DNA from: Streptomyces celluloflavus
GTDB lineage: Bacteria > Actinomycetota > Actinomycetes > Streptomycetales > Streptomycetaceae
Length of the DNA stretch: 64,000 nt
Assembly (NCBI GenBank): GCA_000720995.1
Contig: JOEL01000044.1
Location: 22,307-86,306, forward strand
Reading direction: 5' to 3'
In this document: positions 1 through 64,000 of the stretch, one piece after another
Position numbering within the stretch: the first letter of the stretch is position 1
Layout of the letters: the number at the start of each line of letters is the position of its first letter
The notes under the pieces: model-generated
The model's database searches: none
What the model saw: the letters and a program-made list of their open reading frames with translations, nothing else
What the model was told of the DNA's origin: nothing
Made by a program: the position numbers and the translations under genes

Positions 1-99
1 GCCCGCCGGGGCCACACCTGTCGCGGCCACCAGTGCCGCAGCGGCGGTCCCGAGCACCACCGCCCGGGTCACGGTTTTCGCACGGAATGCACGCCGCAT
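1..99 (-). CDS. Secreted protein, N-terminal fragment
   Basis: Only the first 33 codons lie in the window; the gene runs off the left edge. The start begins MRRAFRAKTVTRAV and is followed by a hydrophobic Ala/Val/Leu stretch, which is a Sec-type signal peptide. An ATG two codons upstream (103-105) sits directly on the GGAGA ribosome site, so the ATG at 97-99, about 7 bases from it, is the better start. The mature protein is not visible and no function can be given. It is divergent from the metallophosphoesterase gene. Confidence 0.6.
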   Translation of the reverse strand, partial: MRRAFRAKTVTRAVVLGTAAAALVAATGVAPAG

Positions 100-538
100 A
101 ACCATTCTCCTTCGCCGGTTTCGCCAATGGTGAATTCATCAACGGGATTTCTTGCGCACCGCCGGACGGGGAATCCGGCAGGGAACTGGTAACCCGCACC
201 GTGAAAAAGGAAACCTGGAGGGCAGGAGAATGATCATCTTGGCTGGCCCATGGGGTGGCCCGGATTCCCCGCACGGTGTCGGCTCACGGTTCGGTGCACC
301 CCGCCCCCGGGAGAGCCCGACGGGCCCGCGGCAGTCCCGGCACCCGCCGCGCACCACCGCCCCCGCGCACCGCGTCGAAGCGGCGGCCGGCCATGCGGTC
401 CGCGCGAGCCTGGACGGTGCCGCCGCAGGAGTGGTCAAGAAAGTTTCCTAACAATCCTTCTCCGATCTCCTTGACGCGTACATGGCCCGCCGTCAGGATT
501 CCTCGGGACGGCTGCCCACGGCGACCCAGGAGACGGAC
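100..538. other. Divergent intergenic region
   Basis: About 440 bases without a convincing gene. Short open frames here have no ribosome site and no family resemblance. The region must hold the promoters of the two divergent secreted-protein genes. The only clear element is the inverted repeat listed separately at 434-452. Confidence 0.6.
434..452. promoter_or_regulatory. Imperfect inverted repeat upstream of phosphoesterase gene
   Basis: GTCAAGAAAGTTTCCTAAC has arms of nine bases around a central G, seven of nine positions paired. It lies about 85 bases before the phosphoesterase start in an otherwise GC-rich stretch. It resembles the GTTAGGAAA / TTTCCTAAC palindromes that I recall in front of secreted-enzyme genes of Streptomyces; that link is memory only. 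It could be an operator or part of the promoter. Confidence 0.45.
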
Positions 539-1492
539 ATGACGCCCACCCCCCGCGCCAAGAAGGCTCTGCTCACCAACCCCCGTACAGCCCTCCCGGC
601 CGCCGCGGGCGCGGCGCTCGCGCTCGTCGGCGGGGTGCTGCTGTGGTCCCCCGGCCGCGCGGACGCCGCGCCCGATCGCGCGGGCGCCCGTGCCGCCGGG
701 TTCACGGTCGTCGCCGCGGGCGACATCGCCGAGCAGTGCACCGCGAGCGACAGCGACTGCAAGCACCCCAAGACCGCGGCGCTGGTGAAGAAGATCAACC
801 CCGCCTTCGTCCTCACCATGGGCGACAACCAGTACGACGACGCCCGCCTGAAGGACTTCAAGAAGTACTACGACAAGACGTGGGGCACCTTCAAGGACAA
901 GACCCACCCGGTCGCCGGCAACCACGAGACGTACGACCCGGACGGCTCGCTGGCGGGCTACAAGTCCTACTTCGGCTCCATCGCCTACCCCAAGGGCAAG
1001 AGCTACTACAGCTTCGACCACGAGAACTGGCACTTCATCGCGCTGGACACCAACAGCCTGGACTCCGCGCAGATCAAGTGGCTCAAGGCCGACCTCGCCG
1101 CCAACACCAAGAAGTGCGTGGCCGCCTACTGGCACCACCCGCTCTTCTCCTCCGGCGAGCACGGCAACGACCCGGTCAGCAGGCCGGTCTGGAAGCTGCT
1201 CTACGACGCCAAGGCCGACCTGATCCTCAACGGACACGACCACCACTACGAGCGGTTCGCCCCGCAGAACCCGGACGGCAAGGCCGACAAGGCCGGGCTG
1301 GTCGAACTCCTCGGCGGTATGGGCGGCGCCAACCCCTACAAGATCGAAGAGGTCCAGCCGAACAGCGAGAAGCGGCTCACCAAGACCTTCGGCGTGGTGA
1401 AGCTGAACCTCACCGACAACGGCTTCTCATGGGACCTGGTGGGCACGGACGGCAGCGTCAAGGACAGCAGCCCGTCCTACGAGTGCCACTGA
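539..1492 (+). CDS. Secreted metallophosphoesterase (calcineurin-like)
   Basis: Protein of 317 residues with a twin-Arg-free Sec signal peptide (Ala/Leu/Val-rich core at about 18-40, then a likely cleavage after ADA). The mature part carries the metallophosphoesterase motifs in order: AGDIAEQ, MGDNQYDD, AGNHETYD, YWHHPLF and NGHDHHYER, which bind a two-metal centre and activate water on phosphate esters. The likely role is extracellular phosphatase activity, of the purple-acid-phosphatase or phosphodiesterase type; the substrate cannot be read. ATG 539 is preceded by GGAGA at good spacing; an in-frame ATG at 482 has none and would put a non-signal extension in front of the signal peptide. The MFS gene follows 32 bases downstream. 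Confidence 0.85.
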   Translation: MTPTPRAKKALLTNPRTALPAAAGAALALVGGVLLWSPGRADAAPDRAGARAAGFTVVAAGDIAEQCTASDSDCKHPKTAALVKKINPAFVLTMGDNQYDDARLKDFKKYYDKTWGTFKDKTHPVAGNHETYDPDGSLAGYKSYFGSIAYPKGKSYYSFDHENWHFIALDTNSLDSAQIKWLKADLAANTKKCVAAYWHHPLFSSGEHGNDPVSRPVWKLLYDAKADLILNGHDHHYERFAPQNPDGKADKAGLVELLGGMGGANPYKIEEVQPNSEKRLTKTFGVVKLNLTDNGFSWDLVGTDGSVKDSSPSYECH

Positions 1493-1524
1493 ACCGGGAC
1501 CCGCAGGAACCTCGGGCCTGATCG

Positions 1525-2781
1525 ATGTATCTCGCAACCACGGACGCGGCCGCCACGGCGACGAAGGTGACGCGCGGCCGCGTCGGCGGACCGGTTCTCG
1601 CCCTCGGCGCGGTCAGCCTCGTCACCGACATCTCCTCGGAGATGGTCACCGCCGTACTGCCCCTCTACTTCGTCCTCCAACTGGGGCTCTCCCCGCTTCA
1701 GTTCGGCTTCCTCGACGGCCTCTACAACGGCGTCACCGCGCTCGTCCGGCTGCTCGGCGGGCACGCGGCCGACCGCGGCGGCCGGCACAAGCTGGTCGCC
1801 GGCGCCGGTTACGCGCTCTCGGCGTTCTCCCGCCTCGGGCTGCTGCTCGCGGGCGGCGGCACCGTCGGCATCGGCGCGTCGATCGCCGCGGACCGGCTCG
1901 GCAAGGGCGTGCGCACCGCCCCGCGCGATGCGCTGATCTCACTCAGCGCCCCGCCGGACGCGCTCGGCCGGGCGTTCGGCGTGCACCGCGCGATGGACAC
2001 CACCGGCGCCCTGCTGGGTCCGCTCGCCGCCTTCGCGCTGCTGTGGGCGACCGCCGACGCGTACGACGCCGTCTTCGTCGTCAGCTTCTGCGTCGGCCTG
2101 CTCGGCGTGCTGATGCTGATCGTCCTCGTCCCCGGCCGGACCGCCGACCCCCTCGGCCGGCCCGCCCCCGCCGCCCCGGCCCGGCCGCGCGGGCGGCTCC
2201 TCGCGCCGCTGCACGACGCCGACTTCCGCCGCATCTTCGGAGCGGCCGCGCTGCTCGGCGCGGCGACCATCGGCGACTCGTTCCTGTATCTGCTGCTGCA
2301 ACGCCGGCTGGACTTCGCGGTGAGCTGGTTCCCGCTGCTGCCGCTGGGCGCCGCCGCGATCTACCTGCTGCTCGCGGTGCCCGCCGGGCGGCTCGGCGAC
2401 CGCATCGGCCGCCGCGTCCCCTTCCTGTGCGGTCATGCGGCGCTGCTCGGCGGCTACATCCTGCTGCTGATCACCGACGCGGGGCCGGTGCTGCTCGTCG
2501 GCGTACTGCTGTTGCTCGGCGTCTTCTACGCGGCCACCGACGGCGTGCTGATGGCGCTCGCCGGACCGGTGGTGCCGGCCGCCCGGCGGGCCAGCGGTAT
2601 GGCGCTGCTCCAGACCGGCCAGGCGCTCAGCCGGCTGCTGGCGGCCGCCGGTTTCGGGGCCGCCTGGACGCTGTGGGGCGACCACTCCGCGCTGATCGCC
2701 GCCGTCGTCGCCCTGGCCGTGGCCCTTGCGGCGGCCGTCTTCCTGCTCCCCCGCCCGGAAAGGCAGCCGTCCCGCGTATGA
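1525..2781 (+). CDS. MFS transporter
   Basis: 418-residue integral membrane protein with about twelve hydrophobic segments, the pattern of the major facilitator superfamily. The loop between helices 2 and 3 has the MFS signature form (GGHAADRGGRHK), and the matching loop in the second half reads GRLGDRIGRR. The central loop is short and Pro/Arg-rich. It overlaps the start of the TolB-like gene by four bases (ATGA), so the two are translationally coupled; export or uptake linked to that membrane-anchored propeller is an inference. Substrate unknown. Confidence 0.85.
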   Translation: MYLATTDAAATATKVTRGRVGGPVLALGAVSLVTDISSEMVTAVLPLYFVLQLGLSPLQFGFLDGLYNGVTALVRLLGGHAADRGGRHKLVAGAGYALSAFSRLGLLLAGGGTVGIGASIAADRLGKGVRTAPRDALISLSAPPDALGRAFGVHRAMDTTGALLGPLAAFALLWATADAYDAVFVVSFCVGLLGVLMLIVLVPGRTADPLGRPAPAAPARPRGRLLAPLHDADFRRIFGAAALLGAATIGDSFLYLLLQRRLDFAVSWFPLLPLGAAAIYLLLAVPAGRLGDRIGRRVPFLCGHAALLGGYILLLITDAGPVLLVGVLLLLGVFYAATDGVLMALAGPVVPAARRASGMALLQTGQALSRLLAAAGFGAAWTLWGDHSALIAAVVALAVALAAAVFLLPRPERQPSRV

Positions 2782-4058
2782 ACCCCTCGACCGGCTCCAC
2801 ACCCACGGCACCCACTTCACCCACGGCAGCCACACCGGCCGCGGTGCCTCCGGCGACCCCGCCGCCCGGCTCGGCCGGATCGCGGCCGGATTCCGCGGCG
2901 CGACCGCCGCACGCACCTGACGCAACCGGCGACGCACCTGAGGTACATGAGGTCCCTGACGTGAGCGCCGGGGACGGTACGGGCGATACGCCGGGGCCGG
3001 CGCGCTCCACCGGGCTCGCCGCGCTGTCGCCGCGCGCCCGAATCGTCGCCGTGCTGACCGCCACCGCGATCCTCGCCACCGTCGCCGTCGTCTACACCAT
3101 CGGCGCCGTCCGGCGCGCCGAACCCGTCGACGCCCCCTCGGCCTTCGGCCTCGACCACGGCCGGCTCTACTTCCGCAGCACCGGGGCCGGGGCCGGCCGG
3201 GTGGCCCGGCTGCCCGCGCCGGCCACCGGACCGGGGGCGGCCGCGCCGGTCTCGGCCCGTACCACCGCCGGTGCCGATGCCGACCGGCGCACCACCGGCG
3301 GGCCCGTCTGCGAACGCTTCTACGCGTCGGCCGGTACCGGGCTGTGCCTGCAACGCCGCCCCGGCATCCCCCCGACGTCGTACGCCGTCGTCCTGGACCG
3401 GAACCTGCGCGAGACGCGGCGCATCGCACTCACCGGCATCCCCAACCGGGCCCGCGTCTCGGCCTCCGGACGGATGCTGTCCTGGACGATGTTCGCCACC
3501 GGCGACTCCTACGCCACCACCTCGTTCTCCACCCGCACCTCGATCCTGGACACCCGTACCGGCTACCTCATCAAGAACATGGAGGAGATCCAGCTCACCC
3601 TCGACGGGCGCCGCTACCACGCCCCGGACGTCAACTACTGGGGCGTCTCCTTCGCCCGCGACGACAACCGCTTCTACGCCACCGTCTCGACGAAGGGGAA
3701 GACCTACCTCGTCGAGGGCGATATGCGGAAGTGGACGGCGCGCACCCTCCGCGAGAACGTCGAATGCCCCTCCCTCTCCCCCGACAACACCCGGCTCGCC
3801 TTCAAGAAGCGGGTCCGCGAAGGCGCCACCGACCCCTGGCGGCTCTACGTCCTGGACCTGCGCACCCTGCGCGAACACCCGCTCGCCGAAGCCCGCAGTG
3901 TGGACGACCAGGCCGCCTGGCTGGACGACCACACCCTCGCCTACGCACTGCCGGGCGGCGACGGCCGCCCCAGCGACATCTGGACCGTCCCGGCGGACGG
4001 CGGCGGTGCCCCGGCTCTGCGCGTACCGGACGCCTCCTCCCCGGCGCAGGTGCCCTGA
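2778..4058 (+). CDS. Membrane-anchored TolB-like beta-propeller protein
   Basis: 426 residues. The first roughly 85 are Pro/Thr/Ala-rich and disordered; one membrane segment follows (about residues 93-115, IVAVLTATAILATVAVVYTI). The rest is an extracytoplasmic domain with repeated beta-strand blades and TolB/WD40-type Asp-rich turns such as CPSLSPDNTRLAFKK and DDQAAWLDDHTLAY. TolB-like propellers usually act as binding scaffolds; no enzyme motif is seen. The ATG overlaps the stop of the MFS gene. A strong hairpin follows the stop, ending the pair. Confidence 0.75.
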   Translation: MNPSTGSTPTAPTSPTAATPAAVPPATPPPGSAGSRPDSAARPPHAPDATGDAPEVHEVPDVSAGDGTGDTPGPARSTGLAALSPRARIVAVLTATAILATVAVVYTIGAVRRAEPVDAPSAFGLDHGRLYFRSTGAGAGRVARLPAPATGPGAAAPVSARTTAGADADRRTTGGPVCERFYASAGTGLCLQRRPGIPPTSYAVVLDRNLRETRRIALTGIPNRARVSASGRMLSWTMFATGDSYATTSFSTRTSILDTRTGYLIKNMEEIQLTLDGRRYHAPDVNYWGVSFARDDNRFYATVSTKGKTYLVEGDMRKWTARTLRENVECPSLSPDNTRLAFKKRVREGATDPWRLYVLDLRTLREHPLAEARSVDDQAAWLDDHTLAYALPGGDGRPSDIWTVPADGGGAPALRVPDASSPAQVP

Positions 4059-4070
4059 TACGACGTCGCC

Positions 4071-4099
4071 GCGGAGTCCGCCGCATGCGCGGACTCCGC
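4071..4099 (+). terminator. Hairpin after the TolB-like gene
   Basis: Eleven-base perfect inverted repeat (GCGGAGTCCGC at 4071-4081 with its complement at 4089-4099) and a seven-base loop, 12 bases past the stop codon. No T-run follows, as is common for Streptomyces terminators. Confidence 0.6.
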
Positions 4100-4106
4100 C
4101 GACCTC

Positions 4107-4133
4107 ACGGACTTCACGGACTTCACGGACTTC
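4107..4133. repeat. Three tandem copies of a 9-base unit
   Basis: (ACGGACTTC)x3, perfect, just downstream of the terminator hairpin. Nothing else is seen between here and the next gene apart from a six-base inverted repeat, GTCGGG-GGA-CCCGAC, at 4186-4200. Confidence 0.7.
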
Positions 4134-4367
4134 GCCACGTCACCGGAGTGCCACCGGCACGTATCGGCGCACCTTTTGATCGTGCGTCGGGGGACCCGAC
4201 CTACACTCCGTGGTGCGCTTCCTGGCGGTCCGGCCACCGAGATTACGGCGGACAATGCCCGATTTGCCGCAACCGGGAAGAAGGGGAACTGCCACTGAGG
4301 CAACGACTTCCCCCTCCCGGTGCGGCGGCGCATTTTTTCTGGCACGTCATCACAGGTGGGGAACGTT

Positions 4368-5906
4368 GTGGAGTCAGTAGAGCGGGTCGAGCATCCGCGG
4401 GTCGAGCGAATACCCTCGGCCCGGCAATTCACGGAGTTCTGCACCGCGTGGGGAAGACGCCTTCCCGGTCCGCGGGTCATGGGCTGGACGGTGACCGCGG
4501 TCTTCTTCGTCCTCTACACAGTCGTTTCGGTGCTACGGAACGACCGCATGCTCAACGCCGGTTACGACCTCGGGATATTCGAGCAGGCCATCCGTGCCTA
4601 TGCGCACGGTCAGGCTCCGATCGTGGAGCTGAAGGGCCCGGGGTTCAATCTCCTCGGCGATCACTTCCATCCCATCCTGGCGCTCATCGCCCCCGTGTAC
4701 CGGCTGTTTCCCGGCGGCGTCACGCTGCTCGTCGTGCAGGCCGCACTGATGGCGCTGGCCTGCTACCCGCTCACCCGCTGGGCCCACCGGGCCGTCGGAC
4801 CGGTCACCGGCCTGGTGGTGGGCTGCGCACTGGGCGCCTCGTGGGGCATCGCCGCGGGAGTCGCCAAGGACTTCCACGAGATCTGCTTCGCGGTCCCGCT
4901 GCTCGCCTTCAGCGTGACCGCGCTCGGACAGCGGCGCTGGCGGGCCGCGGCGGCCTGGGCCCTCCCGCTGCTTCTGGTGAAGGAGGACCTCGGGCTCACA
5001 CTCGCCGCGGTCGGTGCCTATATCGCCTGGCAGGGGCTGCGCGAACGGCGCGCCGACCCCACCTCGCGGCGCGGCACCACGTGGCTCGGCATCGCGGTCG
5101 TGATCCTCGGCGCGGCCGGGACGGCGGTGGAGATTCTCGTGCTGCTGCCCGCCATGAATCCCCGCGGCGGCTTCGACTACTGGCAGCAGATGTCGGACGG
5201 GCCGTCATCTCCCGGCGGTCTCGTCGGCCTCGCGTCCCTCGCGCTGCATCTGTTCTGGCCGCCGATGAAATGGCTGCTGCTGTTCATGCTCGCCGCGCCG
5301 ACCGCGTTCTTCGCCGTGCGCTCCCCGCTGACACTGCTGTGCGTGCCGACCCTCGCCTGGCGGCTGCTCGCCGGGAACGAGCACTACTGGCAGCCGAACT
5401 TCCACTACAACGCGATTCTGATGCCCCTCGTGTTCGCCGGTCTCATCGACGTGCTCCACCGCCGCAAGGATCTGCTGCCGGCCCGCAGACGCCGTAAGGT
5501 CCTCGCCTTCTGCGCCGCCTTCACCGCGGTGACCGCCGCCGTCTACCCCCTCCACGACCTGGTGCTGCCCTGGACCTGGCGCACCCCGGACCACGTCCGC
5601 ACCGCCCAGCGGCTCCTGGACCGCATACCGGACGGGGAGACCGTCGCCTCGTCGAACCGGCTGGCACCGATGCTGACGGGACGCACCACCGTCAGCCTGG
5701 TCTGCTTCGGCACCGGACCCGACCCCGCCGCACCGACCGGCCTCCCGGCCGACCCGCCGCGCTGGGTCGTCTCGGACCGCAACGACCCGACCGTCAAAAC
5801 CCCCTGCCCGGTGGCCCGGACCAAGCACATGCTCGACCTGTACCGGGCCCACGGCTACCTCACCGTCGCGGAGGAGGACGGCATCACCCTGCTGCGCAAG
5901 CCCTAG
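4368..5906 (+). CDS. DUF2079 family polytopic membrane protein
   Basis: 512 residues with about nine to ten hydrophobic segments. The N-terminal part shows the typical DUF2079 pattern (YDLGIFEQAIRAYAHG, then GDHFHPILALIAP), a family resembling membrane glycosyltransferases of the GT-C fold with an early Asp/His-containing periplasmic loop. Catalysis has not been shown for the family as far as I know. The start used is GTG 4368, eight bases after a GGTGGGGA ribosome site; an ATG at 4320 has none. It stands alone, with a 300-base upstream gap. Confidence 0.8.
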   Translation: MESVERVEHPRVERIPSARQFTEFCTAWGRRLPGPRVMGWTVTAVFFVLYTVVSVLRNDRMLNAGYDLGIFEQAIRAYAHGQAPIVELKGPGFNLLGDHFHPILALIAPVYRLFPGGVTLLVVQAALMALACYPLTRWAHRAVGPVTGLVVGCALGASWGIAAGVAKDFHEICFAVPLLAFSVTALGQRRWRAAAAWALPLLLVKEDLGLTLAAVGAYIAWQGLRERRADPTSRRGTTWLGIAVVILGAAGTAVEILVLLPAMNPRGGFDYWQQMSDGPSSPGGLVGLASLALHLFWPPMKWLLLFMLAAPTAFFAVRSPLTLLCVPTLAWRLLAGNEHYWQPNFHYNAILMPLVFAGLIDVLHRRKDLLPARRRRKVLAFCAAFTAVTAAVYPLHDLVLPWTWRTPDHVRTAQRLLDRIPDGETVASSNRLAPMLTGRTTVSLVCFGTGPDPAAPTGLPADPPRWVVSDRNDPTVKTPCPVARTKHMLDLYRAHGYLTVAEEDGITLLRKP

Positions 5907-5949
5907 CCGGCAACCGTTCCCGGGGCCGCGCAGCGGACCCCGTAGATCA

Positions 5950-6270
5950 GTGGGCCCGGCGTCTTCCGTGATCCTCACGTCGGCCGTAGGCGATCAGGGA
6001 TCGCTTGACCGGTGCGTTCCGGTGCGTTGGTGGTCCAGTTGTGCCGGATGGCGGCGGTCGGCCCGAGGAGGGGTTGGCCGGTACGGGCGAAGACTCCGGC
6101 CGGGGCGCGACCGCAGTGCCGTTTTTGGCCGAGCGGGCTTCCGAGTGGGGCCGATGGCGGCTCCGGTCCACTGGCGGGAGCGGGCGAGGCGGACGTGTCG
6201 GACGGGGTCGTCCTTGCGGTACGGCCGGAGGACAAGCCGACCCCGGTCTGCAACGGCGGCGCACCCCGCA
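5950..6270 (-). pseudogene. Transposase remnant (C-terminal end), frameshifted
   Basis: Read on the minus strand this stretch ends in transposase-like sequence: AAIRHNWTTNAP in one frame, then APVKRSLIAYGR in the next. That resembles the C-terminus of IS5-type DDE transposases of actinomycetes (HNW..APVKRSL.AYDH, from memory). The frame change is explained by a 10-base tandem duplication, CCGGTGCGTT twice at 6009-6028; deleting one copy joins the halves as HNWTTNAPVKRSLIAYGR. The upstream part is too decayed to follow. No terminal repeats were found. The rest of the 5907-6411 gap is non-coding. Confidence 0.5.
6009..6028. repeat. 10-base tandem duplication inside the transposase remnant
   Basis: Two adjacent perfect copies of CCGGTGCGTT. 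It shifts the transposase-like frame and is a likely inactivating change, or a later change in an already dead copy. Confidence 0.85.
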
Positions 6271-6313
6271 AAACATCACGCTCAGCCCCAGCCGGACCGA
6301 TGACATCACCCGC

Positions 6314-6345
6314 GCTGCCCTCGCCCTCGCCCTCGCCCTCGCCCT
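6314..6345. repeat. CTCGCC hexanucleotide microsatellite
   Basis: Four to five tandem CCCTCG / CTCGCC units about 75 bases before the DinB-like gene. It lies in non-coding sequence. Confidence 0.7.
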
Positions 6346-6411
6346 CAACGGCATCCGGAAGTCACCACCGTTGAGAAACTCACTGGCAAGCTCGGGCCTT
6401 CACGAACCACC

Positions 6412-6981
6412 ATGGAACGCATGAGCGATCAACCCGCACGATGGACCCGGTCCACCATCTACCCCGACATGTGGGCTGACCCGGACGACGACCCCCGCAA
6501 CAGCGAAGGAACCAGTCCGGACGGCGAGCTTGCGACGTTGCAGGACTTCCTGACGAACTACCGCATGACCCTGCGGATGAAGTGCGAGGGCCTGGACGCG
6601 GAGCAACTGGCCCGTCGATCGGTTCCGCCGTCGACGATGTCGCTGCTCGGCCTGCTGCGGCATCTCGCCGAGGCGGAACGGGACTGGCGCAACTGGATCA
6701 GCGACGGTGATCCGCTGCCGAAGCTGTACGGCAGGCGCGACGCGGACTTCGACGAAGCCGTCTCCGAGCAGGCCGAGGTCGACGCCGCGTACTCCGCTCT
6801 GGCCCGCGAGCAGGACGCGACCGACGCCGCGCTGGCCGAGCACCCGGATCTGGGCGTGCGTCTGGGCAAGGACGGGATCGCGGTGCGGGAGCTGCTGGTG
6901 CACAGGATCGAGGAGTACGCCCGCCACTGCGGGCACGCCGACCTGTTGCGCGAGTGCATCGACGGAAGGGTGGGCCAGTGA
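6412..6981 (+). CDS. DinB-like / DUF664 family protein
   Basis: 189 residues with the DinB four-helix-bundle pattern of the DUF664 branch. Seen are LATLQDFLTNYRMTLRMKCEG at the first helix, LLRHLAEAERDWRNW with the first metal-type His, and HRIEEYARHCGHADLLRECI near the end with the other two His. These three His positions fit a divalent-metal site as in mycothiol-dependent DinB-fold enzymes. The reaction is unknown. ATG 6421 is an alternative start and neither has a strong ribosome site. The gene sits between two transposase remnants, so it may have moved with them. Confidence 0.75.
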   Translation: MERMSDQPARWTRSTIYPDMWADPDDDPRNSEGTSPDGELATLQDFLTNYRMTLRMKCEGLDAEQLARRSVPPSTMSLLGLLRHLAEAERDWRNWISDGDPLPKLYGRRDADFDEAVSEQAEVDAAYSALAREQDATDAALAEHPDLGVRLGKDGIAVRELLVHRIEEYARHCGHADLLRECIDGRVGQ

Positions 6982-7137
6982 GGTGCTCTGGATGAAACCT
7001 TCTGCATGAAGTACGCAGAGGTCCGCCATCCGGGCATGGGTGGAGGCTGCCCGCTCGGTCCGCAGCAGAAGTAAAACCCCTGGTAGGACGGTTCTCACCA
7101 CGAGATCCCGTCTCCAGCAACCACCAGGGGGTTCACG

Positions 7138-7310
7138 GTGGTCACCTACTCGCCACGCTCGCCGTCCCCCGCCGCCTCGTTCTCCGGCTCTCTCATTCGC
7201 CGGGCGCGCGGCGGCGGGCGATCGGTATCCCGAGGGATTCCCACGCGCTGGGCTGCTTCCGGCAGGCGGGGCTGGTCTCCTGCACTGGTTCCGCCGCCGC
7301 AGTCGGCCGC
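7138..7310 (+). pseudogene. Transposase remnant (N-terminal end), frameshifted
   Basis: GTG 7138 reads VVTYS, then one frame over the sequence continues ATLAVPRRLVLRLS, RRAIGIPRDSHALGCF, and, after a two-base insertion near 7276, LHWFRRRSR. This order matches the N-terminus of IS5-type actinomycete transposases (VTY.ATLDVP...RR..GTPRGSRALGCFRQAVLVLRWFR, from memory). At least two frameshifts make it dead. About 50 bases upstream are AACCCCTGGT (7078-7087) and ACCACCAGGGGGTT (7120-7133), a rough inverted pair. The end of the element is lost in the DUF309 gene. Confidence 0.6.
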
Positions 7311-7349
7311 CCCGCGACGCCGCCGCGCCGCACGGCGCACAATCAGAAG

Positions 7350-7958
7350 GTGAGCAACACCGAGCAACACCACGAGCAGGATCGGACCGGCAGCCGCGGC
7401 GCGACGGTGGGCGGGTCCGGTGCGGACGGCGGGCCCGACGGCACGGCAATGGCAGCCGGCCCCGACCCCACCCGCGACCGCCGCCGGGATCGCGACGAGC
7501 AGGGCCGGGCTCGCAGTGCGCGGCCGCGTGACGGGCTCGGGCGGCCGTTGCCGTATGGGGCGCCGGGGGTGGCCCGGCAGCCCGAGGGGGTGCCGCGTGC
7601 GCCCGTGGCGGCGCTGGCCGAGGCGCAGCGGCTGTTCGATGCCGGGATGCCGTTCCACGCGCACGAGGTGCTGGAGGACGCGTGGAAAGCGGCGCCGGAG
7701 GTGGAGCGCGGGCTGTGGCGCGGGCTCGCCCAGCTCGCGGTGGGTCTCACCCACGCCGCCCGCGGCAATGTCACCGGTGGCCGGGCGCTGCTCGACCGGG
7801 GTGCGGCGGCCATCGCGCCGTACGCGGACACCGCCCCGTACGGCATCGACATCACGGGGCTGACGGTCTGGGCCCGGGAGCTGACGGGGCGGCTGGGCGG
7901 ACCGGTGCCGGCCGCCGGTTCGGCGCCGCGGCTGCGTGGGGCGCGCGGCGGGTCCTGA
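7350..7958 (+). CDS. DUF309 domain protein
   Basis: 202 residues. The first 65 are Gly/Asp/Arg-rich and disordered. From about residue 85 the DUF309 helical signature is clear: RLFDAGMPFHAHEVLEDAW, RGLWRGLAQLAVGLTHAARG and a final GLTVWARELTG. The family has conserved His/Glu/Trp residues but no known activity. The GTG start is preceded by AGAAGG. It converges on the carboxypeptidase gene across a 265-base low-complexity gap. Confidence 0.8.
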   Translation: MSNTEQHHEQDRTGSRGATVGGSGADGGPDGTAMAAGPDPTRDRRRDRDEQGRARSARPRDGLGRPLPYGAPGVARQPEGVPRAPVAALAEAQRLFDAGMPFHAHEVLEDAWKAAPEVERGLWRGLAQLAVGLTHAARGNVTGGRALLDRGAAAIAPYADTAPYGIDITGLTVWARELTGRLGGPVPAAGSAPRLRGARGGS

Positions 7959-8146
7959 CCCGTTCCCACCGCGCTCTCCCACCACGTCCTCCCACCGGCT
8001 TCCCTGGCCCGCCGACGCCCACCGGCGCCCACCGGCGCCGAAGGCTCCGTCAGCCCGGAAGGCTCCGTCAGCCCCGTCACCCCTGTCGGTCCCGTCGGTC
8101 CCGTCGGCTCCGGTTGGCGCCCCGGCCGCCCCGTCCGCCCCATCGG

Positions 8147-8197
8147 CCCCGTCGCCCGGTGCGCCCACCCGGTCCCCGTCGCCCGGTGCGCTCACCC
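8147..8197. repeat. 27-base-period direct repeat between convergent genes
   Basis: Two copies of a 24-base sequence starting CCCCGTCGCCCGGTGCGC (8147-8170 and 8174-8197, one mismatch) lie in a C-rich gap that also holds short GTCGGTCCC and GGAAGGCTCCGTCAGC repeats further left (8030-8110). It lies between convergent stops, so it may act as spacer or terminator. Confidence 0.6.
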
Positions 8198-8223
8198 CAT
8201 CCGGTCCCCGTCGTCCGCCGCCC

Positions 8224-9423
8224 TCACCCCTTCCGGTCCGCTTCGCCCGGCGTGCCGCGGCCGCGGAGGCGCAGTCGCCAGGTGAGTGCGGCGCCCGCGG
8301 CGAGTACCGCGGCGCCTATGCCGCCGGACCACAGGGCGACGCTGGAGCGCCAGGGCGAGCCGTCCCCGGCCTCGGTGTCCGGGGCGGGCGCGGCGACCGG
8401 GCGGAAGTCGCCGCCGCCGGCGTCGTCGTCCTCATCGGCGGCGTCGCGCGCGGTACGCAGCGAGCCGATCGGCTGGACCTTCTCGACGTTGTTGAAGCCC
8501 CAGTCCAGCAGGGCGCGGGCTTCCTTGTAGACGCCGTTGTTCTCACCGGACTGCGGGTTCATCACGGTGACCAGCAGGGTGTGGCCATCCCGCTGGGCGG
8601 CGGCTATCAGTGTGTTGCCGGCGTTGGTGGTGTAGCCGTTCTTGACGCCGATGATGCCGGGGTAGCGTTCCATACCGTGCGAGCCGGCCAGCAGCCGGTT
8701 GGTGTTCTCGATCTCGGTGTATTCGCCGTCGGCGGTGGGGAACTCGGCCCGTGCGGTGGAGCAGTAGCGCACGAAGTCCTCGTTGGCGAGTCCGGCGCGG
8801 GCGAACACGGTCAGGTCGTACGCCGAGGAGACCTGGCCCGGCGCGTCGTAGCCGTCCGGGGATTTCACCGTGGTGTCGCGGGCGCCCAGTTCGCGGGCGG
8901 TCTCCTGCATTTCCTGCGCGGTGGCCTCCCAGCCGCCGTTCATCGAGGCCAGGACGTGTACGGCGTCGTTGCCGGAGCGGAGGAACACCCCGCGCCACAG
9001 ATCGGCGACCTGGTAGTGCTCGCCCTCCTCGACGCCGACGAGGCTGCTGCCGGCGCCGATGCCGTCGAGGTCCTCGGCGCTGACCTGGCGGACCGCGCCG
9101 GCCGGGAACTTGGGCAGGACGGTGACGGCGAAGAGCGTCTTGAGGGTGCTGGCCGGGGCGAGTTCGCGGTGCGGGTCCTTGGCGGCCAGCACGTCCCCGC
9201 TGTCGGCGTCGGCCACGGTCCACGAGAGGGCGGACAGCCCGGCGGGCAGTTTCGGTATCCCGGGCGCGGCCGCCACCTGCACCCCCTTCCGGTCCAGCGC
9301 GGGCGGCCGGTTCGACGGCCCCTCGGCGTGGACCGCGGTCGGTATGGAAGTCAGCGACACACCGGCGACGGCGATCGCTGCCACCGCACCGGCCTTCTTG
9401 GAGAAACGCACGTCGATTGCCAT
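8224..9423 (-). CDS. D-alanyl-D-alanine carboxypeptidase (peptidase S11)
   Basis: 399 residues, exported. N-terminal signal segment about residues 10-33, and a C-terminal membrane anchor (about 358-378, SGGIGAAVLAAGAALTW) followed by an Arg-rich tail. The penicillin-binding triad is complete: SxxK as STLK at 92-95, SxN as SGN at 150-152, and KTG-type KNG at 261-263. It trims the terminal D-Ala from peptidoglycan pentapeptides at the outer face of the membrane. Length and topology fit actinomycete DacA/PBP5-like enzymes. An acidic Asp-rich linker precedes the anchor. Confidence 0.9.
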   Translation of the reverse strand: MAIDVRFSKKAGAVAAIAVAGVSLTSIPTAVHAEGPSNRPPALDRKGVQVAAAPGIPKLPAGLSALSWTVADADSGDVLAAKDPHRELAPASTLKTLFAVTVLPKFPAGAVRQVSAEDLDGIGAGSSLVGVEEGEHYQVADLWRGVFLRSGNDAVHVLASMNGGWEATAQEMQETARELGARDTTVKSPDGYDAPGQVSSAYDLTVFARAGLANEDFVRYCSTARAEFPTADGEYTEIENTNRLLAGSHGMERYPGIIGVKNGYTTNAGNTLIAAAQRDGHTLLVTVMNPQSGENNGVYKEARALLDWGFNNVEKVQPIGSLRTARDAADEDDDAGGGDFRPVAAPAPDTEAGDGSPWRSSVALWSGGIGAAVLAAGAALTWRLRLRGRGTPGEADRKG

Positions 9424-9523
9424 GCCGTCACGCTATGAACGGTCCCGGCGCCCCGCAGCGCCGGTGCGCCAGACGGCCCAAGGAGCGAACCCGTCCACGG
9501 CGTGTCGCGCCGGAGCACAGAAA

Positions 9524-9559
9524 CCCGCCCGGTGCGACGGGGGATGCACACCGGGCGGG
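9524..9559 (-). terminator. Intrinsic terminator after the P450 gene
   Basis: Eleven-base perfect stem (9524-9534 with 9549-9559) and 14-base loop. Read on the minus strand the stem is followed by TTTCTG. It lies about 60 bases past the P450 stop and before the carboxypeptidase start. Confidence 0.75.
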
Positions 9560-9620
9560 CCTGACAACATTTCTACCGCATGACAAACGGTTATGCGAGA
9601 AAAACTTGTTCGCCTCCGGA

Positions 9621-10898
9621 CTACCAAGTGACCGGGAGCGAGATCAAGCCACTCGTACGCAGCGAACGGCGGCGCCGCACCGCGTCGCGCGGCACGTCGA
9701 GACGCAGCCCCGGGAAGCGGCCGATGAGCGCGTCGAGCGCGGTGACGGTTTCCATCCGGGCCAGCGAGGCGCCGAGGCAGTGGTGGATCCCGTGCCCCAG
9801 GGCGAGGTGGCCGGTGCGGTCCCGGTCCGGGTCCAGCGCGTCAGGATCGGGGAAGCGGCCCGGATCGCGGTTGGCGGCGGCGATGGAGAGCAGCACGCTC
9901 TCCCCGGCCGGGATCCGTACGCCGCCGATCTCCAGGTCCTCCGTGGGGAAGCGGCGGATCGCCAGCGGGGCCGGTCCGTCGTGGCGGAGAAACTCCTCCA
10001 CGGCTGCCGGAAGTTCGGCCGGATTGCTGCGCAACTGGCCCAGCAGCTCAGGGCGGTCGAGGAGGGAGAGCACGGAGTTGCCGATGAGGTGCACCGTGTT
10101 CTCGTATCCGGCGAAGAGGATGAGGAAGGCGAGCGAGGTCAGTTCGTCCTCCGTGAGCCGGTCACCATCGCGGCGCGCGGCACCGCTGCCCCCGCCCGTG
10201 GTGGCGCCGTCCGGTCCCGTGGCGGCGTCCGGCCCGGTGTCGTCGCGCACCGCGATCAGGTCGGAGAGCAGATCGTCGCCGGGCTCGGCGCGCTTGGCGG
10301 CGATCAGCCCGGTGAAGAACTCCAGCATCGCCCCGATCGCCTCCTTCATCAGGTGCGGGCGGGTGAGGTCGGGCGTGATGAGGGCGTCCGACCAGGCCCG
10401 GAAGTCGCGCCGGTCGCGCGGCGGGACGCCGAGCAGCGCGCAGATCGTGATGATGGGCAGCGGCCCCGCGTAGTCGGCGATCAGGTCCGCCCGGGTGCCC
10501 GCCGCCATGGCGTCCAGCAGTTCGTCCGCGACCTGCCGTACGGGCCCGCGCAGCGCGGCGACCCGCCCCGGGCTGAACGCCTTGGCCACCAGGCGGCGCA
10601 CCCGGGTGTGGTCGGGCGGATCCATGTTCATCAGGTTGGCGTCCAGCGCGGGCGGCAGCGCGAAACCGCGGTAACCGCCGGGCTTGGCATGGCGTTTGTC
10701 CAGCGACAGCCGCGGATCGGCGAGCCCGGCGCGGACCTCGTCGTAACGGGTGACGAGCCAGGCGGGGCCCCCGTCGGTGCCGGTGATCCGGTGCACGGGT
10801 CCGGCCTCGCGCAGGGCGGCGTAGGCGGCGTGCGGATCGTCGAGGAGAGGCGTCACGTCGAGGGGTGCGTCGGGGCCGGTCTCGGCGGTGTTCTGCAT
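9621..10898 (-). CDS. Cytochrome P450
   Basis: 425 residues, soluble bacterial type. I-helix oxygen-binding motif AGYENT at 263-268, K-helix EEFLR at 301-305, and haem loop LGHGIHHCLGASLAR with ligand Cys374. The usual Phe seven residues before the Cys is Leu367. A Gly/Asp-rich insertion of about 27 residues (220-247) sits before the I helix. It resembles CYP107/CYP105-type hydroxylases. No ferredoxin or reductase gene is nearby, so electrons must come from elsewhere. ATG 10898 gives the normal N-terminus; the ribosome site is weak. Substrate unknown. Confidence 0.88.
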   Translation of the reverse strand: MQNTAETGPDAPLDVTPLLDDPHAAYAALREAGPVHRITGTDGGPAWLVTRYDEVRAGLADPRLSLDKRHAKPGGYRGFALPPALDANLMNMDPPDHTRVRRLVAKAFSPGRVAALRGPVRQVADELLDAMAAGTRADLIADYAGPLPIITICALLGVPPRDRRDFRAWSDALITPDLTRPHLMKEAIGAMLEFFTGLIAAKRAEPGDDLLSDLIAVRDDTGPDAATGPDGATTGGGSGAARRDGDRLTEDELTSLAFLILFAGYENTVHLIGNSVLSLLDRPELLGQLRSNPAELPAAVEEFLRHDGPAPLAIRRFPTEDLEIGGVRIPAGESVLLSIAAANRDPGRFPDPDALDPDRDRTGHLALGHGIHHCLGASLARMETVTALDALIGRFPGLRLDVPRDAVRRRRSLRTSGLISLPVTW

Positions 10899-10972
10899 GA
10901 GGACCGACTCTAGACGTGCCGTCCGTACGGGGCAGGGCACGGGGGTCGTCACGGACTGTGCGGCCGGTTCCC

Positions 10973-11056
10973 GGGACGGCACGGGGACGGCACAGGGACG
11001 GCAACGGGGACGGCAACGGGGACGGCACCGGGGACGGCAACGGGGACGGCACCGGC
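10973..11056. repeat. Minisatellite, about seven copies of GGGGACGGCAAC
   Basis: Tandem 12-base units (GGGGACGGCAAC / GGGGACGGCACC, the first two shortened) fill most of the space between the P450 start and the membrane-protein stop. It lies 75 bases upstream of the P450 start codon, where its promoter would be. Confidence 0.85.
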
Positions 11057-11149
11057 CCCTGCAGACCGGCGCCGTCCCTGTGGCGCGGGTGGCCCGGACC
11101 CCCGTGCCGGGCCACCCCGTCTCTGTGGTCGCTGCCGAGCGGCCGCCCC

Positions 11150-12370
11150 TCAGCCGTGCGACTGGGAGCTGCGCTGCCGCAGCTCGGTGAGCACGGTTTC
11201 GATCAGCGGCGAACGGTAGACGTCCGCCACCAGGGCCAGATGCTCGTACTCCGCGGTGAGTTCGGCCGCCTCCCCGCCGGTGGTGACCACCACGCTGTCC
11301 GCGCCATGGGCCGGGACGTGGCCCACCGCTCGGTTCTCCAGACCGCGGCGGAGCGCGGCGGCCTCCGCGACGGCGGCCAGCTGCCGGTCGTCCAGCGCCA
11401 CCACACGGGCCCGCTCGCGCGCGATGTCCACGGCGTCGGACTCCACATGGCGGCGGATACCGCGCTGGACGTCCCGGATCTCCGCCATCTGCCGGTTGGC
11501 CCGCCACTCCAGGTCGGCGAACGGCCACCGCCCGGACCACGGGGACCGTTCCATCGTGACCTCGGGGGCCTGCGCGGTGACGGTCCGCCAGAGCGGTGAG
11601 AGGCGGCGCAGCCGGCGCCAGGCGGCGACCCGGGGGCCGGCGGCCGGCAGCGCGAAGCCGACGAGGGCCAGGATCGCCCCGACCGAGGCGCACAGCGGGG
11701 CCACGCCGTTGGAGAGCCAGGGCGCTTCGTGGCCCGCCCAGGACAGGCCGAAGCCGATCACCTTGCAGGCGCAGTAGACCAGGCCGAGCCAGCAGCCGGC
11801 GGCCAGCAGCCGCAGCCCGCGGGCCAGCCAGGATCCGCCGAGCCGGGCGGCGTAGCGGGGGCAGAGGATGCCGAGGCCCGCCAGGCTCGAACCGAAGATG
11901 GCCAGATACAGCACCAGGAAGAGCATGACTCCGGGCGAACCGGTGTAGGCGGTGCTGAAGTCGCGGGGGTGCTCGACGGCGTCCGGCCGGCCGACCGCGA
12001 AGCCCGTGACCGCCACCGCCCACAGCACCGCCACCCCGGCGACGACCGCGCGCGCCCGGAACCTGGCGCGCGCCCGCCCGGCCGCGCTCTCGCCCTCGGT
12101 CCAGCGCAGCAGCAGCACCAGGGCGCCCGCGGCGAAGACCACGATGGAGGAGTAGAGGAAGACCATGGCGAGGTTGGCGACGCCGGTCAGCCGGTCGAAT
12201 CCGCGGTAGAGGCTGGGCGCGGAGAAGAGGAAGACGGTCGCCACGCCGCCGCTCATCACACAGGCGAGGCCGAGGTCCGTATTGCTGCGGTCCCGGAACC
12301 AGGCGACGGCCTTGTACGCGACGATCGCCCAGGCGGCCGCCCCGAAGCACAGGTAGACGACGTCAAACAC
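11150..12370 (-). CDS. MAB_1171c family putative transporter (DUF6545-like)
   Basis: 406 residues. Seven or so membrane segments occupy the first 240 residues, then a soluble C-terminal domain with a conserved-looking stretch EWRANRQMAEIRDVQRGIR and DDRQLAAVAEAAALRRG. This layout is that of the MAB_1171c family, a DUF6545-type tail on a polytopic membrane part. Transport has not been shown. Its start overlaps the end of the metallopeptidase gene by eight bases. With the XRE gene upstream it forms a three-gene operon, a set that I recall as recurring in Streptomyces. Confidence 0.75.
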   Translation of the reverse strand: MFDVVYLCFGAAAWAIVAYKAVAWFRDRSNTDLGLACVMSGGVATVFLFSAPSLYRGFDRLTGVANLAMVFLYSSIVVFAAGALVLLLRWTEGESAAGRARARFRARAVVAGVAVLWAVAVTGFAVGRPDAVEHPRDFSTAYTGSPGVMLFLVLYLAIFGSSLAGLGILCPRYAARLGGSWLARGLRLLAAGCWLGLVYCACKVIGFGLSWAGHEAPWLSNGVAPLCASVGAILALVGFALPAAGPRVAAWRRLRRLSPLWRTVTAQAPEVTMERSPWSGRWPFADLEWRANRQMAEIRDVQRGIRRHVESDAVDIARERARVVALDDRQLAAVAEAAALRRGLENRAVGHVPAHGADSVVVTTGGEAAELTAEYEHLALVADVYRSPLIETVLTELRQRSSQSHG

Positions 12371-13067
12371 GCGGGCCTCCGTCCCCGGTCCCCTTGCCGC
12401 TGGGGGCCCCGGCGGTGTCCGGTGTCCCGTCCTGCCGCCGCCTGATGTGCTGCAGCGCGGGCCCGAGGGCCGCCGCCAGTTCGGCCGCGGGCCCCTCCAG
12501 CGGAAGTTCGCTCTCCCCGGCGGACGGCGCGACCCGCTCCATCAGCAGCGTGCCCAGTACCTCGGTCTCCCGCTCGGCCGGGTTGTCGTAGCCGTGGTGG
12601 CGGGCGAATCCCATGGTCAGGCCCATCCGGCGCATCGCGGTGGCGACATCGACCGAGGGCGTCCACATCCGCAGCGCGTCCTCGGTGACGGCCGGATCCT
12701 GGCCGTGTCCCAGCAGGAGGTGGCTGAGTTCGTGCAGCACGATATGCGCCTGATGCCACGGTGATGTCTTGAGTTCGAAGAAGATCCAGTAGCCGTCGTC
12801 CGTGGAGGCGGTCATGCCCGAGACCACACCGCCGAGGCTCATCGGCACCATGTGGACCGGCCGCTCCACGCGCGTAGCTACGACGTCGCACATCCCCCGC
12901 AGATCGGTCGCGGCGGGCAGTGCCAGCTCCTTGATGAGCTGCTTGCACCGCCTGCGTATCTGCCCCACTCGCATGCTCGTTCCGTCCTCGTCTCCGGTCC
13001 GCCGCCAGGTAGAGAAGATCCGGTCGCGCTGGTCGGTCGGTGCCGGCTCACTCACCACCCGGCTCAC
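12363..13067 (-). CDS. ImmA/IrrE-like metallopeptidase (toxin-like partner)
   Basis: 234 residues with a central zinc-peptidase motif HELSH at 112-116 and a further LLLGH just after. The surrounding helix (HQAHIVLHELSHLLLGHG) is typical of ImmA/IrrE-type proteins, often annotated as the toxin part of a toxin-antitoxin pair in actinomycetes. The C-terminal 60 residues are Ala/Gly-rich and probably flexible. The GTG start at 13067 overlaps the upstream XRE gene by 20 bases; ATG 12974 is a shorter alternative. By analogy it could cleave or hold the XRE repressor, as IrrE does DdrO; that is inference. Confidence 0.7.
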   Translation of the reverse strand: MSRVVSEPAPTDQRDRIFSTWRRTGDEDGTSMRVGQIRRRCKQLIKELALPAATDLRGMCDVVATRVERPVHMVPMSLGGVVSGMTASTDDGYWIFFELKTSPWHQAHIVLHELSHLLLGHGQDPAVTEDALRMWTPSVDVATAMRRMGLTMGFARHHGYDNPAERETEVLGTLLMERVAPSAGESELPLEGPAAELAAALGPALQHIRRRQDGTPDTAGAPSGKGTGDGGPRV

Positions 13068-13536
13068 CCCTGTGGGCGGGCGGATCGGCCGGCAGATTCA
13101 TCTGCTGCCGGAACTGGGAGATGATCGTCGTCAGACTGTCCTGCACCTCGGGCGGCAGCCCGACGGAGCGCAGCGCGATGGCGCGTACCCGCTGGTCCCG
13201 CATGGCGGCGAGGAAGCGGACCTCTTCCTCCACCCGCGCGGCCTGCGGCTGCGAGAGATCACCGAGCAGGTAGCCGACCGGTACGGCGAAGAACTTGCCC
13301 AGTGCGCGCAGCAGTTCCGGACTCGGGTTCGTCCGTCTGCCGTTGCGCAGCATCGACAGATACTGCTCGGTGACCTTGACGCCGCCGTACTCCGCCGTCC
13401 CGTTGCTGATCTCGTCGGCCACGAAGGCGTTGGTGTACGGCGCCCCGGGCGGGTGCATGTTCGCGAAGAGATGGTTGAGCCGCTCCGCGAGCGCGCCGCC
13501 CGCCCCCTCGGCCCGGCCGTCGCCCCCCACTGTCAT
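13048..13536 (-). CDS. XRE family transcriptional regulator
   Basis: 162 residues. A helix-turn-helix lies at about residues 20-80, with the motif region VTEQYLSMLRNGRRTNPSPELLRALGKF interrupted by the loop usual in this group. The C-terminal half (EVRFLAAMRDQRVRAIALRS ... LTTIISQFRQQM) is helical and looks like a dimerisation region. ATG 13536 lies eight bases after AAAGGA and is preferred to GTG 13542. It heads the operon with the HExxH protein and the membrane protein, and is the likely autoregulator. Confidence 0.8.
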   Translation of the reverse strand: MTVGGDGRAEGAGGALAERLNHLFANMHPPGAPYTNAFVADEISNGTAEYGGVKVTEQYLSMLRNGRRTNPSPELLRALGKFFAVPVGYLLGDLSQPQAARVEEEVRFLAAMRDQRVRAIALRSVGLPPEVQDSLTTIISQFRQQMNLPADPPAHRGEPGGE

Positions 13537-14209
13537 GCCCACCGTCCTTTGGCTGCCTCAAGTCGAACCGGCCCGGCGACGGCCCCGTCTCCCGAGGGCA
13601 CCGGCCGTACGGCGGCTCCATCGATCGAGCCCAACGCCCAGTTAAGGCCGTCGGAGCCGCAGTACGCATCCTGTCATGCCAGGAACGGGGTGCACCAGTC
13701 CACATACGGACAGTGAGGATCGCCGGACTTAACCAGGGGTTGAGCATCGGCCCTCGCCGACGGGTGGGCGGCGGCCACGCGTGCCGCCGTACGGCCGTCG
13801 GCACGGTGCGGCGCCTGTGACGGACCCCCGCCACCTCGACGAGCCGGTACATCGCGCCAACTGCCCGTGCTGGACAGGAACTTGGCGATCATCCGAATTC
13901 ACCGGCCCGTACGCCCCTGCCCGGCCGACGGAAGAGCCCGCCGGGCCGGGGGTCCGCCGATCCGGTCACGGAAAGATGAGGTTCTCCGCGAGTGCGTGCC
14001 GTCGGGGTACGGAACCGAGCGGAGTCAGCGGTGGAGTCGACGCTGCGGACCGGTGCGGCTACGGAGCGCTCCGTAGCCGCACCACTCGGCGTAGAAAGCG
14101 ATGACGCGGCGGGGAAACCCCGGCACCAAGGGCGGTTCTACCGACGGCGCCGGCCGACGGCGGGCGGCGGACGGCTGCCGCGCGCCGCCTTCGGCCTTTG
14201 TCCGTCCGC
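13537..14209. other. Non-coding gap upstream of the XRE operon
   Basis: 670 bases. No open frame here has a ribosome site or recognisable product. It contains the XRE promoter side and the long palindrome at 14052-14083; nothing else is seen. Confidence 0.6.
14052..14083. terminator. 32-base perfect palindrome
   Basis: Two 16-base arms (GGTGCGGCTACGGAGC and its exact complement) meet with no loop. It lies about 125 bases past the stop of the minus-strand membrane protein gene, so it may be its terminator. A loopless palindrome could equally be a dimer-binding site. Confidence 0.6.
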
Positions 14210-14893
14210 TCAGCGGGTGCCCCGAAACCTGCTCGTGCCGACCCACGCCAGGAACAGTCCGCCGGCCAGGACCGCGCCGCCGCCGATGAGGACGTCGGTG
14301 TTCGCTCCCTCGTCGCGCTGCTCCCGGCGGCCGACCTTGTCGCACGGCCCGCTCGGCAGGTTGAGCCCGATGCACTGGTCCCGGGGGCCTACCTTCTTCC
14401 CGCCGTAGGTGAGCACCGTGTGGTTTCCGGGCAGACCGACCAGGATCACCATCAGCGCGCCGCACACCAGCAGCACCCCGGCGGCGAGGAACCAGCCGAT
14501 GGCGGCCCCCCATTGCCACCGCCGCGCCGTCCGCGCGGCCGGCTCCGCCACGCGCCTCGGGCCCCGCACCGCGAGTTCGACCTGGACCTCCCTGGACGAA
14601 CCGTCCTGGCGGGGAATCACCAGCCAGGAGCAGGACCCGTGCTCGTGCACCAGCCATATCGCCTCGGGGAGCGCCACCCGTTGCTCACCGTCCGGCTGCG
14701 GCAGTTCTCGGAGCTCCCGCAGCGCCCGGGTGCGCAGCGGCGACCCGTTCGCCGGTGCCGACAGTTCCCGCTCCAGTGCCGCCCGCGCCTCCCGAGGTGA
14801 CTCGTACCCCTCGCGCGACCGGGAGCTCCGGTACGGGAAGTTGGCGTTCTCACGATCATCCAGGACCACTTCGGTCCATCCCCACCGCGACAT
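14210..14893 (-). CDS. Membrane protein with two C-terminal TM segments, unknown function
   Basis: 227 residues. The N-terminal 130 are soluble and polar (MSRWGWTEVVLDDREN...), then a hydrophobic segment at about 140-160 (WFLAAGVLLVCGALMVILVG), an outside loop with two Cys (GPRDQCIGLNLPSGPCDK) that could pair, and a last segment at about 205-220. I do not recognise a named family. ATG 14893 is chosen because it gives a clean N-terminus; an in-frame ATG at 14959 has no ribosome site. Confidence 0.55.
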   Translation of the reverse strand: MSRWGWTEVVLDDRENANFPYRSSRSREGYESPREARAALERELSAPANGSPLRTRALRELRELPQPDGEQRVALPEAIWLVHEHGSCSWLVIPRQDGSSREVQVELAVRGPRRVAEPAARTARRWQWGAAIGWFLAAGVLLVCGALMVILVGLPGNHTVLTYGGKKVGPRDQCIGLNLPSGPCDKVGRREQRDEGANTDVLIGGGAVLAGGLFLAWVGTSRFRGTR

Positions 14894-15075
14894 GGCCCAC
14901 ACCCTAGCCACCGGCGGGAGCCGCGCCCATGCCGATTCCGCCGGTCGGGTATCCGGCATGGGCGGCGGACTAGGCGCTCCGGCCGGGTGGGGCGGCGGCG
15001 CCGCCGGTGCCGCCCGGCACGGCCCGCCGTCCACGCCGCTCGCCCGGAGCCACAGCGGCGGCGGGACAGCCGCCC

Positions 15076-16014
15076 TCAGGTGGCGGGGCCTCCCCCGACG
15101 GTGGCCGCGCTCTCCGGCGGCGGGCCGGAGCCGAGCCGCCCGAGCAGTTCCCGGAGTTGCTCCGTCTCCGCGGCCGGTAACGGCAGCAGTGGCGGTCGCG
15201 GCGGGCCGGCCGACCGGCCCTGGAGGGCCAGCCCCGCCTTGATCGCCCGCGGCAGACCGTGGCCGACGATGAACCTCAGGAACGGCGACAGGGCCGCCAG
15301 CAGCGCGTCGGCCCGCTCCCCCGCCCCCTGCCGCTCGGCGGCGTAGAGATCGAGGCACCACCGGGGCACCAGACAGGGGGCCGCGGTGCACCAGCCGGCC
15401 GCACCGGACCGGAAGGCGTCGAGGGCGACCGGATTGTTCCCGTTGTAGACCGAAAGGGCCCCGTCGGACCTCTCCAGGAGGGCGCGGAAGCGCGCGACGT
15501 CGCCCGAACTCTCCTTCACCATGGTGAGGTTGGGGATATTCTCGGCGAGCGCGACGACGGTCTCGGGCAGCAGGTCGACGCCGCTGGTACCGGGGTTGTT
15601 GTAGAGCATCACCGGCAGGTCGGTCGCGGCCGCGACGGTCGCGAAGTGCCGCGCCAGTTCGTCCTCGGTCAGTTTCCAGTACGTCTGCGCCAGGACCATG
15701 ATCGCGTCGGCTCCGTTGCGGGCGGCCGTGCGGGCCCGGCGCACGGTGGTCTCCGTGCTCCAGTGCGAGACGCCGACCACGGTCGGCACCCGGCCCGCCA
15801 CGGTCTGGACGGCCGTCTCGCAGACGGCGTCCCACTCGGCGTCCCGGAGATAGGCGCTCTCGCCGGTGCTGCCGAGCGGGGCGACGGCGTGGCTGCCGGC
15901 GTCCACCAGATCGCCGGTCAGCCGGCGCAGTGCCGCCAGGTCGGGTTCCCCGGTGTCGGGGGAGAACGGGGTGACGGGGTAGGCGATGATGCCGTGCAGC
16001 AGTGGGGTCGGCAT
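15076..16014 (-). CDS. Dihydrodipicolinate synthase family lyase
   Basis: 312 residues with the DHDPS/N-acetylneuraminate lyase TIM-barrel motifs: GSTGE at 48-52, the Tyr of MLYNNPGT (Tyr138) and the Schiff-base Lys in MVKESSGD (Lys167). These enzymes make or break an aldol bond with pyruvate or a 2-keto acid. It is unlikely to be the lysine enzyme, because it is paired with a class II aldolase gene that ends on its start codon (TGATG). The C-terminal 30 residues are Pro/Gly-rich. The substrate is unknown, perhaps a sugar-acid-derived compound. Confidence 0.85.
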   Translation of the reverse strand: MPTPLLHGIIAYPVTPFSPDTGEPDLAALRRLTGDLVDAGSHAVAPLGSTGESAYLRDAEWDAVCETAVQTVAGRVPTVVGVSHWSTETTVRRARTAARNGADAIMVLAQTYWKLTEDELARHFATVAAATDLPVMLYNNPGTSGVDLLPETVVALAENIPNLTMVKESSGDVARFRALLERSDGALSVYNGNNPVALDAFRSGAAGWCTAAPCLVPRWCLDLYAAERQGAGERADALLAALSPFLRFIVGHGLPRAIKAGLALQGRSAGPPRPPLLPLPAAETEQLRELLGRLGSGPPPESAATVGGGPAT

Positions 16015-16811
16015 CAGATCCGCACCTCGCCCGTGACGCAGTCGGGGTGGCGGCGCAGGGCCCGGCGCGCGTAGTACGCGAAGTTGGCCTGGTTCCGCCG
16101 GTCGGTGGAGGTCCAGTCGTGCGCTTCGCGGGCGAGGGCCGGGGGCAGCGGCCGGACGGTTCCCGCGGACATCGCGAGCAACTGGAGGCGGGCGGCCCGC
16201 TCGATGAGTATCGCCAGGTTGCACGCCTCCTCGACGGTGGCGCCGGTCACGAGCTGACCGTGATGGGCGAGCAGCACAGCCCGCTTGTCACCGAGGGCCG
16301 CGGAGATGATCTCGCCCTCCTCGTTGCCCACGGGCACACCCGGCCAGTCCTTCAGGAAGGCGCAGTCGTCGTACAGGGGTGTGGTGTCCATATGGGAGAC
16401 CACGAGGGGGACTTCCAGCATGGCGAGCGCCGCCGTGTGCAGCGAGTGCGTATGGATGACGCAGTTGACGTCCTCGCGCGCCCGGTAGATCCAGGAGTGG
16501 AACCGGTTCGCGGGGTTGGGCATGCCCGTCCCCTCCAGGACGTTCAGGTCCTCGTCCACCAGCAGCAGGTTCTCCTCGGTGATCTCGTCGAAGCCGAGGC
16601 CGAGCCGCTCGGTGTAGTAGCTGCCCGGCTCCTGTCCGCGGGCGGTGAGCTGGCCGGCGAGCCCCGAGTCGTGACCGCCGTCGAACAGGATGCGGCAGGT
16701 CAGGGCCAGCTTCTGCCGGGTTGTCAGCTCCGTGTCGCCGAAGTGTTCGCGCATCTGCCGCTCGGCGCGGCCGATGAGCACGTCCTTCGTCTCGCCCAGT
16801 GTCTTCGCCAT
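16014..16811 (-). CDS. Class II aldolase / adducin family protein
   Basis: 265 residues, N-terminally longer than FucA. The zinc-site region reads NCVIHTHSLHTAALAM, with the HxH pair, and a third His lies in LLAHHGQLV. This family includes L-fuculose-phosphate and L-ribulose-phosphate aldolase/epimerase and also decarboxylases. It is the first gene of a two-gene operon with the DHDPS-like lyase, divergent from an XRE-cupin regulator. Two aldolase-type enzymes in one operon suggest breakdown or assembly of a hydroxylated keto acid; this is inference. Confidence 0.85.
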   Translation of the reverse strand: MAKTLGETKDVLIGRAERQMREHFGDTELTTRQKLALTCRILFDGGHDSGLAGQLTARGQEPGSYYTERLGLGFDEITEENLLLVDEDLNVLEGTGMPNPANRFHSWIYRAREDVNCVIHTHSLHTAALAMLEVPLVVSHMDTTPLYDDCAFLKDWPGVPVGNEEGEIISAALGDKRAVLLAHHGQLVTGATVEEACNLAILIERAARLQLLAMSAGTVRPLPPALAREAHDWTSTDRRNQANFAYYARRALRRHPDCVTGEVRI

Positions 16812-16879
16812 ATCCGCTCCAGTTCCGGGCGCCGGCGCCGCCGGCGGGCCCAGTCGCCCGGTGCCGCTCTCGGCGACGG

Positions 16880-16950
16880 CACCGTCGGGAAAGCTCAGGA
16901 AAGCTCAGGAAACCGAATTCACTATAGGACACAAGGTGTCATGAGACCAG
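16880..16950. promoter_or_regulatory. Divergent operator/promoter region
   Basis: Between the aldolase and XRE-cupin genes lie a tandem repeat GGAAAGCTCA (two copies, 16887-16908, plus a third partial GGAAA) and, at 16928-16940, the inverted repeat GACAC-AAG-GTGTC. The stretch is AT-richer than its surroundings and includes TATAGG. It is the natural binding place for the regulator encoded beside it. Confidence 0.5.
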
Positions 16951-17059
16951 GTGTGCCCCCGAAGGTCATCGCCTGCGGCCGGACGGCCGCAAGAAGACAT
17001 ACTTGGTTTCCCGCCAGGCCGCCGGCCGGCCCGCGGGGGCGGCACGAAGGGAAGCAACG

Positions 17060-17632
17060 GTGATCAATCGGGTACGGCAGCTGCGCAAGGAGCGGCTCAT
17101 GACGCTGGAGGCGCTCGCCGAGCGCGCCGGTGTCACCAAGAGCTATCTCTCCAAGGTCGAGCGCGGCCACAGCATGCCGTCCATCGCCGTCAGCACCGCA
17201 CTCGCCCGCGCCCTGGACGTCCCGCTCGACAGCCTCTTCGCCGATACCGAACGGCTCGCCGATGTCACGGTGACCCGAGCGGACGAGCGGCGGCCGCTCA
17301 CCCCCGGCCAGGAGCCCGGCTCCCGCTACGAAGGCATCGCGCTGCGGACCGGCAATAAGCGGATGACGCCGTTCATGCTGTATCCGCCGCACGACGCCGG
17401 CCCCGTGCCCTTCCGGGACCACCCCGGCGAGGAGTTCCTCTTCGTCCACGAAGGACGCGCCGAACTGCTCTTCCCCGCCCGCTCCGTCGAGCTCGGACCG
17501 GGCGACTCCGTCTACTTCAAGGCCACGGTCCCCCACAAGGTCCGCTCACTGAGCTCCGAGCGCGCCGCGCTGCTGCTCATGGTCTGCGACAACCGGAGCG
17601 GACCGGAGACCTCGCACCCGCACCTGCCCTGA
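17060..17632 (+). CDS. XRE family regulator with cupin sensor domain
   Basis: 190 residues. Residues 3-60 are an XRE helix-turn-helix (LRKERLMTLEALAERAGVTK, SYLSKVERGHSMPSI); residues 110-180 are a cupin barrel (FRDHPGEEFLFVHEGRAEL ... LGPGDSVYFKATVPHKV). The cupin usually binds a small ligand. GTG 17060 follows GAAGGGAAG and is preferred over upstream in-frame starts. Divergent position from the aldolase/lyase operon makes that operon its probable target, with a sugar-acid-like ligand as effector (inference). Confidence 0.85.
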   Translation: MINRVRQLRKERLMTLEALAERAGVTKSYLSKVERGHSMPSIAVSTALARALDVPLDSLFADTERLADVTVTRADERRPLTPGQEPGSRYEGIALRTGNKRMTPFMLYPPHDAGPVPFRDHPGEEFLFVHEGRAELLFPARSVELGPGDSVYFKATVPHKVRSLSSERAALLLMVCDNRSGPETSHPHLP

Positions 17633-17722
17633 CGCGCCGAGCGGCCCGCCCGGCCGCCACCGCCTGCGGAGCCGCGCGGTTCCGACGCACCACCCCGACC
17701 CCACCCCACGTAAGGAAGTGCC

Positions 17723-18136
17723 GTGACCGGCGAACCCCCCGCGGACCCCACCACGCAGCCCGGCTTCTGGGAGGAGCGGCGGACCTGCTTCCTCAGCACG
17801 CCCCGGCCCGACGGCAGTCCGCATCTGGTCCCCGTCGGCGTGACCTACGACCCCCGCACCCGCATCGCCCGCGTCATCAGCAGCGGCACCAGCAAGAAGG
17901 TCCGCAACGTACGCGCCGCGGGCCCCGGCGTCCGGGTCGCGGTCAGCCAGGCCGAGGGCCGCCGCTGGTGCACCCTCGAAGGCACCGCCGTCATCAAGGA
18001 CGACCCCGAGTCCGTCGCCGACGCCGAGCGCCGCTACACCGAACGCTACAAAGCGCCGCGCCCCAACCCCGAGCGTGTGGTCATCGAGATCACCGTCACC
18101 CGCGCCATGGGCACCGCCAAACCGCCGGGCTGGTGA
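17723..18136 (+). CDS. PPOX-fold, probable F420-dependent enzyme
   Basis: 137 residues of the pyridoxamine-phosphate-oxidase-like split barrel. Seen are GFWEERRTCFLSTPRPDG, HLVPVGVTYDP, ISSGTSKKVRNVRA and RRWCTLEGTAVI, the pattern of the actinobacterial probable-F420 PPOX subclass. Members bind F420 or a flavin and reduce or oxidise various substrates. It has an AAGGAAG ribosome site in front of the GTG start. It stands alone between the regulator and the subtilase. Confidence 0.8.
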   Translation: MTGEPPADPTTQPGFWEERRTCFLSTPRPDGSPHLVPVGVTYDPRTRIARVISSGTSKKVRNVRAAGPGVRVAVSQAEGRRWCTLEGTAVIKDDPESVADAERRYTERYKAPRPNPERVVIEITVTRAMGTAKPPGW

Positions 18137-18371
18137 TGGTGGACGGGCCCACCGCGCCCCGGTCCCCCGCAGCGGAGCACTCGTCCTGACGTACCGTCAG
18201 TGATGCCGTGCCGCACGCCGTACCGCCCGTACGGCGTGCGGCACGGCACTCCCGGGGTGGCGGACTCCCGCCAGGGCGGTGAACCGTCAGGACGAAACCG
18301 CCGAAGGGAGCGCCCGTCGGCCCGAAGATGTCCTCCGTCTCTGTTCCCCCGCAGAACACGGAGTGCCTCTC

Positions 18372-21300
18372 TTGCCATCCTCAACCTCACGCCGTCGTGG
18401 GCTGATAGCCCTCGGCACGGCCCTGGCGACCCTGGCGGTGCCCCTGTCGGGCGCGTACGCCGACGGGCCGGCCGCCGCCGGTCCCCCGGCCGCCGCCGCG
18501 CGGGCCGCCGCCACCACCGACACGCATACGGTCACCCTCATCACCGGCGACCGGGTCACCGTCAAAGCCCTCGCCGACGGCCACCGCGTCGCGAGCGTCG
18601 ACCGGCCGAAGAAGGCCGTCGGCGGGGTGCGCACCCAGACCGTGGGCAAGGACCTCTACGTCTTCCCGGACGGGGCGCTGCCGTACCTCGCCGCGGGCGT
18701 CCTGGACCAGCGGCTGTTCGACGTCACCCGGCTCATCGCCGACGGCTACGACGACGCGCACACCGCGAGCCTGCCGGTGATCGTGCAGTACGGCGGCGCC
18801 GGCGCGGCCCGGCAGGCGGCCGGCCCGCTCACCGGGCTGACCACCCGCCGGTCCCTCCCCGCGATCAGCGGTGCGGCGGTGTCCGCGGGCCGCGCCCGGG
18901 CGGCCCGCCTCTGGCAGGACCTCACCCCGGCCGGCTCGCTCACCCGCGCCAAGGCCCGTTCCGCCGCTGTGAACGCACCCGAGGGGCAGGCCCGGCCCCG
19001 GGCGGCGGCCGGCCCCGCGGTCTTCGGCGGGAACATCGGCCGCATCTGGCTGGACGGCAAGGTCAAGGCCACCCTCGCGGAGAGCACCGCGCAGATCGGC
19101 GCGCCGGACGTCTGGCGAGCGGGCACCGACGGCACGGGCGTGAACGTCGCCGTCCTGGACTCCGGCGCCGACACCGGGCACCCGGATTTCGCGGGGCGGA
19201 TCGCCTCCTCCCAGAGCTTCGTGCCCGGCGAGGACGTCACCGACCGCCACGGGCACGGCACCCACACCGCGTCCACCGTCGCCGGTACCGGTGCCGCCTC
19301 CGGCGGGAAGGAGAAGGGTGTCGCCCCCGGCGCGCGCCTCCTGGTGGGCAAGGTCCTCGGCGACGACGGTTTCGGCGACGAGTCCTGGATCATCGCGGGC
19401 ATGGAGTGGGCGGCCCGGACCGAACACGCCAAGGTCATCAGCATGAGTCTGGGCACCTCGGAGGCGAGCGACGGCACCGACCCGATGAGCCAGGCCGTCG
19501 ACGACTTGTCCGCGGCCACCGGCGCGCTCTTCGTCGTCGCCGCCGGCAACTCCGGCGCCGGGGGTATCGGAGCACCGGGCGCGGCGACCGCCGCGCTGAC
19601 CGTCGGCGCCGTGGACGCGGACGACGCCCTGGCGTCCTTCTCCAGCTGGGGGCCGCGCCAGTCCGACGGCGCGCTCAAGCCGGAGGTGACCGCACCCGGT
19701 GTGGACATCCTCGCCGCCCGTTCGCAGTACGCCGCCGGCTCCGGCTCCTACGTCCGCATGAGCGGCACCTCCATGGCGACCCCGCACGTGGCCGGCGCCG
19801 CCGCGCTCGTCGCCCAGCGGCACCCGGACTGGACCGGCGGGCAGATCAAGGACGCCCTGGTCAGCACCGCGCACGCGACACCGGACATCCCGGTGACCCA
19901 GGGCGGCACCGGCCGCCTCGACGCCCGGACCGCGGCGCTCGGCACCGTCCACGCCGAGGCCACCGCCTGGTCCGGGTTCTACACCTGGCCGCACACCGGC
20001 GACCGGCCGTCCGCACGGACCGTCACCTACACCAACACCGGTGACCAGGACGTCGGACTCGATCTGGCCACCGCGGCGAAGGACGCGAACGGCGCCGCCG
20101 TGCCCGCGGGCGTCTTCACCCTGTCCGCGCCGGCCGTGACCGTCCCGGCCCACGGCACCGCCGCGGTGACCCTCACCGGCGATCCGAACGCGGCCCCGTA
20201 CGGGGCCACCGCGGGGCTGCTGTCGGCGACCGACGCCCACGGCACGGCTGTCGCGCACACGCTGATCGGCCTCGACCGCGAGGACGAGCGCTACGACCTC
20301 ACCATCCGGGCCACCGACCGCGCGGGCAGACCGCTGTCCGGCGTCGCCGCGCTCTACCGGACCGGTGACGCGATTCCCACGCAGGTGCAGATCCCCGACG
20401 ACGGGGTGCTCACCCTGCGCCGGCCCAAGGGCGAGTACTCGCTGCTCATGTACGCCGACCTGCCCGGTGCCGCGGGGCCGGACGATATGGGCCTGGCCGT
20501 ACTGTCCGCACCGCAGATGACCCTCGACCGGGACCGTACGGCGCGGCTCGACGCCCGCCAGGCCCACCGCGTCTCGGCCGTCGCGCCGCAGGCCACCGAG
20601 GACCGGATGACCCGGATCGACTGGAACCGCGTCGCGGGCGGTGTCCGGTTCAACGCCAACTACCTGGTCCCGCTCACCTACACCAGCGTGTGGGCGCAGC
20701 AAACGGACCGGGTGACCAGCGGCAGCCTCAACTTCGCCGCCCGCTGGCGCAAGGCCGCCCCGCTGCTGACCGTCGAGGCCACCGGACCGTACCCCGGCGA
20801 GCGGGGCTTTCCGGACCTGGTCGTCCAGGCCGGTTCGACGCTGCGGCCGGCCGGCAGCAGCCGGCTCGGCGTGGTCTACGCCGGTCTCGGCAGGACGGCC
20901 GACTACGCGGGCCTGGACGCCAAGGGCAAGGCCGTGGTCGTGCGGTACGACCGGCAGGCCGATCCGCGCGACCAGCCGAAGGCCGACGCGGCGCAGGCCG
21001 CGGCCGCCGTCGCCGCGGGCGCCGGACTCCTGCTGGTCGTCAACGACACCACCGGCCGGCTCAGTGACTGGTACGGCGCGGCGGACGGGGAGACCAAGAG
21101 CCCGATCGAGGTCGCGAGCCTCCAGCCGCACGAGGGCGCCGCGCTGATCGCGGCGGCCGCCCGCCCCGGTCTCCGGCTGGCGGTCACCTCCCGGCCGGCG
21201 TCACCGTACGTCTACGACCTGGTGGAACGGCACGACGGAGCCGTCCCCGCGACCGGTCTGACCTACCGCCCCGCCAGGAGCGCGCTGGCCCGGCTGGACT

Positions 21301-22205
21301 CCCGCTTCGCCGGGCAGGCCGGCACCACCGGCGACAACGCCCGGTACGACATGCAGGACTTCGACATCTACGGCTTCGGATACGGCACGGAACAGGCGCT
21401 GGCGGCCACCCGCACCGACTGGGTGACGCCGGGCGACGGGGCGTTCACGTGGTACGAGGAGTCCGGTACCGCGACGCTGGAGGAACGGTCGCTCCGCACC
21501 GATCCGAAGAAGGGGTCCAGGACCGGCAGCGACTGGTTCCTGCCCGTCGTCCACCCGCGCCTGAACCCGAGCCAGTCCCTGCCGGGCCGGCAGGGCGACT
21601 TCCTCGTCCTCAACGTCCCCGGCTGGGGCGACGGAGGTGCGGGCCACAACGGCTTCGACCGGAACCTGTGGGAGGCGAACGACCCGCTGCACGAGACGGT
21701 GACGCTCTACCAGGGCGACACCGAACTCGGCTCGACCGCCTACCAGCAGCTCACCGCGACCGCACCGAGCGGTGCCCCGCTGCCGTACCGGCTGGTGGCC
21801 GAAACCAGCCAGCACGGTGTCTTCCCGACCTCGACGCAGACCCGGACGGAATGGACCTTCACCTCAGGGAACGGGTGGGCGCTGATACCGCTGATACAGC
21901 TCGACCACGGTGTCGCCACCGACCTGTCCGGTAACGCGGCACGCCACACCGCCCTCACCCTGACCGCATCGCAGCTGCCCGGCGTCACCGGGGCCGGACG
22001 GATCGACGCCGCGACCCTCCAGCTCTCCTACGACGACGGCGCGCACTGGACGCCGGCCACCCTGCGCGCGACGGCCGACGGCAGCTGGGCCACGACGGTG
22101 ACGGCGCCGCGTACGGCCCGGTATGTCTCGCTCCGCGCCACCGCGCGGGACACCGCGGGCAACACCGTCAGCCAGACGGTGGTACGTGCCTACGGCCTGA
22201 ATTAG
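18372..22205 (+). CDS. Large secreted subtilisin-like serine protease (S8)
   Basis: 1277 residues. Signal peptide SRRRGLIALGTALATLAV, propeptide to about residue 235, then the S8 domain with a complete triad: Asp263 (VAVLDSGAD), His298 (GHGTHTAS), Ser467 (GTSMATPHVAG). Downstream are about 700 residues of beta-rich domains, including a PA-like Gly/Val region near residue 900 and a C-terminal Ig-like fold, as in large extracellular Streptomyces subtilases. It degrades proteins outside the cell. TTG 18372 is chosen: GGAG ends eight bases upstream and the signal peptide then starts at residue 1. GTG 18279 or GTG 18363 are alternatives. Confidence 0.9.
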   Translation: MPSSTSRRRGLIALGTALATLAVPLSGAYADGPAAAGPPAAAARAAATTDTHTVTLITGDRVTVKALADGHRVASVDRPKKAVGGVRTQTVGKDLYVFPDGALPYLAAGVLDQRLFDVTRLIADGYDDAHTASLPVIVQYGGAGAARQAAGPLTGLTTRRSLPAISGAAVSAGRARAARLWQDLTPAGSLTRAKARSAAVNAPEGQARPRAAAGPAVFGGNIGRIWLDGKVKATLAESTAQIGAPDVWRAGTDGTGVNVAVLDSGADTGHPDFAGRIASSQSFVPGEDVTDRHGHGTHTASTVAGTGAASGGKEKGVAPGARLLVGKVLGDDGFGDESWIIAGMEWAARTEHAKVISMSLGTSEASDGTDPMSQAVDDLSAATGALFVVAAGNSGAGGIGAPGAATAALTVGAVDADDALASFSSWGPRQSDGALKPEVTAPGVDILAARSQYAAGSGSYVRMSGTSMATPHVAGAAALVAQRHPDWTGGQIKDALVSTAHATPDIPVTQGGTGRLDARTAALGTVHAEATAWSGFYTWPHTGDRPSARTVTYTNTGDQDVGLDLATAAKDANGAAVPAGVFTLSAPAVTVPAHGTAAVTLTGDPNAAPYGATAGLLSATDAHGTAVAHTLIGLDREDERYDLTIRATDRAGRPLSGVAALYRTGDAIPTQVQIPDDGVLTLRRPKGEYSLLMYADLPGAAGPDDMGLAVLSAPQMTLDRDRTARLDARQAHRVSAVAPQATEDRMTRIDWNRVAGGVRFNANYLVPLTYTSVWAQQTDRVTSGSLNFAARWRKAAPLLTVEATGPYPGERGFPDLVVQAGSTLRPAGSSRLGVVYAGLGRTADYAGLDAKGKAVVVRYDRQADPRDQPKADAAQAAAAVAAGAGLLLVVNDTTGRLSDWYGAADGETKSPIEVASLQPHEGAALIAAAARPGLRLAVTSRPASPYVYDLVERHDGAVPATGLTYRPARSALARLDSRFAGQAGTTGDNARYDMQDFDIYGFGYGTEQALAATRTDWVTPGDGAFTWYEESGTATLEERSLRTDPKKGSRTGSDWFLPVVHPRLNPSQSLPGRQGDFLVLNVPGWGDGGAGHNGFDRNLWEANDPLHETVTLYQGDTELGSTAYQQLTATAPSGAPLPYRLVAETSQHGVFPTSTQTRTEWTFTSGNGWALIPLIQLDHGVATDLSGNAARHTALTLTASQLPGVTGAGRIDAATLQLSYDDGAHWTPATLRATADGSWATTVTAPRTARYVSLRATARDTAGNTVSQTVVRAYGLN

Positions 22206-22213
22206 CACCGGCC

Positions 22214-22250
22214 GCCGGGGAGGGGCCGTCGGTCACGGCCCCTCCCCGGC
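22214..22250. terminator. Strong hairpin after the subtilase
   Basis: Fifteen-base perfect GC stem (22214-22228 with 22236-22250), seven-base loop, nine bases past the stop. It separates the subtilase from the convergent Fur gene. Confidence 0.75.
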
Positions 22251-22342
22251 TTGGGCCGGTCCGTGCTTCCTTCCCGGGCCCCGGCAGGAGGAGATACGTT
22301 TCCCGCCGCCGGTGGACGGGTGCGATCACGCCGTCCGCGGCC

Positions 22343-22795
22343 TCAGCGGTCCGCCGCCTGCCGAGCGGAATGGCAGCTTTCGCACAGTCCCCACCAGATG
22401 ATCTCGGCTTCGTCGATGGTGAACCCCTTGTGCTCGAAGGGCTCCAGGCAGGGGGCCTGACCGGTGCTGCAATCGATGTCCTCGATCTGCCCGCAACCGC
22501 GGCACACCAGATGATGGTGGTTGTCCCCGACGCGCAGTTCGTAGCGGGCCGGGGACCCGGCTGGTTCGATGCAGCGGATCAGTTCGGCCTGGGTGAGATC
22601 GTCGAGCACGTTGTACAGCCCCTGCCGGGAGAGCCCCCCGGAGGAGGTCTTCCCGCCCGAGGCGATGCCGATCCGGCTCTCCAGCTCCGCCGCGGTGGAG
22701 TGCGGATGACCTTGCAGGGCGGCCAGCACGGAGCGGCGCTGTACGGTGCTCCGCAAACCCTTGGCCCTGAGCATGCCGGCTGCCACTTGGTCCAT
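22343..22795 (-). CDS. Fur family transcriptional regulator (CatR/PerR-like)
   Basis: 150 residues. Winged-helix part about 1-80, with a Gly/Ser-rich stretch at 45-55; then the metal-binding region DNHHHLVCRGCG (His93-95, Cys98, Cys101) and a second CxxC at 138-141 (CESCH), the structural zinc site of the family. Such regulators sense iron or peroxide. A clade-3 catalase gene lies 5 kb away, so a CatR-like peroxide repressor role is plausible; in S. coelicolor catR is next to catA (from memory). ATG 22795 was chosen because the upstream open frame has no Fur-like sequence. Confidence 0.85.
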   Translation of the reverse strand: MDQVAAGMLRAKGLRSTVQRRSVLAALQGHPHSTAAELESRIGIASGGKTSSGGLSRQGLYNVLDDLTQAELIRCIEPAGSPARYELRVGDNHHHLVCRGCGQIEDIDCSTGQAPCLEPFEHKGFTIDEAEIIWWGLCESCHSARQAADR

Positions 22796-23043
22796 CTCGC
22801 AGTCGTACCTTCCGGTCACTGGCGGGCATCGCGCACGGGGCAGGCTCACCCGTGGCATCCGGCTGGAAACCGGCGCCACCCGCCTGCCCTCACATGCGGC
22901 GGTGTCGCCCCGTCCGCACGCCATATTGGCTGAGAACAAGTCTAGCCGGAGCATCTCGCGGCCCCCGGTGGCAAACCCCGGGTGATCCTGCGGTGAACCG
23001 GCCCGCACCCTGCGCCCGAACCGGCGCTCCGGGGGACCTGGCC

Positions 23044-23098
23044 GACGGTATCGGTGCCGGTGGCGGACGGTATCGGAGCTCGTGACGGACGGTATCGG
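23044..23098. repeat. Three direct repeats GACGGTATCGG with 22-base period
   Basis: Perfect 11-base copies start at 23044, 23066 and 23088, exactly two helical turns apart. They lie between the Fur-family gene (minus) and the DUF2180 gene (plus), about 250 bases from each. Same-face spacing is typical of cooperative protein binding. Confidence 0.75.
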
Positions 23099-23178
23099 CG
23101 ATTGCTGCGGAGCGCCCGCATCGCGTCGGCCGGGCCTGCTTCGCGGACCCGCGAACGGGGGCGAACCTGTCACTAGAG

Positions 23179-23208
23179 TTGACTCCGTCCAATCTGGCGA
23201 GCTAACTT
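23179..23208 (+). promoter_or_regulatory. Possible sigma-70-type promoter for the DUF2180 gene
   Basis: TTGACT at 23179-23184 and TAACTT at 23203-23208 with an 18-base spacer, matching the vegetative TTGAC / TAnnnT form. It is about 150 bases before the start codon. Confidence 0.5.
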
Positions 23209-23361
23209 CTCAGTCGGTGGCGGAGCGTTGATCAGCCTCTCGTCGACCAGTACGCGTACGCCGTTGTTGAACCCCACCTCACGCCGAGACGCCACCTCCC
23301 CGGATCAGGAACCGCGCACTTGGGCCGGGAGTGCACAGGCGCGTACCCGATGGAGCTTCTC

Positions 23362-23571
23362 TTGAAGTGTTACGACTGCTGCCTTGCCGACAGGAACGGC
23401 AAGGTCCCCGTTGGCATTTGCTGCCGCTGCGGCCTCGCCGTCTGCGCCGAGCACGCACATGTCGCGCAGAGCACCATCCACAGGATGGCCGGTATGGGCA
23501 AGTCGACCAGTGACCTGCCCGCCCGCCGCGTGCTCTGCCAGACCTGTCACGGGGCCGAGCGCTCCTTCTGA
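23362..23571 (+). CDS. DUF2180 family small zinc-binding protein
   Basis: 69 residues with Cys/His pairs typical of a small zinc-ribbon: CYDCC, ICCRCGLAVCAEHAHV and, at the end, CQTCHG. DUF2180 proteins from actinomycetes start right at the first Cys pair. TTG 23362 gives that start and has GGAG six bases upstream; ATG 23350 would overlap that ribosome site. Function is unknown; a regulatory or redox role is often supposed for such proteins. It precedes the biosynthetic operon by 380 bases. Confidence 0.75.
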   Translation: MKCYDCCLADRNGKVPVGICCRCGLAVCAEHAHVAQSTIHRMAGMGKSTSDLPARRVLCQTCHGAERSF

Positions 23572-23907
23572 GCTCCCGCGGCCCCGGAATTCCCCGCCGG
23601 CTTTCGGCGTGAAGCCCGGCGGAAGAACGGGACGCCCCGGCGATGACCGACGCCGGAGCGGACCAGCGGCCGCCTCACCTTCCTCCCCCCTGTACGAGAC
23701 CGATTCCGCCTTCATGTGAAGCGGTGAACCGTCGTGCGGAACACTCCGCCGCGGATGCTGCACAGCGGAGGCCGTCGGTCTCGGGTCCGCCGGCCGGAGA
23801 AATCACCCATGCACCCGCGGGCCGGCGGATTTGCGGCGGACAGCCTGCGCTTCCCTTCCCCGTCGAAGCTCCGCGCTCCCCTGTCCAGCCAGTCGTCTCC
23901 AGCGCAG

Positions 23908-23942
23908 TTCCCCGAATTCACCCGCGCATTTCCCCGAATTCA
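23908..23942. promoter_or_regulatory. Direct repeat TTCCCCGAATTCA, 22-base period, at the operon start
   Basis: Two perfect 13-base copies at 23908-23920 and 23930-23942; the second ends at the ribosome site of the di-iron oxygenase gene. A related CCGGAATTCCCC lies at 23584-23595. Placement over the likely leader suggests repressor sites for the operon. The remainder of the 23572-23907 gap shows no gene. Confidence 0.6.
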
Positions 23943-23951
23943 GGAGATGGG

Positions 23952-24869
23952 ATGATCAGCGAGCTGATCAGCAAGGATGAACGATTCCAGGAGATCCTCG
24001 AACGCCTGAACCGCAAATCGGTCGAGGACTACTACAACCCGTACCGGATGTTCGAGTGGCCGGACTCCCTGCCGGAGAACCGGTGGTGGATGAGCCCCGA
24101 ACTCACGACCACGTACGGGACCGAGGTTGCCGCCGAACTCGACCAGGAGCAGTTATACCGGCTGTCCCGGTACGAGAGCATCAACTTCTACAGCCTCAAC
24201 GTGGACGGTATCCGGGACCTCATCATCGAGGTGACCCGGCGCATCCACACCCGCGGCTTCGAGATTCCGTCGGAGTTCTTCCACCATTTCATCGGTGAGG
24301 AGAACGAACACATGTGGTTCTTCGCCGAGTTCTGCCAGCGCTACGGAGAGAAGATCTACCGCCAGGTGGAGTCGTCCGGGCAGGACGAGACGTGGCCGGA
24401 GGCCGCCAGCTTCCTGGTGTTCGTCCGCATCCTCCTCTTCGAGGAACTGGTCGACCACTTCAACAGCACGATGGCCCTCGACGAGCGGCTGCACGACACC
24501 ATCCGCGCGGTCAACCGCATCCACCACCAGGACGAGTCCCGGCACATCGCCTTCGGCCGTGAACTGGTCTCCCTGCTCTTCGAGGACCTGAAGACCAAGG
24601 CGTCGCCGGAGCGGCTCGACGAGATCCGGGAGTACATCAAGCGCTACGTGAACTACAGCTTCGAGTCGCTGTTCAACCCCCAGGTCTACCGGGATGCCGG
24701 AATCCCCGAACCGTTCGCCGTGCGGCGTCGCCTGCTGGCCTCCCCGCGCAGCGCGGAGTTCCAGCAGCAGGTGCTCCGCAAGCCGCTGAACTTCCTCGTC
24801 AAGACCGGGATTCTGCACGACCGGAACCTCGCCCCCACCGGCCTGCCGACCGCACGGGGGAATTCGTGA
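23952..24869 (+). CDS. AurF-type non-haem di-iron N-oxygenase
   Basis: 305 residues, a ferritin-like helical protein. The AurF metal ligands can all be placed: Glu75 (YESINFYS), Glu117 and His120 (ENEHMWFF), Glu164 (LLFEELVDH), His191, Glu195 and His198 (HHQDESRHIAF). The extra His four residues before the last ExxH is the mark of p-aminobenzoate N-oxygenase (AurF/CmlI) against other di-iron proteins. It would oxidise an amine to hydroxylamine, nitroso or nitro. Leu68 is encoded by TTA (24153), rare in Streptomyces and read by bldA tRNA. The ATG follows GGAGATGG. It is the first gene of a tightly overlapping operon. Confidence 0.82.
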   Translation: MISELISKDERFQEILERLNRKSVEDYYNPYRMFEWPDSLPENRWWMSPELTTTYGTEVAAELDQEQLYRLSRYESINFYSLNVDGIRDLIIEVTRRIHTRGFEIPSEFFHHFIGEENEHMWFFAEFCQRYGEKIYRQVESSGQDETWPEAASFLVFVRILLFEELVDHFNSTMALDERLHDTIRAVNRIHHQDESRHIAFGRELVSLLFEDLKTKASPERLDEIREYIKRYVNYSFESLFNPQVYRDAGIPEPFAVRRRLLASPRSAEFQQQVLRKPLNFLVKTGILHDRNLAPTGLPTARGNS

Positions 24870-25699
24870 CCGCGCCGATATCGATCGCTCCGGGCGGTGC
24901 GCTCAGCATCCTCAGCCCCGACGAGACGGACCTGTTGCGCACGCTGGACCGCATCGTCACCGGCTGGGCCGAAGAGGACGGCACACGGGAGATCATCCCC
25001 CCGCCGGTCTACCCGCTGCACGACCTGGAGAAGTTCGACGTCTACCGGAACTTCCCCCATCTGCAGTTCGTCGGTGGCGCGCTGGATGTGGCCGGTACCC
25101 CGCCGGCACCGGTGGCGGGCGTCTTCGCCCGCGACGACGTCGAGCTGCCGTTCCTGGGGATGCCGCACTCCACCTGCTACGGCGCCTATCTCTACTACGA
25201 GAACCAGCCCGTGGCCCCTGACACCACCCTCACTCTCGTCAACCGGTGCTTCCGCAACGAGGACAAGTACGAGGGGCTGCGGCGGCTGCTCAGCTTCCAG
25301 ATGAGAGAGGTGGTGGCGATCGGGTCGTTCGAGCACACCCAGGAGGTCCTCGATCGCTTCACCGGCCGGATCGAGCGGTTCGCCGAGGCCCTGGGCCTCG
25401 GGCTGACGAAGGTGGCGGCCACCGACCCGTTCTTCGAACGCGACGGCGCCCGCGCCCTCCTCCAGCGCCTCAGCCCGGTCAAATACGAGTTCCAGGCCGA
25501 CGGTCTGGCCATCGCCTCGGTCAACACCCACCGCAACTTCTTCGGCGAACGGTGCCGCATCACCATCGAGGGCACCGGCGAGCACGCCTACACGAGCTGT
25601 GTCGCCTTCGGCCTCGAACGGTGGCTGGCGGCCCTGAGCGACCGGTTCGAGGGCGATCTGCCCCGTGCCCGCGCCGCCGTCACCGCGGCGGCCTCGTGA
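24866..25699 (+). CDS. Amino acid:[carrier protein] ligase (class II aaRS-like)
   Basis: 277 residues, only the catalytic core of a class II (SerRS/ThrRS-like) synthetase with no tRNA-binding domain. Motif 2 is NRCFRNEDKYEG (128-138 area) and motif 3 is CVAFGLERWLAAL (245-257). A zinc triad Cys104 (HSTCYGAY), Glu148 (MREVVAIG) and Cys245 fits the Cys-Glu-Cys site of bacterial amino acid:carrier-protein ligases, which adenylate a small amino acid and move it to a phosphopantetheine thiol. The carrier protein and its activating transferase are the next genes. GTG 24866 overlaps the oxygenase stop. The amino acid accepted (Gly, Ala or Ser in known cases) cannot be read. Confidence 0.8.
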   Translation: MTAPISIAPGGALSILSPDETDLLRTLDRIVTGWAEEDGTREIIPPPVYPLHDLEKFDVYRNFPHLQFVGGALDVAGTPPAPVAGVFARDDVELPFLGMPHSTCYGAYLYYENQPVAPDTTLTLVNRCFRNEDKYEGLRRLLSFQMREVVAIGSFEHTQEVLDRFTGRIERFAEALGLGLTKVAATDPFFERDGARALLQRLSPVKYEFQADGLAIASVNTHRNFFGERCRITIEGTGEHAYTSCVAFGLERWLAALSDRFEGDLPRARAAVTAAAS

Positions 25700-26136
25700 C
25701 CGCGGCCGCGGTGCGGGTCGGCGTGGACATCGTCCCCGTCGCCCGCGTGCGGACCATGGTCGACGCCGACGGCGCCGGCCCGCTGCACCTGATGCTCACC
25801 GCGGCGGAAGCGGAGCTCAGCCGTCTCCCCGCGGGCTGGGACCTCCACGGCGTGGCCGGTCGGCTCGCCGCGAAGGAGGCGGTGTTCAAGCTGTTCCACA
25901 TCGCCGACCAGCCGCTCCCGTGGACCTCCATCGAGATCCTCAAGGGCCCCGGGCAGTGGCCGTACGTCCGGCTCGCCGGGGCGGCCGGCCGGTGGGCCGC
26001 CGAGGCCGGCCTGGCGGAGATCGACATCAGCATCTCCCACGAAGACCAGTTCGCTGTCGCCGTCGCCGCGGGTGCGGCGGTACCCCCCACGCACAAGGAG
26101 GAATGCCATGCCGAACACGACATCGTCCAACCTTGA
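25696..26136 (+). CDS. Holo-ACP synthase-type 4'-phosphopantetheinyl transferase
   Basis: 146 residues, AcpS length. Motifs: RVGVDIVPVARV with the magnesium-binding Asp11, and RLAAKEAVFK (Lys60-Glu61) followed by a SISHEDQFAVAVA strand. It transfers phosphopantetheine from CoA to the Ser of a carrier protein. GTG 25696 overlaps the ligase stop by four bases and its own end overlaps the carrier protein gene by 29 bases. A dedicated transferase implies that the housekeeping one does not serve this carrier protein well. Confidence 0.85.
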   Translation: MTAAAVRVGVDIVPVARVRTMVDADGAGPLHLMLTAAEAELSRLPAGWDLHGVAGRLAAKEAVFKLFHIADQPLPWTSIEILKGPGQWPYVRLAGAAGRWAAEAGLAEIDISISHEDQFAVAVAAGAAVPPTHKEECHAEHDIVQP

Positions 26137-26347
26137 CCAGGTGCGGAACTGGCTGCTGGCCAGGACCACCGAGCGCGACTCCATCGACCCGGACGAGGAC
26201 CTCATCACCGCCCGCCTGGTCGACTCGCTGTCCTTCGTCGAGTTCGTCCTCACGATCGAGGAGGCCAGTGGCGTCGAGATCGACCGCGAAGCCATCGACC
26301 TCGACGACTTCCGCACCCTGAAAGCCATCGAGCGGAAGTTCTTCTGA
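26108..26347 (+). CDS. Acyl/aminoacyl carrier protein
   Basis: 79 residues, acidic, four-helix carrier-protein pattern. The phosphopantetheine Ser is Ser40 in RLVDSLSFVEFVL. ATG 26108 is preceded by a perfect AAGGAGGA ribosome site, the strongest in this operon, so the carrier is probably made in excess of the enzymes, as expected. It begins inside the transferase gene and its stop overlaps the next start (TGATG). It is the likely substrate of the aaRS-like ligase. Confidence 0.88.
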   Translation: MPNTTSSNLDQVRNWLLARTTERDSIDPDEDLITARLVDSLSFVEFVLTIEEASGVEIDREAIDLDDFRTLKAIERKFF

Positions 26348-26817
26348 TGGGCCGTCTGCTCTACGCGCAGGACTACGAGACCGGTACGCTCCACGACCTC
26401 GGGTCGCACAAGGTCACGGCGGACGAAATCACCGCCTTCGGCCGGACCTACGACCCGCAGCCGTACCACGTCGACGAGGCGGCGGGGCGTGCCTCGGCCT
26501 TCGGCGGCCTCATCGCCAGCGGGTGGAACACCGCGGCGATCTGGATGCGCCTGTACGTGACGACGCTGCTGCCCGACGCCGCGGCCGAGGGCACGGTCGA
26601 GGGCTCCCCCGGCGTGGACGAGGTGCGCTTCCTGGAACCGGTCCGCCCCGGCGACGTGCTCAGCGGCACCTGCGAGATCATCGCGTCCCTGCCGTCCCTG
26701 TCGGCGCCCGACTTCCGCATCATCCGCAACCGCGGCCGGCTGGTGAACGCGGCCGGTACCGAAGTCCTCACGCTGATCCTGAACGCCCGGTTCCGGTCCC
26801 GTCCCAAGCATTCCTGA
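26347..26817 (+). CDS. MaoC-like acyl dehydratase (hot-dog fold)
   Basis: 156 residues with the hydratase-2 motif in FGRTYDPQPYHVDEAA...FGGLIASGWNT, giving the catalytic pair Asp36 and His41. Such enzymes add or remove water on thioester-bound enoyl / 3-hydroxyacyl groups. In this operon the substrate is likely bound to the carrier protein rather than CoA. If the carrier holds only a two- or three-carbon amino acid, a chain extension or a different use of the fold would be needed, which is an open point. Confidence 0.85.
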   Translation: MGRLLYAQDYETGTLHDLGSHKVTADEITAFGRTYDPQPYHVDEAAGRASAFGGLIASGWNTAAIWMRLYVTTLLPDAAAEGTVEGSPGVDEVRFLEPVRPGDVLSGTCEIIASLPSLSAPDFRIIRNRGRLVNAAGTEVLTLILNARFRSRPKHS

Positions 26818-26846
26818 CCAGCCCCTTTCCCCGAATGGAGCTTCAC

Positions 26847-27665
26847 ATGGAGACCGTGTCGTACACGTCGCAGTGGACTGCGGCCGCCCGCGCGCTGGAG
26901 AGCGAACGCAGTGACGCGCTGTTCAGCGATCCGCTGGCGCGGTCGCTGGCCGAACCCCGCGGGTTCGAACTCCTCGACCAGTACGGCGGCGGCGGGCTCG
27001 TCGAGTTCGTGGCCATCCGCACCCGCTACCTCGACGACGCGATCAACGACCTGGTGGGGCAGGGCGTCCGGCAGGTCGTGCTGATCGCGGCCGGTATGGA
27101 CACCCGCGCGTTACGCCTCAAGCTGCCGGACGACATCACCCTGTACGAGGTGGATCACCAGGCGCTGATAACGGAGAAAGAGAAACGCCTCGCCCGGCTG
27201 GCGGCCCCGTCGCCTTCCGTGCCACTGCGACGGGTCGGGGCCGACCTGGCGGGGGACTGGTCCGCGGCGCTGCGTGACGCCGGATTCGATCCGGCGCTGC
27301 CCACCCTCTGGGTGCCCGAGGCCCTGCTGTTCTTCCTCACCGAGGAGCAGTCCGCCACGCTTCTGCGCACCCTTGCCGCCAACTCCGCGCCCGGAAGCTG
27401 GGTCGCGCTGGACATCCTGAGCAAGTCGCTGCTGCGCAACCCCGCCGCCCAGATCTTCCTGTCCGCTCTCAAGTCGGACGGGATCCCCTGGCTGTTCGGC
27501 ACCGACACGCCCGAGGAGTTCCTGGCGGGCACCGGCTGGACGGTCCGGGAGCTCAAGGAACCGGGCGAGCCCGGTGCGGGCGAAGGGCGCTGGCCCTACG
27601 CCGTCCAGCCGCGCGAGGTCGGCGGCGTGGCCCGCAACTGGCTGATCCGCGCGGAACTCACGTAA
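26847..27665 (+). CDS. SAM-dependent methyltransferase (LCM / TIGR00027 type)
   Basis: 272 residues. Motif I-like region VVLIAAGMDTRALRL with Asp85, then LYEVDHQALITEKEKRL, and WVPEALLFFLTEEQ, all typical of the leucine-carboxyl-methyltransferase-like family (PF04072). Members methylate carboxyl or hydroxyl oxygens of small molecules. Leu89 is a TTA codon (27111). ATG 26847 lies seven bases after GGAG; ATG 26835 overlaps that site. It is the last gene of the operon, closed by a palindromic hairpin. Confidence 0.85.
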   Translation: METVSYTSQWTAAARALESERSDALFSDPLARSLAEPRGFELLDQYGGGGLVEFVAIRTRYLDDAINDLVGQGVRQVVLIAAGMDTRALRLKLPDDITLYEVDHQALITEKEKRLARLAAPSPSVPLRRVGADLAGDWSAALRDAGFDPALPTLWVPEALLFFLTEEQSATLLRTLAANSAPGSWVALDILSKSLLRNPAAQIFLSALKSDGIPWLFGTDTPEEFLAGTGWTVRELKEPGEPGAGEGRWPYAVQPREVGGVARNWLIRAELT

Positions 27666-27681
27666 CCGAAGCCGGTGCGGT

Positions 27682-27707
27682 GGCCCGGCCCCCGCGGGGG
27701 CCGGGCC
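27682..27707. terminator. Palindromic terminator closing the biosynthetic operon
   Basis: Two 13-base arms (GGCCCGGCCCCCG and its complement) with no spacer, 16 bases past the methyltransferase stop and 47 bases before the catalase start. Confidence 0.7.
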
Positions 27708-27754
27708 GCTCCCGGCGACCCGACAACCCATCAGCCGTACGAAGGGAAAGTGCC

Positions 27755-29212
27755 ATGAGCGTAAGTCGTCCGGTGACGACCACGGACAGCGGTATTCCGG
27801 TACCGAGTGACGAGTTCTCCCAGTCGGTGGGCGCCGACGGCCCGCTGCTGTTACAGGACCACTACCTCATCCAGAAGCTCGCCCACTTCGACCGCGAGCG
27901 CGTCCCCGAGCGGGTGGTGCACGCCAAGGGCGGCGGCGCCTACGGAGTCCTGGAGATCACCGAGGACGTCAGCCAGTACACGCTGGCCGATGTCTTCAAG
28001 CGGGGCAAGCGCACCGAACTGTTCCTGCGCTTCTCCACGGTCGCCGGTGAACTCGGCTTCGCCGACACCGTCCGCGATCCGCGCGGTTTCGCGGTGAAGC
28101 TCTACACCGAAGAGGGCAACTACGACATCGTCGGCAACAACACGCCGATCTTCTTCATCCGCGACCCGCAGAAGTTCCCCGACTTCATCCACTCGCAGAA
28201 GCGGCGTGCCGACAACCACCTGCACGACAACAACATGCAGTGGGACTTCTGGACGCTCTCCCCGGAGACGGCGCACCAGGTGACGCTGCTGATGTCCGAC
28301 CGCGGCACCCCGTACTCCTGGCGCCATATGAACGGCTACGGCAGCCACACCTTCCTCTGGTACAACGCCGCCCGGGAGAAGTTCTGGGTGAAGTACCACT
28401 TCAAGACCGACCAGGGCATCAAGAACTTCACCAACGACGAGGCCGCCGCCGCGGCCGCCGCCGACCTGGACACCCATATCCGGGACCTCCACACGGCGAT
28501 CAAGAAGGGCGACCACCCGTCCTGGACCCTCCAGGTACAGGTCATGCCCTTCGAGGAGGCCGCGGACTACCGGTTCAACCCGTTCGACCTGACCAAGATC
28601 TGGCCGCACGAGGACTACCCGCCCATCGACATCGGGACCCTCACCCTCAACCGCAACCCGCAGAACTACTTCGCCGAGGTCGAGCAGGCCGCGTTCGAAC
28701 CCTCGAACCTGGTCCCGGGAGTGGCGCCCTCACCGGACAAGATGCTCCAGGGCCGGCTCTTCAGCTACCCCGACACCCACCGCTACCGGATCGGCGCCAA
28801 CTACCTCCAGCTCCCGGTCAACCGGCCCAAGAACGCGGTGCACTCCTACAACCGCGACGGGGCCATGCGGCTCGACAACCCCGGCGACCCGGTCTACGCG
28901 CCCAACAGCCACAGCGGCCCGGTGGCCGACCCGACCCTGCTGGCCGGCGAGGGCTACGAGGCCACCGGCGAGATCGTGCGCAGCGCCCACCGGCTGCACG
29001 CCCAGGACGACGACTTCGTCCAGCCGCGCGCGCTGTGGGAGCAGGTCATGACCGATGTCGACCGCGAGCACCTGGTGACCAACATCGTCGCGCACGCCTC
29101 GGCACCCGAGGTGCTGACGGAGACGAAGGAGCGCATCGTCGACTACTGGCGCAACGTCCACAAGGACCTCGGCAGCCGGGTCGCCCAGGGTCTGGGCGTC
29201 AACGGGAAGTGA
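27755..29212 (+). CDS. katA: Monofunctional haem catalase
   Basis: 485 residues, small-subunit (clade 3) catalase. Seen are the catalytic His region RVVHAKGGGAYG (His52-55 region), the Asn of DIVGNNTPIFFIRDP, NGYGSHTF and the proximal haem Tyr region RLFSYPDTHRYRIG. It dismutates hydrogen peroxide in the cytoplasm. Leu33 is a TTA codon (27851). The ribosome site is GAAGGGA. The Fur-like regulator 5 kb upstream is the likely peroxide sensor; the biosynthetic operon lies between them. The symbol is by family only; in S. coelicolor the closest counterpart would be catA. Confidence 0.92.
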   Translation: MSVSRPVTTTDSGIPVPSDEFSQSVGADGPLLLQDHYLIQKLAHFDRERVPERVVHAKGGGAYGVLEITEDVSQYTLADVFKRGKRTELFLRFSTVAGELGFADTVRDPRGFAVKLYTEEGNYDIVGNNTPIFFIRDPQKFPDFIHSQKRRADNHLHDNNMQWDFWTLSPETAHQVTLLMSDRGTPYSWRHMNGYGSHTFLWYNAAREKFWVKYHFKTDQGIKNFTNDEAAAAAAADLDTHIRDLHTAIKKGDHPSWTLQVQVMPFEEAADYRFNPFDLTKIWPHEDYPPIDIGTLTLNRNPQNYFAEVEQAAFEPSNLVPGVAPSPDKMLQGRLFSYPDTHRYRIGANYLQLPVNRPKNAVHSYNRDGAMRLDNPGDPVYAPNSHSGPVADPTLLAGEGYEATGEIVRSAHRLHAQDDDFVQPRALWEQVMTDVDREHLVTNIVAHASAPEVLTETKERIVDYWRNVHKDLGSRVAQGLGVNGK

Positions 29213-29240
29213 CCACGAACCCCACAGTCAGGAGCAGACC

Positions 29241-30023
29241 ATGAGTTCGGCCGCGACCGTCACGGTACGGCGTCTCGCCTGGGCCGGGGTCGAAGTGGCC
29301 GCCGGGGATGTGCGGGTGGTCATCGATCCGCTGCAGAACACCGCGGACCTCGCCGGGTTCCAGGGCATGCCGCGGCGCCCCATGCCCGGCATCGGGGCCT
29401 CCCCGGGGGTGCGGACCCACGCCCTCATCACCCACCTCCACCCCGACCACTGCGATCGCCAACTGCTGACCGACATCGCCGGCAGCGAAGGCGGCACGGT
29501 GGGGTGTCACGCCCCGATCGTGGACGTCCTGGCCGGGATGGGGGTGACCGCGACGCCGCAGACACTGGGCGAGCGGCGCCAGCTCGGCCCGTTCACCGCC
29601 CTCCCCGTCGCCTCGCACGACTGGCGCGGTGACGACCAGGTCGCCTGGATCGTCGAAACCGCCGGTCTGCGCGTCATCCACTTCGGCGACACCATCTGGC
29701 ACGGCAAGTGGTGGCAGATCGCCCGCGACCACGGCCCTTTCGACGTCGCCTTCCTCCCGATCGCCGGAGTGATGACGCGCCGCGAGGGATTCACCCCCAC
29801 CAACCAGCCCGCCACGCTCACCCCCGAGCAGGCCGTCGAAGCCGCGGTCGTCCTCCAGGCGTCGACCGCCTGCGCGATCCACTACGACCTGTTCAACAAC
29901 CCTCCGTACTACACCGAGCAGCACGACGTTCGCGGGCGCTTTCTGCGCGCCGCCCAGGCCAGGGGCATCCACGCGGTCGCTCCCGGCGACGGGGAACCCG
30001 TGCCGTTCGCCAGCGCCGCCTGA
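29241..30023 (+). CDS. MBL-fold metal-dependent hydrolase
   Basis: 260 residues with the metallo-beta-lactamase HxHxDH motif as THLHPDH (His65, His67, Asp69, His70), a third-ligand His in VASHDW, Asp in HFGDTIWH and a final His in CAIHYDLF. It resembles UlaG/UPF0173-like hydrolases. It has an AGGAGC ribosome site 28 bases after the catalase stop, so it may be co-transcribed with the catalase. The substrate is unknown. Confidence 0.8.
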   Translation: MSSAATVTVRRLAWAGVEVAAGDVRVVIDPLQNTADLAGFQGMPRRPMPGIGASPGVRTHALITHLHPDHCDRQLLTDIAGSEGGTVGCHAPIVDVLAGMGVTATPQTLGERRQLGPFTALPVASHDWRGDDQVAWIVETAGLRVIHFGDTIWHGKWWQIARDHGPFDVAFLPIAGVMTRREGFTPTNQPATLTPEQAVEAAVVLQASTACAIHYDLFNNPPYYTEQHDVRGRFLRAAQARGIHAVAPGDGEPVPFASAA

Positions 30024-31392
30024 CCACACCAAGCTCGGACACCCGCCGGGCCGTTCCCCCGTACCGCGAGCCCCGTGGTGCCCGCGGGGGCGACGGCCCG
30101 GCGGGCGCTCATGGAAGGAACATTCGTGACCCCGCCCCCCGAACGGGAAGCCCCCGTGTCCCCACGCCCCGAGGCGGCTGACGTGCCGGCACCCCCCGAG
30201 GCGGCCGAGGTGCCCGCACCGGCCGGGCGCCCGGCCGCCGAGCACGGCGCCGAGTCCGCCCACGGCGCGCGGCGCGGCCGTCATCTGCTGTGGTACGCCC
30301 TGGTGGTGCTGCTGGTCGGGATCAACATGCGGCCCGCGATCGTCGCGGTCTCCCCGCTGCTGGACGAGATCCGGCAGGCCACCGGCCTGTCCAACGGCGC
30401 CGCGGGCGCGCTGTCCACCCTGCCGCTGATCTGCTTCGGCATCTTCGCTCCGCTCGCGCCCCGGCTGGCCCGCCGCTGGGGGATGGAACGCACCCTGGTC
30501 GCGGTGCTGCTGGTGCTGCTGTGCGGGATCGCCGTACGCCTGGTCCCGTCGCTGTTCCCGCTGTTCGCCGGGTCGTTCCTGGTCGGCACCGCGGTGGCCG
30601 TCGCCAACGTGGTCATCACCGTCGTGATCAAGCGGGACTTCCCGCGGCACGTCGGGCTGATGTCCGGTCTGCACACCACCATGCTGGTCGGCGGCGGCGC
30701 GGTCGCGGCCGCCGTGACCGTCCCGCTGCGCGACGCCCTGTCGCTCTCCTGGGCCGGCGGCCTCGCCATCTGGGGCGTCCTGGCGCTGGCCGCGGTGCTG
30801 GTGTGGGTGCCGCGGCTGCGCCGCGGGCGCGAAGTCCCGCAGACCCGGGCGCAGGCGGACGGTTCGATGTGGCGCAGCGGACTGGCCTGGGCCGTCGCGC
30901 TGTTCTACGCGTTCCAGTCCCTGCTGTACTACACCGCGACCACCTGGCTGCCGTCGTTCTACATCTCCCACGGCTACTCGGAGGGTGGCGCCGGCATGCT
31001 GCTGGCGGTCTGCATGGGCTCCGCGATCGTCACCTCCCTCCTGGTGCCGGTGTGGGCGCAGCGGTCCCGGCGGCAGAGCTACCTGGCGTTGGGCGGCACC
31101 CTGCTGTGCGTGGCCGCCTTCGTCGGGCTGATCTCCGCACCGACCGGGGCGGCGGTCCTGTGGGCCGTGCTGCTCGGCCTCGGCCTGGGGGCCGTCCTGT
31201 CGCTGGGCATCACCTATATGTCCATGTGTGCCCGCACCACGCACGACGCCGGACTGCTGTCGGCGATGTCCCAGTGCGTGGGCTACCTGCTCGCCGCCGT
31301 CGGCCCCACCACCTTCGGCGCCGCCCGCGACCTGACCGGCAGCTGGACCGCGGGGCTGATCGCGCTGGTGATCCTGGCGGTACCGATGGGCC

Positions 31393-32589
<1,197 letters not shown>

Positions 32590-32781
32590 GGCGTCGTCTC
32601 CTGACTGCCGGGGCGGGGGCTGACCGATCGTCGGTCCGTTCCTCAGCTCACTCTGTCTCCCGTTACGGCTGTGTGCCATGTGACGCGCGTGGCGGTATTG
32701 ACCCTGTACCCGCACGGCGTGGCACGATCGGGCGGCTCATTCCTGGCGCCTGTGCCGCAACCCCCTTTCGCAGGAGGAACG

Positions 32782-35700
32782 TTGGACACCACGGACCGTT
32801 TTGAGAACTCCGCCCCCGCCGCGCTGCCGCTGTCCCGCCGCAGATTCCTTCAGGGCACCGCGTCGGCGGCCGCCGCGGCGGGCCTCGCCGGGGTGGCCGC
32901 CCCCGAAGCCTTCGCGCAGCCCGCCGCCGCGTCCGGCGCCACGCTGTCCTTCACGGCCGCCACGAACGGCGCCGCCTCGCTCGCCCCGGCCGGCGACCGG
33001 CTGATCGCCGAGATCCAGAACGTCCTGTGGTCGCTGCCGCGCAAGGGCGGCGACGCGGTGGCCCTGACCCCGGCCGGCCTGGAGCCCACCCGTCCGGTGC
33101 ACTCCCCCGACGGCCGCCGGATCGCCGTCTGCGCCTACCGCGGCGGCGGCTTCCATGTGTGGACGCTGCGCCCCGACGGCACCGGCCTCCGGCAGCTCAC
33201 CGACGGCCCGTGGGACGACCGGGGACCCTCCTGGTCGCCGGACGGCACCCGGCTCGCCTTCGCCTCGGAGCGCGGCGGCGACCCGGTGACCGGCAGTCCA
33301 TACCGGATCTGGGTGCTGGAAGTGGCGACCGGTCGGCTGACCCGGGTCACCGGGGTGCCCGGTCAGGACGGGCCCCATCAGGACGGCGCCTGGGAGGACT
33401 TCGACCCCTGCTGGTCGCCGGACGGTTCGCGGATCGTGTTCGTCCGCGGGCAGCTGGCCGACACCACCCTGCGTTCGCGTACGGTCGCCTCCGTCCCCGC
33501 CGACGGCGGCGGCGCGGTGCGCACCGAGCACACCGAGACGGCCGCCGCCCAGGTGCTGGTGCCCGCGCTCTCCCCCACCGGGCGGCTCGCCTATCTGCGG
33601 ACCACCGATTCCCCCGGGGCGACGTGCTCCCTGGTGGTGGACGGTGCGCGGGTGCCGGTCGACGGGGATGTGGAGCCGGTGCCGCCGCGCTGGGTGGCGC
33701 GCGACGAACTGCTGCTGACGGTGGGCGGACAGTTCCGGATCCTGCACGTCGACACCCCGGAGCGGGCCGAGACCATCCCGTTCACCGCGCGCCTGCCGCT
33801 GGAGCGGCCCGCCTACCGCGTCAAGGACTACGGCTTCGAGCGGACGGCGGTGCGTCCGGTGCGCGGGGTGCATCTGCCCGCGCTCTCCCCCGACGGCCGC
33901 CAGATCGCCTTCGCGGCGCTCAACGCCCTGTGGCTGGCGCCCACTTCGGGGGGCGGTGCGCCGCGCCGGATCGTCCGGGCCGGCGCCACCCGCTACGTCC
34001 TGGCGCCGAGCTGGTCCCGCGACGGCCGTTCCCTGCTCTACGCGGACGACCGGGACGGGCTGTACGCGGTGCGCCGCCGCGATCTCGCCTCCGGCCGGGA
34101 GACGGTGCTGGCCGCCGGCGGCCGGGTCCATCCGGCGCTGTCGCCGGACGGCGGGCGGCTGGCCGCGCTCGACATGTCGGGAAATCTCGTCGTACGGACG
34201 CTGGCCAGCGGTACGGAGGAGACGGTGGCCGCCCCGATGGGCGCCGGCGGACTGCCCGGCCGCCCCAGTTGGTCGCCGGACGGCCGCTATCTGGCGTACT
34301 GCGACCGCAACCGCCTCAACCGCCGCTTCCGGGAGGGCTACAACCTCATCCGGGTCATCGACACCGAGACCGGGAAGAGCGCCCTGCACGCGCTCGCCGA
34401 GCATGTCTCGCTCGCCGACCGCTACGACTCGGGACCCGTCTGGTCGCCCGACGGACGGTGGCTGGCGGTGATCGCGGAATCCGCGCTGTGGGTGCTGCCG
34501 GTACGGCCCGACGGAACGCCGGACGGGGCGCCGCGGCGGCTGACCGACGAGAGCGCCGACCATCCGTCCTGGTCCGGCGACTCCGGCACGCTGCTGTATC
34601 TCTCGGCCGGGAAGCTGCGGCTGATCGCGGTGTCCGGCGGCGCGGCGCGGACCGTCCCGCTCTCCCTGCCGCACCGCCCCGCACGCGCCCGGGACACCGT
34701 CGTGCACGCCGGAAAGTTCTGGGACGGCACCGGTGAGGCGGTACGCGAGGACGTCGACGTGGTGGTGCGGGACGGGCGGATCACCGCCGTGACCCCGCAC
34801 CGGGCGGCCCGGTCCGGCGCCGGTGCGGCCCGCCGGGTGGACGCCTCCGCGCAGACCGTGCTGCCGGGCCTGTGGGACGCGCACACCCACCCGTGGCAGT
34901 CGACCTACGGCGGGCGGCAGACCGCGCTCCAGTTGGCGTACGGCATCACCACCACGGTCTCCTGCGGCGGCTTCTCCTACGAGCTGGCCCGCATCCGGGA
35001 GGCCGTCGCGGCCGGTGTGCTGGCCGGGCCGCGGCTGCTGACCAGCGGCGAACTCCTGGACGGCAGCCGGGTCGCGTACAGCATGGGTCGGGCGCACAGC
35101 ACTCGCGAGGGGCTGCGGCGTTCGCTGGCCCGCGGCGCGGCGCTGGACTGGGATTTCGTCAAAACCTACGTCCGGGCGCCGGGCTGGGTGATGGAGGAGG
35201 CCGCGCGCTTCGCGCACCAGCGGCTGGGGGTGCGCACCGGCAGCCATCTGCTCTCCCCCGGCGTACAGCTGGGACAGGATCTGACGACCCATCTGCAAGC
35301 TACTCAGCGGCTGGAGTTCGGCCATGCGGTCTCCGCCACCGGACACGCCTACCAGGACGTCGAGGAGATCTACACCGGCGCCGGCTTCCATATGCTCGCG
35401 ACGCCATTCTCGGCGGCCGCGCTGCTGGGCGAGGATCCGGCCCTGGCCGACGACCCCCGGGTGGGGACTTTGATGCCGCCCTGGGACACCGCGTTCGTCC
35501 GGGAGGGCGCCGGGCACCGGCCGACGCCCGCGCAGCTGTCCGACATCGCGACCGAGGTGGCGGTCTACCGGCGGGTGCTGGCCGGTGGCGGGCTGGTCGC
35601 CCTGGGCACGGACCAGCCGCTGGTGCCGGTGGGACTCTCCCTCCACCTGTGCCTGCGGGCACTGCACCGGTGCGGTCTCGGTGTGGCCGCGACGCTGCGC

Positions 35701-36024
35701 ACCGCGACCGCGCTGCCCGCCCGGGTGTTCGGCGCGGAGCGGGACCTGGGCACGCTGGAGGTCGGCAAGCTCGGCGATATGACGCTGGTGGACGGCGATC
35801 CGTTCACCGATTTCGACTCCCTGGTGCGGACGGCCGCGGTGCTGCGCGGTGGACGGGTCTTCGAACAGCGGGAGTTGGTCGCCTCCTTCCCGGCGCCCGG
35901 GGGTCACCCGTCGGAATCCGCCGGCGGTCCGCAGGGCGCGGCGGGGCCGGCGGGCGCGGCCGTCGACTGGCTGGCGGTGAGCCGGCAGCAGCGGCGTGAC
36001 TCCTGCTGCGACGCGGCGCACTGA
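32782..36024 (+). CDS. Tat-exported TolB beta-propeller / amidohydrolase fusion
   Basis: 1080 residues. Twin-arginine signal SRRRFLQGTASAAAAAGLAG at about 19-40. Residues 60-640 carry repeated TolB/WD40-like blades (WSPDG occurs many times). From about 650 an amidohydrolase barrel follows: VLPGLWDAHTHPW with the metal pair His701/His703, further His in GSHLLSPG and EFGHAVSATGHAY, and Asp in ALGTDQPL. It should hydrolyse a cyclic amide or similar bond outside the membrane, folded before export. TTG 32782 is used because AGGAGGAACG stands right before it and the Tat signal then starts normally. Confidence 0.85.
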   Translation: MDTTDRFENSAPAALPLSRRRFLQGTASAAAAAGLAGVAAPEAFAQPAAASGATLSFTAATNGAASLAPAGDRLIAEIQNVLWSLPRKGGDAVALTPAGLEPTRPVHSPDGRRIAVCAYRGGGFHVWTLRPDGTGLRQLTDGPWDDRGPSWSPDGTRLAFASERGGDPVTGSPYRIWVLEVATGRLTRVTGVPGQDGPHQDGAWEDFDPCWSPDGSRIVFVRGQLADTTLRSRTVASVPADGGGAVRTEHTETAAAQVLVPALSPTGRLAYLRTTDSPGATCSLVVDGARVPVDGDVEPVPPRWVARDELLLTVGGQFRILHVDTPERAETIPFTARLPLERPAYRVKDYGFERTAVRPVRGVHLPALSPDGRQIAFAALNALWLAPTSGGGAPRRIVRAGATRYVLAPSWSRDGRSLLYADDRDGLYAVRRRDLASGRETVLAAGGRVHPALSPDGGRLAALDMSGNLVVRTLASGTEETVAAPMGAGGLPGRPSWSPDGRYLAYCDRNRLNRRFREGYNLIRVIDTETGKSALHALAEHVSLADRYDSGPVWSPDGRWLAVIAESALWVLPVRPDGTPDGAPRRLTDESADHPSWSGDSGTLLYLSAGKLRLIAVSGGAARTVPLSLPHRPARARDTVVHAGKFWDGTGEAVREDVDVVVRDGRITAVTPHRAARSGAGAARRVDASAQTVLPGLWDAHTHPWQSTYGGRQTALQLAYGITTTVSCGGFSYELARIREAVAAGVLAGPRLLTSGELLDGSRVAYSMGRAHSTREGLRRSLARGAALDWDFVKTYVRAPGWVMEEAARFAHQRLGVRTGSHLLSPGVQLGQDLTTHLQATQRLEFGHAVSATGHAYQDVEEIYTGAGFHMLATPFSAAALLGEDPALADDPRVGTLMPPWDTAFVREGAGHRPTPAQLSDIATEVAVYRRVLAGGGLVALGTDQPLVPVGLSLHLCLRALHRCGLGVAATLRTATALPARVFGAERDLGTLEVGKLGDMTLVDGDPFTDFDSLVRTAAVLRGGRVFEQRELVASFPAPGGHPSESAGGPQGAAGPAGAAVDWLAVSRQQRRDSCCDAAH

Positions 36025-36063
36025 CGGACGGGCCGCACGGACGCCCGCGTCCGTGGTGGCGCG

Positions 36064-36101
36064 GGGTGGACGGTTCCGGTCGCTCCCGGAACCGTCCACC
36101 C
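36064..36101 (+). terminator. Strong hairpin after the amidohydrolase gene
   Basis: Sixteen-base perfect stem (36064-36079 with 36086-36101) and six-base loop, 40 bases past the stop. Confidence 0.8.
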
Positions 36102-36129
36102 GGTCCCGGAATCGACCATGGCGAACATA

Positions 36130-36175
36130 TGTTTTATGCCTCAACTCTTCGCATAAATACCTGAGTTGATGTTTT
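36130..36175. promoter_or_regulatory. AT-rich operator-like region with inverted repeat
   Basis: TCAACTC (36141-36147) and GAGTTGA (36163-36169) form a perfect seven-base inverted repeat around a 15-base AT-rich centre. ATGTTTT occurs on both sides. Such AT content is exceptional here and marks the control region of the acyl-CoA dehydrogenase gene. Confidence 0.55.
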
Positions 36176-36321
36176 GCGCGCGGTGCAGTAGGTATGCCAA
36201 CGGGTATTGCACGGGGTAAGCGCCAGAGCACTTTCCGGTAGGGCGACAGCAGGCGGCACAGCCGGTGCCGCGCCGGGACGGGGAGCGACCAGCGCGAGGA
36301 GATCGCGGAGGAGGGCTCGTC

Positions 36322-37602
36322 TTGCATCGCTATTTCACCGACCAGCGGCATGAAGCGCTCCGGCACCGGGTGAGGGATTTCGCCGAGCAGGAGATCCGTC
36401 CCCGGATTGCGGAGATGGAGGCGAGCCGTACCGTCTGTCACGGCCTGTCGCGCCGGATCGCCCAGCAGGGGTGGATCGGCGCGACCGTGCACCGGGCGTA
36501 CGGCGGGATGGGCGCCGGGCATGTGGCCAAGACCCTCGTCATCGAGGAGATTTCGCGGGTGAGCGCGGCCATGGGCGCCATGGTCCAGGCGTCCCAGCTG
36601 GGCGTCGCGAAGATCGTCCACTTCGGGAGCGAGGAGCAGAAGAAGACCTGGCTGCCGGCGATCGCCGCCGGCGAGTGCCTGCCGACCATCGCCGTCACCG
36701 AACCGCAGTCCGGCGGGCATGTCCTGGGGATGACCTCCACCGCGGTCCGCGACGGCGACGACTACGTCCTCAACGGCCACAAGATCTACGTAGGCAACAG
36801 CCATGTCGGCGATCTGCACGGCGTGGTCGTCCGTACCGGTGAGGGCCCCAAGGGCCTGTCGGCGTTCCTGGTGGAGTCCGACCGGCCCGGCTTCCGGGTC
36901 GGGGAACAGCGGCCCGCGATGGGACTGCACGGCTTCAGCTTCGGCGAGCTGTTCTTCGACAACTGCCGGGTGCCCGCGGCGAATCTGCTGGGCAAGGAGG
37001 GCGACGGACTCTCCGTGGCGTACTCCTCCAGCGTGCTCTACGGCCGGCCGAATCTGACCGCCGTGTCGCTGGGCATCCATCAGGCGGTGCTGGACGAGAC
37101 GACGCGCTTCTGCGCCGAGCGGCAGCGGTACGGCAAACCGCTGGCCGACCTGGGCAACATCAAGCTCAAGCTCGGCCGGATCCAGTCGCGGCTGCTGCTC
37201 GCCCGGCTGTCCGCGTACCACGCGGTGCATCTGCTGGACCAGGGCATGCCGTGCGACGCGGAGCTGATGAACGCCAAGCTGGTCAACGTCGAGTCGGCCC
37301 TGGAGTCGGCGCGTGACGCGATGGACATCCATGCCGCGTGCGGGCTGTTCACCGACCGGCCGGTGGAGCGCTTTCTGCGGGACGCGCACCATATCTTCGC
37401 GCCGGCCGGCACCTCCGACGTCCAGCTGCTGCGCCTGGGCGAACTGGCCCTCGGCCAGGCGAAGGGCGAATGGTCCAGCCGGCTGGCGGATCTGCTGCGC
37501 CTCGATCCGGCGGAGCGGGCGGATCCGGACGCCCCGGCCCCGCTGCCGGGCCGGCGCACCGAACCGGCCGAGGAGTGCCACGCGTTCGCGCCGCTGAAGT
37601 GA
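36322..37602 (+). CDS. Acyl-CoA dehydrogenase family protein, catalytic Glu not found
   Basis: 426 residues with the ACAD fold: helical N-terminus, FAD-binding middle TIAVTEPQSGGHVLGM and YVLNGHKIYVGN, and C-terminal helices ERQRYGKPLADLGNIKLKLG. The usual base is absent: the MCAD-type Glu in YEGT reads FAPAGTSDVQ here, and the isovaleryl-type Glu position reads LYGRPN. It may therefore act on a carrier-bound or other substrate, or not as a dehydrogenase. TTG 36322 is the start: GGAGGAGGG lies seven bases upstream. It is a single gene. Confidence 0.75.
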   Translation: MHRYFTDQRHEALRHRVRDFAEQEIRPRIAEMEASRTVCHGLSRRIAQQGWIGATVHRAYGGMGAGHVAKTLVIEEISRVSAAMGAMVQASQLGVAKIVHFGSEEQKKTWLPAIAAGECLPTIAVTEPQSGGHVLGMTSTAVRDGDDYVLNGHKIYVGNSHVGDLHGVVVRTGEGPKGLSAFLVESDRPGFRVGEQRPAMGLHGFSFGELFFDNCRVPAANLLGKEGDGLSVAYSSSVLYGRPNLTAVSLGIHQAVLDETTRFCAERQRYGKPLADLGNIKLKLGRIQSRLLLARLSAYHAVHLLDQGMPCDAELMNAKLVNVESALESARDAMDIHAACGLFTDRPVERFLRDAHHIFAPAGTSDVQLLRLGELALGQAKGEWSSRLADLLRLDPAERADPDAPAPLPGRRTEPAEECHAFAPLK

Positions 37603-37721
37603 GACCCGGTGCCCGGCCCGTGCGGCGCGCCGGGCCCGCGGCCTTCCGGTACGGCGCGGCCCGGCGGCGGCGCCCGGGAGGTCCGCCGCCGCCTCCGCCG
37701 CGGGGCCGCGGCCCCGGGCGG

Positions 37722-38345
37722 TCACCCGGCGCCGGGGCCGGACGCGCCGCTCTGCCGCTGCTCCATGCGGTGGATCTGGTCGACGAGTTCGGCGGCCATC
37801 GCCTTGATCGTCTCCAGCCCCTCCCGCCCCCAGGGGCGCGGTTCGAGGTCCACCACGCAGACGGTGCCGAGCGCCGTCCCCGTACGGTCGATGAGCGGCG
37901 CGCCGAGATAGGAACGGACGCCGATCCCGTCCACCACGGGGTTGCCGGCGAACCGCGGGTAGTCGCAGACGTCCTCCAGGACCAGGGCCTTGCGGCGGAC
38001 GACGACATGCGGGCAGTAGCCGTGGTCGCGGGCCATCACCCGTCCCGGCCGGATGTTGGCGGGCGCCGGTCCCAGCTCGACGGGTGCCTGGTCCTGTGCG
38101 GAGGTGTAGAGCCCGGCGAAGTACTGCCGCTGCTCGTCGATGAAGTTGACCATCGCGTACGGCGCCCGGGTCGTCCGGGCCAGCTTGCGCGCGAACTCGT
38201 CGAACGCGGGCAGCGGGGAATCGCCGATGCCCAGGGCCCGCAGCCGGGCGACGCGCGCCGGGGCCTCGTCGTCCTGCGGGGTGAGCAGCAGATGGCGCGT
38301 CGGATCGTAGGAGGTGTACGGGACGCGGGAGACGGGGTGGTTCAT
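37722..38345 (-). CDS. GAF domain protein of the conservon operon
   Basis: 207 residues, one GAF domain from about 45 to 190: AFDEFARKLARTTRAPYAMVNFIDEQRQYFAG, DHGYCPHVVVRRKALVLEDV and SYLGAPLIDRTGTALGTVCVVD. This is the FhlA/phytochrome-related small-molecule or redox sensor fold. Its ATG overlaps the stop of the cvnD gene (ATGA), so it is the fifth gene of the conservon; other conservons carry a P450 there. It may deliver a ligand signal to the GTPase system (inference). Confidence 0.82.
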   Translation of the reverse strand: MNHPVSRVPYTSYDPTRHLLLTPQDDEAPARVARLRALGIGDSPLPAFDEFARKLARTTRAPYAMVNFIDEQRQYFAGLYTSAQDQAPVELGPAPANIRPGRVMARDHGYCPHVVVRRKALVLEDVCDYPRFAGNPVVDGIGVRSYLGAPLIDRTGTALGTVCVVDLEPRPWGREGLETIKAMAAELVDQIHRMEQRQSGASGPGAG

Positions 38346-38962
38346 GGCAGCTCCGGGGTCGCGACGAGAGCGGGGGTGAGCAGGTACTGGACGAGTGAGA
38401 CCAGGACATGGGTGGCCGAACCGCACCGGCGGGCGTCGCAGAGCACGACGGGGATGTCCGGCGAGAGGTCGACGGCGCTGCGGACTTCGTCCGGGGTGTA
38501 GTGGTGGGAGCCGTCGAACTCGTTGACGGCGACGATGAACCGGATACCGCGCCGTTCGAAGAAGTCGACGGCGCCGAAGCACTGGTCCAGGCGCCGGGTG
38601 TCGGCGAGGATGACCGCGCCGAGCGCGCCGTTGGACAGTTCGTCCCACATGAACCAGAAGCGTTCCTGGCCCGGCGTGCCGAAGAGGTAGAGGACGTGCG
38701 CGGGGCCGAGGGTGATCCGGCCGAAGTCCATGGCGACGGTGGTGGTGTGCTTGTCCTCGATCCCGGCCAGGTCGTCGGTGCCGATACTGACCTGGGTGAG
38801 GAGTTCCTCCGTACTGAGCGGTTCGATCTCGCTCACCGCGCCGACGAAGGTCGTCTTGCCGACTCCGAAGCCGCCCGCGATCAGGATCTTGAGTGCGGTC
38901 GGGAAGAGGTCGGGCACCGGCTCCCCCGGCGTCGTGGGGTCACAGTCGTTTGCGAAGTCCAT
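38342..38962 (-). CDS. cvnD: Conservon GTPase CvnD
   Basis: 206 residues, small Ras-like GTPase. P-loop GGFGVGKTT at 30-38, switch region TTTVAMDFGRI, DxxG-like LFGTPGQERFWFMW and the base-specificity motif VAVNEFDGS. CvnD proteins bind and hydrolyse GTP and work at the membrane with CvnA-C. Its start overlaps the end of the DUF742 gene. Confidence 0.92.
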   Translation of the reverse strand: MDFANDCDPTTPGEPVPDLFPTALKILIAGGFGVGKTTFVGAVSEIEPLSTEELLTQVSIGTDDLAGIEDKHTTTVAMDFGRITLGPAHVLYLFGTPGQERFWFMWDELSNGALGAVILADTRRLDQCFGAVDFFERRGIRFIVAVNEFDGSHHYTPDEVRSAVDLSPDIPVVLCDARRCGSATHVLVSLVQYLLTPALVATPELP

Positions 38963-39344
38963 GCAGCACCGCCTCCAGCAGGGCTCGGTCGGTACGGGAG
39001 CCGGCTCCCGCCGAAACCGCGACGGGGGCCCGCGCGGTGAGTGCTCCGCAGTCCACGAGATCGGCGAGGAGCACTTTGGTGACCACGGCCGGCAGCCGTA
39101 TGTGGGCGGCGATCTCGGCGACCGAGACCGGTCCGCCGCACAGCCCCAGCACCTGGGCGTAGTCGGGTCCCTGGCAGGAGTCGGGCCGCCGCCCGGTGGC
39201 CATCACCATGGTCAGCAGGTCGAAGTGGGACGTGGGGCGCGTCCGGCCGTTGCTGATGGTGTACGGGCGCACCAGCGGGCCCGCCTCGTCGTCGTACCAC
39301 GGTGGCTCCTGGCCGCGCTGCCACCGTCGGCGACCCGGCAGCAC
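38940..39344 (-). CDS. cvnC: Conservon DUF742 protein CvnC
   Basis: 134 residues: the DUF742 pattern is LVRPYTISNGRTRPTSHFDL, VLGLCGGPVSVAEIAAHIRLP, VLLADLVDCGAL, a winged-helix-like fold. The start is GTG 39344, three bases past the cvnB stop. CvnC joins CvnD and CvnB in a membrane complex. Confidence 0.9.
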   Translation of the reverse strand: MLPGRRRWQRGQEPPWYDDEAGPLVRPYTISNGRTRPTSHFDLLTMVMATGRRPDSCQGPDYAQVLGLCGGPVSVAEIAAHIRLPAVVTKVLLADLVDCGALTARAPVAVSAGAGSRTDRALLEAVLHGLRKRL

Positions 39345-39346
39345 GT

Positions 39347-39796
39347 TCAGCCACCGCCCGCGGGTGCCTGCCGCCGGGGAGGCGTGGAGAGGTACGGCCG
39401 GACGCTCTTGACCAGCATTCCCATCTCGTAGCCCAGCACCGCCACATCGGCCTCGCGCCCGGCGAGCACCGCCAGGCAGGCACCCGATCCGGCGGTGGAG
39501 ACGAACAGGAAGGACGATTCGAGTTCGACGACGACCTGGAGGACGTCATCGCCCCCGCCGAAGCGCACCCCGGCGCTGCGGGCGAGGGAGTACAGGCCGG
39601 AGGCCAGGGCCGCCATATGGTCGGCGCTGTCCGCGTCGAAGCCGTCGGCGGCCTTGACCAGGCCGTCGGAGGAGAGCAGGAGCGCGCTGCGGGCGTGCGG
39701 CACGCGCTGCACGAGTCCGGTCAGCAGCCAGGACAGATCCGACTGCTGACCTCCCGGCAGTTGCGAATGAGGCTGCGCGTGCACATCACTCACCAT
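39347..39796 (-). CDS. cvnB: Conservon roadblock/LC7 protein CvnB
   Basis: 149 residues, roadblock/LC7 fold: DLSWLLTGLVQRVPHARSALLLSSDGL at the start, then VVVELESSFLFVSTAGSGACLAVLAG. In conservons it resembles MglB-type partners of the GTPase. It overlaps the cvnA 3' end by 11 bases. Confidence 0.9.
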   Translation of the reverse strand: MVSDVHAQPHSQLPGGQQSDLSWLLTGLVQRVPHARSALLLSSDGLVKAADGFDADSADHMAALASGLYSLARSAGVRFGGGDDVLQVVVELESSFLFVSTAGSGACLAVLAGREADVAVLGYEMGMLVKSVRPYLSTPPRRQAPAGGG

Positions 39797-41882
39797 GGTT
39801 GTGGTCGTCTCCTCTGAGGCGGGCGGTCGGGGTGTCGTGGTCACGGCCGTGGAGCGGGTGATCGCCGTCCGGGCCGGGGGTGTTGCCGGTACCGCCGTCG
39901 GGGTGGGCGGCCGGGTGGTTCTCGTCACTGGTGTCGGCGGCGAGGCTGATACCGCGCCGGAAGGCGGCCATCAGGCCGGGGTCGTGCATGGGCTCCGGCC
40001 CCGTACGGCGCACCGCGGACGGCAGGATCGGGTCGCCGCGCAGTTCGGGGACGAGGTGCTCCTGCTTGCGCCGGCGCGGCAGCTGCGGGCGGATTCCACC
40101 GGGCGGCGCAGGGGCGTCCGGTGCGTCGTGCGGTACGGGCGGCAGTCCGGCCGGACCCGGCTCGGCGGGCCGCTCCTCGACGGCCCGGTGGTACTCCGGG
40201 CCGTCGGCGGGGTACGCGGGCGTGAGCTGCCGGGTGGCGGGGGCGGCGGTCACGTACGGGGCGGATTGCGCCTGGGGGGCGTACGCCGGGGCTCCCGTGG
40301 GCGCGGCCCGGTGCGGCGCGGCCGGCTGCCCGCCGGTGTCCGTGCCCCTGTCCGCGTCGGCGCCGGTGCTCATGCCGGTGCCGGGGTCGGCGGGTGGCCC
40401 GGCCGCGGGGCGTGCGGCACCGTGGTGCGCCGCCGCGGGGGCGAGCTCCGGGGCGGGGCCGGACGGGGATCCCGTGCCGCCCTGGCCGAGGTGGTGCCGG
40501 GTCCGGTGTCCGTCGCCGGGTCCGCCGTCGCGCTCGTGGTCCGGGCCGGTGTCGGGCGACTCCGTGGGAGCGGTGCCCCGTTCGCTCCCCGCGCCGGCCG
40601 GTTCCGTGCCGATCAGCTCCGGCGGCAGGATCAGTACGGCCTGCACTCCGCCGTAGATGTTGCTCTGCAACCGGACCACGATGCCGTGCCGCCGGGCGAG
40701 CGAGGAGACCACGAAGAGGCCGATCCGCCCGTCGCTCAACAGCGCGTCGACATCGATGTGTTCGGGGTCGGCGAGCAGCGCGTTCATCCGCGTCCGCTCG
40801 TCCGGTGACATGCCCAGTCCGCGGTCCTCGACCTCGACGGCGAGACCGGCGGTGACCTGCTGGGCCCGCAGCAGGACGGAGGTCCGCGGGGCGGAGTAGA
40901 CCGACGCGTTCTCGATCAGTTCGGCGAGCAGGTGGATGACGTCGGCGACCGCGTGGCCGCGCAGTGTGCCCTCGGTCGGGGGGACGAGCTTGATCCTCGG
41001 GTACTGCTCGACCTCGGCGATGGCGGAGCGCAGTACCTCGATCATGGTGACCGGGCGGCTCCACTGGCGGCGCGAGACGGCGCCGCCCAGCACGGCGAGG
41101 TTCTCGGCGTGGCGGCGGATGCGGGTGGCCAGGTGGTCGACGTGGAAGAGGCCCTTGAGCAGGTCGGGGTCCTCGACCTGGTGCTCCAGCTCGTCCAGCA
41201 TCTCGATCTCGCGGTGGACCAGGGATTGCAGGCGACGGGCGAGGTTCACGAAGACCTCGACCTTCTGCTCGCTGTCGTTGGCGGTGCACCGGGCGGCGGC
41301 GACCGCGTCGATGACGGCGGTCTCGGCGGCCCGGCCCACGGCGGCCACTTCGGCGGCGAGCAGATCGAGGGTGTCGCCGGTGCGGACCGGGCCGGGCTCG
41401 GGGTCGCGGTGCTGGAGCCGTTCGCCCCGCCGTACCTGGTCCAGCAGCCCGTCGAGGTCGGACCTGCTGCGGGCGCAGACCTGGCGCAGCCGGGCGTAGC
41501 GCGTGACGGTGGCGCGGGACGCGGCGTGGGCGGCGGCGCCCGCGGTGAGCACGATGATGCAGATCACCGCGAGGCCGCCGGTCAGCGCCGCCCACTCGCG
41601 GCCGGTGAGCCGGACATCGCCGCTCCCGATGACGAAGGCGGTGACGGCCACGCAGGTGACGGCGGTCAGCAGGCACGGGACGGTGACGAGCCGGACCGTC
41701 CGGGACCGGATCGCCGAGTCCGCTGCGGATCCGGGGAACGAGGTCCGGCCGTGCCGTCCGCCCTCACGTTCCCGCCGCCGCGCGGAGCTGGGTATGGAGG
41801 CGGCCCCCGGGAAACTCTCGGTCCGTGGGGACCTCGGAGCCTCCTGGGGCGTCTGGGTCCCCTGGGGGAATGCGGTAGGCAT
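39786..41882 (-). CDS. cvnA: Conservon sensor-kinase-like protein CvnA
   Basis: 698 residues. Two membrane segments (about 64-87 and 96-120), a cytoplasmic helical region, then an HATPase_c domain with N box LAELIENASVYS and G box VEDRGLGMSPDERTRM. The last 270 residues are Pro/Gly/Ala-rich and disordered. CvnA resembles histidine kinases in the ATPase domain, yet has no clear phosphoacceptor H box. GGAGGG stands six bases before ATG 41882. It heads the operon cvnA-B-C-D-GAF. Confidence 0.9.
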   Translation of the reverse strand: MPTAFPQGTQTPQEAPRSPRTESFPGAASIPSSARRREREGGRHGRTSFPGSAADSAIRSRTVRLVTVPCLLTAVTCVAVTAFVIGSGDVRLTGREWAALTGGLAVICIIVLTAGAAAHAASRATVTRYARLRQVCARSRSDLDGLLDQVRRGERLQHRDPEPGPVRTGDTLDLLAAEVAAVGRAAETAVIDAVAAARCTANDSEQKVEVFVNLARRLQSLVHREIEMLDELEHQVEDPDLLKGLFHVDHLATRIRRHAENLAVLGGAVSRRQWSRPVTMIEVLRSAIAEVEQYPRIKLVPPTEGTLRGHAVADVIHLLAELIENASVYSAPRTSVLLRAQQVTAGLAVEVEDRGLGMSPDERTRMNALLADPEHIDVDALLSDGRIGLFVVSSLARRHGIVVRLQSNIYGGVQAVLILPPELIGTEPAGAGSERGTAPTESPDTGPDHERDGGPGDGHRTRHHLGQGGTGSPSGPAPELAPAAAHHGAARPAAGPPADPGTGMSTGADADRGTDTGGQPAAPHRAAPTGAPAYAPQAQSAPYVTAAPATRQLTPAYPADGPEYHRAVEERPAEPGPAGLPPVPHDAPDAPAPPGGIRPQLPRRRKQEHLVPELRGDPILPSAVRRTGPEPMHDPGLMAAFRRGISLAADTSDENHPAAHPDGGTGNTPGPDGDHPLHGRDHDTPTARLRGDDHNHGE

Positions 41883-42217
41883 CGGTGCCCTCCGGATCGG
41901 CCGTTGGCAGTTCGCGGAGCACGCACGCTAGTTGTTGCGGGGGTGGGGTTCGGACCCACTTGCGGGTTTCGCTACCCCGCGCCACCTCCTTACGTGGGGG
42001 TCTCGCGCACCTCAGTGCGAATCAATCCGAACTCACTTTCAGGGAGCGGGAGATGGGGGCGCCTCCCCGGCGCTCACGCGGCGACGCGCGCCGGGGCAGT
42101 GCTCATCGCCGGAGACGGGAGGGATCCGTTGTCCAATATTCGCCCGGTGGAGCGGGGCGCTCCCCTTCTCCGATGCCCGCGGCCGGAAAGGCCGGCCGCA
42201 ACGGGAGGGAAACCCTC
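41883..42217. other. Divergent gap before cvnA and the I36-like gene
   Basis: 335 bases without a gene. It must hold the cvnA promoter; no clear repeat or RNA structure is seen. Confidence 0.5.
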
Positions 42218-42590
42218 ATGCGCAAGACAACTTCGCCGCGCCGCCGCGGTCATTGCCACGACCGCAGCCGTGGCCGCGACGGGTATCGGCACGGCGGGGG
42301 CCACGACGGCCGCCACCTGGGGATGTCCCGAAGGGTCCGTGTGCATCTACCCCCAGAACGCGGACCCGGAGCACGACCCGCACCCGACCGACGTCTTCCG
42401 GAGCTACGGAGCTCACAGCCTCAGCGGCCAGGTCGGACAGCACTGGGTCTTCAACAACCGGACGGACGCCGCGCATACGCACCTGTGCCGTGGCTACGAC
42501 GGCACCAACTGCGCGTTCGACATCGCGGCGAGGCCAGCCTTCGAGGCCGACATGACGCCGATCAACTCGATCACTCTCGACCGGCCATAG
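42218..42590 (+). pseudogene. Secreted I36-type protease-inhibitor-like gene with a frameshift in the signal peptide
   Basis: ATG 42218 has a good GGGAGGG ribosome site and reads MRKT, but the following frame leads nowhere. One frame over, the signal peptide LRRAAAVIATTAAVAATG and mature part WGCPEGSVCIYPQNAD ... SLSGQVGQHWVFNNRT appear, with four Cys as in the peptidase inhibitor I36 family of Streptomyces. A single extra base near 42228-42232 (AGACAACTT) separates the two. It is either a recent frameshift, a sequencing error, or translation from a poor upstream GTG (42147). Confidence 0.65.
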
Positions 42591-42615
42591 CCATCACGCG
42601 AAAGGTGAGTGCATG

Positions 42616-42660
42616 GACCGGCGTCGGCCCCCGCTCGGCGAGACGGGGCCGACGCCGGTC
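42616..42660. terminator. Long hairpin after the I36-like gene
   Basis: Sixteen-base perfect stem (42616-42631 with 42645-42660) and 13-base loop. It lies between convergent genes and can serve both. Confidence 0.75.
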
Positions 42661-42752
42661 GGTCCGGGCCGGCCGCGATCGGACTCCGGGAAGGCCCTGA
42701 CGTCATCGATCCGGGCGTGTATACGGAACCGCGGGGGCTTCCCCGTGCGGCA

Positions 42753-43964
42753 TCACCGCTCGGCCACGAGGTCTTCCCGGACTTCGGCGACGGGCGGCCA
42801 GGCGGGCCAGCCATGGACGGGTGGTACGGCCACCGCACGCCACCAGGGGTCGACGACCGGCTGGTCGGCGGGCTCGAACGGTTCACCCGGCCGAGGGGCG
42901 GCGGTGACCACACCGGCCTTGTGCGCTGCGGAGAGGGTCCACTCCGCCGGCTCGGCCCACGGGTGGAGCGCCAAGCGGAACGTACCCCAGTGGATGGGGA
43001 GCAACAGGCCGTCCGGCTTCCCGCCCTGGAGGTCCAGATGGGCGCGGACCCCCTGATCGGGGTTCATGTGCACATCCGGCCAGGCACCTGGATGCGGGGT
43101 GTCCCCGGTGTGGTTCCTGGGCCAGAAGTCGCTGTACGCGCCAATCTGGATCATGGTCGCGTCGAACGGTCCGTGCGCCGCGGCGATCTCCGCGAATCCG
43201 GCGAAGTAGCCGGTGTCTCCGCTGTGGTAGATCCGGTGCTCGGGACCCGCGACCACCCAGGACGCCCAGAGGGTGTGCTGCGGGCCGCGCAGTCCGCGGC
43301 CGCAGAAGTGCTGCGCGGGGGTCGCGGTCAGGGTCAGCCCGGCGAGGCGGGTGGACTCGTGCCAGTCCAGCTCGGTGATCCGCTCCGGCGGTACGCCCCA
43401 GAATTCCAGGTCGGCGCCGACCCCGAGCGGCACCACGAAGGCGGCTCCGGTGCCGGTCAGGGCCTGGATCGTGGGCATGTCGAGATGGTCGTAGTGGTCG
43501 TGCGAGATCACCACGATGTCGACCGGGGGCAGCGCGTCCAGCGCGACCGGCACCGGGTGCAGCCGCTTGGGCCCCGCCCAGGTGAACGGGGAACAGCGCT
43601 CGCCCCACACCGGGTCGAAGAGCACCCGCTGTCCGTCGATCTCGGCGAGCACGCTCGAATGCCCCATCCAGGTGAGCCGCAGCCCGGAGGCGGGCGGCCG
43701 GCCCCAGTCCGCCGCCGTCCGGCGGTACACCGGAACCGGGCCGACCGGGGCCCTGCGCAACCGCGCCTCCCGGCTCAGCTGGCTACGGACCATCGGCAGC
43801 GCGGAGCCCTGGAGCAGTTGCCTGGTCGGCACCGGATTGCGGAACTGACCGTCCACGAACTGCGGCGACCTGCGCATCCTGGCCAGCCGCTCCCCGGTGG
43901 GCTCGGCACCGAAGCTCGCGGGGCGAAGCGCGGAAAGCGTACGGCGGGGGCGGGAACCGGTCAC
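42753..43964 (-). CDS. MBL-fold hydrolase, NAPE-PLD-like
   Basis: 403 residues. Metal motif VISHDHYDHLDMPT (HxHxDH), third His in ATPAQHFCGRG, Asp in IYHSGDTGYF and final His in LPIHWGTFRLALHPWAEP. The order and the RGL/HTLWASW segments match N-acyl-phosphatidylethanolamine phospholipase D-like proteins of bacteria, which cut phosphodiester or related bonds in lipids. GTG 43964 is chosen as it follows GGAGG; an ATG at 44048 would add a segment unlike the family. Confidence 0.82.
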   Translation of the reverse strand: MTGSRPRRTLSALRPASFGAEPTGERLARMRRSPQFVDGQFRNPVPTRQLLQGSALPMVRSQLSREARLRRAPVGPVPVYRRTAADWGRPPASGLRLTWMGHSSVLAEIDGQRVLFDPVWGERCSPFTWAGPKRLHPVPVALDALPPVDIVVISHDHYDHLDMPTIQALTGTGAAFVVPLGVGADLEFWGVPPERITELDWHESTRLAGLTLTATPAQHFCGRGLRGPQHTLWASWVVAGPEHRIYHSGDTGYFAGFAEIAAAHGPFDATMIQIGAYSDFWPRNHTGDTPHPGAWPDVHMNPDQGVRAHLDLQGGKPDGLLLPIHWGTFRLALHPWAEPAEWTLSAAHKAGVVTAAPRPGEPFEPADQPVVDPWWRAVAVPPVHGWPAWPPVAEVREDLVAER

Positions 43965-44261
43965 GGCACCTCCAGGGTCGGGGCAGTCGCCATGTGAACG
44001 GATCACATGCGCGCCGGGTTCCGGCAGCACCGGACTGCGCGGCGCCACCCTGCCGTTCCGGCATCACGACACCCGGCAGCAACACCATCACCCACGGCGA
44101 CACCCGGCGCGACCGGCCGTGGCATTTCCGCGGGGGCGGCGCGGGCATGATCCCCGGCCGGTCCGCAGGTGGATGCGCGTCCGGCTCCCTGCCCGGACCT
44201 CCGACGGGCAGCCGTCCCCACCCGCCTCCCCACCCGCGTCCGGCCCCGTCCCGGTTCCACG

Positions 44262-45113
44262 TCACGCGTCCCGGAACTCCAGGGCGAGATGGTCCCCGAC
44301 GGGCCGGTATCCGAGGCGCTGGTATAGGGCGTTGCTGGTGGGGTTGGCGAGGTCCGTGAACAGCAGCAGTTCCGTCGCGCCGGAGCGCCGCGCGGCACCC
44401 GACGCGGCGGCGGTGACCGCCCCCGCGTAGCCACGTCCGCGCAGCTCGGGCGGGGTGTAGACGGGGGCGATACGGGTCGCGCCGGACACCGTGGGGATGA
44501 CTCCGGCCAGCGAGACGGGCCGCCCGCCGGTCTCCCACAGCGTGCAGCGGCCGTGCGCGATCCGGTCGTCGACCGCACGGGCGTGCCGGGGTGGCGAGGC
44601 GCCGGTCTCCTCGGCGAAGGCCGTGAACCAGGCGAGCAGCAGCGCGCGGTCGGCCACGGTGGCGACCCTGGCCGCACCGGGCGGCGCGGGCGTGGGCGGG
44701 GTCAGTTCGCCGAGCCGGTGGAGCCTGTGCCGCGCCGCGGTCGCGACCGTGCCGCCGTGGCGCCGCCGCCAAGCCGCGGCGAACGCTTCGGCGGGCGCCC
44801 GGACGGCGTTGACCCCGGGGACCGCGCACCGCTCACGCGTCAGCGCGTCCGCCAGCGCGGCCGCGGCGTCATCCGGCATCGGCGACAGCAGCACGGCCCG
44901 CGGCGGCGTCCACAGGAAGGCGCCCGCCACCGCTCCGTCCGCCCCCCGCCACGATCCGCACCAGGGCGCGCCGTCCCCGTAGGAGTCGGCCCCGAGCCTC
45001 CCGAGCGAGGCCGCCACCGAGAGCAGCACCGTGTGGGCCACCGGTCGTGCGCGCAAGAACCCGCCCGCGGCCGCCTCGAACGCGCCGAGGTCCTGCGTCA
45101 TCGTCCATGTCAT
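44262..45113 (-). CDS. GNAT family N-acetyltransferase
   Basis: 283 residues. The C-terminal half (from about 145) holds the acetyl-CoA site: RIAPVYTPPELRGRGYAGAV with the RxxGxG/A loop, and LLLFTDLANPTSNALYQRLGY. The N-terminal half looks like a second, degenerate GNAT or substrate-recognition domain. It acetylates an amine of unknown identity. It is a single gene; the 297 bases downstream hold nothing recognisable. Confidence 0.82.
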   Translation of the reverse strand: MTWTMTQDLGAFEAAAGGFLRARPVAHTVLLSVAASLGRLGADSYGDGAPWCGSWRGADGAVAGAFLWTPPRAVLLSPMPDDAAAALADALTRERCAVPGVNAVRAPAEAFAAAWRRRHGGTVATAARHRLHRLGELTPPTPAPPGAARVATVADRALLLAWFTAFAEETGASPPRHARAVDDRIAHGRCTLWETGGRPVSLAGVIPTVSGATRIAPVYTPPELRGRGYAGAVTAAASGAARRSGATELLLFTDLANPTSNALYQRLGYRPVGDHLALEFRDA

Positions 45114-45270
45114 GGCTCACCCTCCCGCCGGGCGCGGTGGGGCGCATCCGGTTTTCCCGGGAGCCGCCGGGCGTGCGGGTTGCTGCGGTCCGCCGGGAGC
45201 CGGGCGCGCGGGACCGGTCCGCCGGACGGAGCGGACCATGGCGACCGAGGCCGCCGGGCCGCCGTCGCGC

Positions 45271-46665
45271 TCACACCGGTTCGACCACCGCCGGCGGGCG
45301 CGCGAGGCCGGGCCGCCGGGGCAGCAGGACGGTGCGGAGCGCGATGCGCGGGGCGATGAGGCGGGACGGCGGCGCGGTGAGGCAGACGACATCGCGGAAG
45401 GCGGCGCCCACGACGGGGTCGATGGCGGCACGGGCGGCCAGCCGGTCCACGTACCACGTGCTCAGCCGCTCGCCGAGACCCGCCCCGGCGTCGTCGGCGC
45501 TCGCGTACGGACGGTCCGCGCCGACCGCCGCGAGCCAGGCCGGGTCCACGGCGCGGGCGGCCGCCCGCTGCGCCTCGGCGGTGAGCCCGGGGCGCAGTCC
45601 CCCGCCGTCCACCAGGGTGGTGCGCACCGCCAGTGCGCCGAGCGCCGCGACCGACATGCCCTGCCCGTACACCGGGTTGAAGGTGCAGTGGGCGTCCCCC
45701 AGGACGAGGAACCCCTCGGGTACCGCGCCGGGGCGCTCGAAACGGCGGCGGCGGTTGCAGGTGTCGCGGAAGCCGTGCACGGCCGAGACCGGCTCGGCGC
45801 GGGACAGCAGTTCGTGGACGTACGGGTCGCCGACGGTGGCGCTGAAACCGGCGAGCTCCGCCACGTCCGTGGGCGGGTGGTCCCCGCGTACCCCGGAGAG
45901 CGTCAGCAGCCACTTGCCGTCCTCGACCGGCAGGAACGCGGCGCCGCGCGGACACTCCGGCCAGGCGGGGATGTTCACGCCGGCGTCCGGCGCGGCCGCC
46001 GGGTCCCGCTGGCGGTACAGGCAGCTGGCGTAGGCGATCCCGGTGTCCACGGTCTCCTCATACGGGGCGGTCCGGCCGAGCGCGGCGTACCACTGGGGCG
46101 CGCGGGAGCCGCGGCCGGACGCGTCCACCACGAGCGCCGCGGGCAGTTCGCCCTCCGCTCCGCCGTCCCGCGAGCGGACGCGGATCCCCGTCACGCGCCG
46201 TGCGTCCCCGGTCAGGCCGATGACCTCGGTAGCCTCCAGGACCTCGACGCGGGTGGGCGATGCCGCGGCCGCGCGCAGCGCGCGCTCCCGTACGACCGCG
46301 TCCAGCACCGGCCGGGAGACGCTCAGCGAGGGGTGCCGCCGTTCGTCGAAACGCCGCTGCCAGCCGGTCGGGGTACGGGTGATCAGATCGCGCGGCAGAT
46401 ACAGGTTCCGCGCCCCGGCCGCCGTGAGCGCGGCGACCGTACCGGGCAGCAGGGTGTCCAGCGCCCGCTGCCCGCCGCTGAGGAAGAGGTGCAGATGGCG
46501 GGCCTGGGGGACGCCCTTGCGGAAGGCGTGCCCGGCCGGATAGCGGTCGCGTTCGACGACGGTGATCGCGTCCACATGCCCCAGCAGGGCGGTGACGGCG
46601 AGCATCCCGGCGAGGCCGCCGCCGATCACTTTCGCGGTGCGTGCGCCGTCGGTCCGATCGGCCAT
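45271..46665 (-). CDS. FAD-dependent oxidoreductase (monooxygenase / reductase type)
   Basis: 464 residues. N-terminal dinucleotide fold VIGGGLAGMLAVTALLG, then VVERDRYP, and a second FAD motif GFLVLGDAHCTFNPVYGQGMSVAALGA. The region RKGVPQARHLHLFLSGGQRALD is typical of a group of FAD-dependent proteins near polyene and carotenoid genes. It probably oxidises or reduces a hydrophobic small molecule. It is a single gene and the product cannot be inferred. Confidence 0.8.
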   Translation of the reverse strand: MADRTDGARTAKVIGGGLAGMLAVTALLGHVDAITVVERDRYPAGHAFRKGVPQARHLHLFLSGGQRALDTLLPGTVAALTAAGARNLYLPRDLITRTPTGWQRRFDERRHPSLSVSRPVLDAVVRERALRAAAASPTRVEVLEATEVIGLTGDARRVTGIRVRSRDGGAEGELPAALVVDASGRGSRAPQWYAALGRTAPYEETVDTGIAYASCLYRQRDPAAAPDAGVNIPAWPECPRGAAFLPVEDGKWLLTLSGVRGDHPPTDVAELAGFSATVGDPYVHELLSRAEPVSAVHGFRDTCNRRRRFERPGAVPEGFLVLGDAHCTFNPVYGQGMSVAALGALAVRTTLVDGGGLRPGLTAEAQRAAARAVDPAWLAAVGADRPYASADDAGAGLGERLSTWYVDRLAARAAIDPVVGAAFRDVVCLTAPPSRLIAPRIALRTVLLPRRPGLARPPAVVEPV

Positions 46666-46929
46666 TCCTGCCCCACTCCCCCCGCGGCGCCGGCCGGTTC
46701 GCGGATCCGCTCCGCCGTGCCCCGGATCCGGTCATGTCCCGGCCGCCGCGGGAACGTTGAATGATCACTGATGGGCCTCAGAGTTCAGTGCACCGCGCGG
46801 TCATGTCAACGGTCGTTCCCGCCGGGCGGCCCGGCGGCGGTCATCCGCGAGGTGCCGCGGGGCGCGTGCGCGGGCCGGTTGGGTGCGCCAGGGCCGGAGG
46901 CGGCCGCGGGTTCGCCTGGCGGCTCCGGT

Positions 46930-47218
46930 CAGGCCGGCGACGGTGGCCCCCGATCACGGGCCCTTGCGGATCGCCCGGCCGGCGCACCCCCAGGGTCTGC
47001 CGACCGGACGCCGCCGCGGCGTCCGGTTCGCCCCGCGCATCGCTCAGGAAGAGGATCTGCCCGGGTGGCCGCGCCAGGGTGCGGGCGATGCTCCGGTACG
47101 ACTCCGGCTCCCGTTCGGGCCCGGCCGTCGTCAGATCGCAACAGCCGCTCAGCAGTCCGGTCGGATCGCCGTGGTTGCCGTGATTCCCGTGGGCGAACCA
47201 ATCGCGCTGGGCGGTCAC
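46930..47218 (-). pseudogene. C-terminal remnant of enolase-phosphatase (mtnC)
   Basis: Read on the minus strand, GLLSGCCDLTTAGPEREPES, YRSIARTLARPPGQILFLSD and ARGEPDAAAASGRQTLGVRR follow the C-terminal half of acireductone synthase MtnC (LLSG.FDTT.GPKREP..SYR.IA..LG.P..ILFLSD...ELDAA..AG..T.GV.R). The HAD lysine after TAGP is Glu here and the N-terminal half is absent; the next gene begins 40 bases away. It is a decayed fragment. The rest of the 46666-47257 gap is empty. Confidence 0.65.
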
Positions 47219-47257
47219 CGCACCGCACCGCTGCGCACTCCCGGGCCCGATCGGCGC

Positions 47258-48388
47258 TCAGGTCTCGCGTATCGGCGCGTAGACCTCCTCGCCCAGTCCG
47301 AAGGTCCACGCGACGCCCTCGCGTGCCGTACGGGTCCTGGGCGGCACCCGCAGCCAGTAGGTGCGGTGGGTACCGTCCGGCTCGGGCGTGGAGTTGACCA
47401 CCTCGACCATCACCACCGGCTCGTCGTCGACGAGTTCGATGCGCCACAGGATGCCCGCCTCGTCGCGGTGCACCGGCCGCGCGCCGGACTCGGCGAGATA
47501 GCGGTCGTAGCCGTAGAACTCCAGCATGACCCGGCGCAGTTCGGCGTTCTCCTCCGTCCGGATGCGCTCCGGGGTGAGGCCGGCCAGTCCGTCCAGGAAG
47601 GTGGCCGGGACCGGCATACCGCGCCAGGCGTACAGGGCGAAGCCGTCGGGGAAGGCGAGCGCCGGACCGTCGCCCCGGTCCAGCCGCCCGGCCTCGTCAC
47701 GATGCAGTTCGGCCGGTCGCTCGGCGATGATCGCCACCTTCTCGTACGGCCACCACCACCCGGCGCTCCGGGCCACGGCGGCGACGCCCGCCAGCCGCTC
47801 ACCGGCCCCCTCGAACGCGGCGAGCCAGGGCGCGTCCTGCTGCCCGAGCACCGCGTCCAGCAGCGCGAGCCGCACCGCCGGTTCGTCGGCGGGCTTCTCG
47901 GCCAGTGCCTCGACGACCCCGGTCCGTATCCGCTCGGCGAGCGCGCGGGTGGTGTCCCACAGCCGACCGCCGGTCAGAGTCCAGCGTTCGCTCCAGGCCG
48001 CACGGCCCAACTCCGCGTGCAGTGCGGCCCGTTCTGCGGCCCATGGCCGGGTCCGCACCGCGTCGCGCACGCTCGGCCCCAGTTCCCCCGGCGACGCGGC
48101 CAGCACCCGCGCCGTCGCCTCCCGCGGCGAACCGGCCCACACCAGCCGCTCCGGCTCCGCGAGCCCGGCGAGGCGATAGGCCAGCCGCACCCCAGCCTCC
48201 GCCGCCGCCCGGTCCGCCGCCCCCGTCGCCGCGGCCACCGCCCGCCAGCCCTCGACGCCCGCGGCCGGGCCGTCGGCCACCCCGTCGGCCACCGCCACGC
48301 CCCCGACGCGCGGCGCCTCCGCCCTATCCGTCCCGTGCATCCCGTCCGACATCTGCGGCACCCCCGGCTCCCCCGGCATCTCTTGCAT
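47258..48388 (-). CDS. DUF6745-like protein of unknown function
   Basis: 376 residues. The Ala/Glu/Arg-rich helical N-terminal two thirds ends in WWWPYEKVAIIAERPAELHRD. The C-terminal third holds GPALAFPDGFALYAWRGMPVP, FYGYDRYLAESGARPVHRDEAG and a beta-rich end THRTYWLRVPP. This is the pattern of a Streptomyces family that I recall as DUF6745. No catalytic motif is evident. The start is uncertain (ATG 48388, ATG 48379 or GTG 48397). It is probably co-transcribed with the small gene upstream, 61 bases away. Confidence 0.6.
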   Translation of the reverse strand: MQEMPGEPGVPQMSDGMHGTDRAEAPRVGGVAVADGVADGPAAGVEGWRAVAAATGAADRAAAEAGVRLAYRLAGLAEPERLVWAGSPREATARVLAASPGELGPSVRDAVRTRPWAAERAALHAELGRAAWSERWTLTGGRLWDTTRALAERIRTGVVEALAEKPADEPAVRLALLDAVLGQQDAPWLAAFEGAGERLAGVAAVARSAGWWWPYEKVAIIAERPAELHRDEAGRLDRGDGPALAFPDGFALYAWRGMPVPATFLDGLAGLTPERIRTEENAELRRVMLEFYGYDRYLAESGARPVHRDEAGILWRIELVDDEPVVMVEVVNSTPEPDGTHRTYWLRVPPRTRTAREGVAWTFGLGEEVYAPIRET

Positions 48389-48449
48389 CTGTGACACGTT
48401 CCTTTCGCTGCCTGTCCCCACCCGTCGGCTCACCGGCCCGCCGGTCCGG

Positions 48450-48776
48450 TCAGTCGGCCACCAGCCGCACGGCACCCGGTACGTACTCGCGCTGGCGCAC
48501 GACGCGGTACCAGCCCTTGGGGAGCGATATCGCCGCATGCTCCTCATGCACCACACGCCCGCCGTCGGGCAGGTGCAGCAGCGCGGGCCCGAACGGCCCG
48601 GCCTCGCGCTTCAGCGCCCCGGCACCCACCACCGCGTGCGCATGGCCGGTGACCTCGCCCAGCGCCAGCACCATCCGTCCGCGCGGATCGCGCGGTTCGT
48701 CCGGCACATCCGCCACATGTGCCGGCAGCGCCGTCTCCGCGACCGGCACGATCAGCACATCTCCCTGTCGGTACAC
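48450..48776 (-). CDS. Small beta-rich hypothetical protein
   Basis: 108 residues, mostly predicted strands: VVYRQGDVLIVPVAETALP, GRMVLALGEVTGHAHAVVG, VVHEEHAAISLPKGWYRVVRQ. GTG 48776 follows GGAAGGGGAA at good spacing. I do not know a function. The His pair in TGHAHAVVG and the EEH segment might bind a metal. It pairs with the DUF6745-like gene downstream, a pairing that I recall from other Streptomyces. Confidence 0.6.
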   Translation of the reverse strand: MYRQGDVLIVPVAETALPAHVADVPDEPRDPRGRMVLALGEVTGHAHAVVGAGALKREAGPFGPALLHLPDGGRVVHEEHAAISLPKGWYRVVRQREYVPGAVRLVAD

Positions 48777-49109
48777 GACCGTTCCCCTTCCTCTCGCTCG
48801 CACGGCCCCGGGAACGTCCGGCCCGGGACCGCGTTCTCGCGGACACCGAAAACACTAGGACGGGGGTCTGACAATCGGCCGTGCGCGGCTTCACCGCCCC
48901 TTCGCTGGCCGCGGGCGGCCCGCCGCCCTCCCCTGCCGCCGCACGGTCCGTTCCCCGCCGTTGCCCGGCGCTCGCCACCCGCCGCACCGCGGCTCGCGGC
49001 GGCCACCCGACCGATCGGCCGGTCACGCTCGGCGAGGGAGCGCGGGAACGGTGACCGGACGCGGGCACGCGGACGGCGTTGTCAGTGCTGGTTGATAGGA
49101 ATATCGACC
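48777..49109. other. Divergent gap before the STM4015 operon
   Basis: 333 GC-rich bases containing no recognisable gene. It must carry the promoters of the small minus-strand gene and of the STM4015-4011 operon. No clear repeat is seen. Confidence 0.5.
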
Positions 49110-50072
49110 ATGAGCATCCATCAGCATGTGGACGAGCTGGACGGCCTGCCCGTCTTCGAGTTCCCCCCGGCCACGGCCGGTACCGCACTCCCCGAGCCCG
49201 GCGCGGTCGCCTGGCGGCTGTCCGTCGATCCGTACGACGACAGCGATGAAGAGACCTTCGCCGAGCGCTGGCAGCGGTTCACCGAGACCGTGGAGCTGTC
49301 CGGCGTACGCGCGCTGGTGCTGGGTCAGTGGGGTGAGGTGTACGAGGAATCCGCGTCCACGGTCGTCGAAGCGGTCGTCGCCGCGAAGGACCGGCTCACC
49401 TCCCTGCGCGCGGTCTTCCTCGGCGACCTGACGATGGAGGAGTCGGAGATCTCCTGGATCCAGCAGTCCGATGTCACACCGCTGCTCACCGCCTTCCCCG
49501 GCCTGCGGAGTCTGTCCGTGCGCGGCAGCGACGGCCTGGCCTTCCCCCCGGTGCGACACGAGGCGCTGCGCGCGCTGCGGTTCGAGTCGGGCGGGCTGCC
49601 GGCCGCCGTCGTACGCGGGATCTGCGAGAGCGACCTCCCCGCGCTGGAGTCGCTGACACTCTGGCTCGGCGTACCGGACTACGGCGGCGACTACGAGGTC
49701 TCCGATCTCGCCGCGGTGCTGGCCGGCGGCCGCTTCCCCGCACTGCGCCACCTCGGACTGCAAAACAGCGCGATCCAGGACGAGATCGCCACCGCTGTCG
49801 CCGCTGCGCCGGTCGTCGCCGGCCTCGAAACGCTCGATCTGTCGATGGGCACGCTCACCGACAACGGCGCGGAGGCGCTGCTCGGCGGCCAGCCGCTCAC
49901 CCATCTCCGGCGGCTCGATCTGGACCACCACTACCTCACCGGCGCGATGGTGCAGCGGATCCGTCAGGCGCTGGAGCCCAGCGGGGTCGAGGTGGTGGCG
50001 GACGAGCAAGGCGATGAGGACGTGGACGGGGACGACGGCACCGTGTGGCGGTATGCCGCAGTGACCGAATAG
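49110..50072 (+). CDS. STM4015 family leucine-rich protein
   Basis: 320 residues. The C-terminal half has leucine-rich-repeat-like turns (LPALESLTLWLG, FPALRHLGLQNS, VAGLETLDLSMG, LTHLRRLDLDHH). The opening DGLPVFEFP and the general layout match the STM4015 family named after a Salmonella locus. It probably acts as a binding scaffold for the enzymes encoded next. ATG 49110 follows TAGGA. It heads the five-gene operon, with a 115-base gap before the ATP-grasp gene. Confidence 0.8.
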   Translation: MSIHQHVDELDGLPVFEFPPATAGTALPEPGAVAWRLSVDPYDDSDEETFAERWQRFTETVELSGVRALVLGQWGEVYEESASTVVEAVVAAKDRLTSLRAVFLGDLTMEESEISWIQQSDVTPLLTAFPGLRSLSVRGSDGLAFPPVRHEALRALRFESGGLPAAVVRGICESDLPALESLTLWLGVPDYGGDYEVSDLAAVLAGGRFPALRHLGLQNSAIQDEIATAVAAAPVVAGLETLDLSMGTLTDNGAEALLGGQPLTHLRRLDLDHHYLTGAMVQRIRQALEPSGVEVVADEQGDEDVDGDDGTVWRYAAVTE

Positions 50073-50187
50073 GCCCGCACCGCCCGGCCCGCCCGCTCCG
50101 GCCGGACGGGGCGCACCACCCGCCCCGGCCCCGGTCCATCCGGTCCGCACCTCCCGAAGAGTCCGCCGAGCGCCCCGGAGGCACACC

Positions 50188-51390
50188 ATGCTCACCGTCA
50201 CCCGCCCCGATACCGCCGCTCGCCCCCGCTTCGCCGTGGTCGGCAACCCCGAGAACCGCCGGGTGACGCTCTTCGCCGCCGCCGTGCGGGCCGCCGGGCT
50301 GCCCGCGCCGCGGCTGCTGGCCTGGCCCGAGGTGCTGCGGACGGGCGCCGCGTTCGCCCCGGGCGAGACCGTACGGATCGACTCGCCCGGGGAGAACGAC
50401 GAGGTCGAACGGCTGCTGCGGGGCGCCACCGATCCGACGCGGGTCGAGGGCACGGCCCGGTGGTACGCCCGTTTCACGGCGGCGGTGCGCGAGATCGGCG
50501 CGGCCGCGGCGGCGGACGGCGCCACGCTCCTGGACGATCCGGCCGAGCTGGCGGTGCTCTTCGACAAACGGCGGTGTCACGGGGTGCTGCGGGCCGCCGG
50601 GGTGCCGGTCCCCGCATCGCCCACCTCCGGGCCGGCCGCACCGTCCGTCGACGGCTGGGCGCAGGCCCGGTCGCTGCTGCGCGAGGCCGGTCTGCGGCGC
50701 GCCTTCCTCAAACCGGCGCACGGCTCCTCGGCGTCCGGGGTGGTGGCGCTGGAATCGGACGGCCGGGGCCGTTTCCGGGCCACGACGTCCGTCGAACTCG
50801 CCGCCGACGGCGCCCTGTTCAACTCCCTGCGGGTGCGGCGCTATGACACGGAGCCGCAGATCGCGGCCCTCGTCGACGTGCTGGCGCCGGACGGTCTGCA
50901 CATCGAGCGCTGGATCCCCAAGGCGGCGCAGCACGGCCGGGCCGCCGATCTCCGGGTCGTGGTCGTGGGCGGCCGCGCCACCCACGCCGTCGTCCGGACC
51001 AGCCGGTCGCCGATGACCAATCTCCATCTCGGTGGCGCGCGCGGTGACCTCGGTGCGGTGCGGGCGGCCATCGAGGCTGCGGGGGGCCGCTGGTCCGATG
51101 CGCTCGCCGTGTGCGAGGCGGCCGCCGCCTGTTTCCCGCGCACCCTGTGCGTGGGGGTGGATCTGCTGCCCACCGTGGGCTGGCGGCGTTTCGTGGTGGG
51201 CGAGGTGAACGCCTTCGGCGATCTGCTGCCCCGGCTGACCGGTCTGCCGGGCAGTGGCGCCGAGGGCCTGGACACCTACGGCGCGCAGGTCGCCGCCGTG
51301 GTGAACGGCAGCGGCACGGTGAACGTGACCGGAGAATATGGAAAGTACGGAATGACCGGAAAGAACGGAACGCACCGTGTACGCCCCTGA
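50188..51390 (+). CDS. STM4014 family ATP-grasp-like protein
   Basis: 400 residues. ATP-grasp elements: the pre-grasp Rossmann part FAVVGNPENRRVTLF, the phosphate-binding strand AFLKPAHGSSASGVVAL, HIERWIPKAAQ, and a metal-site end VGVDLLPTVGWRRFVVGEVNAFGD. ATP-grasp enzymes join a carboxylate to an amine or thiol through an acyl phosphate. Ribosome site CCGGAGG. The end is Gly/Asn/Lys-rich and overlaps the hydrolase gene by 14 bases. Confidence 0.8.
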   Translation: MLTVTRPDTAARPRFAVVGNPENRRVTLFAAAVRAAGLPAPRLLAWPEVLRTGAAFAPGETVRIDSPGENDEVERLLRGATDPTRVEGTARWYARFTAAVREIGAAAAADGATLLDDPAELAVLFDKRRCHGVLRAAGVPVPASPTSGPAAPSVDGWAQARSLLREAGLRRAFLKPAHGSSASGVVALESDGRGRFRATTSVELAADGALFNSLRVRRYDTEPQIAALVDVLAPDGLHIERWIPKAAQHGRAADLRVVVVGGRATHAVVRTSRSPMTNLHLGGARGDLGAVRAAIEAAGGRWSDALAVCEAAAACFPRTLCVGVDLLPTVGWRRFVVGEVNAFGDLLPRLTGLPGSGAEGLDTYGAQVAAVVNGSGTVNVTGEYGKYGMTGKNGTHRVRP

Positions 51391-52282
51391 AACACCCCCG
51401 CGCGTCCCGGACGCATCCCCTCCCGTTCCCCCGGTGCCGGTCCGCACCCCGGAGACGACCGCCGCCGCGCCGGACATGAACGCCATCGTGGGGAGCCACG
51501 ATCTCCTCTTCGTCACCCTGGACACCCTGCGCCACGATGTGGCACAGGAGCTGGCGGCGGACGGCCGGATACCGCATCTCGCCCGGTATCTGCCCGGCGG
51601 CCGCTGGGAGCGGCGGCACGCCCCGGGCAGCTTCACCTACGCCTCCCATCAAGCGATGTTCGCCGGATTCCTGCCCACCCCGGCGGCCCCCGGGCCACAT
51701 CCGCGGCTGTTCGCGGCCCGGTTCGCCGGCAGCGAGACCACCGCGCCCGGCACCTGGGTCTTCGACACCCCGGACCTGGTCACCGGGCTGGCCGCCGCGG
51801 GCTATCACACGGTGTGCATCGGCGGGGTGGGGTTCTTCAACAAACAGGCCGCGCTCGGCTCCGTTCTCCCCGGGCTCTTCCGGGAGAGCCACTGGAAGCC
51901 CGAGTTCGGCGTCGCCTCCGCCACCTCGTTCGAGGCCCAGGTGGCCCAGGCGGAGCAGGTCGTCGCCGCGCTGCCGGCGGAGCAACGCCTTTTCCTGTTC
52001 GTCAATGTCGCGGCGCTGCACCAGCCGAACTGGTTCCATCTGCCGGGTGCCACCCGGGAGGCCGGTGACAGCCGCGCCACCCACGCCGCCGCGCTGGAGT
52101 ACGTCGACCGTCACATCGGCCGGCTCTTCGCCGCCGCCGCCAGCCGCCGGCCGTGCTTCACCATCGTCTGCTCCGACCACGGCACGGCCTACGGCGACGA
52201 CGGCTATACCGGCCACCGCCTCGGCCACGAGGCCGTATGGACCGTCCCCTACGCCCAGTTCACAATCGAGGCCGCCCGATGA
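51377..52282 (+). CDS. STM4013 family sulfatase/phosphatase-fold hydrolase
   Basis: 301 residues. Alkaline-phosphatase-superfamily features: LLFVTLDTLRHDVA near the start with a metal Asp and possible Thr nucleophile, FTYASHQAMFAGFLPT, and CSDHGTAYGDDGYTGHRLGH near the end with the metal Asp/His set. Expected chemistry is hydrolysis or transfer of a phosphate or sulfate ester. The GTG 51377 start gives a 34-residue disordered front; ATG 51479 could be the real start of the folded part. Its end overlaps the next start (ATGA). Confidence 0.8.
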   Translation: MYAPETPPRVPDASPPVPPVPVRTPETTAAAPDMNAIVGSHDLLFVTLDTLRHDVAQELAADGRIPHLARYLPGGRWERRHAPGSFTYASHQAMFAGFLPTPAAPGPHPRLFAARFAGSETTAPGTWVFDTPDLVTGLAAAGYHTVCIGGVGFFNKQAALGSVLPGLFRESHWKPEFGVASATSFEAQVAQAEQVVAALPAEQRLFLFVNVAALHQPNWFHLPGATREAGDSRATHAAALEYVDRHIGRLFAAAASRRPCFTIVCSDHGTAYGDDGYTGHRLGHEAVWTVPYAQFTIEAAR

Positions 52283-53727
52283 CCACCGCCCCGCACACCA
52301 CCACACCGGCCGCCGGAGCGGCGGCGGCCACCGTCGCGCCCGCCGCCCCCCGGCCCGCCGCCTCGCCGGAGCCCGCGGACTCACCACGGCAGCCGTCGGC
52401 CGACTCGCCCTACCAGAGTTACGTCTACGCCTACCCGCACAAGACGTCCTACGGCCCGCTGACGCCCCGCCCGGCACTGCGCGACCTGTGGGCGGATCAG
52501 CCGCAGGACGCCCTCTCGCTCTATCTCCACATCCCGTTCTGCGAGGTCCGCTGTGGCTTCTGCAATCTCTTCACCCGCATCGGCGCCCCCGGGGAGATGA
52601 CCTCGGCGTATCTGGACGCGCTGGAGCGCCAGGCGGTCGCCGTCCGGGACGCGCTGCACGGCGACGCCCGCTTCGCCGCGGCGGCGTTCGGCGGCGGCAC
52701 CCCCACCTTCCTGAACGCCTTCGAGCTGGCGCGGCTCTGCGATATCGCGGAGCTGCGGATGGGCGCCGAGCTGCGCACGGTGCCGCTCTCCGTGGAGACC
52801 TCCCCGTCGACCGCCACCGCGGACCGCCTCGCCGTCCTGGCCGAGCGTGGCGCGACCCGGATCAGCATCGGGGTGCAGAGTTTCGTGGCGGCGGAGGCGC
52901 GGGCCGCGGTCCGCCCGCAGCGCCCGGCCGAGGTGGCGGCCGCCCTGGACCGGATCCGGGACGCGGCCGTCCCGGTGCTCAACATCGACCTGATCTACGG
53001 CATCGACGGCCAGACGGAGCGCAGCTGGCAGCACTCCCTGGACACCGCCCTGGGCTGGCGCCCCGAGGAGCTGTATCTCTACCCCCTCTATGTCCGCCCG
53101 CTGACCGGTCTGGGCCGCCGCGACCCGGGGGCGCCCGACCCGGAGTGGGACGCGCAGCGGCTGCGGCTGTACCGCCACGGCCGGGACCATCTGCTGGCCG
53201 CGGGCTATGAGCAGGTGTCGATGCGGATGTTCCGCCGCCGGGGCGCGGCCGTGCCGGCCGCCGGCGGTGTCGACCACGCCTGTCAGACCGACGGCATGAT
53301 CGGCCTGGGCTGCGGCGCCCGCTCCTACACCTCGGCCCTGCACTACTCCTTCGACTACGCCGTCCACATGAACCGGATCCGCTCGATCATCGACGACTAC
53401 ATATCCCGTCCGGCGGCGGACTTCGCGCGCGCCGAGCACGGCAGGTACATGACCGAGGACGATGCGCGGCGCCGCCATCTGCTCCAGTCGGTCCTCCAGG
53501 CGGAGGGCATGCCGACGGCCGACTACCGCGCCCGCTTCGGCAGTTCCCCCGCGGACGACTTCCCGGTGGAGCTGGCGCGGTTCGCCGAACTCGGCTGGCT
53601 GGACGCCGCCGCGGCGCCCGGCCGGCTGCGGCTGTCCGCCGAGGGGCTGGCGCACTCCGACGCCCTGGGCCCGATGCTGTTCTCCCCCGCCGTACGGTCC
53701 GCGATGGCCGTCTACGACCTCAAATAA
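52279..53727 (+). CDS. STM4012 family radical SAM protein (HemN-like)
   Basis: 482 residues. Disordered Ala/Pro-rich front (1-45), then the HemN-like core: iron-sulfur motif CEVRCGFC (Cys88, 92, 95), FGGGTPTFLN, SVETSPSTA, RISIGVQSF and NIDLIYGIDGQT. HemN-like proteins use two SAM molecules or act as methyltransferases. The C-terminal part is a HemN-type winged region. A Cys in DHACQTDGMIGLGCGARS lies in the substrate area. It is translationally coupled to STM4013 upstream. Confidence 0.88.
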   Translation: MTTAPHTTTPAAGAAAATVAPAAPRPAASPEPADSPRQPSADSPYQSYVYAYPHKTSYGPLTPRPALRDLWADQPQDALSLYLHIPFCEVRCGFCNLFTRIGAPGEMTSAYLDALERQAVAVRDALHGDARFAAAAFGGGTPTFLNAFELARLCDIAELRMGAELRTVPLSVETSPSTATADRLAVLAERGATRISIGVQSFVAAEARAAVRPQRPAEVAAALDRIRDAAVPVLNIDLIYGIDGQTERSWQHSLDTALGWRPEELYLYPLYVRPLTGLGRRDPGAPDPEWDAQRLRLYRHGRDHLLAAGYEQVSMRMFRRRGAAVPAAGGVDHACQTDGMIGLGCGARSYTSALHYSFDYAVHMNRIRSIIDDYISRPAADFARAEHGRYMTEDDARRRHLLQSVLQAEGMPTADYRARFGSSPADDFPVELARFAELGWLDAAAAPGRLRLSAEGLAHSDALGPMLFSPAVRSAMAVYDLK

Positions 53728-53738
53728 GGCGTACCGCA

Positions 53739-54632
53739 GTGGATTTGACGATTCTGTACCGCGGCCCGCTGGCGTCCTGCGACTACGACTGCCCGTACTG
53801 CCCGTTCGCCAAGCGGCGCGACAGCCGTGCGCAACTGACCGCCGACCGCGCGGCCCTGGCCCGCTTCGCCGAGTGGGCGGCGGCACAGGGGGAGCACGGC
53901 GACAGGCTGTCGATCCTGTGCACACCCTGGGGCGAGGGCCTCGTCCGGTCCTGGTACCGCCGCACCCTGGCGGAGCTGAGCCGGCTCCCGCACATCCGTC
54001 GGGTGGCCATCCAGACCAATCTGAGCTGCCGCACCGACTGGCTCGCCGAAGCGGACCTCGACACCCTCGCCCTGTGGTGCACCTACCATCCCGGCCAGAC
54101 CCCGTACGACCGGTTCCTGGCCAAAACCCGGGAACTGACCGCGCTCGGCGCCCGGTTCAGTGTGGGGATCGTGGGCTTCCCCGAGCACCTGGAGCATGCC
54201 CGACGGCTCCGCGCCGACCTCCCCGAGCAGGTCTATCTCTGGGTCAACGCCGCCGAGGGCCGCAGCTATACGGACGCGGAGGCCGCCCGGTGGACGGCGC
54301 TGGATCCGCTCTTCCCGTTCAGCCGCCATCCGCACGAGAGCGCCGGACTCCCGTGCCGGACCGGCGAATCGGTGATCTCGGTGGACGGCGACGGCACGGT
54401 CCGGCGCTGCCATTTCGTCCCCGCGGAGCTGGGCAATCTCTACGACGGCAGCTACCGGACGGCGCTGCGCCCGCGCGCCTGCCCGCGCTCCGTCTGCGAC
54501 TGCCATATCGGCTATGTCCATCTGGAGACACTGCCGCTGTACGACGTCTTCGCCGGCGGCGTGCTGGAGCGGATCCCCGCGGCCGCGCCGCCGGCCCGCG
54601 CGATTCAGCTCTTGCGGCCCACCCCGCCGTAG
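53739..54632 (+). CDS. STM4011 family radical SAM protein
   Basis: 297 residues. The radical SAM motif lies at the very N-terminus, CDYDCPYC (Cys14, 18, 21). A C-terminal Cys group (GLPCRTGE, RRCHFVP, CPRSVCDCHIGY) looks like a SPASM/Twitch-type auxiliary iron-sulfur site, as in enzymes acting on peptides. Aromatic/Trp-rich substrate region LSILCTPWGEGLVRSWYRR. GTG 53739 lies 11 bases after the STM4012 stop. The 3' end overlaps the convergent methyltransferase gene by 28 bases. Confidence 0.85.
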   Translation: MDLTILYRGPLASCDYDCPYCPFAKRRDSRAQLTADRAALARFAEWAAAQGEHGDRLSILCTPWGEGLVRSWYRRTLAELSRLPHIRRVAIQTNLSCRTDWLAEADLDTLALWCTYHPGQTPYDRFLAKTRELTALGARFSVGIVGFPEHLEHARRLRADLPEQVYLWVNAAEGRSYTDAEAARWTALDPLFPFSRHPHESAGLPCRTGESVISVDGDGTVRRCHFVPAELGNLYDGSYRTALRPRACPRSVCDCHIGYVHLETLPLYDVFAGGVLERIPAAAPPARAIQLLRPTPP

Positions 54633-55510
54633 AAAATGATGTCGTTGAGCTCTTGGGCGCCGGGCACCTCGCCGTCCGGCCGCCAGAGCGGCACCCGCAC
54701 CACGCCCGGGTCCAGCAGGCTGAACGGTCCGAACAGCGGCTCGATCTCGGCCCGCGTCCGCAGGTTGAGGGTGGCGGTGGCGTTCTTGTAGACGTTCACC
54801 ACGCCGTCGCGCGCCCGCTCGTCCGTACGGCCCGCCGCGTACGCCTCGTAGGGCTCCCCGGTGGCGTGCGAGAGCACGAGGTGGCTGCCCGAGGGGAGGG
54901 CGTCGGCGAGGGCGGCGACGATCTCGGCGGGGTGCTCGTCGTCCCGGACGAAGTGCAGGACGGCCACCAGCAGCAGGGCCACCGGTCGGTCGAAGTCGAT
55001 GAGTTCCCGGACGGTCGGGTGGTCCAGGATCGCCCGGGGCTCGCGGACGTCGCCGAGCACGAATCCGGTGCGTTCGGTATTGGTCAGCCGGGCCCCGGCG
55101 TGGGTGGCGACGATCGGATCGTTGTCGACATAGACGACCCGGGTGTCGGGGGCGGTCTCGCGGGCCACCTCGTGGGTGTTGGGCGAGGTCGGGATGCCGG
55201 TGCCGATGTCGATGATCTGGCGGATACCACCGGCGGTCAGTTCACGCACCGCCCGTTGCAGGAACGCGCGGTTGGCGCGGGCGCTGACGCGTACCTGGGG
55301 GTGGACCCCGATGACCCGTTCCGCGGCCGTCCGGTCGACCTCGTAGTTGTCCCAGCCGCCGAGGTAGTAGTCGTACATCCGGGCCGGATGCGGCCGGCTG
55401 GTGTCGATCTCGTCGGCCGAGAAGCCCGTATTCTCCAGAATCGGTGAGCCCTTCGGGCTCTCGAACCCCTGGGGCATCTCCTGCGCCGGGGATATGTCCT
55501 GTCCGCTCAC
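54605..55510 (-). CDS. SAM-dependent methyltransferase, DUF574 type
   Basis: 301 residues. Family features: SRPHPARMYDYYLGGWDNYEVDR, motif I IIDIGTGIPTSPNTH, VVYVDNDPIVATHA and VLHFVRDDEHP. This actinobacterial family (PF04672) often stands with DUF397 and XRE/DUF5753 genes, as here; its substrate is unknown. GTG 55510 overlaps the DUF397 stop and has GGAGGA in front. Confidence 0.88.
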   Translation of the reverse strand: MSGQDISPAQEMPQGFESPKGSPILENTGFSADEIDTSRPHPARMYDYYLGGWDNYEVDRTAAERVIGVHPQVRVSARANRAFLQRAVRELTAGGIRQIIDIGTGIPTSPNTHEVARETAPDTRVVYVDNDPIVATHAGARLTNTERTGFVLGDVREPRAILDHPTVRELIDFDRPVALLLVAVLHFVRDDEHPAEIVAALADALPSGSHLVLSHATGEPYEAYAAGRTDERARDGVVNVYKNATATLNLRTRAEIEPLFGPFSLLDPGVVRVPLWRPDGEVPGAQELNDIIFYGGVGRKS

Positions 55511-55785
55511 GCCGTCCTCCGTTCGGTGCGCCGGCACGGCGCCGCGGAGAGCAGGAAGTCCGCGTCCCCGGCCTTCGCGCCCTCGATGAAACTCACGATC
55601 TCGCGATGGGTGTAAATCAGCGCCGGGCCGTCCGGGTCGGTCGACTGGCGCAGCGCCACCCGGCCGTCCCCCAGCCGCATCGCCTCGACGCATTCGCCGC
55701 CGTTTCCGCCGCTCCACGGCTTGTGCCAGCCCTCACTGCCCAGTTCTTTGGCGGGCATGCCGTTGTAGATGCGTATGCGATCCAT
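55507..55785 (-). CDS. DUF397 domain protein
   Basis: 92 residues with the DUF397 core: WHKPWSGGNGGECVEAMRL, VALRQSTDPDGPALIYTHREIVSFIEGAKAG split by short loops. DUF397 proteins (WhiJ/BldB-associated) work with XRE/DUF5753 regulators; the usual partner gene stands just upstream with a three-base gap. It has no enzymatic motif and is thought to be regulatory. Confidence 0.88.
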   Translation of the reverse strand: MDRIRIYNGMPAKELGSEGWHKPWSGGNGGECVEAMRLGDGRVALRQSTDPDGPALIYTHREIVSFIEGAKAGDADFLLSAAPCRRTERRTA

Positions 55786-55788
55786 GGT

Positions 55789-56655
55789 TCAGATCTCCTT
55801 GCGAAAGCCACCCAGAATGGCCTTGGTGGTGTGTGCCGGCGCGGCCTGCGCACACATCCGGTCCAGGGCCTCCAGGAACTGCGAGACGTCGTTGCGCTGG
55901 TCGAAGTACACGGCTCCGACGAGGGTTTCCGCGTACGCCATGTCCGGGAGTTCCGGGAGCGGGAAGCGGAAGATGTGGAACGGCCCGTACATCGCGGGGT
56001 GCGGGCCTGCGGTGAAGGGCATGATCTGGAGCCGGACGTTCGGCAGGGCGGTGGCCTCCATCAGCCGGGTCAGCTGGCCGTGCATCACCTTGGCGCCGCC
56101 GATCGGGCGCCGCAGCACGGTCTCGTCCATGACGACCCACAGCATCGGGGCGTTCTCGCGGGTCAGCAGCGGCTGCCGTTCCATCCGCAGGGCGACGATG
56201 CGGTCGATGTCCTCGGCCGGGGCGTGTGGCATACCGGCCCGCAGGACGGCGCGGGCATAGTCCTCCGTCTGCAACAGCCCGGGAACGTAGTGCGGTTGGT
56301 ACGCCCGGATGAGGTTGGCCTCACTCTCCAGGCTGACGAACGCGCTGAACCACTCGGGCAGGACGTCCCGGAAGTTGTGCCACCAGCCGGGGCGGTTGGC
56401 CTCCCGGGCGAGGGAGATGAACCCGTCGATCTCGCTCTGCTCGGTGACGCCGTACGTCGCCAGCAGCTTCTCCACGTAGGGGATCTTCAGGCCGACTTCG
56501 GCCTTTTCCATGCGCCGTATGGTGGCGTGGGTGACATCGAGGGCCGCGGCGGCCTGTTCGAAGGACAGCCCCGCCTTCTCGCGCAGGTCCTGGAGTCGCT
56601 TTCCGAGCACTACCCGCAGGACGGTCGGCGCGCCTGCCGACCGTGGATCCGCCAC
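55789..56655 (-). CDS. XRE regulator with DUF5753 domain
   Basis: 288 residues. Helix-turn-helix at 15-75 (LGKRLQDLREKAGLSFEQAA, then DVTHATIRRMEKAE) and a DUF5753 domain after residue 100 (LIRAYQPHYVPGLLQTEDYARAVL ... MLWVVMDETVLRRPIGG ... GPFHIFRFPLPELPDMAY). It is the WhiJ-type regulator pairing with DUF397. The GTG start has GGAGGGG eight bases upstream. Confidence 0.92.
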   Translation of the reverse strand: MADPRSAGAPTVLRVVLGKRLQDLREKAGLSFEQAAAALDVTHATIRRMEKAEVGLKIPYVEKLLATYGVTEQSEIDGFISLAREANRPGWWHNFRDVLPEWFSAFVSLESEANLIRAYQPHYVPGLLQTEDYARAVLRAGMPHAPAEDIDRIVALRMERQPLLTRENAPMLWVVMDETVLRRPIGGAKVMHGQLTRLMEATALPNVRLQIMPFTAGPHPAMYGPFHIFRFPLPELPDMAYAETLVGAVYFDQRNDVSQFLEALDRMCAQAAPAHTTKAILGGFRKEI

Positions 56656-56755
56656 GTCCGATCCCCTCCAACTGACGTCAATGATCAGCAGTGTGTCATG
56701 CGGTCAGGGGCACGAACAGACTGCATATCTGATTCTGCAAATTACAGACTGATCC

Positions 56756-57247
56756 TTGCCATCAGTGACCAACATCGCACATAGTTGCGGAGTGGCTTCC
56801 TCCTACAACGCTCCTCTGTTAGGGCGCTGTGGCGGCTTCGTCGCCGAGCGCCCGCAGGACGCGTTCCATTTGCCGGCACGCCGCACGTCCGTCGCCGAGG
56901 CGCGCAGACGTGTCCGCGCCCTGCTGCACGAGTGGGGCGCGGATCAACAGGTCCGTGACGATGTGGAGTTGGTGGTATCCGAGCTGTTCACCAACGCGGT
57001 GCGGCACTCCGACAGCGAGCGGGTCGGCTGTGAGCTCACCCTGTTCGGCACCTATGTCCGCATCACGGTCACCGACGAGGGAGCGAGCGGCGCCGCGGCC
57101 CCGCACGTCCAGCCCCGCAGCGTGGACAAGGAGTGCGGACGGGGCCTGTTCCTCGTCGGCGCACTGTCCGAGAGCTGGGGGACGCGGCCCGGGGACGCCG
57201 GCGGCCAGGCCGTCTGGGCCGAACTTCCGTACACCGCAACGCACTGA
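56756..57247 (+). CDS. RsbW-like ATP-binding protein (anti-sigma-factor kinase type)
   Basis: 163 residues, single HATPase_c_2 domain: VELVVSELFTNAVRH (N box), RITVTDEGASG and GRGLFLVGALSESWG (G boxes). Such small GHKL ATPases are common in Streptomyces and may act as anti-sigma factors or serine kinases. It is divergent from the XRE/DUF397 operon, a frequent arrangement. The TTG start at 56756 is uncertain; GTG 56792 or later is possible, as the first 25 residues lack conservation. Confidence 0.82.
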   Translation: MPSVTNIAHSCGVASSYNAPLLGRCGGFVAERPQDAFHLPARRTSVAEARRRVRALLHEWGADQQVRDDVELVVSELFTNAVRHSDSERVGCELTLFGTYVRITVTDEGASGAAAPHVQPRSVDKECGRGLFLVGALSESWGTRPGDAGGQAVWAELPYTATH

Positions 57248-57307
57248 GGCCCCGCTCCGCCGTCGGCGGACATCGGGGCCTCGGTCCACGGCACGCGCCG
57301 CGGGACG

Positions 57308-58108
57308 TCAGAGCGGCAGCAGATCGGGCCGCTTGGGCTCGACGTGATCGCCGGAGGACTCGCCACGCAGCCGGCGCCCGATCCACGGTACGAGGTGCTC
57401 GCGCGCCCAGTGGATGTTGTCGCGCCGGGCCTCGGCGGCCGAACGCTCCGCCTCCGGGGGCCACGGCTGGTCCGGGTCGGCCGGCACCGGCAGGCCGAGC
57501 ACCTGTCCGGCGCGCAGCGCCACCCGGGTGTGGCCGTCGGCCGACAGGTGGAGCCGGTCATCGCTCCAGGCCCGCCGGTCCTGCACCGACTTCAGCGACC
57601 ACAGGTCCAGGACCGGGCAGTCATGCCGGTCCGCGATGGCCCGCACATGCGCGGTGTAGGTCGCGATCTTGCCGCGCAGATGCTTGAGGACGGGGATGTC
57701 GCGGGTGTCGAAGCCCGTGCAGAGCAGCACCGTCCCGACCGACTCGCGCAGGTCGGCGACGGCGGCGTCGTACCGCTCGGCCACCGCGTCGGGGTCCGAG
57801 CCGGGCCGCAGAATGTCATTGCCACCGGCACAGAACGTGACCAGCTCGGGCGCCAGCTCCTTGGCCCGGGGCACCTGCTCCTCGATGATCTGGTCGAGCA
57901 GCCGCCCGCGGACCGCGAGGTTCGCGTAACGGAAGTCGCCTTCGTCCCGCTGGTCCGAGAGGAGGACCGCCAAGCGGTCCGCCCAACCGATGTACGCCCC
58001 GTCACGGCCGGGGTCCCCGACCCCCTCGGTGAAGCTGTCCCCGACGGCTGCGTACGACCCGATGGCGCCGCTCGCGCCGTTGCTGTTGTTCTTCGAATCG
58101 TCTGCCAC
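57308..58108 (-). CDS. SGNH/GDSL hydrolase
   Basis: 266 residues, no signal peptide. SGNH blocks: GDSFTEG with the nucleophile Ser (block I), RGRLLDQ (Gly, block II), CAGGNDIL (Asn, block III) and SDDRLHLS (Asp/His, block V). It hydrolyses an ester of unknown type in the cytoplasm. GTG 58108 begins a disordered 15-residue stretch. The gene converges with the ATPase gene. Confidence 0.88.
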   Translation of the reverse strand: MADDSKNNSNGASGAIGSYAAVGDSFTEGVGDPGRDGAYIGWADRLAVLLSDQRDEGDFRYANLAVRGRLLDQIIEEQVPRAKELAPELVTFCAGGNDILRPGSDPDAVAERYDAAVADLRESVGTVLLCTGFDTRDIPVLKHLRGKIATYTAHVRAIADRHDCPVLDLWSLKSVQDRRAWSDDRLHLSADGHTRVALRAGQVLGLPVPADPDQPWPPEAERSAAEARRDNIHWAREHLVPWIGRRLRGESSGDHVEPKRPDLLPL

Positions 58109-58363
58109 GTCAGGACATCCTTCCCTTTGAGAAGTGACTTACGCCACCGTAACCAGGGGTTGACGGGAGGTGATTAATGCCACCCGGTCAAATTCTTCTC
58201 AAGTCGGAATAATGATCGATCACAGACTGCTGCCTGATCGCCTCATTTTGAGTCATGTCTCGACGTTGTTGCACCCTAATTGCGCACTGCGTCAGTGTCG
58301 TATCGTCGGAGGTGCCCCGCCTCGTCGGCGAGCCCCGTCGGCGGCCGAACCCGAGGAGCGCCC

Positions 58364-59173
58364 GTGACGCAGCAGACGCCGCACGTCCCGTCGACCCAGT
58401 CCGACCTCGCGGAGGTGCGCAACTTCCGTGACGTGGGCGGATTGCCGACCGTGGACGGGCGTCGCGTACGGCAGGGCAGGCTGTTCCGCAGCGGCCATCT
58501 CGCGCACGCGACCGAGGCGGACGCCGCGTTTCTCACCGGTCTCGGGCTGCACACGGTCTTCGACTTCCGCAACACCTCGGACATCAAGCTGGAAGGCCCC
58601 GATGTCGCGCTGCCCGGCGTGCGGAACGTGAACATCCCACTCACCGATCCGGCCGACGGCGCGGAGTTCTGGGCGATGGTGCGCGACGGCGAGCTGGACC
58701 AGCTGCGTACCGCCCTCGGCGACGGCAAGGCCGCGGCCCGTATGGCCAACACTTACCGCCACATCATCACCACCCGCACCGACGCCCACAGCCAGGTGCT
58801 GCACGCGCTCGCCGAGGACAGCGTCCCGGCCCTGATGCACTGCGCGGCCGGCAAGGACCGCGCGGGCCTGTCCATCGCCGTGACCCTGCTGGCGGTCGGC
58901 GTGGAGCCGGAGGCCATCGAGGCCGACTACCTCAAGTCCGACGACCCGAGCCGCCGCTACAAGATCCGCCGTTCCGACAGTTCCGCGGTCGGGATGTCCC
59001 CGGAGGTCATGGAGCTGCTCTCACCGCTGTTCGGGGCGCGCACCGACTACCTCGCGGCCGCATTCGACGCGATCGAGCAGACCTGGGGCTCCACGGAGAC
59101 GTACCTGGCCGAGGGCCTGAAGCTGTCGCCCGAGACCCGTGAGCGCCTGCGCGCCCAGCTGCTGACCGACTGA
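58364..59173 (+). CDS. Tyrosine-protein phosphatase (PTP, IphP/Y_phosphatase3 type)
   Basis: 269 residues. The N-terminal motif NFRDVGGLPTVDGRRV and the active-site loop HCAAGKDRAG (Cys-x5-Arg) define the bacterial IphP/MptpB-like group, which also act on phosphoinositides. GTG 58364 follows GAGGAGC. It is divergent from the SGNH gene. A hairpin closes it. Confidence 0.88.
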   Translation: MTQQTPHVPSTQSDLAEVRNFRDVGGLPTVDGRRVRQGRLFRSGHLAHATEADAAFLTGLGLHTVFDFRNTSDIKLEGPDVALPGVRNVNIPLTDPADGAEFWAMVRDGELDQLRTALGDGKAAARMANTYRHIITTRTDAHSQVLHALAEDSVPALMHCAAGKDRAGLSIAVTLLAVGVEPEAIEADYLKSDDPSRRYKIRRSDSSAVGMSPEVMELLSPLFGARTDYLAAAFDAIEQTWGSTETYLAEGLKLSPETRERLRAQLLTD

Positions 59174-59236
59174 GCGGCGCAGCGAGCGGCCCGCCCGCTA
59201 CGGCGGCCTTCTCGTACGCCGTACCCGGAGCGCCAG

Positions 59237-59276
59237 GGGAATCGGCCCGGTGGACCTGTCCGCCGGGCCGATTCCC
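59237..59276. terminator. Bidirectional terminator between phosphatase and serpin
   Basis: Fourteen-base perfect stem (59237-59250 with 59263-59276), 12-base loop, between convergent genes. Confidence 0.8.
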
Positions 59277-59281
59277 GTACG

Positions 59282-60499
59282 TCACCGCACCACGGCGCCC
59301 CGCCTCACCTTCCCCCCGTCCGCCCGCCACCCGTCCGGGTCTGTCACCCAGCCCGCGACGAGCACCAGCCCCGACGCCCGGTGCACCGCGAGAAAGCCGA
59401 AGGGCCGCTCGAAACGGGCCGAGATCAGCCGCGCCCGGTACGGCGGGGTCCGCGGCACCGCACCCGCCCGCGTCCCGATCGCCGTGACCGCGGCCGCCCG
59501 GAATCCGCGCGGGCCGAATGTCGCGGTCGCCGTCTGCCGGGCCGAGTTCACCGCGAGCGGCGTCGGGCTGATCCCGGGGAAATGACCGCGTGCGGCGTCG
59601 GCGGCCGAGGCGAGCCCGAAGAGCCCCGCCCGCGCCAGCAGATCGTGTTCGGCGTCGATCGTGAACCGCGCGGTGGTCAGCTCCGCCCGCGGCGCGCCGT
59701 CCCGGCTCGGCACCGAGGTCACCCGCACGCCCGGCCCGGCGCCGTCGGCCAGCCCCGCGCCGGACACCGTCCGGTACGCACCGCCCAGCGCCGCCACGCC
59801 GTGCCGCAGCACGTCACCGCCCGGTACCGCCCGCCCGCCGAGCAGCAGCTGGACATCGATGCCGTTGTCGCCCGCGACGGCCACGGCGGTCAGCGGGCCG
59901 TCCGGGGTGGTGTGCACCCGTACCTGCTCCGGGTCCGTGCCGCGGCGGTGCAGGCCCGTCAGCTCCCGCCCGGCCCACGGCCCTTCGGCCGCCCGCAGCG
60001 GCTGTTCCCGGAACGGCTCCGGCCAGGTCGTACGCACCAGCAGCGCGCTCGCCAGCACGAGCAGTGTCCCGGGGTCCACCCGCACCGGCATCCGTTCGAT
60101 CAGCCCGTCGGTGTGCCGCCGCACCCAGGCGTGCAGCGCCGCCAGGTCGGCGGCGGCATCCCCGGTCAGCTCGCCGTGCACATCGAGCGGGAGGCCGGCC
60201 GTCCACTCGGGGCGCAGCGCGAGGGTCCGCCGGGTCCACAGCCCCACCGCCGCGTCGACGCCGTCCGCCGCGTCGAGCAGGGCCAGCAGCTCGCGGCCGG
60301 CCTGCGGCGCGCACCGTGCGTCGGTGCCGAGCGCCGCGGCCAGCTCCGCGCGGGCCTCGCCCGCCGCCGGCCCGGCGAGCAGCGCCAGCAGCGGCCAGAC
60401 ACCGGCCGCGGTCAAGGCCGTGCCCCGCTCCTCCACCGCGTCCCGCGCCCAGCGGGCCGTCAGGCCGTTGACGGCGTGCACCGTCGTCGCGGCGGTCAT
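59282..60499 (-). CDS. Serpin family protein
   Basis: 405 residues with the serpin layout: N-terminal helices, middle strands, a hinge-like Ala/Thr-rich stretch FRAAAVTAIGTRAG before the likely reactive loop VPRTPPYRAR, and the end FERPFGFLAVHRASGLVL...GWVTDP. Serpins trap serine proteases by loop insertion. The hinge is only partly like that of inhibitory serpins, so inhibition is not certain. There is no signal peptide, so a cytoplasmic target is implied. It lies next to the hopanoid genes with a 29-base gap to the aminotransferase. Confidence 0.8.
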   Translation of the reverse strand: MTAATTVHAVNGLTARWARDAVEERGTALTAAGVWPLLALLAGPAAGEARAELAAALGTDARCAPQAGRELLALLDAADGVDAAVGLWTRRTLALRPEWTAGLPLDVHGELTGDAAADLAALHAWVRRHTDGLIERMPVRVDPGTLLVLASALLVRTTWPEPFREQPLRAAEGPWAGRELTGLHRRGTDPEQVRVHTTPDGPLTAVAVAGDNGIDVQLLLGGRAVPGGDVLRHGVAALGGAYRTVSGAGLADGAGPGVRVTSVPSRDGAPRAELTTARFTIDAEHDLLARAGLFGLASAADAARGHFPGISPTPLAVNSARQTATATFGPRGFRAAAVTAIGTRAGAVPRTPPYRARLISARFERPFGFLAVHRASGLVLVAGWVTDPDGWRADGGKVRRGAVVR

Positions 60500-60528
60500 C
60501 GTCTCCCCTCACCTCCCCCGGTACGTCG

Positions 60529-61911
60529 TCAGCGGTTGGCGACCGCCTGCTTGACCAGCGTCCGCCCGAAGTCCCACAGCAGGCCGCCGCCGCCGTGCGC
60601 CTCGTCCATGACGGCGGTGAACGCGTCGACGAAACGGTCGACTTCCCGCTCCCCGATGGTCAACGGCGGGATCAGCTTGATGACTTCGAGGTGGTCGCCC
60701 GAGACCTGGGTCAGGATGCGGTGCCGCTGGAGCAGCGGTACCACGACCAGCTGCGCGAACAGCCCCTTGCGGGCCGCCTGCAGCATCGTCCAGCGGCTGC
60801 GCAGTCCCAGCGATTTCGGTCTGCCGAACTCGATGCCGATCATCAGGCCGCGGCCGCGCACCCCGTGCAGCAGCTCGTACTTTTCGGTCAGCGCCGCGAG
60901 CCGGGTGCGCAGCAGATCGCCGGTGTGCCGGGCGTTGGCGACGATCTGTTCGTCCTCCATCACCGAGAGCACGGCGAGTCCGGCGGCCATCGCCTGGGCG
61001 TTGGACCCGAAGCTGGCGGAGTGCACCAGCACCCGGTCCATGGACGAGTAGACCTTCTTGAAGATCCAGTCCTTGCCGAGCGTCGCACCGACCGGGACGT
61101 AGCCGCCGGACAGCGCCTTGGCCACGCACACCAGGTCCGGTGTCACGCCCTCCTCGTGCTGGTACGCGAAGAAGTCGCCGGTGCGGCCGAGACCGGTCTG
61201 CACCTCGTCGGCGATCAGCAGGCCCTTGTGCCGGTGCAGCAGCTCCTGGGCGGCGCGCAGGAATCCGGGCGGGGTGGGCAGCACGCCCTTGCCCTGGATC
61301 GGCTCGACGACCAGCGCCGCCACATCGCCGCGCGCCACCTCCCGGGCCAGCGCCTCCAGATCGCCCATCTCGATGGCGGTGTCGGGCAGCAGCGGCACGA
61401 AACCGTCCCGGAAGCCGTCTTCGCCGTTGACGGAGAGGGAGCCGGTGGTCAGGCCGTGGAACGCATGGGTGCAGTACAGGACGCGCGGTTTGCCGGTCGC
61501 GTAGCGGGCGAACTTCAACGCGGTCTCGACCGCTTCGGTGCCGCTGTTGCCGAAGAAGACGCGGTCCAGGTGGGGCGCGTAACTCAGCAGTTTCTCGGCG
61601 AGCAGACCGGGCAGCGGCTGGCAGTCGAAGCGGGTGAGGTCGGGCAGCCCGGCGTCCAGCACATCGTGCAGCGCCCGGCGGACGACGGGGTGGTGCCGGC
61701 CGAGGCCCATCACACCGAATCCGGCGAGCATGTCCAGGTAGTCCTGGCCTTCGGCGTCCCAGAAGTAGGCGCCCTCGGCCCGCTCGTAGACCTTGTCGAA
61801 GCCGATGGTGCGCAGCATCCGCGGGAGCTGGTGGTTGAGATGGCGGGTGTGCAGGTCATAGCGTTCGCCGCCGCGCTCGGCGAGCAGCTCGGCCAGGTCG
61901 AATCCGCTCAC
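60529..61911 (-). CDS. hpnO: Class III aminotransferase, HpnO-like
   Basis: 460 residues, PLP-dependent. [31 protein letters not shown], the Asp of [15 protein letters not shown] and the PLP Lys in [13 protein letters not shown]. In hopanoid clusters of Streptomyces this gene follows ispG and dxs and is proposed to make aminobacteriohopanetriol (HpnO). Its GTG overlaps the dxs stop. Other class III roles are possible if the cluster to the right is not hpn. Confidence 0.82.
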
Positions 61912-63508
61912 GAGTGGTTCTCCTTACGGGCCAGTGCCGCGCTGATCCGGCCGGCGATCTCGGCGGGGGTGAGGCCGATGTCGGCCAGCAGCTCGCCGCG
62001 CTTGCCGTGCGGCAGGAACTGCTCGGGGATGCCGAAGGTCCGCAGCGGCACATCCACCGCCGCGTCGCGCAGCGCCTGGCCGACCGCCCATCCCACGCCG
62101 CCGGTGCGGCTGTTGTCCTCGACGACGGCCACCACCGCGTGCCGCAGGGCGAGCTGTACGACGGCGGGGTCCACCGGTTTGACCCAGCGCGGGTCGATGA
62201 CCGTGGTGCCGGTGCCGCGCGCCGCCAGCAGCTCGGCGACCTCCAGGCAGACCGTCGCCATCACACCGACCGCGACCAGCAGGACGACCGGCTGCGGCGC
62301 GCGGTGCAGCACATCGACCCCGCCGATCCGCTCCACCGCCGCGATCGGCTCGCCCACCGATTCCTTGGGGTATCGGATGACGGTCGGGGCGTCGGTCACG
62401 TCGAGGGATTCGCGCAGCTCGGCCCGGAGCTGGTCGGCATCGCGCGGTGCGGCGATCCGCAGGCCCGGTACGACGCCCAGCATCGACATGTCCCACATGC
62501 CGTGGTGCGAGGCGCCGTCGACGCCGGTGACACCGGCCCGGTCCAGGACGAAGGTGACCCCGCACCTGTGCAGCGCGACGTCCATCAGGACCTGGTCGAA
62601 GGCGCGGTTGAGGAAGGTGGCGTACAGCGCGACGACCGGGTGCAGTCCGCCGGTGGCCAGGCCCGCCGCCGACACCGCGGCGTGCTGCTCGGCGATGCCC
62701 ACATCCCACACCCGGTCCGGATACGCCGCGGCGAACTTGCCGAGCCCGACCGGTTGCAGCATCGCCGCCGTGATGGCGACGACGTCCGGGCGCTCGGCGC
62801 CGATTCGGACCATCTCGTCGCCGAAGACGGAGGTCCAGGAGGGCGCGCCGGGCGGCGCGACGGGCTCGCAGGTCAGCGGGTCCATCGCGCCGACGGTGTG
62901 GAAGTGGTCCGCCTCGTCCTCCAGGGCGGGCCGGTAGCCGCGGCCCTTCTCGGTCAGGCAGTGCACCAGCACCGGGCCGCGGAAGCCGGCCGCGCGGCGC
63001 AGCGCGGACTCGACGGCCGCGATGTCGTGCCCGTCGACCGGCCCGATGTACTTCAGGCCGAGGTCCTCGAACATGCCCTGGGGCGCGAAGGCGTCCTTGA
63101 AGCCCTTCTTCGCGCCGTGCAGCGATTCGTAGAGCGGCGTTCCGACGACGGGGGTGCGCTGGAGTACGTCCTTGCCCCAGGCGAGGAACTTCTCGTAACC
63201 GTCGGTGGTGCGCAGGGTGGCGAGGTGGTCGGCGAGGCCGCCGATGGTGGGCGCGTAGGAGCGCTCGTTGTCGTTGACGACGATGACCAGCGGGCGGTGT
63301 CCCACAGGATGCGGTCGGCGGGCGAGTCGAAGACCCGGTGCAGGGCGATGGTCAGCTCGACCACGCCCAGGTTGGGCCCCAGATGTCCGCCGGTGCGGGC
63401 GACCGCCGGCACCAGGAACTTCCGTATCTCCGCGGCCAGTTCGTCCAGCCGCTCGCCGGCCAGCGCCTTGAGGTCGCGTGGCTCCCGGATGTGTTCCAGC
63501 ATCGTCAT
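61908..63508 (-). pseudogene. dxs: 1-deoxy-D-xylulose-5-phosphate synthase with internal deletion and frameshift
   Basis: The first 71 residues ([20 protein letters not shown] to [14 protein letters not shown]) are normal Dxs. At about 63293-63302 the frame breaks and the sequence resumes, one frame over, at [20 protein letters not shown], which is normal to the end. Against a typical Streptomyces Dxs about 93 residues are missing, including the thiamine-diphosphate motif GDGALTGGMAWEALNN. The product would be dead. The start has GAGGGGG in front. A second dxs elsewhere would supply isoprenoids. Confidence 0.85.
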
Positions 63509-63526
63509 GATCGGTCCCCCTCTGGT

Positions 63527-64000
63527 TCAGCTGACGGTGATGTCGGGGGTGCCTGCCACTGCTCCCTCGGCTGCCATCCGCGCGGCGATCTTCATGGCCT
63601 CTTCGATGAGGGTCTCGACGATCTTCGACTCGGGGACGGTCTTGATGACCTCGCCCTTCACGAAGATCTGCCCCTTGCCGTTACCGGACGCCACACCCAG
63701 ATCGGCCTCCCGCGCCTCACCGGGACCATTGACGACACAGCCCATCACGGCGACCCGCAGCGGCACCTCCATGCCCTCCAGAGGAAAGCCGGACCGGCCT
63801 CCGTCACGCCCAGGTGCAGCGGGTAGTCGCAGCGCGCCGCCAGCAGCCGATAGGCATTGACCATCACCACCGGGTCGTTGTGCTTGACCGAGATCTTGAT
63901 ATCCCGGAAACCGTGCTCCTCGAAGAGCGACGCCTCCCACAGCGCCGACTCCACCAGCGCCTCCGGCGTCGCCTTGCCGTACTTCTGGAGCAGCCGCCGG
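63527..64000 (-). pseudogene. ispG: 4-hydroxy-3-methylbut-2-enyl-diphosphate synthase, internal deletion, runs off the edge
   Basis: The right part reads [20 protein letters not shown] and GVTEAGPAF in one frame. At about 63776-63787 it jumps to [15 protein letters not shown] and [18 protein letters not shown] in another. About 76 residues of IspG are missing between them, among them the CPSCG iron-sulfur cysteines. The N-terminal half lies beyond the window. Its stop is 18 bases before the dxs start, the usual hpn order ispG-dxs-aminotransferase. Confidence 0.82.

Follow-up and report, generated by a model that had tools for sequence, protein, structure and literature searches.

Two described pathways are among the systems closest to the locus reported here. 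In the biosynthesis of enteromycin carboxamide, glycine held on a carrier protein is oxidized by a diiron oxygenase to a nitronate, followed by the action of a methyltransferase (He and Ryan 2021, as cited in excerpts of PMC9967187, PMC12183544, and PMC12154687). In the akazaoxime/A-76356 cluster (pks/nrps-3) of Micromonospora humidisoli AKA109, an NRPS protein is charged with glycine in the published scheme, the methyltransferase is assigned as a nitronate O-methyltransferase, and akazaoxime itself carries an aldoxime (excerpted text of PMC9967187). By these partial descriptions (PMC12183544 and PMC9967187), the route that we propose for the Streptomyces celluloflavus locus would resemble the enteromycin carboxamide pathway, with carrier-bound glycine being taken to a nitronate by a diiron oxygenase and then passed to a methyltransferase. 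A first-pass annotation of this DNA knew of no described pathway with exactly this gene set and no NRPS or PKS, a statement that did not survive, as the enteromycin carboxamide chemistry has been reported (excerpts of PMC9967187, PMC12183544, and PMC12154687) and clusters sharing the core genes are common. What looks new is the version of the cassette that has a MaoC-type protein and no elongation enzyme.

The window, that is, the whole stretch of 64,000 nucleotides that was analyzed, contains six genes at positions 23952 to 27665 that form an operon (Table 1). Four of the five junctions overlap (-4, -4, -29, -1, and +29 bases, in gene order), and the third-position GC content across the six genes is 0.90 to 0.94. 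Gene calls made with a GC-frame script, Pfam/NCBIfam matches, and junction lengths all agree with the first-pass annotation on the six genes and four overlaps. The operon is not a chance arrangement, since 5 of the 80 named loci, which are the best-scoring 80 among 225 hits to two peptide patterns and so lean to the window's kind, repeat the gene order, and the DNA of the five named relatives L050 to L054 is 83.9 to 86.2% identical by blastn, in one to three pieces. The end that had been placed at 27665 was not upheld: the blastn alignments with these five relatives start at 23930 to 23941 and end at 31426 to 31436, with 30026 to 30231 unaligned in L052 to L054, and outside 23930 to 31436 nothing aligned apart from stretches of 52 and 66 bases. 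The conserved unit thus begins at about 23930, passes 27665, reaches 31436, and comprises nine genes, the added three encoding a catalase, a metallo-beta-lactamase-fold protein, and an MFS transporter. A search of the window for a LysR gene remnant gave a single 48-residue match (E value of 0.85), and no remnant was found.

Table 1. Coordinates of the conserved unit and its genes within the window
Feature	Position	Strand	Basis
Conserved nine-gene unit	23930..31436	+	blastn versus L050 to L054
AurF-like ferritin-type diiron oxygenase, proposed nitronate-forming N-oxygenase	23952..24869	+	AurF PF11583, E 8.7e-33
aaRS-like amino acid:[carrier protein] ligase, proposed glycine-activating	24866..25699	+	NF005479, 5.4e-27
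AcpS-type phosphopantetheinyl transferase	25696..26136	+	PF01648, 1.3e-10; TIGR00556, 50.1 bits (cut-off 45.35)
Stand-alone carrier protein	26108..26347	+	PF00550 (PP-binding), 2.7e-6
MaoC-type hotdog protein with Asp36/His41	26347..26817	+	PF01575, 3.1e-15
LCM/TIGR00027-type SAM methyltransferase, proposed nitronate O-methyltransferase	26847..27665	+	PF04072, 1.5e-45; TIGR00027, 6.1e-62; tree position
Monofunctional catalase	27755..29212	+	PF00199, 1e-187; conserved with unit
Metallo-beta-lactamase-fold protein	29241..30023	+	PF12706, 1.7e-18; conserved with unit
MFS transporter, perhaps exporter; start codon uncertain	30183..31436	+	PF07690, 6.9e-28

The oxygenase has an AurF/CmlI-type fold. 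Seven residues of the metal site of FDO N-oxygenases, six metal ligands and a seventh histidine, are listed in PMC13061610, and their counterparts in the window protein, assigned by motif, are E75, E117, H120, E164, H191, E195, and H198. Four spacings of that list are kept (3, 27, 4, and 3), whereas two are unlike those of Dob3 (42 versus 36 and 47 versus 61). Searches of the PDB with oxygenase profiles gave no match at 0.001 and two weak R2-like matches at an E value of 1, and neither AurF nor CmlI was found at that threshold. Foldseek gave a modest match to AurF (E value of 3.8e-4, TM score of 0.57), and the match to the AurF/CmlI fold was clearer with VIA-align. Identity to AurF and CmlI over aligned residues is 12%, and the substrate of the window oxygenase is expected to differ from theirs and to be an aliphatic aminoacyl-carrier. 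We also considered hydrazine and diazo pathways of the dob and azaserine types, in which Dob3 is AurF-like, but the Pfam scan of the unit's nine genes turned up no gene typical of them; the lipothrenin cluster (LitN) was set aside as well, as it has a diiron N-oxygenase but, in the excerpted description, other partner genes.

The ligase (277 amino acids) has a class II synthetase core, scoring just above the cut-off for Pfam tRNA-synt_2b (E value of 9.9e-7; 29.4 bits, cut-off 29.3), and resembles the NCBIfam family NF005479, "amino acid--[acyl-carrier-protein] ligase," without being that equivalog by sequence score (94.6 bits, far below the equivalog cut-off of 357). The best match of a profile of 12 ligases was to the Bll0957 structures (PDB 3mey, 3mf1, 3mf2, and others; 1.6e-41, profile positions 28 to 274); short matches to TAL effector structures, of about 60 positions, were disregarded. 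C104, E148, and C245 are invariant in 12/12 and 11/11 aligned proteins and stand in register with the Cys, Glu, and Cys of 3mey, which we take to be metal-type ligands. We know of no oxygenase partner for Bll0957, and the phrase "aminoacyl-tRNA synthetase-like" was not found by our literature search. In the carrier protein, the proposed phosphopantetheine serine, S40 (26225 to 26227), is invariant in all 15 aligned sequences. The identities given by the first-pass annotation to the oxygenase, ligase, carrier, and methyltransferase are supported, by fold and seven metal-site residues, by the invariant Cys, Glu, and Cys columns, by the phosphopantetheine-type serine, and by the company that the methyltransferase keeps with the oxygenase in most loci. 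In the genome-neighborhood check that it had proposed, a ligase with an AurF-like neighbor, the ligase gene lies immediately downstream of the oxygenase gene in 78 of the 80 named loci (again the best 80 of 225).

To these 80 we added 19 loci from ligase matches in 61 genomes (19 of 28 places outside the window, spanning 6.7 to 20 kb each; the nine weaker places were examined over about 3.5 kb only). Leaving out the window and the six of the 19 loci without an oxygenase gives 93 oxygenase loci, in which a gene was counted when a tblastn match lay within 9 kb of the oxygenase; early contig ends could hide genes, and in L064, the MaoC of a neighboring cassette lies just past this limit. A ligase is present in 91/93 (the best 80 of 225 included). 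With a distant oxygenase as the query, a ligase was found in 30/30 loci; in five cases the locus is the window itself or one counted before. Seen from the ligase, no oxygenase was present within about 1.5 kb at 15 of the 28 places outside the window. In two Micromonospora loci with a distant oxygenase (L156 and L157; 43% identity), a protein with an adenylation domain adjoins it and no ligase match lies in 1.5 kb, which leaves room for NRPS loading of the akazaoxime kind.

The same 93 loci, with the best 80 of 225 among them, divide into 81 with a methyltransferase, 4 with a nitronate monooxygenase (NMO), and 8 with neither; none has both. The NMO of L045 matches PF03060 (5.8e-35). Further NMO matches lie beside 10/30 distant-oxygenase loci (3 already counted) and 6/10 Micromonospora loci, in both cases with no methyltransferase match in the short flanks. 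Such cassettes (e.g., L045 to L047 and L160 to L166) have an oxygenase, a carrier, and a ligase of the window's families, but the window's methyltransferase is replaced by an NMO, in L045 together with an alpha/beta hydrolase. We infer that the NMO cassettes are the glycine nitronate denitrification cassettes to which the title of He and Ryan 2021 (Nat. Chem. 13, 599) reportedly refers. Of the 81 with a methyltransferase, MaoC without an elongation enzyme is seen in 40, an elongation enzyme (a match to any of four query proteins) without MaoC in 34, neither in 7, and both in none, as counted with the best 80 of 225 and among loci that are related to each other rather than independent events.

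The cassettes are lettered by type, A to D, as labels of the present analysis; domains were scanned in one locus per type (B, L074; C, L034; D, L069; NMO, L045) and extended via sequence clusters. Type B (e.g., L074 and L060), which we read as enteromycin-like, has a KASIII-like protein, an ATP-grasp protein, a PLP decarboxylase, a second carrier, and an acyl-CoA dehydrogenase, while MaoC, catalase, and metallo-beta-lactamase-fold genes were not found by tblastn within 9 kb of its core. The first five of these genes are absent from the conserved unit of the window, as is c10, another gene of type B. In the host genome, the KASIII-like protein gave only two weak matches (the better at 29% and 32.2 bits) and c10 gave none, in a search run without a positive control genome. 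Type D (L055, L056, L069, and L079), called akazaoxime-like by architecture alone, has a gene order similar to that of the akazaoxime/A-76356 cluster, has the ligase, and has no MaoC nearby. The order in L079 (A-PCP, KS-AT-KR-ACP, beta-lactamase-like, oxygenase, ligase, carrier, and methyltransferase) fits the akazaoxime/A-76356 locus tags; in 3/4 type D loci, AcpS is one gene more than those tags allow. As far as its excerpted description goes, the akazaoxime/A-76356 cluster shares with the window a diiron oxygenase and a stand-alone ACP (56710) directly before the methyltransferase (56720), but its A-PCP and KS-AT-KR-ACP proteins have no counterpart in the window unit.

In a tree, the window methyltransferase clusters with its type D counterparts, to which it is 58.5 to 60.4% identical, and with those of type B. 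Support for this cassette clade is 93/97, under the 95 mark, and the host branches are long. Of seven LCM places in the host genome, one (L131) has no gene call and one (L133) is the window gene; the other five proteins are 26 to 38% identical and fall outside the clade. Asp-x4-His is the motif of MaoC (R)-hydratases, and the MaoC-type protein has it within a hotdog fold, with D36 and H41 invariant in 20/20 aligned sequences; its structure model (pLDDT of 95.0; top structural match, 3exz) resembles known hydratases and dehydratases. A two-carbon unit derived from glycine is no ordinary enoyl substrate for such a protein, if glycine is what is loaded. The catalase gene lies near the core in L050 to L054 and in none of the others among the 99 loci scanned, and the metallo-beta-lactamase-fold and MFS transporter genes each occur in 5 of the 80 named loci, all of type A (both sets containing the best 80 of 225). 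The idea that this catalase is the sole one of the host was rejected, as two others are encoded in its genome.

Judging from gene content and family comparison, we favor, with a probability of about 0.68, the reading that the unit is a stand-alone cassette for a glycine O-methyl nitronate that does not feed an NRPS, PKS, or KASIII-like enzyme; the chemistry of the first-pass annotation would then be broadly right. AcpS would convert the carrier to its holo form, and the ligase would adenylate an amino acid, most likely glycine, and load it. Indirect support for glycine as the substrate comes from ligase columns such as HRNFFGERC, which the window shares unchanged with types B and D, and not from a solved pocket. 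The oxygenase would then act on the amine of the glycine on the carrier, with oxidation probably reaching the nitronate (aci-nitroacetyl) level, and the methyltransferase would cap it as an O-methyl nitronate. This sequence of glycyl-carrier, nitronate, and O-methylation is suggested by the sister cassettes with an NMO in the methyltransferase's place and by the grouping of the methyltransferase with those of akazaoxime-shaped clusters. MaoC would finish the unit, which relatives appear to pass to an NRPS, PKS, or KASIII-like enzyme; the metallo-beta-lactamase-fold protein is a possible agent of its release, with peroxide removal as a candidate role for the catalase and product export for the MFS protein.

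Other readings place the chemistry elsewhere. If the loaded amino acid had a beta carbon (alanine, serine, or beta-alanine) and were N-oxidized on the carrier, losing nitrite or water could leave an enoyl thioester on which MaoC would act as an ordinary hydratase or dehydratase. The retained Asp36/His41 in 20/20 sequences, the hydratase-like fold, and the fact that MaoC presence divides cassettes like the window's from elongating ones all fit; we nevertheless consider this unlikely, as the same ligase columns occur in type D, which is built much like a cluster that uses glycine, and as the methyltransferase present in 40/41 MaoC loci (the best 80 of 225 included) would be wasted if nitrite were lost. 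Less probable again is an oxygenase that halts at the oxime, with methylation giving an O-methyl oxime: the aldoxime of akazaoxime, assigned to a similar cluster, speaks for it (excerpts of PMC9967187), whereas the NMO of sister cassettes and the published assignment of a nitronate O-methyltransferase (same excerpts) speak for a nitronate.

The family name leucine carboxyl methyltransferase (PF04072) would suit esterification of a carboxylate, giving a nitro or oximino methyl ester. This is highly improbable, since the carboxyl would be tied up as the carrier thioester and the enzyme groups with proposed nitronate O-methyltransferases. As a long shot, MaoC might be no hydratase here: acting on the nitronate itself, as the mutual exclusion of MaoC and elongation (40 to 34, with 0 both and 7 neither) would suggest, it might eliminate methanol (or water) from the O-methyl nitronate on the carrier. 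The result would be an acyl nitrile oxide, and the natural product of the nine genes a free 1,3-dipole of very small size, with O-methylation serving to activate a leaving group rather than as a cap.

In summary, the cassette appears to be related to known antibiotic pathways but to have fewer parts, and O-methyl nitronates, its proposed chemistry, are both rare and reactive. The regular partnership of the ligase with this oxygenase clade suggests that the usual entry of glycine into this chemistry needs no NRPS adenylation domain, although more distant oxygenases do adjoin such domains; if the akazaoxime cluster also has a ligase, the loading step published for it would have to be revised. 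The family divides between elongating cassettes and stand-alone ones with MaoC, and in the latter the action of a hydratase-type protein on a two-carbon nitronate could be followed with six small proteins.

The first-pass annotation described a six-gene operon, and the places and domains of these genes were as it gave them, but it stopped too early, since conserved DNA takes in three more genes. The junctions of the six genes are -4, -4, -29, -1, and +29 bases, so that four of the five overlap, and GC at third positions is 0.90 to 0.94. By blastn, the conserved segment aligned at 83.9 to 86.2% identity, in one to three pieces, with five named loci, from Streptomyces pinistramenti (L050), S. 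hiroshimensis (L051), S. roseoverticillatus (L052), S. klenkii (L054), and a genome labelled Streptosporangium nondiastaticum (L053); beyond it, there were matches of 52 and 66 bases only. Because the conserved DNA runs from 23930 to 31436, a catalase, a metallo-beta-lactamase-fold protein, and an MFS transporter are placed in the unit. Two further catalases are encoded in the host genome. All five loci have a divergent gene upstream of the unit, identified as LysR from Pfam in L052 and from clustering in the remaining four; the window has no such gene.

Features and cassette types. L-numbers are loci in other genomes and type letters are our own labels; one locus of each type was scanned with Pfam and the others were assigned by clustering.
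Feature	Location	Content
Six core genes	window 23952-27665 (+)	AurF-like oxygenase, aaRS-like ligase, AcpS, carrier, MaoC, LCM-type methyltransferase
Conserved unit	window 23930-31436	
Putative Fur-family regulator (by eye)	window 22343-22795, other strand	upstream of the conserved unit, outside it
Further AurF-family matches	G000:C12:261324-263305; G000:C5:216371-217249	three in the host genome, two adjoining and divergent
Type A	window, L050-L054	
Type B	e.g., L074 (S. albireticuli), L060 (S. achromogenes)	core, KASIII-like, ATP-grasp, PLP decarboxylase, second carrier, acyl-CoA dehydrogenases
Type C	e.g., L034-L036	core with MaoC, second methyltransferase, SAM-recycling genes
Type D	L055, L056, L069, L079	with A-PCP and KS-AT-KR-ACP
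NMO type	L038, L045-L047, and others	nitronate monooxygenase (NMO; PF03060, 5.8e-35 in L045)

An oxygenase-anchored scan of the named genomes gave 225 matches, and among the best 80 loci, which were kept, the ligase lies immediately 3' of the oxygenase in 78 (exceptions, L062 and L126), with a carrier (78/80), AcpS (73/80), the methyltransferase (75/80), MaoC (37/80), and the KASIII-like protein (29/80) within 9 kb. When 13 oxygenase loci from further relatives are included, 91 of 93 have the ligase within 9 kb. The ligase is also present in all 30 loci retrieved with a distant oxygenase in 295 congeneric genomes, five of these being the window or loci counted before. The reverse linkage fails: across 61 genomes, window excluded, this oxygenase was found within about 1.5 kb at 13 of 28 ligase places and at 15 it was not. 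Of 345 genomes in the taxonomic family, 113 have matches to ligases of this broad kind. L042, L043, L044, and L048, and also L031 and L032, have a ligase and carrier of the same family without the oxygenase; in L042, their neighbours are a PhyH-type dioxygenase and a gene from the PPTase cluster of L040, and members of those same clusters occur in L043, L044, and L048. Such loci form another class of ligase-carrier cassette, served by a different oxidising enzyme.

Several cassettes depart from the common plan. In L040, the oxygenase, carrier, and ligase are followed by an NRPS (two condensation stretches, A, PCP, and TE) and, 3' of it, a PPTase, an O-methyltransferase of another family, and an M20 peptidase; with L041, which is alike by clustering, it stands for an NRPS-fed form that lacks the LCM methyltransferase. 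The SAM-recycling genes of type C (SAM synthetase, PfkB kinase, MetH, MTHFR, and SAH hydrolase in the Pfam scan of L034) occur in L034-L036 and, by clustering, in many of L099-L129, which suggests a heavy demand for methylation. A single contig of Streptomyces sp. HNM0574 carries two different cassettes of the family, L064 and L111, separated by about 12 kb. L071, on a short contig whose label reads Candidatus Melainabacteria, has the oxygenase, ligase, AcpS, carrier, and MaoC, its oxygenase being 65 to 66% and its MaoC 68% identical to those of the window; the contig is possibly misbinned and actinobacterial in origin.

The methyltransferase is present in 81 of the 93 oxygenase loci (the best 80 of 225 matches plus 13), NMO in 4, both in none, and neither in 8; NMO also stands beside 10 of the 30 distant-oxygenase loci (three counted before) and 6 of 10 Micromonospora loci. 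Since an enzyme of a nitronate-consuming family stands where the methyltransferase otherwise does, this points to nitronate as the intermediate common to both kinds of cassette. The title of the 2021 paper by He and Ryan gives denitrification as the other branch. On the methyltransferase tree, the window protein clusters with those of types B (60 to 67% identity), D (58.5 to 60.4%), C (53 to 56%), and F (52 to 55%), whereas the five further LCM proteins of the host in the comparison share 26 to 38% identity with it and fall outside this cassette clade, whose support is 93/97, below the 95 mark, with long host branches. Type B can be read as enteromycin-like on its gene content and on its presence in S. 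albireticuli and S. achromogenes, reported sources of enteromycins; its loci suggest that the glycine-activating enzyme of the enteromycin carboxamide pathway is the aaRS-like ligase. That pathway, as summarised in excerpts of PMC12183544 and PMC9967187, both citing He and Ryan 2021, proceeds from carrier-bound glycine through a diiron oxygenase, nitronate, and a methyltransferase, and an excerpt of PMC12154687 cites a nitronate-forming FDO. Because these citing papers, as excerpted, report that result, the core chemistry was already described, and the claim of an undescribed pathway falls.

Type D resembles the akazaoxime/A-76356 cluster, for which excerpts of PMC9967187 give glycine, leucine, and propionate as precursors and list (Table 1) 56660 (A-PCP), 56670 (KS-AT-KR-ACP), 56710 (ACP), 56720 (methyltransferase), and 56840 (C-A(Leu)-PCP). 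L079 reads A-PCP, KS-AT-KR-ACP, beta-lactamase-like, oxygenase, ligase, carrier, and methyltransferase, and the tags 56680-56700 leave space for its three genes between PKS and carrier, whereas L055, L056, and L069 have four genes in that interval, AcpS being the additional one; the match is one of locus-tag arithmetic rather than of sequences. If the clusters are the same, the glycine of akazaoxime would enter via the aaRS-like ligase and not, as PMC9967187 proposes, via 56660. Counting against such loading are two Micromonospora loci, L156 and L157, in which an adenylation-domain protein adjoins a more distant oxygenase (43% identity) and no ligase match was found within 1.5 kb. Among 160 Micromonospora genomes (M. 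humidisoli perhaps not among them), the L056 genome alone has an oxygenase more than 56% identical to that of the window. With the NMO exchange and the methyltransferase grouping, the type D resemblance speaks for a nitronate. The first-pass outline of the chemistry is probably right.

Among the 81 methyltransferase loci, which are not independent of each other, 40 have MaoC without an elongation enzyme (a match to one of four query proteins), 34 have an elongation enzyme without MaoC, 7 have neither, and none has both. A search of the host genome for c10, a protein of type B, gave no match but had no positive control, and the type B KASIII-like protein has weak matches only there. On these grounds, the window unit looks like a stand-alone version with MaoC in place of chain extension. 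MaoC-bearing types occupy two places on the methyltransferase tree, type A lying in a group with B, B2, D2, and E (support 92/97) and types C, F, and C2 together (93/97), so that these cassettes perhaps do not form a single lineage. As loaded glycine would give no ordinary enoyl substrate, MaoC would have to act on a C=N system or serve in release, unless another amino acid is loaded. We rank first a predicted role in releasing or modifying the O-methyl nitronate and second a loaded amino acid other than glycine; methanol elimination to a nitrile oxide would be the boldest reading, and an unlikely one. With the core chemistry known, it is the stand-alone MaoC version that is apparently new.
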